21,841 nt of DNA from Saccoglossus kowalevskii. Its lineage: Eukaryota > Hemichordata > Enteropneusta > Harrimaniidae. How positions within the stretch are numbered: position 1 is the stretch's first letter; each line of letters begins with the position of its first letter. The notes under the pieces were generated by a model, which made no database searches, had not been told where the DNA came from, and saw only the letters and a program-made list of their open reading frames with translations. The position numbers were made by a program, and so were the translations under genes. The DNA is taken from positions 188,503-210,343 of the forward strand of contig NW_003156245.1 in the NCBI RefSeq assembly GCF_000003605.2. The letters are read 5' to 3'. Shown in pieces: positions 1-21,841 of the stretch.

Positions 1-1296
1 ACAGTTCGACATCTTACTCGGTACTTACTTGTTTGCGGGTTTATTAAATATTTACGAATGCAAAACAGTATTCGCCTAATGAAATAGATCTACTTATATT
101 TATTACTTTACAAATCAAATACATCGATGTTCACATTGTCAATGTTAGGTTATTATCCGCCTTTAACTGACATAGGTTTTACTATTGGCATTTAGTCATA
201 TAACTAGGGTAAATGTTAGCAGGTATAATGCACACGAACACGCTAGAGGTAATGTACAAATTTCAGTGAAGTTATCCTTCGACCACAACAGTCGTGTATG
301 CTATGACATAGTATTGCATCAAATGAAATATTACACACAAACTTTAATCCGTGGCATATGGTGGCCAAGACAAGAAGGTGCCACAGTTTCACACAAATAG
401 TCGAATGCGAACCGACAAAACTGTAATAGTTTTTCATACTCTTCTGAACAATATATTAAACATGATTGCCCCTACATTTGCAACATATATACATTTTGTT
501 GTTCAAGATTGTCCCACAGTTAATTTCGTGCTGTTTCCCCGACATTAACTGTTTTCACTGCCTTTCCTGACTGCCTTTCCCGAGCAGCTTGCACATATTC
601 CATAAGAAATACATAGTACATGTGACATAGTTCCACACCGAGAATATATAATTTCGTTATTACAGTATGAACCAATGATATTTTTTTCTACAGGTCTGAC
701 TAAATAGCATAAAACTCAACGTTTCCACAGCCCACGTTTTTGGTATCTATCGGTGTCGGTAACTGAACTGTTGTGAAATTGAAAATTTATTAAGTGGAAG
801 CAAAATTCAAAAAAATCATTTCGGATTGAACACTTTGCATTCAATTTATCTTACTTCACCATCATTATTTTCGGTCACTTCTTATAAGTATATTGTTGTG
901 ATGGAAATCACATACACGAATGGCTTCCAGATGCACTTTAGGGGGATGATTAACTTCAAAAGTGTGAATGTTAGTTTTGTTGTAATAAATAAAACAGCAA
1001 CATATTTATGTTTTAGAAAACCTGTTCACCGTTTTCAAAGTTTGAATTTGACACTTTGCCCTAATCTCAGGTTCGCTAACGCATTATATAATAAAATAAA
1101 AAAAATGGTCACCATAAGCCACAGATTAACTGCAATTGAATGAAATTAATTTGCAATAGGAAAACACAGATTATTTGTACAGCGCGACAATACAACAATA
1201 GAACTTGGTCTGTGAAAGAATATATAATCATATTTGAAAGTTACTTTTAAAGTATTGAATGTGTTTCGACTAATGTAAAACCGCAATACCGATTAC
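1..1296. other. AT-rich stretch, no firm gene
   Basis: No convincing gene is visible; the open frames here are short and lack recognisable motifs. One weak possibility is a terminal exon on the minus strand at 587-555. It follows a 'tgcaag' acceptor and reads LLGKGSQERQ then TGA, in the phase (0) needed to follow the exon at 1437-1297. A minus-strand AATAAA lies at 104-99 and could serve as its polyadenylation signal. I give that reading low weight because such short matches arise easily by chance in AT-rich DNA. Confidence 0.3.
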
Positions 1297-1437
1297 CTGT
1301 TCTTTTCGATACCTTCTCTGTGCAGATTTTGACCCCGATACCCGGGAAGTCTTAGGCGCGTGGGACTGAAAAGAAGATTTAATGGATTTCCACCCATTCG
1401 TGAATGGAGTAAACGTCTTCCATATACTGGCCCAAAA
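1297..1437 (-). CDS. Exon A of an unrecognised gene (47 codons, phase 0-0)
   Basis: This is a 47-codon open exon on the minus strand, preceded by a good acceptor (acaactatttcag) and followed by the donor CAG|GTAATCG. It begins FWASIWKTFTPFTNGWKS and ends in a basic stretch (QRRYRKEQ). The main support is a second exon at 2401-2258 with the same phases and splice-site setting and a clearly related protein. The first 23 residues share 13 identities, among them W2, W6-K7, the TP and TNG motifs and SSF, and several differences are conservative (I/V, T/S). I do not recognise the family. The exon would continue into a downstream exon below 1297, possibly the one at 587-555. Gene limits and function are unknown. 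Confidence 0.5.
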
Positions 1438-2257
1438 CTGAAATAGTTGTAAAATGGTATTGTTAATACCAGTCAATAGACATAAAACAGTTACGTTTTC
1501 AGTATGGTGTATATAACAATGTGAGATTTTTCAACCGACATTATGTTCTTGCATTTTAGGTGCATTTGGTTTAGCGTAAGCATAATAATTCAACAAACAA
1601 GACACGAAGAAATAGTTGATACACCAGGAAAGAAATATTTGTCTTATACGTGATTTCAAAAGGTAAACAAATTATATGTTCAGAAAAGATAGATGTAATT
1701 ATGTCCGAAACAAGAATGAGCATCTAGTAATGCTTATAAAATGGTATTTAAATGTATTTTGATAGAGATCAACATAGTGAGCACGAAAGCCGTTAACCAA
1801 GGTACTACCAGGACAACATTACAAGCAATTATACCGATTGCGTTTGTCAAAAATCAAAACAAAACATGGCAGGTTTTTCATAACAAAAAGAGTATTTGAA
1901 TATTAAATTAACAATTCAAAATACATATCAATTTGTTTGTTTGGACATTTTGCAAAAGGTACTGCGTTATCTGGCGAGTATGCTTGTCATGCCAAACTAT
2001 TTATCTAATTAAAGCACTACACAGAAAACAAAACAAGTAAGTACCGATTATGACACTGTAATACTGAAATAGCACCGATTTGACTAAACGTTGACATCAA
2101 CTAAAACAAATTTGTATCTGATTGGCTTATATTGACAGGAACAGAGGAATACGTAGTGTCTTCTCTACTTTCTATTAGCTATCTAATATTTCATTATCGC
2201 ACGTCAGTGCGAAGAATGATTTCTGTTCGTTGATTTAACCCGTATTTTATCGATTAC
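1438..2257. other. Intron-like AT-rich DNA between paired exons
   Basis: This stretch separates the two paralogous minus-strand exons and fits an intron of about 820 bases. It has GT at its minus-strand start (2257-2256) and AG at its end (1439-1438). I see no other feature in it. Confidence 0.35.
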
Positions 2258-2401
2258 CTGTCCCTGTCTTGACCCAGCCCTGTAGTCTTTAACGGCAGAT
2301 TTCACTTGCAAAGTTTCAGTTGAAAGAATGTGAAAAGATGAGATGACGGATTTCAAGCCATTTGTGCAAGGAGTAAGCGACTTCCATACTTGTGTCCAGC
2401 A
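2258..2401 (-). CDS. Exon B of an unrecognised gene (48 codons, phase 0-0)
   Basis: This 48-codon minus-strand exon lies between the acceptor atcatttttag and the donor CAG|GTAATCG. Its donor matches that of the exon at 1437-1297 for at least ten bases. The protein begins CWTQVWKSLTPCTNGLKS and ends YRAGSRQGQ. It aligns along its whole length with exon A: W..[IV]WK[ST], TP.TNG.KS[IV], SSF, then a looser C-terminal half with shared YR and terminal Q. Both exons are open in the same frame relative to their splice sites, which fits tandem exon duplication inside one gene. Because both are phase 0-0, they could be used together or as alternatives. I know of no named domain that this matches, so no function is given. 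Confidence 0.5.
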
Positions 2402-2860
2402 CTAAAAATGATTACCAATTGATAAGAGGTGATAAGATTCGAATGATCATATGCATACTAATGAACCACATAGTGTCGGAACCATACAGTTAGTTGTATT
2501 TGTATTGGTTGTGTTTGATAAATGTTAAACATGTTTATATGTCCGAGAGTGACCACGTATTCTCTTACACTACTAACTTTATTCTTATTCATGAAGTACG
2601 ATTTGAAAAAGTTGTCAGAATTCGTAGGAAGATACATAGTGCTGCCCCCTTGATTTTAACAGGATTGGCGCTCACTGGTATGTCCGATTTTGTTTTTCGG
2701 CAAGAAAGGCTGGTTATAATTTATGAATGGTTACCTATTATGTCGCATTTCTCATGTCTGTTTTGGATTTCATGTAAGCTTTCTGTGGTTTAGATATGAC
2801 ATAACGTGTGTTTATACGTTTGTTAGTCTGTATTGTGTTATTTTCTACTGTTATACTCAC
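2402..2860. other. Intron-like DNA
   Basis: This stretch of about 460 bases lies between candidate minus-strand exons. It has GTGAGT at 2860-2855 and an AG acceptor just above 2401. A 99-codon plus-strand open frame at 2494-2793 shows no motif I recognise, and I read it as chance. Confidence 0.3.
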
Positions 2861-2897
2861 CGCAGTTGCCATTTCGAGTGCCCAAAGTTGAGTTAAC
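2861..2897 (-). CDS. Candidate 37-nt exon (phase 2-0)
   Basis: A short minus-strand exon is suggested by the acceptor tttgtttatag and the strong donor GCG|GTGAGTATA. Read with one carried-over base it encodes LTQLWALEMATA and ends in phase 0, which is the phase needed to run into the exon at 2401-2258. It also joins in frame with the 23-nt candidate at 3072-3050, where the split codon becomes AGG (Arg). The alternative frame starting GTT is also open, so phase alone does not settle it. The product is unknown. Confidence 0.35.
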
Positions 2898-3049
2898 CTA
2901 TAAACAAAAAGAGCTACGTTTTAAGCTTATTTTTATAAAAATAATACATTTTACCAACGGGATCCATGAATGGTATGTTCATCTCTCCTATGATGTACTA
3001 TTGTAATCAACATATAATGCAGGTTGGTTTTATTTTCACATAAACTTAC

Positions 3050-3072
3050 CTAGATGACAATTTGCCAGTCGA
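3050..3072 (-). CDS. Candidate 23-nt microexon (phase 0-2)
   Basis: The donor TCTAG|GTAAGTTTA is close to the eukaryotic consensus, and an AG acceptor (cattcaaatag) sits 23 bases upstream. The frame STGKLSS plus two bases joins the next candidate exon at 2897-2861 without a stop. A microexon this short could be coincidence. The strength of the donor is the main reason for listing it. The true acceptor may lie elsewhere. Confidence 0.25.
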
Positions 3073-3429
3073 CTATTTGAATGAGAAGTTTGAGTGCATT
3101 TTTCGTAATGTAATATAACATTTTTATATTGATAGATAAACAAAATTTCATGAATGCAATCAACAAATTCGTTGGCGCTATGATATTTCAAATTCTATAT
3201 TTGGCAGGCGCGTTCATGGTGATTATTTGTATCGTTAATGCAATACGAACCATCACCGTTTCAACCATTAATGTAAAAATGTAAAAATCAAATGAAAACG
3301 TAGTAACAAATAACAAATAACGTAATAAAAGAAATCGCCTGATATTTATATTTAGGTATTGTTATGTATGTATGTTACATCACTGGTTGCTACTCAGACT
3401 ACTAGTTTCCATCCAAAGAATTGATTGTC

Positions 3430-3800
3430 GCAACCCAGGAATACTCGTGGTATTGTGATGTACATGTACGTTTCCTCCACCATTGGTGCAATCAAGAGGT
3501 ACCCTACTAAAATATTTACTGAAACCCTGTTGTCTACCCCTATTGTTGATTTATAGAACAACGGTCAGGTGTACTTCGGTGGAATTTCTTATCTTTAGTG
3601 TTTTGTTGCAACTATGAACATCAATGTCTACATTTCGTTGTAGACAGTTCAACTCTGCGATACTTCTGTCTACCCCTAGTACAACCCGGGATACTCCTGT
3701 ATATCGTTACTTATATCTGCCTCTAGTTGCACCCCCGAGTTACCTCCGTCTACACTAGGTAAAGACTGATGTAATCACGTTGGTAGTACTATTAAAGCCT
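3430..3800. repeat. Degenerate ~40-bp tandem repeat, left arm
   Basis: Several diverged units run through this segment. Read on the minus strand they share a core like ACAGGAGTATCCCGGG preceded by GGGTAG (for example around 3690-3655, and in weaker form at 3750-3720). Spacing is roughly 35-45 bases. The same core occurs in the opposite orientation at 3975-4330, so the two arms form a loose inverted repeat. The units are too diverged to fix the exact period by eye. Confidence 0.45.
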
Positions 3801-3838
3801 AGTGTTGACTGATACAACAACGGGTTTCTTATGTGTCT

Positions 3839-3892
3839 TTGCGTTTATTGCCATTGCGTTTACTGTGTTGCGTTTACTTTGTTGCGTTTTAC
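3839..3892. repeat. Small tandem array of TTGCGTTTACTGTG
   Basis: Four copies of a 14-15 bp unit start at 3839, 3854, 3868 and 3882. The two central copies differ by a single base (TTGCGTTTACTGTG and TTGCGTTTACTTTG). The array lies between the two arms of the inverted degenerate repeat, roughly at its centre. Confidence 0.7.
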
Positions 3893-3974
3893 ATGTATTA
3901 TGTTAATTAGCTGTACACTATTTATTCTTATATACATTTAAGATCATAATTAGAAACCTTTGGAATATATGGAA

Positions 3975-4330
3975 CTGCAACAGTCAATACGGTTAAACAG
4001 GAGTATTCTGGGGAACCGTCAACATGAAGAGTATACAGCAGTATTTTGTGGAACCAACACCCAACTTTAAAGACAGACATATTTCACAGATTACAACCGT
4101 CAACATCAAGGGTGAACAGAAGTATCCTGTTTTCAACAGTGGGTTGAACATCATGCAATACATAGTGTAGGCTAGACTCGTAGATGAACGACACATCACG
4201 GGAGGTCATTAGTATTAGTATATCGTGGTTACATCAGTCAACAAGAGGGGTAGAGAATCCAGGTACTGCATTAGTCAACACTATGACAGGAAAGGATTAT
4301 TTCGTGTTTGCATCAGTCCTTTCTTGTACA
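3975..4330. repeat. Degenerate ~40-bp tandem repeat, right arm
   Basis: About seven diverged units of roughly 38-42 bases are visible on the plus strand. They share a pattern like CAACAGTCAACAT, then AGGGTGAACAG, then AGTATCCTG. Clear units start near 3976, 4014, 4093 and 4232. The core matches the left arm (3430-3800) read on the opposite strand. Nothing suggests coding function: the minus-strand open frame at 4199-3993 simply reads through the repeats. Confidence 0.5.
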
Positions 4331-5174
4331 ACAGTTGTAGAAAGAGTATCTCAATAATTCAATGCCACGTAACAACAATTATTACATAAACGATCCGTAT
4401 TACACTAAAACTTCGACATTAATAAACACGCATGCCTATATTGGGTCATTCCATGTGTCACAGTTAAAACTACAGATAATAGTTTATAACTGTAATAATC
4501 CGTAGACAATATATTTTTTCATGAAAACCAAAACAAATATTATTAAATTATAATATTCATTATTATTGGTCATGCTATTCGAGGTGACTGACCTGTGATG
4601 TTAGCGTAGGTTTACCGAAATTGAGTTGACATTACAACCAGCATATTTTCCAGCATAAATTTCGTTCTGCCCACCCATTTTTAATTCGGATGAAGTGATA
4701 AACCATGCATCACTCAATATTTTTATTATTAATTAGTTCAATATGATATTTGACAATGCAGCACGCATTTAAAAAATAATACAAAAACACAACATCCTAG
4801 TCAATAATTGACGTTTCGTTTAAACAAATAAAAAGCTAAAGGTATGTATCCAAATAAAAACTAATTATGGCTAAACTACCTCGCTATCCACGTACACCAC
4901 GCCTTTTGCTATATGTGACTACAACGAAAAGGAACTAATTTTACATCATCATCTTTGCAATAACACTGCAACTAAACCAATCGAAAACCCTTTTAATTTA
5001 CTTTCTACGCAAAATATCAATGCATGTGTTTGAAAGAGTATCCATGTTACTAAGTATGTTATTTTCGTCCAAAAAACTGCATCGACAACAGGAGTCTATT
5101 GCGGTCGTGTAATATTACATCCCGGTATACATACAAGTATAACAATTAAACGAGATGGGGGGAACGGAATTTTC
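4331..5174. other. AT-rich stretch, nothing supported
   Basis: I see no gene or clear repeat here. A donor-like site (ACAG|GTCAGTC on the minus strand near 4592) is present, but no open exon fits it. Confidence 0.3.
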
Positions 5175-5306
5175 ATTTGTGGCGGTGGTCGTCGCGCAGC
5201 GCGTTTCAAAATTCCCTGTAAACAAACCATGTATTTTACATGCGTTGTATACGTCGCTGTGAGTCCATATCGAACAAGATGCGGCGCGTCGACCATTGCT
5301 CTTTAA
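5175..5306. mobile_element. Short diverged MITE copy with GC-rich ends
   Basis: The left end carries GCGGTGGTCGTCGCGCAGC at 5182-5200. The right end reads CCATAT...GATGCGGCGCGTCGACC and closes with TTAA at 5303-5306. Both ends align with those of the well-preserved 299-bp MITE at 18844-19142, including the CCATAT motif just inside the right end. The interior is shorter (about 130 bp in total), and the left TTAA is no longer clear. The GC-rich ends stand out in an otherwise AT-rich window. It is non-coding and non-autonomous. Confidence 0.55.
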
Positions 5307-5869
5307 ACATTTTACCACATGTTACATATTATGCTACAGCAACTATTATAGTATCTATTTATTTCCCATTGTACGTATTATATTTTCCCAGCAGGAAGCG
5401 CATTCAATAAATAAAATGGCCGACGTCGGATCATGTTGATATATGGTTGAAAACTAGGACGTGCTCTATCTCACTTACACATTGAATGCTTTTTTTGTTC
5501 ATCGCATTACGGGGAAATTATAGCACAATCTGAATACACCATACTGCAAACACTATTTTCTATATTATACTAAATTCTAATTACCTTATGTTGCATTCGA
5601 AGAAACAGTATCGTGACACAGCTGATATATCAGCGTCGGATTACAAATAATCTCTTAGTGGGAGAAACCATTTGTTCACACATATGCACCATGTCATGTC
5701 GATGTTGTGATGCGTCGCTAGGTATTTTTGAACAATCTGTATGACAATATATAATACATGAAACAATTTTTATGACCATGTATTCGTAAATTCCCTCGTT
5801 AATACAATGTTACATATCGATGCTCGCCGTGCAGTAAGCATTGGTATTTTGCAAAAACAACCAACTCAC

Positions 5870-5926
5870 CTTGTTTACCTCTAACTGGTCTCGCATTGAC
5901 AACGACCGGTCGCGAAGGTCACCATG
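5870..5926 (-). CDS. Candidate 57-nt exon (19 codons, phase 0-0)
   Basis: A minus-strand exon is suggested by the acceptor cttcaatttacag and the consensus-like donor AACAAG|GTGAGTTGG. Only one of the three frames is open. It reads HGDLRDRSLSMRDQLEVNK, which is charged and helix-prone. Phase 0 at both ends fits the candidate exons before (7307-7259) and after it (3072-3050). No homology is recognised. A 57-base open frame between two good splice sites is suggestive but not proof. Confidence 0.3.
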
Positions 5927-7258
5927 CTGTAAATTGAAGCGTAATTACAATTATCATTTCTGATTCCAGGCGAAACCAATAAGTAGCATGCATTGGTGTG
6001 ACGTGTATCTTTGATTACGTGTGTCATATTGATTAATGCTGGGTTTTTCAATGAGTAATTATTATTTCCTGTCGAGACCTCATGAACACATATTACACAC
6101 AATCAAAATTGCTTATGTGCGTTGACGTAGCACATAAATACAGCGCTCGATATACCCATTTGATACACATACTCTTTCTGTTAGTGGCTATGCAAACTAT
6201 GCGTAGCGATAAAAATGCAGTTTTGCCCTTTTCATGCTAACTTTAGTGTTTTATTTTAAATAATATTTGTATGACCCCTAGACTATCTACATAAATCCAA
6301 ACACATAATTTGGAACTTTGTTCTATAACTTTTGCAAATCATCTTGCTTGCTTGAAAAGTTGAAGCATTTATCAACTCATTTGACGTGTAAATGTTAACA
6401 CATCATATATAACTAAATTATAATTATTTAATGCTGAATTTTTACAATGCATTATGTTAATAAGGCGGTGATAATTTCAAACTGAACGTTATATACATAT
6501 TAAATTCAATCTCAGGTAAAAGTGTGACCAATATCTCCCATGTAACAAGTTCATTCATTGAATCAAAAAGATAAATTTGAATGGATGACATGAATATAAA
6601 CACATGAAAAAGTGTGCCATGTGTATTCCAAAATATAAATATTTACTGATGTAAATTAAATTCAACATAGTATCGAAATATTAGCAAGCATGAAAATGAA
6701 ACGCAATTTCAAGCACAAGGCAGTTTTATGACCTATTGTTACCAGTGAGATTAGAATGAAATAGATCCCATCACAATACGAATAGTCCATAAACTAGACA
6801 TTTACAATTTTACTAGCTATAAAGTGTTGTAAACAAGTTGGCTTAATAATACGTTAAATGTATCTTTTCCAACTGTATGTTCTTGTACCCAGTAGTTACA
6901 GTTACAGTTACAAGTTTGATGTTAGTAATGAATGCAAAACATAAAGATGTGTTAGTACCTTAGATGAGTTTGCTTAGAAATTTGTCACCTCATTCGTATT
7001 GTTCAATATTATGTTTTGCTAATTTGAATAATATAGCCTCCACAGTGGCATCACATTCTACCAAATTAGGAGATTTATTCACGTGATTTCGATATTTACG
7101 TATTTTTAGCTCATATTAAAGAAAGTTTAACTTGAAAAATAAAAACAATTGCAGTTACTGATTTGTTACGTTATAACGGATCATATTATATTATTTCCTG
7201 AGCGTAGTAATCTATCCTATATTTTCGTGTTGTAAATAAATATAATATAAGTTCTCAC
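5927..7258. other. AT-rich stretch, intron-like
   Basis: No coding segment is supported. A minor (AGTTAC) repeat of about 3.5 copies lies at 6892-6914. The open frame at 6102-5881 on the minus strand overlaps the better-supported exon at 5926-5870 in another frame and is disregarded. Confidence 0.3.
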
Positions 7259-7307
7259 ATCTAAGCTGCTATCTACAGTTCCTGCGATTTCTTGAAAATC
7301 AGTCAAC
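7259..7307 (-). CDS. Candidate 49-nt exon (phase 2-0)
   Basis: A very good acceptor (aacatttattttcag) precedes an open segment that reads LTDFQEIAGTVDSSLD after one carried-over base, followed by the donor GAT|GTGAGAAC. Of the three frames only this one lacks a stop. Like the candidate exon at 2897-2861 it is phase 2-0 and its first full codons read LT, so these two may also be related. It joins in frame to 5926-5870. The function is unknown, and an upstream partner ending in phase 2 was not found. Confidence 0.3.
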
Positions 7308-7946
7308 CTGAAAATAAATGTTTATCAGAGCACACTTAAACATGAAACATGACATGAAGTGTCGCTATGAGTTTTCTTCGTCTGATAAACACTAATTCAT
7401 TCAGATGAGTTATACGTAAGCATTGAATGATTGGCACATGGTTACAGTGACATTGCATTCCTTGGTACTTTCTTCCAAAGAAACTAGCACATCTTTTTAC
7501 ATCATAATACAGCACTTTGGCCATTTAATCAGACTCTTTGGTGCGGAATGTTTTACACTCTGCTGCAAACTTATTTCCTCATGCTTTTTTTTCAATTGTT
7601 TTTATACTTATACTAAATTGTGTTGAATATCCCCTTGTTGTGATATCGGCTGATATGACAGTCTATCCAGTAATTAAACATGCGTTTTACACACAATAAA
7701 AACAAAAACTTGTAAATGTCATGAAGGATTGAATACAAAATACAGTCTAGACGAAAGAGTGAAAAAAAGTTCGAATTTTTATTATGGCGAATACCATGTA
7801 AATCACAATATCATGAATATTCAGATAATCTACGCATGTGTCCGGTTTGGTAACTTGCATCCAGTGTCGGTCCTGTCAATTGATTATTTTTGTGAAGTAA
7901 GACGCCATTCAAGGAATCAATCTTGTGGCTAGCTACATTTTTAGAG
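7308..7946. other. AT-rich stretch upstream of the LINE
   Basis: Open frames on both strands overlap each other and carry no motif I recognise. The 5' untranslated part of the LINE may begin in this stretch, but I cannot place its end. Confidence 0.3.
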
Positions 7947-8690
7947 ATGTCAGGAACACATGACACAATACTGGAAGATTCAGTCCGTAAAGCAGCCAGA
8001 AATGTTCTAGAAGATTCGAAGTCCAAATGGTGAGTCTGTCATAAATGAGACAATAGAACTGACGTCACCAGTAACTACGTTGTTGGTGCACCGTGCAAGA
8101 AATGTCGAGTTGATTTTACCGACTTTCGACTCGCATGCAGATATTCAAGAGTTGAAGAACGAAAAGGTTAATAAGACTGAAGTCAAGGATCTAAAAGCGT
8201 GACAAAACGACTTGGAAGATTGACTACGTCGTAACAATTTGATATTTTATAAGATTCTCAAAAAGTCGGAAATGGGTGATTGTTCACAGTTTATTCTATA
8301 TTTTATGAAAAACCACCCGGAGTTAAACAGTGACGTAGAAATCGAACGGGCGTATAGAGTTCCAACATATTTTATACCAGGGAGGAAAGCAGCCCCGTCC
8401 AATATGTGTATCATTTCTGCGTTTCCAGCACAAAGAAAATGTTCGAAAAAATGTTGCGTAGTGTTTGGTGGACAAACCATTTCAAGGAAATAATAAATTT
8501 ATTGCCGAAAATTTGTGTGATGCAACACGTAAAAACAACTTGTTCCTATTACGCTGTGACAGTTAAAGCGTGAAAAATCTGGAAGTCGTATTTCAGTATT
8601 GAAATATCATGAAGATGCACGTATTAAAACATTCCAGAGATGACGGAACTAGTTTATTGTGTACTCTACTATGTACGTGTGTTTAACTTG
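7947..8690 (+). pseudogene. LINE ORF1 remnant (L1/Tx1-type nucleic-acid-binding protein)
   Basis: This is the broken first open reading frame of an L1-like retrotransposon, which normally encodes an RNA-binding trimeric chaperone. A start-like ATG at 7947 opens MSGTHDTILEDSVRKAARN, then the frame shifts. From 8032 a second frame continues with a coiled-coil-like stretch (LKNEKVNKTEVKDLKA), two stops, and then the hallmark LRRNNLIFYKI and DVEIERAYRVP of the RRM-type core. The C-terminal part (KMLRSV, CDA-like) is present in other frames. At least two internal stops and two or three frameshifts make it non-functional. It lies upstream of the ORF2 remnant of the same element. Confidence 0.75.
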
Positions 8691-9449
8691 ACATTTTTTT
8701 CTTTTGGAAAAACGTGTTATTTTGTCCAGTAGTGCAAGTGTAATATGGGCACAGAGTACGTGATTTTTATGAACTTTTCTAGCCGCAGTGATTGAATATA
8801 ATGTTTTTGATTTTCGTTAATTATTCACGGTTGCACATAGTGTCTCTTGCAAAAAAAAAAAAACGTTTCTTTTATCATGTTAATTTAGCAAGTTTTTATT
8901 AGGGTGATCATATTTCGGTACATATCCTTCTGTAAATTAGTAGCGAAATTAGTTTATTTTGTTAATTATCAACCGAAGTGATCTGTTTTTGTGTGTTTAG
9001 AAGTAAAAAATAAACTTATTTTCAGTTTAAAAATAAAAAAGTGGAAAAAACCACTACCAATTTGAAATAGTATGGCTACAGATATTAAAATAATATAAAA
9101 TTTACAGAGCATTTAAAATTTTCTCATAAAATATTTTCAAAAGTTTATAATCTTGGTATATTATGGCGTTTTCCTTTTCGTATGAATTATAATTGTATTT
9201 TGAGACAGAGCCGGCATGTGATCATTAGACAAGCATTCGCTTACTATTGTTTTGTTTTTGACGGCATCGCCAAGATTATTTTTCATTCTTATCCTTGTTT
9301 TTTTTAAGTTTTAACGAATATTTGTTGGTAACTTTGGTTTTGATAATGGCGAAATATTGTTTTTGTTGTTTGTTGTTCAGGTCATGGGTTGGGGCATTAT
9401 TATATGCAATAATCATTGTGAAAATAATGTTTGAACTGGCGATACTAGA
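8691..9449 (+). other. AT-rich spacer between LINE ORF1 and ORF2
   Basis: About 760 bases separate the recognisable LINE ORFs, far more than is usual for L1-like elements. The spacer contains a run of 13 A at 8851-8863. It could be a later insertion with its own poly(A) tract, or heavily decayed element sequence. No coding signal was seen. Confidence 0.4.
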
Positions 9450-12420
9450 ATGTTATCTTTAAATGTCAGGGCCTGTTCCACTAGTGAAAAAAGGAGAGAT
9501 GTGTTCCGCTGGTTAAAAAAATAAAGAATGTTCCATTTTTTGCTTACAGGATAGTCATTGTCGTGTTGGAGAGGAAACAAAATGGGAATTAGAATGGGGA
9601 GGAAAATGCCACTTTAGTGCATATAAAGGGGATTCGCAAATATAGAGGGGATGCATGCGGTAATTTTCTTTTTCTGGATGTAACAATTCAAAATCACTGT
9701 TTTACATTGTGTAGCATTTATGGTCCTAATATTGATAACCCAACTTTTTATGAAGAAATCACAAATATTCTAGACGATTTTGGTAATGTAAGTATTATTT
9801 TATGCGGCGATTGAATGTATTTTCAGACTATAATTTAGATTCTAAAGGCTATAATACCTGTAATAATTCAAAAGCAAACACCAAAATTGAAAAAAATGTA
9901 AGAAGTTTTTGATCTGTGTGATATTTAGAGAGATATGCACCCGGATTCTTTTCGTTTCACTTGGCATAAAATAAACCCTTTGAAGCAAAGTTGTGTAGAC
10001 TATTTCCTTGTGACCCTGGACATTGCTACGTTTGTTAAACAATCCGATATATCGTATTAATATCGCTCAGATCATTGTGTAATTACTTTGTATTGTAATT
10101 TTGCTTTGCAAAAGACGGGAAGGGGGTTTTGGAAATTATATACATCAGTATTACAAGATAGTGCATAAGTAAAAGAAACAATCGAAGAAGTTGTTGGTCA
10201 GTACAAGATACAAGAAATGAATGTTTTGAACAAATGTGAGTTTACTATTAATCCTCAATTATTTTTTGATGTATTAAAACTACAAATACGAAGCATGTCC
10301 ATTGCTTATAGCTCGCACAGAAAAAGGGAACAGGACGAACAATTTAGGATACTTGAAAAAAAAAAATGAGCTGGAAAACAATTTACATGTAAATAATGCT
10401 GTTGTCTTGGAGGTGAAAAAAAAATCAATAGTAAATCTGCATAGTTTGAAAACCCGTGGGGCTATTATTCGTTCTAAAGCGCAATGGGACGAGCAGGGGG
10501 AAAGGGGTACCATATATTTTTTAAGTTTGGAAAAACGAAACTATATTGATAAAACAATAACCCATTTGAAAACAACCAGTGGTATTGATATTACTGACCT
10601 GGTTAAAATTTTAAAGGAGGAAAAGTTGTTTTACGAATCATTGTATCATTCCAAACAAGTTGTTCCCATGGATGATCTTTTCTCGGTTAATTTGCTACTG
10701 TTATCCGTAGAACACCGGGAATAGTGTAATGGGCCAATAACAGAAGCAGAAATGCTTGAATGTTAAAAAATATGGAAAAAGATAAAACGCCCGGCAGTGA
10801 TGGATTTCCCTGCGGGTTTTATAATTTTTTTTTGGAACAATATCAAACTGTTTCTGGTAAATGCTATAAATTATTCATTAGAAGTTGGTGGTAAGTTTAT
10901 TTAACAAAAAAGGGCATTATGCCTAAAAAAGGCAGAGATAAATCTTGTTAAAAAATTGGCGTCTTATAATGTTGCTAAATACTGATTACAAGTTAGCCTA
11001 GGGATGTACTGCAAAACGTATAAAAAAGGTATTACCAATATTGGTTAGTGATTCTCAGACTGGTTATGTAAAAGGCAGATTTATTGGTGAAAATACCCGT
11101 TATCTATACGACTTATTGGATTACACAGAGCATAATAAAATCCCAGGTCTTCTCCTGTTAGATTTCGAAAAAGGCATTTGATACCATAGAATGGAGTTAC
11201 ATTGGAGCAGTAGTTGATAAATTTGGTTTTGGAAACTCTTTAAAAATGGATTAAATGCTTTTATAATGATTCTATTTCCTGTGTGATAAACAGTGGTCAT
11301 GCTAGCAAACTGTTTAATATATCTCGGGATGTGAGACAAGATGATTCATACTTGCAATTGAGTTGTTAAGCCAAGCTCTCAAAACAAAGAAAGGTGGATT
11401 GAATATGCCCGATTTGTTATTTTTGTCAAAATCATTAAAAGCTAGTTAGGTAAAACGGTCGTCAGAAAAGAATGAGCACTCATGGATGATACTCTTTCAG
11501 GCAACTTTTGGTTATTCCAAAATTTGTGAGTCTGATAACAAATTTGTTGAGAGATGTAAAAAAAGAATTCAAAACTATTTTTGACGTGAAATCTTAGACA
11601 TTTGGCAAAATTGCATTAAACAAGTAGACACAGAGCCAAATATACAAGGCCAAAACTTATGGCTAAATTCAAATATTAAAATTAAGTACGAGTATGTGGA
11701 TAAGAGAAGTTGGCAGAGAAAAAATATTATGATTTAATTACTAAATGAGGACGGCTTTTTCTATGAATATAGCGAGTTGCAAATTTCTTTAATAATAATT
11801 TTCAAGATAAGTCTAAATCACATAAATTCTCGTACAAATGCCTAATGACAAATCAGGATCAACCATTAAAAGTACACACAAAATGGGAAGAAAGGCTAGA
11901 AATTCAAATTCCAGCCCAAGACTGGAAATTGGTCTATAACTTATATAATCATTGTACTATTGATACGAGACTACGTGCTTTTCAGTTTAGGTATTTGCAC
12001 AAAATCATTTTTCCCAACAACACTTTATGTTTATGGCAAGTAGTAGACTGTTCTTTAATGTACTTTTTGCAATGCAGACACAGAAAAAGTTGAACATCTT
12101 TTCATCACTGGGGTAAATGTTTGCGATTATGGAAAAGCTGAACAAACAAAAATGTACTATTATCAGATAGAGATATAAGTTTTGATCTTTATGTTATAAA
12201 GGATTGTCTACTTTTAAATCATTTTACTTTGATGTGCAAACAGCATATTTATTCTGCTCGGCGTAAAAAATGTGAACCAGACGTGATTAGCCTAAAATAC
12301 CAGATGAAAAATGCTTATTTAATAGATAAAGAAATTGCTTTTAACACAGATAGCATTGCACGATTTAACAACAAGTGAAATTGCTTTAAAGTTGATACGT
12401 TGTAAACATTGCCGTTTTGA
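9450..12420 (+). pseudogene. LINE ORF2 remnant (endonuclease / reverse transcriptase)
   Basis: This is the decayed second ORF of an L1/Tx1-like LINE. The apurinic-like endonuclease part starts MLSLNVRACSTSEKRRDV at 9450. It contains FTLCSIYGPNIDNP, a GDWN motif broken to GD-stop at 9812 (consistent with loss of one G), and the closing SDH motif at 10067-10075. The reverse transcriptase follows: DSQTGYVKGRFIGENTR near 11050, then motif A as LLLLDFEKAFD at about 11149-11180 with a one-base frameshift. Soon after RQDD (about 11340) the frame jumps to KTKKGGLNMPDL at about 11385. The YADD-containing palm segment is therefore missing. A C-terminal FCNADTEKVEHLF segment sits near 12064. The element is dead, through many stops and an internal deletion. 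Confidence 0.85.
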
Positions 12421-12571
12421 TATATATTTGTGTTTTTCCCGCCTCACGACCTGTAACCTTGTCTTTGTGTTTTGTCAGTAATCGTTTTGTGTAATGTTTA
12501 TATTTCTCTTTGTAAAAGCCTTGTACTTTTTGTTACATGAAATAGAAAACAATATTCATGATGAAATAGAA

Positions 12572-13083
12572 CATGACAATTGTCAATAATGCACGTGTGA
12601 CCTCTTCGCTATGTGAACGGGGGTCACTATCCTGTTGGAAATGGAAATTCACGAGACTTAGTGGCGATGGTATCATTTCGTTTTGCAGGATATCTCAATA
12701 TTTTCATCGGTCGTCGTCGGTACACGGACTTGCGAACCTACGTCGGTAGCCGAAATACATCCCTACACCATGATGATTCCACCACCAAATGTCATCGTAG
12801 ATTTAACACATTTCAACTCGTACTCTTCATCTGGTCTCCGACATACAAATAGTCTTCCACGGCTACGAATCATCTTAAACTTGGATTAGTCCGACATGAT
12901 AATTTGAGCCCACATCTCACGGATATGTTGTCCTGCAAATTGCAATCGCGCTGTGATGTGTCGAGCTAGTACTTTGTTTTGTTTAGCAACACAGCTAAAA
13001 TTGGCAAGCAAATCACCGGTGGTGTGAAACCGATTCGCTAAACTAGACCGGGTGAGTAGCCGGTCTTCTATTGCCGATTGAAT
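12572..13083 (-). pseudogene. Broken Tc1/mariner-family transposase
   Basis: The minus strand encodes a decayed Tc1-like transposase, a DDE enzyme that cuts and joins DNA at TA sites. From 13083 an open frame gives the end of the DNA-binding part (RLQFAGQHIREMWAQI), then SD-stop-SKF, where the D at 12891-12889 is the likely first catalytic residue. RRPDEEYELKCVKSTMTFGGG and GCISATDVGSQVRV follow, with a stop where the family has W. After a frameshift, LQNEMIPSP and FQQDSDPRSHSEE carry the second catalytic D (12631-12629). The region with the third acidic residue is absent, as is most of the N-terminus. About 170 codons remain of a usual length near 340. Confidence 0.75.
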
Positions 13084-13207
13084 CGTATGGAGCTATCAGA
13101 CATACACATACTCCTTGCGATTTTTCTCTTAGAAACTACATTTGTGTACTGTGCTTCAACTTACGGCATGACTCAATGTTTGTAAATACAAAATTATGCA
13201 TCTGATA

Positions 13208-13440
13208 CAGTGGCGGTGGTCGTTCCAAGAAAACAATGAGGGGGCAGAAACCCTTTGTGTCATCAAAATTCCCCCCTCCCGGCAAAAAAATGCAGGAAAT
13301 AGCGTCTCAGAGGATATAGATTCAGTGAGGGATGGTGAGCAGATCTTGCCCGATCCCATGCAAAATTTGTGCTGCCGCCTCTGTGATACCATGACCTTGA
13401 TGACCTGGAATAATCATGAACTACAACATAACTATTAACT
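13208..13440. mobile_element. GC-richer segment, possible end of a DNA transposon
   Basis: The segment begins CAGTGGCGGTGGTCGTTCC. CAGTGGCG is a familiar start for terminal repeats of hAT-like and some other DNA transposons. It continues with G-rich and C-rich tracts (GAGGGGGC, CCCCCCTCCC) unlike the flanks. Overlapping open frames of about 80 codons occur on both strands and show no motif. I could not find the opposite end, so the call rests on composition and one short motif. Confidence 0.2.
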
Positions 13441-15561
13441 ATAACTTGATTGTATGTAGGGTCATAATATAACGTATCACATAGTATATTCTTGCTCTAT
13501 GTACTTGACAGAGGTACATATTATATATTTGATAGTGACACTCACACAACATAAATTAAATTTATTTCGTTTTTCATTTTTATTGACGAAGTAATTGTAC
13601 ATTGCTATTCAGTCTATTAATAAATATTGTCATTTATTACTATTTATTTATATTTAAATTCTGATATTCTAACTTCAGAATTGCTCAGGTATACATGGCT
13701 TAGTTTTCAGTATACTTTGTATCGTAATAATGATTTTGATATAGGAAACTAAAATGTCCACCAATATATATCCGCTTTTTACTGCACTGCATCATATGTT
13801 TTTTTCTGAAATACATTTTCTATATAATTTGATATATTTTATATGTATTATGCTAATAGGCATAATCAATTTCATGACGTTGGAGACACAAATACTTCAA
13901 TGAACGTTTGAAACGATTATTGTCCGATGTTACATGTATCATTGATTATACACAATATAACCGATCGAAACGTGATCAAGCTATAATACAACGAAATTAA
14001 ATTATGGGTTGATATATAATTGATATTAAATGTATATAATTTAATATATCGGTAATTCATCTTATATAGCAGCCTATAAGTATTCTAGTCAGAAATATAT
14101 CTTGCTAATTCCAAGTTCCCAGTATCTAATCAATGTGATAAATATGACTTATGTATCACATCACGAAATATAAGTAAACTAATACATTTAATCTTAAAAT
14201 CTCAAAAGTAATATATCTATAACAATCCTGGTAATCCCATAAATAGTTATATGTGATGTTTAAATGTTCTTGCAGCACACATTATATTTAACCACTTCAC
14301 TAAAATGTATACTAATTTCTAATTGTGTATGCAAAATGTAACCATAGTATTTTTTAAATCCAATCCCAGATAGACATATGATCTTTAAACTTGTGACTCT
14401 GTCGTTGTTAGATACTCTATTCTATGAAATAAAAAAGACAAAACAATTTGTTACGATACATATAGATGCAGGTAAATATGCACCCGAACTCATAGAACAT
14501 GTTTTTTTTTTTGTGTAAATATTTATTTGATAAAAGAACAGTAATCAACCTGTGTGAGAATGTTCGTTTACTTAACCGCGGATATCGTGTATTACGCGAG
14601 ATCTCGCTGTCAATTGATCTCGCCACATACACATGCACGCCACATCTCTCGACTTGTGTTTTACATTTGCTCAGGCATGTTCATATCAACCAAGGTTCAG
14701 TTCCTCATGAAACTTCCACATGACGTGTCTAGCTTATCTTCGAAAGAGCTTACTTTAATGTTATAGCAAAACCAGTCCTCTTGTAATAATGTGTCAGTAT
14801 GATATCTACATATTTGGGAATGTAGTATTTAACAATGATAGTATAATTATTTAGGGGAAAAACAAGACAAACAAAAATCACAGCTTCGAAGTGGTGTCAG
14901 AACATCGCTTGCGATTCGACAAATGTGAAACTAATTTTGGAGTATTTTCATGCTTGATGATAGTCAATAGTGGACAATATATCTCAACGTCAAATTTTTC
15001 ACTGACAGACAGGTATTTTTATATTGAAATATACAGAGCTATTTAAGTTAAAAAAACAAACCATTCGATTTTTTGCATTAGACTTTCGAACCGTGCATTT
15101 CATGTATTTCGCGGGTAAAAATAACCGGCTACTACTAAGTATAAAATATATTTACCATAATAGATTGTTGGAACAAATGTTGGTGAATCAGATGTAAAAA
15201 CTGTAACGATAAATAACAACTGTTTTGGCATAGTTACGTACATTAGTAACATAATATAATGTTGTATAAATATAATGTATATATTGCATAAATAATATTA
15301 AATTGAAAATACGTATGGAAGATTATTAATATAGTGAAACTGCATTATTTAAAAATAACTGAACCCCGTTATAATTGATGAGAGTCTTGCACAACGAAAA
15401 CAAGTGTTATACTAATCACACTTTAAATACACTCATAATTACAAGAGTCTGTAAATACAAATAAATCAAGGCTAACTGTAATCGACAATATACCTTTAAT
15501 TTTAAAATACTCTGCCATACATATGTATACATATGCAAATTATGTACTTGAATTTAGAAGC
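13441..15561. other. AT-rich stretch downstream of the kringle gene
   Basis: Very AT-rich DNA with no exon that I can support on either strand. I looked on the minus strand for further phase-1 exons of the kringle gene and found none that convince. A minus-strand ATTAAA at 15500-15495, about 60 bases past the possible stop codon, could be a polyadenylation signal. The 74-codon open frame at 14499-14723 has no recognisable content. Confidence 0.35.
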
Positions 15562-15827
15562 TTACGTACCACAGTTATCGAATGGGTATCCGACATCACA
15601 GAGTTCCCAACGTGTACCAGGTTCTGTTGTGTAACACCATGTTTGTATTTCTCCATCAGGGTTTCTACAATAGTTGTGGTTACCAAGGCCAGCGCCTGGG
15701 AAGTTAGCTGGAGTCCTGGTGTGAGAGTGAGGAGTTTGGTCTGACCATTTCTGACAAGTTTTACCGTGAATGGTTGTGTTAACTGTTCCACGATAGTCAC
15801 TTGCATATTGTTCCTTAAAACATTCGT
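15562..15827 (-). CDS. Kringle gene exon 7 (kringle domain 2, possibly terminal)
   Basis: This exon encodes a second full kringle, with cysteines at model residues 201, 223, 252, 263, 275 and 284. Landmarks are ASDYRGTVNTT, TPHSHTRTPANFP, HNYCRNPDGE, WCYTTEPGTRWELCDV and a final DNC. The usual aromatic before the fifth Cys is Leu here, and the second Asp of the anionic pair is Glu. The acceptor is tttgttttag (phase 1). At its end TGTG|GTACGTAAG can be read as a donor (exon ending at 15570). Read through, it gives Gly-Thr then TAA at 15564-15562, so this may be the last exon. I could not find a following exon. Confidence 0.9.
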
Positions 15828-18800
15828 CTAAAACAAAGCGAGTATTTTTTTAGAAAGAAGAATGTATATATAATGTCTTACTGACTAAGCAACGCACCCA
15901 TTGCAGTGACTGTTTTAATAATTGTTTCTACACATTCACATTGATGCACAACAAACTCACCTGTGTCAATAACGAACATAGTTGTCGTTTCCTTTGTTGT
16001 AACGCTTTCTTCTGTTGTACCCATTGTTGTAATACTTGCTTCCGTTGTTTTGTATGTTACAATACCTGGAATATACAAAAATTCCCTATTCTTACGTCAT
16101 GATCTTTTACATCCCAGAAAATCTCTGTTTGGAAAAGTACTGGTGGGACATTCCATTTCAAATATATATTGCGTATTCTATTTTGATATAGACCATTTCA
16201 ACCTATATATTTTATGAGAGCTCAAACATTACGCTAGAAGTAAAACTATTTTGTATCAGGCACAACCCTCATTTGGTCAGGTGATCATTAAGTAAATTAA
16301 TCCCTTGGTCATTTATACTAAACTTGTGAAGAAATATGATGACTGCCCACCGAGTAGTTTAGATTGACTTGGTTTGCGCTAATATCGAATTGCCTGAAAA
16401 TATTATAACGATATTGTTTCTGCTTGTTTGCAGTGCAGTTGGTAATTCAAATGGTCAGCAATCAGCTTTGAACTGAATTACTCTTTTTCAGACAACACAG
16501 TTACATTGTACATATGATTAACGCAACCTCTTTTTGTTTGCTTAAGTGTGGTTCAAATTTTATCCAAAATAACAACCTTTGCTTTGGTTGCGTTGCATAT
16601 ATTATCGAAATTAAGAAAGAACATGCGTTGCAGCGTCCGTGGGCAGGGATGTCTAAACAAGATATTATCTTATATCGAGTCAATCGGCTCAAATTTAATA
16701 ATGGAATGAACATCATTCGGGATTTATGTAAAGATATACACAAAATACGGTTATGCAAATTATCAATGATGTGTTTTATACTAATTTGCTGTTTATCTCT
16801 GTTCCCATAAATTCTTAAGTGCCCTGTTTCCTGTGACACAACCATTCTCAGACTCGCCTTCCAAAAGGAAAAACGTGATTCCGGTATTTTTTTACGAAGC
16901 AATGTAACCAATCCCACCATGAATACAATAATCATTCATATTTATGAAAAAGTTAGATTGGGTATTTTATTCTGAAAAACCTTAACTACATCCAGAAACC
17001 GGTTTGAAAGATATACACTATATTATTTGTAGCATTGCGAATATCGTACATATTTATGTTTTACATTAAATGACTCAAATAAAATCTGAATAAAAAAACA
17101 AAACATGCATGCATCTTAATGGGCTAATTCGAGGGATATGCAATACAAATACGAGATGATCAAGAAACAAGGCATTTCATAACAGAACATGCATACTTGC
17201 CAAATAATAACAATTAATAAAAGTAATAAATACAAAAAGAAGAAAAAGGAAACAAAATTAAACAGAAATTTTTTATGCAGCATATTCAACTTTCATTCAT
17301 AAATAATGTACGGAGAAACAATGAATTATAACCTATATTACAATGTGTAGTAGTATTTATAGATCACCTACCTGGTGTACTCACGTGTTCAGTTGCTATA
17401 GTAGTGTAAACTGGGTTCTCAGCTGAAGTAGAACCTGTATCAACATATTCAACATTGCGCAAGGCAAATTGTAAATACGAATCGTAAATAATAACATATA
17501 TTTATTGATATATAATAATAATAATTTGTTTTTCATTGGCCACTAACAATGACATTGACAAGTGATTCCCCTTATTTGAAGAAGGTGTAATTAAAGGGCG
17601 GTGGTTGTAGAGAGGCGCATGTGCAAAGAACACAGATTACAACTTGTACTATTAATCAACGCGTATAAAATAATACAAGAATTCAGATTAGGCAATTCAT
17701 TGAATGAATGACTAGAACACATCAAAGACTAAACAAATTACTTCGTGACAATATTGAAACTCAGAAAGCCATGTCTATCAAGGCTAATACCGAACATGCG
17801 GAGCGTAACGAACACAAACCAATAATTTACCTAGTATTACTGTAGTTGGTTCTAGTGTAGTTCCACCTGAAATGTGTAATACATGTATTACCAGTGTAAT
17901 CAATTAAATCGGTAAACAGTTATATTTGTAAACATTGTTGTATCATATAAGGTTATTACGAAGATACCTCAAAGTATGCACGAAGACAGTACAGCGGCAA
18001 TATCGACCGACGCGCAGCCTTATTATTATACATCTTTTTCTTCCAATGTTACATCATGGGAATGCCGAAAACCAAAAAGTTTAGAACAGAATCAGCGAAC
18101 TTATTTGTGTGGAGTCCGGTCAATTCCTGGTGGCAGCCATGTTTGTTTTTATTATTAGAGGACGCTTACTCGCGTAATCATACCATATTTGGAATTCGCA
18201 TTTCCTAATATGGTAGTATGAAAATACCCCATAAAATACCGCAAAATTACGGCACGCTGTAACTTATGACATTACGGTGACAGAATGTATAATAATAATG
18301 GTTATTCCTACCACAATCATCACTCGGTGAGCCGATATCACAATATCCCCATCGCGTATCAGGATCTGTCGTATAGCACCACACACCCACGTCACCGTCA
18401 GGATTTCGACAGTAGTTGTGGTCCCCCAGACCAGTTTTTGGATAATTTTCCGGCGTTCGTGAATGGTAATGAGGTGTTTGAGCTGTCCATTTGGCACATT
18501 CGTCACCAGTTCTTGTTGTATTCACTACACCGCGGTAGTCGCTTCCATCGACCTCTTCATAACACTCAGTTATATCTTCAATAAAGGCAAGTATAATGTA
18601 TATAATATATATATAGCGTCATCCCAAATGTAAACAATAAACAATTATAAGTTCAAATGACTAACCAAATTCGTTGTCTGTGTCCCGGAGTACAAGCACT
18701 AATACCAGCACCAGTATAGCAATAACTAGTGCAATAGCAGCTACAACTATTCCGATGACTACGAAATTTGAGCATTTTTCCTGAAGCAAAAAACAAACAA

Positions 18801-19300
18801 TATATATACATCAATGAAAAATATACATGGCAATTTTTACATTTTAAAACGCGGTAGTCGTCGCGCTGCAAACGTGGGACATTTGTGGTGGTAAACATTG
18901 ATTTCCCACAATCCAATGCGCTCTTCAAATGAAAATTACAAGTATGAAGTTTGACCTGGGTGCGACTGATTACCGCCGGTGATTCCTTGATACCTTCGAA
19001 TAACTTGAAAATTACCTAATTGAAGCTTGAAAACGTCTCACTTTGTACTCGTTGATCTGCACAACAGTCAAAGTCGCCATCTTTGTTTATATCAGACCCA
19101 TATATCTCGCACATGCGCAGCGCGACGACTACCGCGCTTTAATGAAATACACGGTTGCAGAGAGGGGTTTGCATAACACGGTCTTTTGTGCCTAAATATT
19201 AAAGAATGTTCGCTGATATTATGTCCGTATTAAAGAAACAGTTTATTAGCAACGTTGTTATGACAGCAGATTGTATTAGAATACTCACCTTTTGAGCCAT
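15562..19300 (-). CDS. Type II membrane protein with two kringle domains and Thr-rich stalk (whole gene model)
   Basis: Seven exons join in frame: 19300-19289, 18780-18666, 18575-18312, 17866-17831, 17434-17372, 16065-15961 and 15827-15562. If translation reads past the last donor-like site, TAA at 15564-15562 gives 286 residues. Residues 1-9 are a short N-terminus, about 10-36 a single membrane segment, 47-130 kringle 1, 131-198 a Thr-rich stalk, and 201-284 kringle 2. With no cleavable signal peptide and basic Lys residues before the membrane segment, it should sit as a signal-anchored protein with the kringles outside the cell. Kringles bind proteins, often through lysine side chains. Junctions after exon 2 are all phase 1, as is typical of shuffled extracellular domains. 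No protease domain is present. More exons downstream cannot be excluded. Confidence 0.8.
15961..16065 (-). CDS. Kringle gene exon 6 (Thr-rich stalk)
   Basis: This 105-base phase 1-1 exon lies between the acceptor tttgtatattccag and the consensus donor ACAG|GTGAGTTTG. It encodes 34 full codons, of which 13 are Thr. They include IVTYKTTEASITTMGTTEES and a following VTTKETTTM, with several TT pairs that could carry O-linked sugars. It has no cysteine. It precedes the second kringle exon and joins it through a split Asp codon. Confidence 0.7.
16066..17371. other. Intron 5 of the kringle gene with an unexplained long open frame
   Basis: This intron of about 1.3 kb contains the longest open frame in the window: 144 codons on the minus strand (16935-16501), with an overlapping 98-codon frame on the plus strand (16514-16810). 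Neither has a motif I recognise. The minus frame starts MIIVFMVGLVTLLRKKIPES and holds scattered Cys and basic residues. It may be a chance open frame, or a remnant of a mobile element or retrocopy inside the intron. Confidence 0.25.
17372..17434 (-). CDS. Kringle gene exon 5 (Thr/Ser-rich stalk)
   Basis: This 63-base phase 1-1 exon is bounded by the acceptor atatgttgatacag and the donor CCAG|GTAGGTGAT. It encodes STSAENPVYTTIATEHVSTP, with split Gly codons at both ends. It is rich in Thr and Ser and has no Cys, as expected for a stalk. It joins in frame with the exons on either side and could be skipped without shifting the frame. Confidence 0.6.
17591..17828. mobile_element. Diverged MITE copy in intron 4
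   Basis: The left end reads TTAAAGGGCGGTGGTTGTAG followed by GCGCATGTGC. The right end contains CGAACATGCGGAGCG then ACGA. Both match the ends of the 299-bp MITE at 18844-19142 (TTAAAGCGCGGTAGTCGTCG and GCGCATGTGC in its right-end reverse complement). The copy is about 240 bp and the right TTAA has decayed. It lies within an intron of the kringle gene, up against exon 4. Confidence 0.45.
17831..17866 (-). CDS. Kringle gene exon 4 (short Thr-rich stalk)
   Basis: This 36-base phase 1-1 exon lies between the acceptor acacatttcag and the donor CTAG|GTAAATT. It encodes GTTLEPTTVIL, with one Gly codon split at each end. Thr and Pro content suggests an extended, O-glycosylated linker following kringle 1. 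The donor lies right beside the end of a diverged MITE at 17591-17828. Confidence 0.55.
18312..18575 (-). CDS. Kringle gene exon 3 (kringle domain 1)
   Basis: This single phase 1-1 exon of 264 bases encodes a whole kringle. The six cysteines fall at model residues 47, 69, 98, 109, 121 and 130 and should pair 1-6, 2-4 and 3-5. Family landmarks are clear: SDYRG, PHYHSRTPENYP, the HNYCRNPDGD block, WCYTTDPDTRWGYCDI. Compared with plasminogen kringle 4, the lysine-binding positions look preserved: Arg where K35 lies, Asp-Asp for D55/D57, Trp62, Tyr for F64, Arg71 and Trp72. Acceptor ctttattgaag and donor TGTG|GTAGGAAT bound it. Binding to lysine is an inference from these residues. Confidence 0.92.
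18666..18780 (-). CDS. Kringle gene exon 2 (transmembrane segment)
   Basis: This exon of 38 codons plus one base is preceded by the acceptor tttgcttcag and followed by the donor GTTAGTCAT (phase 0-1). It encodes EKCSNFVVIGIVVAAIAL, then a run rich in Leu and Val, ending LRDTDNEF. The hydrophobic stretch is about 27 residues long, with Lys before it and Arg-Asp after it. That suits a signal anchor rather than a cleaved signal peptide, since no small-residue cleavage motif follows. The Cys at residue 7 could be palmitoylated or lie at the membrane face. Confidence 0.75.
18844..19142. mobile_element. 299-bp MITE with 22-bp terminal inverted repeats and TTAA ends
   Basis: The inverted repeats at 18848-18869 and 19117-19138 match at 21 of 22 positions (left AACGCGGTAGTCGTCGCGCT, right complement AGCGCGGTAGTCGTCGCGCT). 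Both are flanked by TTAA (18844-18847 and 19139-19142), as expected of a TTAA target-site duplication. That target is typical of piggyBac-type elements, though the terminal bases are not the classic CCC. There is no coding capacity. The element fills most of intron 1 of the kringle gene. Confidence 0.8.
19289..19300 (-). CDS. Kringle gene exon 1 (start codon, MAQK)
   Basis: The first coding exon holds ATGGCTCAAAAG followed by the strong donor GTGAGTATT. The start context (A at -3, G at +4) is good. The start was chosen because the exon joins in phase 0 to the membrane-segment exon and puts two Lys residues just before it. Upstream sequence is AT-rich, with no TATA box that I would call. A further 5' untranslated exon is possible. 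Confidence 0.7.
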
Positions 19301-21751
19301 TATGGTGGTTGGTTGTCAAATATATCCTATCAAAGAATCACATACGTTTGTTAAAAAAACATTTCACCATATTCTACAGAGACCGCTTAATCGCTATCGG
19401 TGTTAGACATATTACCCGCGTCACCATATAATTATCGGCGGTGCTGAACACATTAGAGATGGCAATCAACCACGTGCACTCCAGTGGGGTGAACAATATG
19501 TTGCTAACGGCGCTGCTAAATATCACTAAGTTAGAAGGCCTTTCTAATTATATAACCAACATTACTCAACTAAAATCGATATCAATTATCAATCTAGTAA
19601 GAGTAATGTATAATATCTACATAATCAAGTTTAGGTTTCCGATAATAACCTGGTGAGCATGAACCTTGTACCCAGGCACACTATTACATGACGCTTATGA
19701 CAGCAAATAGAGGAAAATAATGCAAAAATTACTTAAAACGAATAATTATGTGCGTCTTGTTTAAGCAATCCGTCCAAATATTGCTGGTCCAAAATAAATT
19801 TTCTTCGTTCGTGAATTACTCGTGCACTGCCAGGTATTGGATGGTTATGGGGCTGCACGTGGTACTAACATACCAATCAGAATGCACTTTTGTTATAATC
19901 AGCAGTGTTGCAGCCCGCATAATGTCTCCTGTCAGTATAAGCCCCTCAATATAAGGTGAAATAAAATTCAACATATCTGGGAATTTGGGGAAAATTTGTG
20001 AAATGTTGTAATCACTGTAATGTGTAACACTCAATGGATATTATATATGCTGGAGCTGCATTTTAATGACAAAATAAAACACAGAAAATACAATTGTTGA
20101 CATTTTATTTTAATAAATTGTTGGGAATGTATATATCGTCATATTTCACGTGTTATATATCGCCGGGTAATAATAAAATAATATTATATTTTGTGTGGTT
20201 GGAACATGATTCAATCAAAGCGAAATGTCCGGAAGTATGTTCAAACAAAATACTCTATAGCCTTAGTGATTGCAATGTAAAACCAACAAAGGTCATACGC
20301 TATTTAAATATTGTTTATTTATAAAGTGCCTATTGTTATATGCACGTATTTGTGAAAATCATGCTCAAGCCAATTTAGACTATAAGCACAGCTAGAACAT
20401 TGAAATTGACATGAATAACAGTTGTATGAGCAGCATAATATGTGTCAGTGTTTTTTATTCTAAGTTTGCCCTGATCCTCGATATGTACTTTACGTAGAGT
20501 AAATAAACATCTCACGGCAATACATGCTTTACGGGATTTATAGTTGAAAAAAATATGCCTGCAACGATGGCTGATCAGAAAAACAAAATGACTGCTTTCA
20601 CAATCGCTCTCACCACTTCCTTACAAAAATAATCCTAATATCGTGAATCAGGGTTAGAATTATTCGCACGCCTGTGTGTGGTAATATATTTTCATTCAAA
20701 TAATCCGAACATTACGTATACGTCGTCCAAAATGACCCAATGTATACTTACAATTAGTCAACTGTAGATTCGTAAATACAGGGCCAAAGGCTATGATTCT
20801 CTATCTCCGATAGGTTTCAACCGCGAATCATAGTAATATTCCGTCTTCAATGACAAAAATAGACGAGTGCTGTAGCTGTATGGTACTGCCTCGTTATCAT
20901 GGATGACGTAAATGACGTTATATATGATAGCAATAATTTCAGTGCATTGCACCGTATGGGAATGTGGCTCAAAACTACAGCTAAAAATTAATCACACACT
21001 TTTGTTTTCGACTAAAACCAAATATAAAACGGCAAAATAGTCAGCTGTTGAATGTTTTACTCTCCGTGTCACATTTTTTGCAGTGTATTTAGAAAAATTG
21101 CAGGCATAGGATTAAGTTTATTTTACGTTCTGGAATAGCGTTCCATTTGTGATGGTCACATCAGGCATGCGCTCAACCCCACAACGTGCATTATGAATAT
21201 AAAATTATTTGAAATGAAAATAAGAATGTAGTATATTATATTTTACTTACCAGTTGTCAAAAATGACACAATTTGTGATGCAAAGTAGTGAGATGTGCTT
21301 TTTCAGTAGTAGTACTGTATTATGGTATTTTTAGGCGAAAACATTCACCCAATTATAATATTTAAATCACCTCGCTGTTTTAATACGTTGAAGGCCATTT
21401 CGAATAAGCGTTATTGTTCAACTGTTTGTACTGTAAACCGCGGTCTACAAAATTGTGACTGTATTTTCGTGCAAACAACATAGTGACAGAAACAATACAC
21501 GGCCCCAAGTTGTATTCTCATTTAGATTTAGATTTTCACATTAAATCAACGATCATTCCTGAAGTGCAAATGATATGCCGAGTCACTTTAAATTAACTAC
21601 GAGGAATAATAATGTCGTGTTTCCTATATTTTGATAGCGGTCGATTAAGTAAATACGATAAATGTTTCTGTTCGACCGCATATAAGGCATATAAAATCCC
21701 TAACCCTAAATGTTACACCAAGCAAAATATAACAACAAACATATACTACTA
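19301..21751. other. AT-rich flank upstream of the kringle gene, no gene supported
   Basis: The first few hundred bases should hold the promoter and 5' leader of the minus-strand kringle gene, but no core element is clear enough to call. Open frames up to 76 codons (for example 20094-20324 plus, 20034-19816 minus) show no motif. Two telomere-like units (CCCTAACCCTAA) occur near 21698. Confidence 0.35.
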
Positions 21752-21841
21752 ATTATATTATATTATATTATATTATATTATATTATATTATATTATATTA
21801 TATTATATTATATTATATTATATTATATTATATTATATTAT
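21752..21841. repeat. (ATTAT)n microsatellite
   Basis: Eighteen perfect copies of the 5-bp unit ATTAT run to the window edge, so the true length is unknown. Perfection over 90 bases suggests a young or still-changing array. It has no coding potential. Confidence 0.97.

Follow-up and report, generated by a model that had tools for sequence, protein, structure and literature searches.

The window, i.e., the whole stretch of 21,841 nt that was analyzed, carries on its minus strand a gene, here termed gene B, for which seven coding exons and one further candidate exon were deduced. The features are given below with their positions in the window.

19289..19300, minus strand: E1, first coding exon (MAQK), with the phase-0 donor AAG/GTGAGT; the counterpart in gene C is MTVK/GTGAGC
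18666..18780, minus strand: TM exon EKCSNFVVIGIVVAAIALVIAILVLVLVLVLRDTDNEF, predicted signal anchor, phase 0-1; homologous exon in the paralogues
18312..18575, minus strand: K1, kringle 1 in a single exon, phase 1-1, with six Cys and the full set of lysine-pocket residues
17831..17866, minus strand: S1, Thr-rich stalk exon GGTTLEPTTVIL, phase 1-1, from the exon scan for splice sites and composition
17372..17434, minus strand: S2, stalk exon GSTSAENPVYTTIATEHVSTP, phase 1-1; a better-scoring alternative acceptor lies before 17422
15961..16065, minus strand: S3, Thr-rich stalk exon GIVTYKTTEASITTMGTTEESVTTKETTTMFVIDT, phase 1-1; the stalk of gene C has similar repeats
15570..15827, minus strand: K2, kringle 2 in a single exon, phase 1-1, six Cys, Glu in place of Asp57, donor G/GTACGT
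15562..15564, minus strand: TAA read earlier as the stop; it most likely belongs to the intron, within the donor GTACGTAAG
15156..15200, minus strand: S4, candidate for the next exon VFTSDSPTFVPTIYY, phase 1-1, Thr/Pro-rich, from the scan for splice sites and composition

When joined, E1, the 38-residue TM exon, K1, the three stalk exons and K2 yield exactly 286 residues. All seven exons are open, their phases are mutually consistent and every intron between them has GT-AG ends. The splicing is predicted, and low scores were obtained for the TM donor (-0.1), the K1 acceptor (0.7) and the S2 acceptor (-1.8). An earlier note on this DNA had proposed 286 residues and seven junctions; the seven exons do give 286 residues, the junctions number six. 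A pseudogene or an assembly mosaic, which the large N gaps of the scaffold and a possible decay of the neighboring gene C might suggest, is extremely improbable given the open exons, the GT-AG introns and dN/dS values well under 1.

Kringle domains of gene B

Pfam names only kringles in the gene B model. The match to the Kringle family (PF00051) reaches E 9.9e-48 over the protein model and lies above the curated cut-off, both domains contain six Cys, and the fold was found in the structure model, which was made for K1 only. In the profile search of the genome the single kringle exons were detected with E 1.7e-22 and 1.3e-21. The two clean six-Cys kringle exons described before are thus borne out on the minus strand by Pfam Kringle matches. 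For gene B the prokaryotic library NCBIfam yielded no useful result. The best of five AlphaFold2 models of K1 has a mean pLDDT of 91.8 (range of the five: 74.6-91.8) and superimposes on plasminogen kringle 4 (1pk4) at 1.1 A with 56% identity, and on the epsilon-aminocaproic acid complex (2pk4) at 1.2 A.

The lysine pocket is formed, in plasminogen kringle 4 numbering, by cationic residues at 35 and 71, by Asp55 and Asp57 and by aromatic residues at 62, 64 and 72. In K1 this set is complete (R35, D55, D57, W62, Y64, R71, W72), and K2 is identical except for E57; plasminogen kringle 2 likewise has Glu at position 57 in the alignment. As for the lysine-bearing ligands suggested earlier as a possibility, the pocket residues are present, and lysine binding itself is predicted from them. 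All seven residues are kept in 8 of the 23 kringles read, and the other 15 depart at one or more of the seven positions, so that not every member can have lysine binding as its role.

Comparison of the gene B kringles with the copies of genes A and C on the contig gave dN/dS values of 0.14-0.20. Altogether 13 kringle pairs were compared, 10 of them with dN/dS from 0.14 to 0.31 and three saturated, and no sign of diversifying selection was seen among them. Judged by these ratios, the kringles evolve under purifying selection. The TM exons are less constrained than the kringles (pN 0.29-0.34, pS 0.48-0.54).

N-terminus and predicted signal anchor

The start codon and the membrane segment that the earlier note had placed upstream of the kringles are both present, and the N-terminal structure is backed by paralogues. 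The TM exon encodes 25 uninterrupted hydrophobic residues with a best 19-residue Kyte-Doolittle mean of 3.65. Among 1000 random 400-nt pieces of the window, which include pieces covering the TM exon of gene B itself, 1.0% reach 3.6 and 1.7% reach 2.9. The segment is preceded by K4 and K6 and followed by R and then D, D and E, and the predicted cytosolic part comprises about 10 residues (MAQKEKCSNF). A hydrophobic exon less than 400 nt upstream of a K1-type exon was found at five other loci of the same genome, for genes A and C and loci L004 and L005 by sequence and for locus L001 by hydropathy. Across five TM-exon copies the best 19-residue hydropathy is 2.9-3.65, and in L001, measured separately, it is 3.04.

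The matching start exon of gene C lies 546 nt before its TM exon, compared with 508 nt in gene B. Over both strands of the window the start-exon pattern has two occurrences, one of which is E1. The search for a start exon was negative over 8 kb for gene A and over the available upstream sequence of L004 (1251 nt), L005 (1286 nt) and L001 (359 nt). For L004 a weaker candidate, MAGS, was listed in another scan. In K1 of gene C a GT is missing where the donor is expected, and pocket residues have been lost; gene C may therefore be decayed and is a weaker witness.

Hydropathy, charge and paralogue conservation agree with a predicted uncleaved N-terminal anchor with the N-terminus inside. To this extent the type II, signal-anchored layout proposed before has sequence support, as have the two kringles on a Thr-rich stalk, and the topology itself is a prediction. 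The N-terminal position of the hydrophobic segment would also suit a cleaved signal and a protein secreted as kringle decoy or matrix protein; signal peptides, however, are typically shorter than a 25-residue hydrophobic stretch, and the uninterrupted segment of gene B together with the high hydropathy of the copies measured makes secretion unlikely.

3' end of gene B and the absence of a trypsin-type motif from the readable contig

The supposed stop of the 286-residue model falls inside a splice donor, as the sequence TGT GGT ACG TAA can be read G/GTACGTAAG. A phase-1 GT is found at the homologous place in nine of the ten kringle exons of the contig, the exception being K1 of gene C. S4, a symmetric Thr/Pro-rich candidate exon 369 nt beyond K2, was first spotted by eye, before the exon-candidate scans, which rely on splice sites and composition and do not look for domains. 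At the thresholds used it is the sole candidate of its type downstream of K2 in the window; the control scan yielded none on the plus strand of the window and two in about 52 kb of plus-strand control overall. S4 suggests that gene B continues past K2. Because the TAA lies inside a donor and the S4 candidate follows, the C-terminus of the model is probably wrong and the model most likely truncated, so that completeness at 286 residues is not supported. A protein that truly ends at DNCGT, with K2 as last exon, is nevertheless suggested by the in-frame TAA directly after K2, by a similar in-frame TAA met by K2 of gene C and by the modest splice scores of S4. We regard such an end as improbable in the light of the phase-1 GT conserved among the contig's kringle exons, of S4 itself and of gene A, a sibling whose K2 has no stop there and runs on into a stalk exon and a third kringle (K3).

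Three further candidates for downstream coding sequence were rejected: a micro-exon near window position 15450 (DSCNYECI followed by a stop) as last exon, to which nothing similar was seen by eye after the kringles of the paralogues, and as downstream domains an ORF at 1273-1530 without Pfam match and an ORF at 2207-2401 that was discarded on inspection by eye only. Within the window the genome kringle profile search revealed no third kringle downstream, tblastn with lectin and Cys-rich exons as queries revealed no such exon downstream, and tblastx against genes A and C (minus/minus rows above 30 bits without internal stops) revealed no further downstream exons. Pfam analysis of five downstream ORFs, out of many in the window, gave no kringle, lectin, Cys-rich or protease domain.

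The earlier statement that the protein has no protease domain holds for the readable contig and for the Pfam analysis of the model, and the 3' end lies beyond that model. Gene B might extend outside the window and there encode a protease or another catalytic domain, which would make its product a type II transmembrane protease with kringles; its 3' end is located downstream of K2 and perhaps outside the window, whose edge borders an N run of 51,989 bases at contig positions 136,514-188,502. This is very unlikely: the readable part of the contig, 101,471 bases without N, contains no trypsin-type motif, nor do loci L001-L008, and what follows the kringles in genes A and D are stalk exons, a Cys-rich exon and lectin exons.

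Gene family, comparison with known kringle proteins and proposed role

Gene B is a member of a multigene family in its own genome. The family is partly arranged in tandem, and the number of kringles and the length of the stalk vary from member to member. The genome profile search gave at least 86 kringle matches at E <= 0.001 (at least 77 over the cut-off) on 34 contigs, and at least 52 of them lie on nine contigs with four or more each. Lectin_C exons come after the neighboring kringle D.

Most familiar kringles belong to clotting and growth-factor proteases or to one of a few type I receptors. Plasminogen kringle 4 and apolipoprotein(a) kringle IV (1pk4, 2pk4, 6rx7) share the fold, the lysine-pocket residues and 50-58% identity with the K1 model; both proteins are secreted without an N-terminal TM, in contrast to the predicted anchor in gene B, and plasminogen additionally has a protease domain. 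Type II transmembrane serine proteases resemble gene B in having an N-terminal signal anchor followed by extracellular modules, but are defined by a C-terminal trypsin domain, which is not seen in the gene B model or the readable contig. PIK3IP1 is a type I membrane protein with a single kringle, whereas gene B has two kringles and an N-terminal TM. Kremen 1 and 2 are likewise membrane proteins with a kringle and without protease; they are described as type I proteins with signal peptide, kringle, WSC and CUB (PMC3927609), whereas the gene B model has a predicted N-terminal anchor, two kringles and no WSC or CUB by Pfam. ROR receptors, membrane proteins with one extracellular kringle, are described as having a Cys-rich region that precedes the kringle and, beyond the TM, a cytosolic kinase (PMC2772990); the gene B model, complete on the N-terminal but not on the C-terminal side, contains neither.

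That no named family matches, as stated before, needs qualification by the family in the same genome and by a comparable published protein, Tmed-krg1 (accession ON323680) of the flatworm Theama mediterranea. In the portions of open-access PMC literature covered it alone resembles the gene B layout. Tmed-krg1 is predicted to be membrane-bound, with six kringles and no signal peptide by SignalP; its extracellular part starts at residue 29, and its length is 1357 or 1367 residues, table and text differing (PMC9229212). Compared by description only, its layout agrees with the one predicted for gene B in the N-terminal membrane segment and several kringles, and no protease is mentioned in the available text; it differs from the gene B model in its six kringles and in that another intracellular stretch is predicted beyond residue 1091 (PMC9229212). 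Its membrane placement is a prediction, and the protein was not localized by its authors. Its knockdown leads to a non-adhesive phenotype, and its suggested function is to retain lysine-rich cohesive proteins on the cell surface (PMC9229212).

With modest confidence we favor the view that gene B encodes a type II receptor for tethering or adhesion whose ligands are rich in lysine, in line with the proposal made for Tmed-krg1. The product would be a single-pass cell-surface protein (N-in) with about 10 cytosolic residues and a 25-residue signal anchor, exposing kringle 1, a short, putatively O-glycosylated, mucin-like spacer rich in Thr, Ser and Pro, and kringle 2, probably followed by at least one further spacer exon leading to a C-terminus elsewhere. 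At the cell surface K1, and perhaps K2, may retain secreted, matrix, mucus or microbial proteins by gripping the lysine side chains or C-terminal lysines of these ligands. As there is almost no cytosolic tail, a tether or adhesion receptor is most likely. The same type II architecture could also serve innate immune or self/non-self recognition, with clustered genes whose shuffled kringle, lectin and Cys-rich modules bind microbial surfaces. The number and clustering of kringle matches, the Lectin_C exons after kringle D and the variation of pocket residues among members fit such receptors; the low dN/dS values of the kringle pairs do not, and we consider this role rather doubtful.

Lysine-pocket kringles on an N-terminal anchor would show the module as a surface gripping or recognition unit, to which relatives of gene B add kringles and perhaps C-type lectin domains. 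The family would parallel the flatworm adhesion protein at the genomic level and makes non-catalytic lysine binding directly testable. As a tentative possibility, it may be an animal expansion of type II surface receptors of a "kringle-mucin-lectin" type, in which symmetric phase 1-1 exons were shuffled behind one shared signal-anchor exon and kringles act as the diversified recognition module instead of immunoglobulin or lectin domains. In the tree the K1-type kringles group together at a support of 95/94.

Exon structure and N-terminus of gene B

Gene B, the two-kringle gene on the minus strand of the window, is a real gene and a member of a real family. The window (C4566:188503-210343) is bounded exactly by two runs of N (51,989 and 15,757 bases). 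Joined and translated to the first stop, the exons listed below gave the 286 residues reported in the earlier note, with six junctions instead of the seven reported there.

Exons of gene B and a candidate next exon (window coordinates)
19300-19289, minus: E1, start exon, MAQK, phase-0 donor
18780-18666, minus: TM exon, predicted signal anchor
18575-18312, minus: K1, first kringle
17866-17831, minus: S1
17434-17372, minus: S2
16065-15961, minus: S3
15827-15570, minus: K2, second kringle
15200-15156, minus: S4, candidate exon, VFTSDSPTFVPTIYY, 369 nt past K2

At the level of sequence the N-terminal reading, a start codon followed by a signal anchor, holds, since a TM exon precedes the K1-type exon in paralogues and a comparable start exon occurs in gene C. 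With the TM exon of gene B as tblastn query, homologues were detected 5' of a K1-type exon in the neighbouring genes A and C on contig C4566 (NW_003156245.1; positions 127699 and 230978, 46% and 53% identity) and in the loci L005 and L004 on contig C4317 (54% and 44%). In L001 (contig C4132) a diverged hydrophobic exon, recognised by hydropathy and splice signals and not by alignment, takes this place. A TM or hydrophobic exon precedes the K1-type kringle in all six genes examined on these three contigs, gene B included, a count that describes the K1-type genes among the loci analysed and has no bearing on other kringle genes of the genome. The K1-type label was assigned from similarity prior to the tree, in which eight K1-type kringles split off with support of 95/94 and only three of 21 inner branches are well supported. 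Of 1000 pieces of 400 nt drawn at random from the window, 1.7% contained a stop-free 19-residue stretch with a KD value of at least 2.9.

Gene C carries the four-codon start exon MTVK (donor GTGAGC) 546 nt upstream of its TM exon; the distance from MAQK to the TM exon in gene B is 508 nt. The short start-exon pattern occurs twice on the two strands of the window, E1 being one occurrence, and was not found upstream of gene A (8 kb scanned), L004 (1251 nt), L005 (1286 nt) or L001 (359 nt). A looser scan yielded a MAGS candidate for L004.

Interspersed repeats lie within the introns of gene B (window 17942-18297 and 18832-19074), with copies of 92-95% and 79% identity at C4566 227.2-227.9 kb; a further copy, 77% identical, sits at the end of the contig. 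ORFs resembling degenerate LINE pieces by eye (window 8224-10724, plus) lie on the strand opposite the kringle gene, perhaps in an intron of it. A weak transposase-like match (HTH_Tnp_Tc3_2, E 0.029, under cut-off) is located at 12889-13092 (minus), and an ATATT tandem repeat runs from about 21755 to the window end at 21841, next to the N run.

Stop codon or splice donor after the second kringle

The C-terminal reading of the earlier note, a stop directly after K2, is probably wrong, because the TAA in TGT GGT ACG TAA lies inside a sequence that can be read as a donor, G|GTACGTAAG, and GT stands at the homologous phase-1 donor place in nine of the ten kringle exons of the contig. The exception is the first kringle of gene C (TGT AATAAG). 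The K2 exon of gene A, 72% identical to that of gene B, has no stop at the homologous place, and downstream of it come a candidate stalk exon and a third kringle; K2 of gene C has an in-frame TAA there, like gene B.

A scan for symmetric phase 1-1, Ser/Thr/Pro-rich exons gave seven rows on the minus strand of the window, namely S4 and, together with three variants nested in them, S1, S2 and S3. For A, C and the neighbouring locus D the minus-strand counts were 18, 3 and 18 rows, nested rows counted. On the plus strands none was found in the window or D (15.7 kb), one in A (11.4 kb) and one in C (2.95 kb). These 2 matches in about 52 kb correspond to 0.014 expected by chance within 370 nt. An earlier cut of 5 on summed splice scores had excluded S4 and S1; as S4 was first spotted by eye and the thresholds were loosened later, the scan is supportive and not a blind test. 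Beyond S4, the other 15.2 kb of the window yielded no further exon recognisable as part of the kringle family.

Kringle properties and a proposed tethering role

Single-pair Nei-Gojobori estimates of dN/dS, many with high dS and three of 13 pairs saturated, were 0.14-0.15 for K1 of gene B versus the first two K1 exons of gene A (A.K1a, A.K1b), 0.20 versus C.K1 and 0.31 versus L005; for K2 they were 0.19 versus A.K2 and 0.17 versus C.K2. The lysine-pocket positions follow plasminogen K4 numbering. With D or E accepted at 57 and F or Y at 64, the full seven-position pocket was present in eight of 23 kringles (A.K1a-c, A.K2, B.K1, B.K2, C.K2, L007c), and 15 depart at one or more positions; these 23 derive from C4566 and L001-L008 and are not a sample of all 86 matches in the genome. 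AlphaFold2, run on K1 together with 20 of the other kringles (21 of the 23; L007a and L008d omitted), reached a best mean pLDDT of 91.8 (lowest of five models 74.6). With the predicted K1 model, the third Foldseek match was plasminogen K4 (1pk4; rmsd 1.1 Å, 56% identity).

Gene B would fall among the membrane-anchored kringle proteins, an already known kind. It differs from Kremen, ROR and PIK3IP1 in topology or domains, and the defining domain of type II serine proteases is not seen in gene B, whose 3' end is missing. The claim that a protease domain is absent holds for the readable part: the two kringles were the sole Pfam matches above cut-off (the query carried one extra glycine), and a search of the 101,471 readable bases of C4566 and of L001-L008 detected no GDSGGP- or TAAHC-type motif.

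The gene B protein would act as a tether at the cell surface; its cytosolic part would comprise about ten residues, which is short for a signalling tail and favours tethering. Going by the published description, this working may resemble that of the flatworm Tmed-krg1, an anchor-cell-specific, predicted membrane-bound gene product that lacks a signal peptide and carries six kringles, its extracellular region being predicted to span residues 29-1091. Its knockdown, checked in three individuals per group, led to a non-adhesive phenotype, and the authors, who did not localise the protein, proposed that it holds lysine-rich cohesive proteins (PMC9229212).

The kringle family across the genome

At E ≤ 0.001 the search of 572 Mb (4830 contigs) gave 86 kringle matches, of which 77 exceed the curated cut-off. 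The 86 are spread over 34 contigs, and nine contigs that each carry at least four account for 52. Matches are single exons and counts are lower bounds. On the minus strand, gene A has the order TM-K1-K1-K1-K2-K3 followed by stalk exons and one Cys-rich exon; the order in gene C is TM-K1-long Thr stalk-K2. Close to the end of the contig, D comprises K3 and two Lectin_C exons (E 2.3e-07 and 5.9e-10), with eight stalk candidates between K3 and the first lectin exon and nine between the two lectin exons. We infer from their order, strand and phase that the exons of each share transcripts, and the exon order of D suggests kringle-mucin-lectin fusions in the same cluster.

Features of the neighbouring kringle genes
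C4566:127486-126179 (L010): three similar tandem K1 exons of gene A, similar spacer exons between
C4566:116837-116631 (L009:6631-6837), minus: Cys-rich exon after the gene A stalk, GCYYHDHPHAIESLEG...
C4566:242646-242263 and 237319-236906 (L022:2263-2646, L021:6906-7319), minus: two C-type lectin exons of D, behind a K3-type kringle

Judged by sequence divergence (dS 0.15-0.33), the tandem K1 exons of gene A are a recent internal triplication. For the Cys-rich exon of this gene, neither a Pfam match above cut-off nor a meaningful PDB match was obtained. Gene C may be decaying: its K1 (L021:526-783, minus) has lost pocket residues, shows a one-residue gap and has no GT at the expected donor. 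In L006, EGF-like and WSC-like exons were seen by eye around the kringle (767-1090 and 2302-2667), and the locus may represent a Kremen-type gene in this genome.
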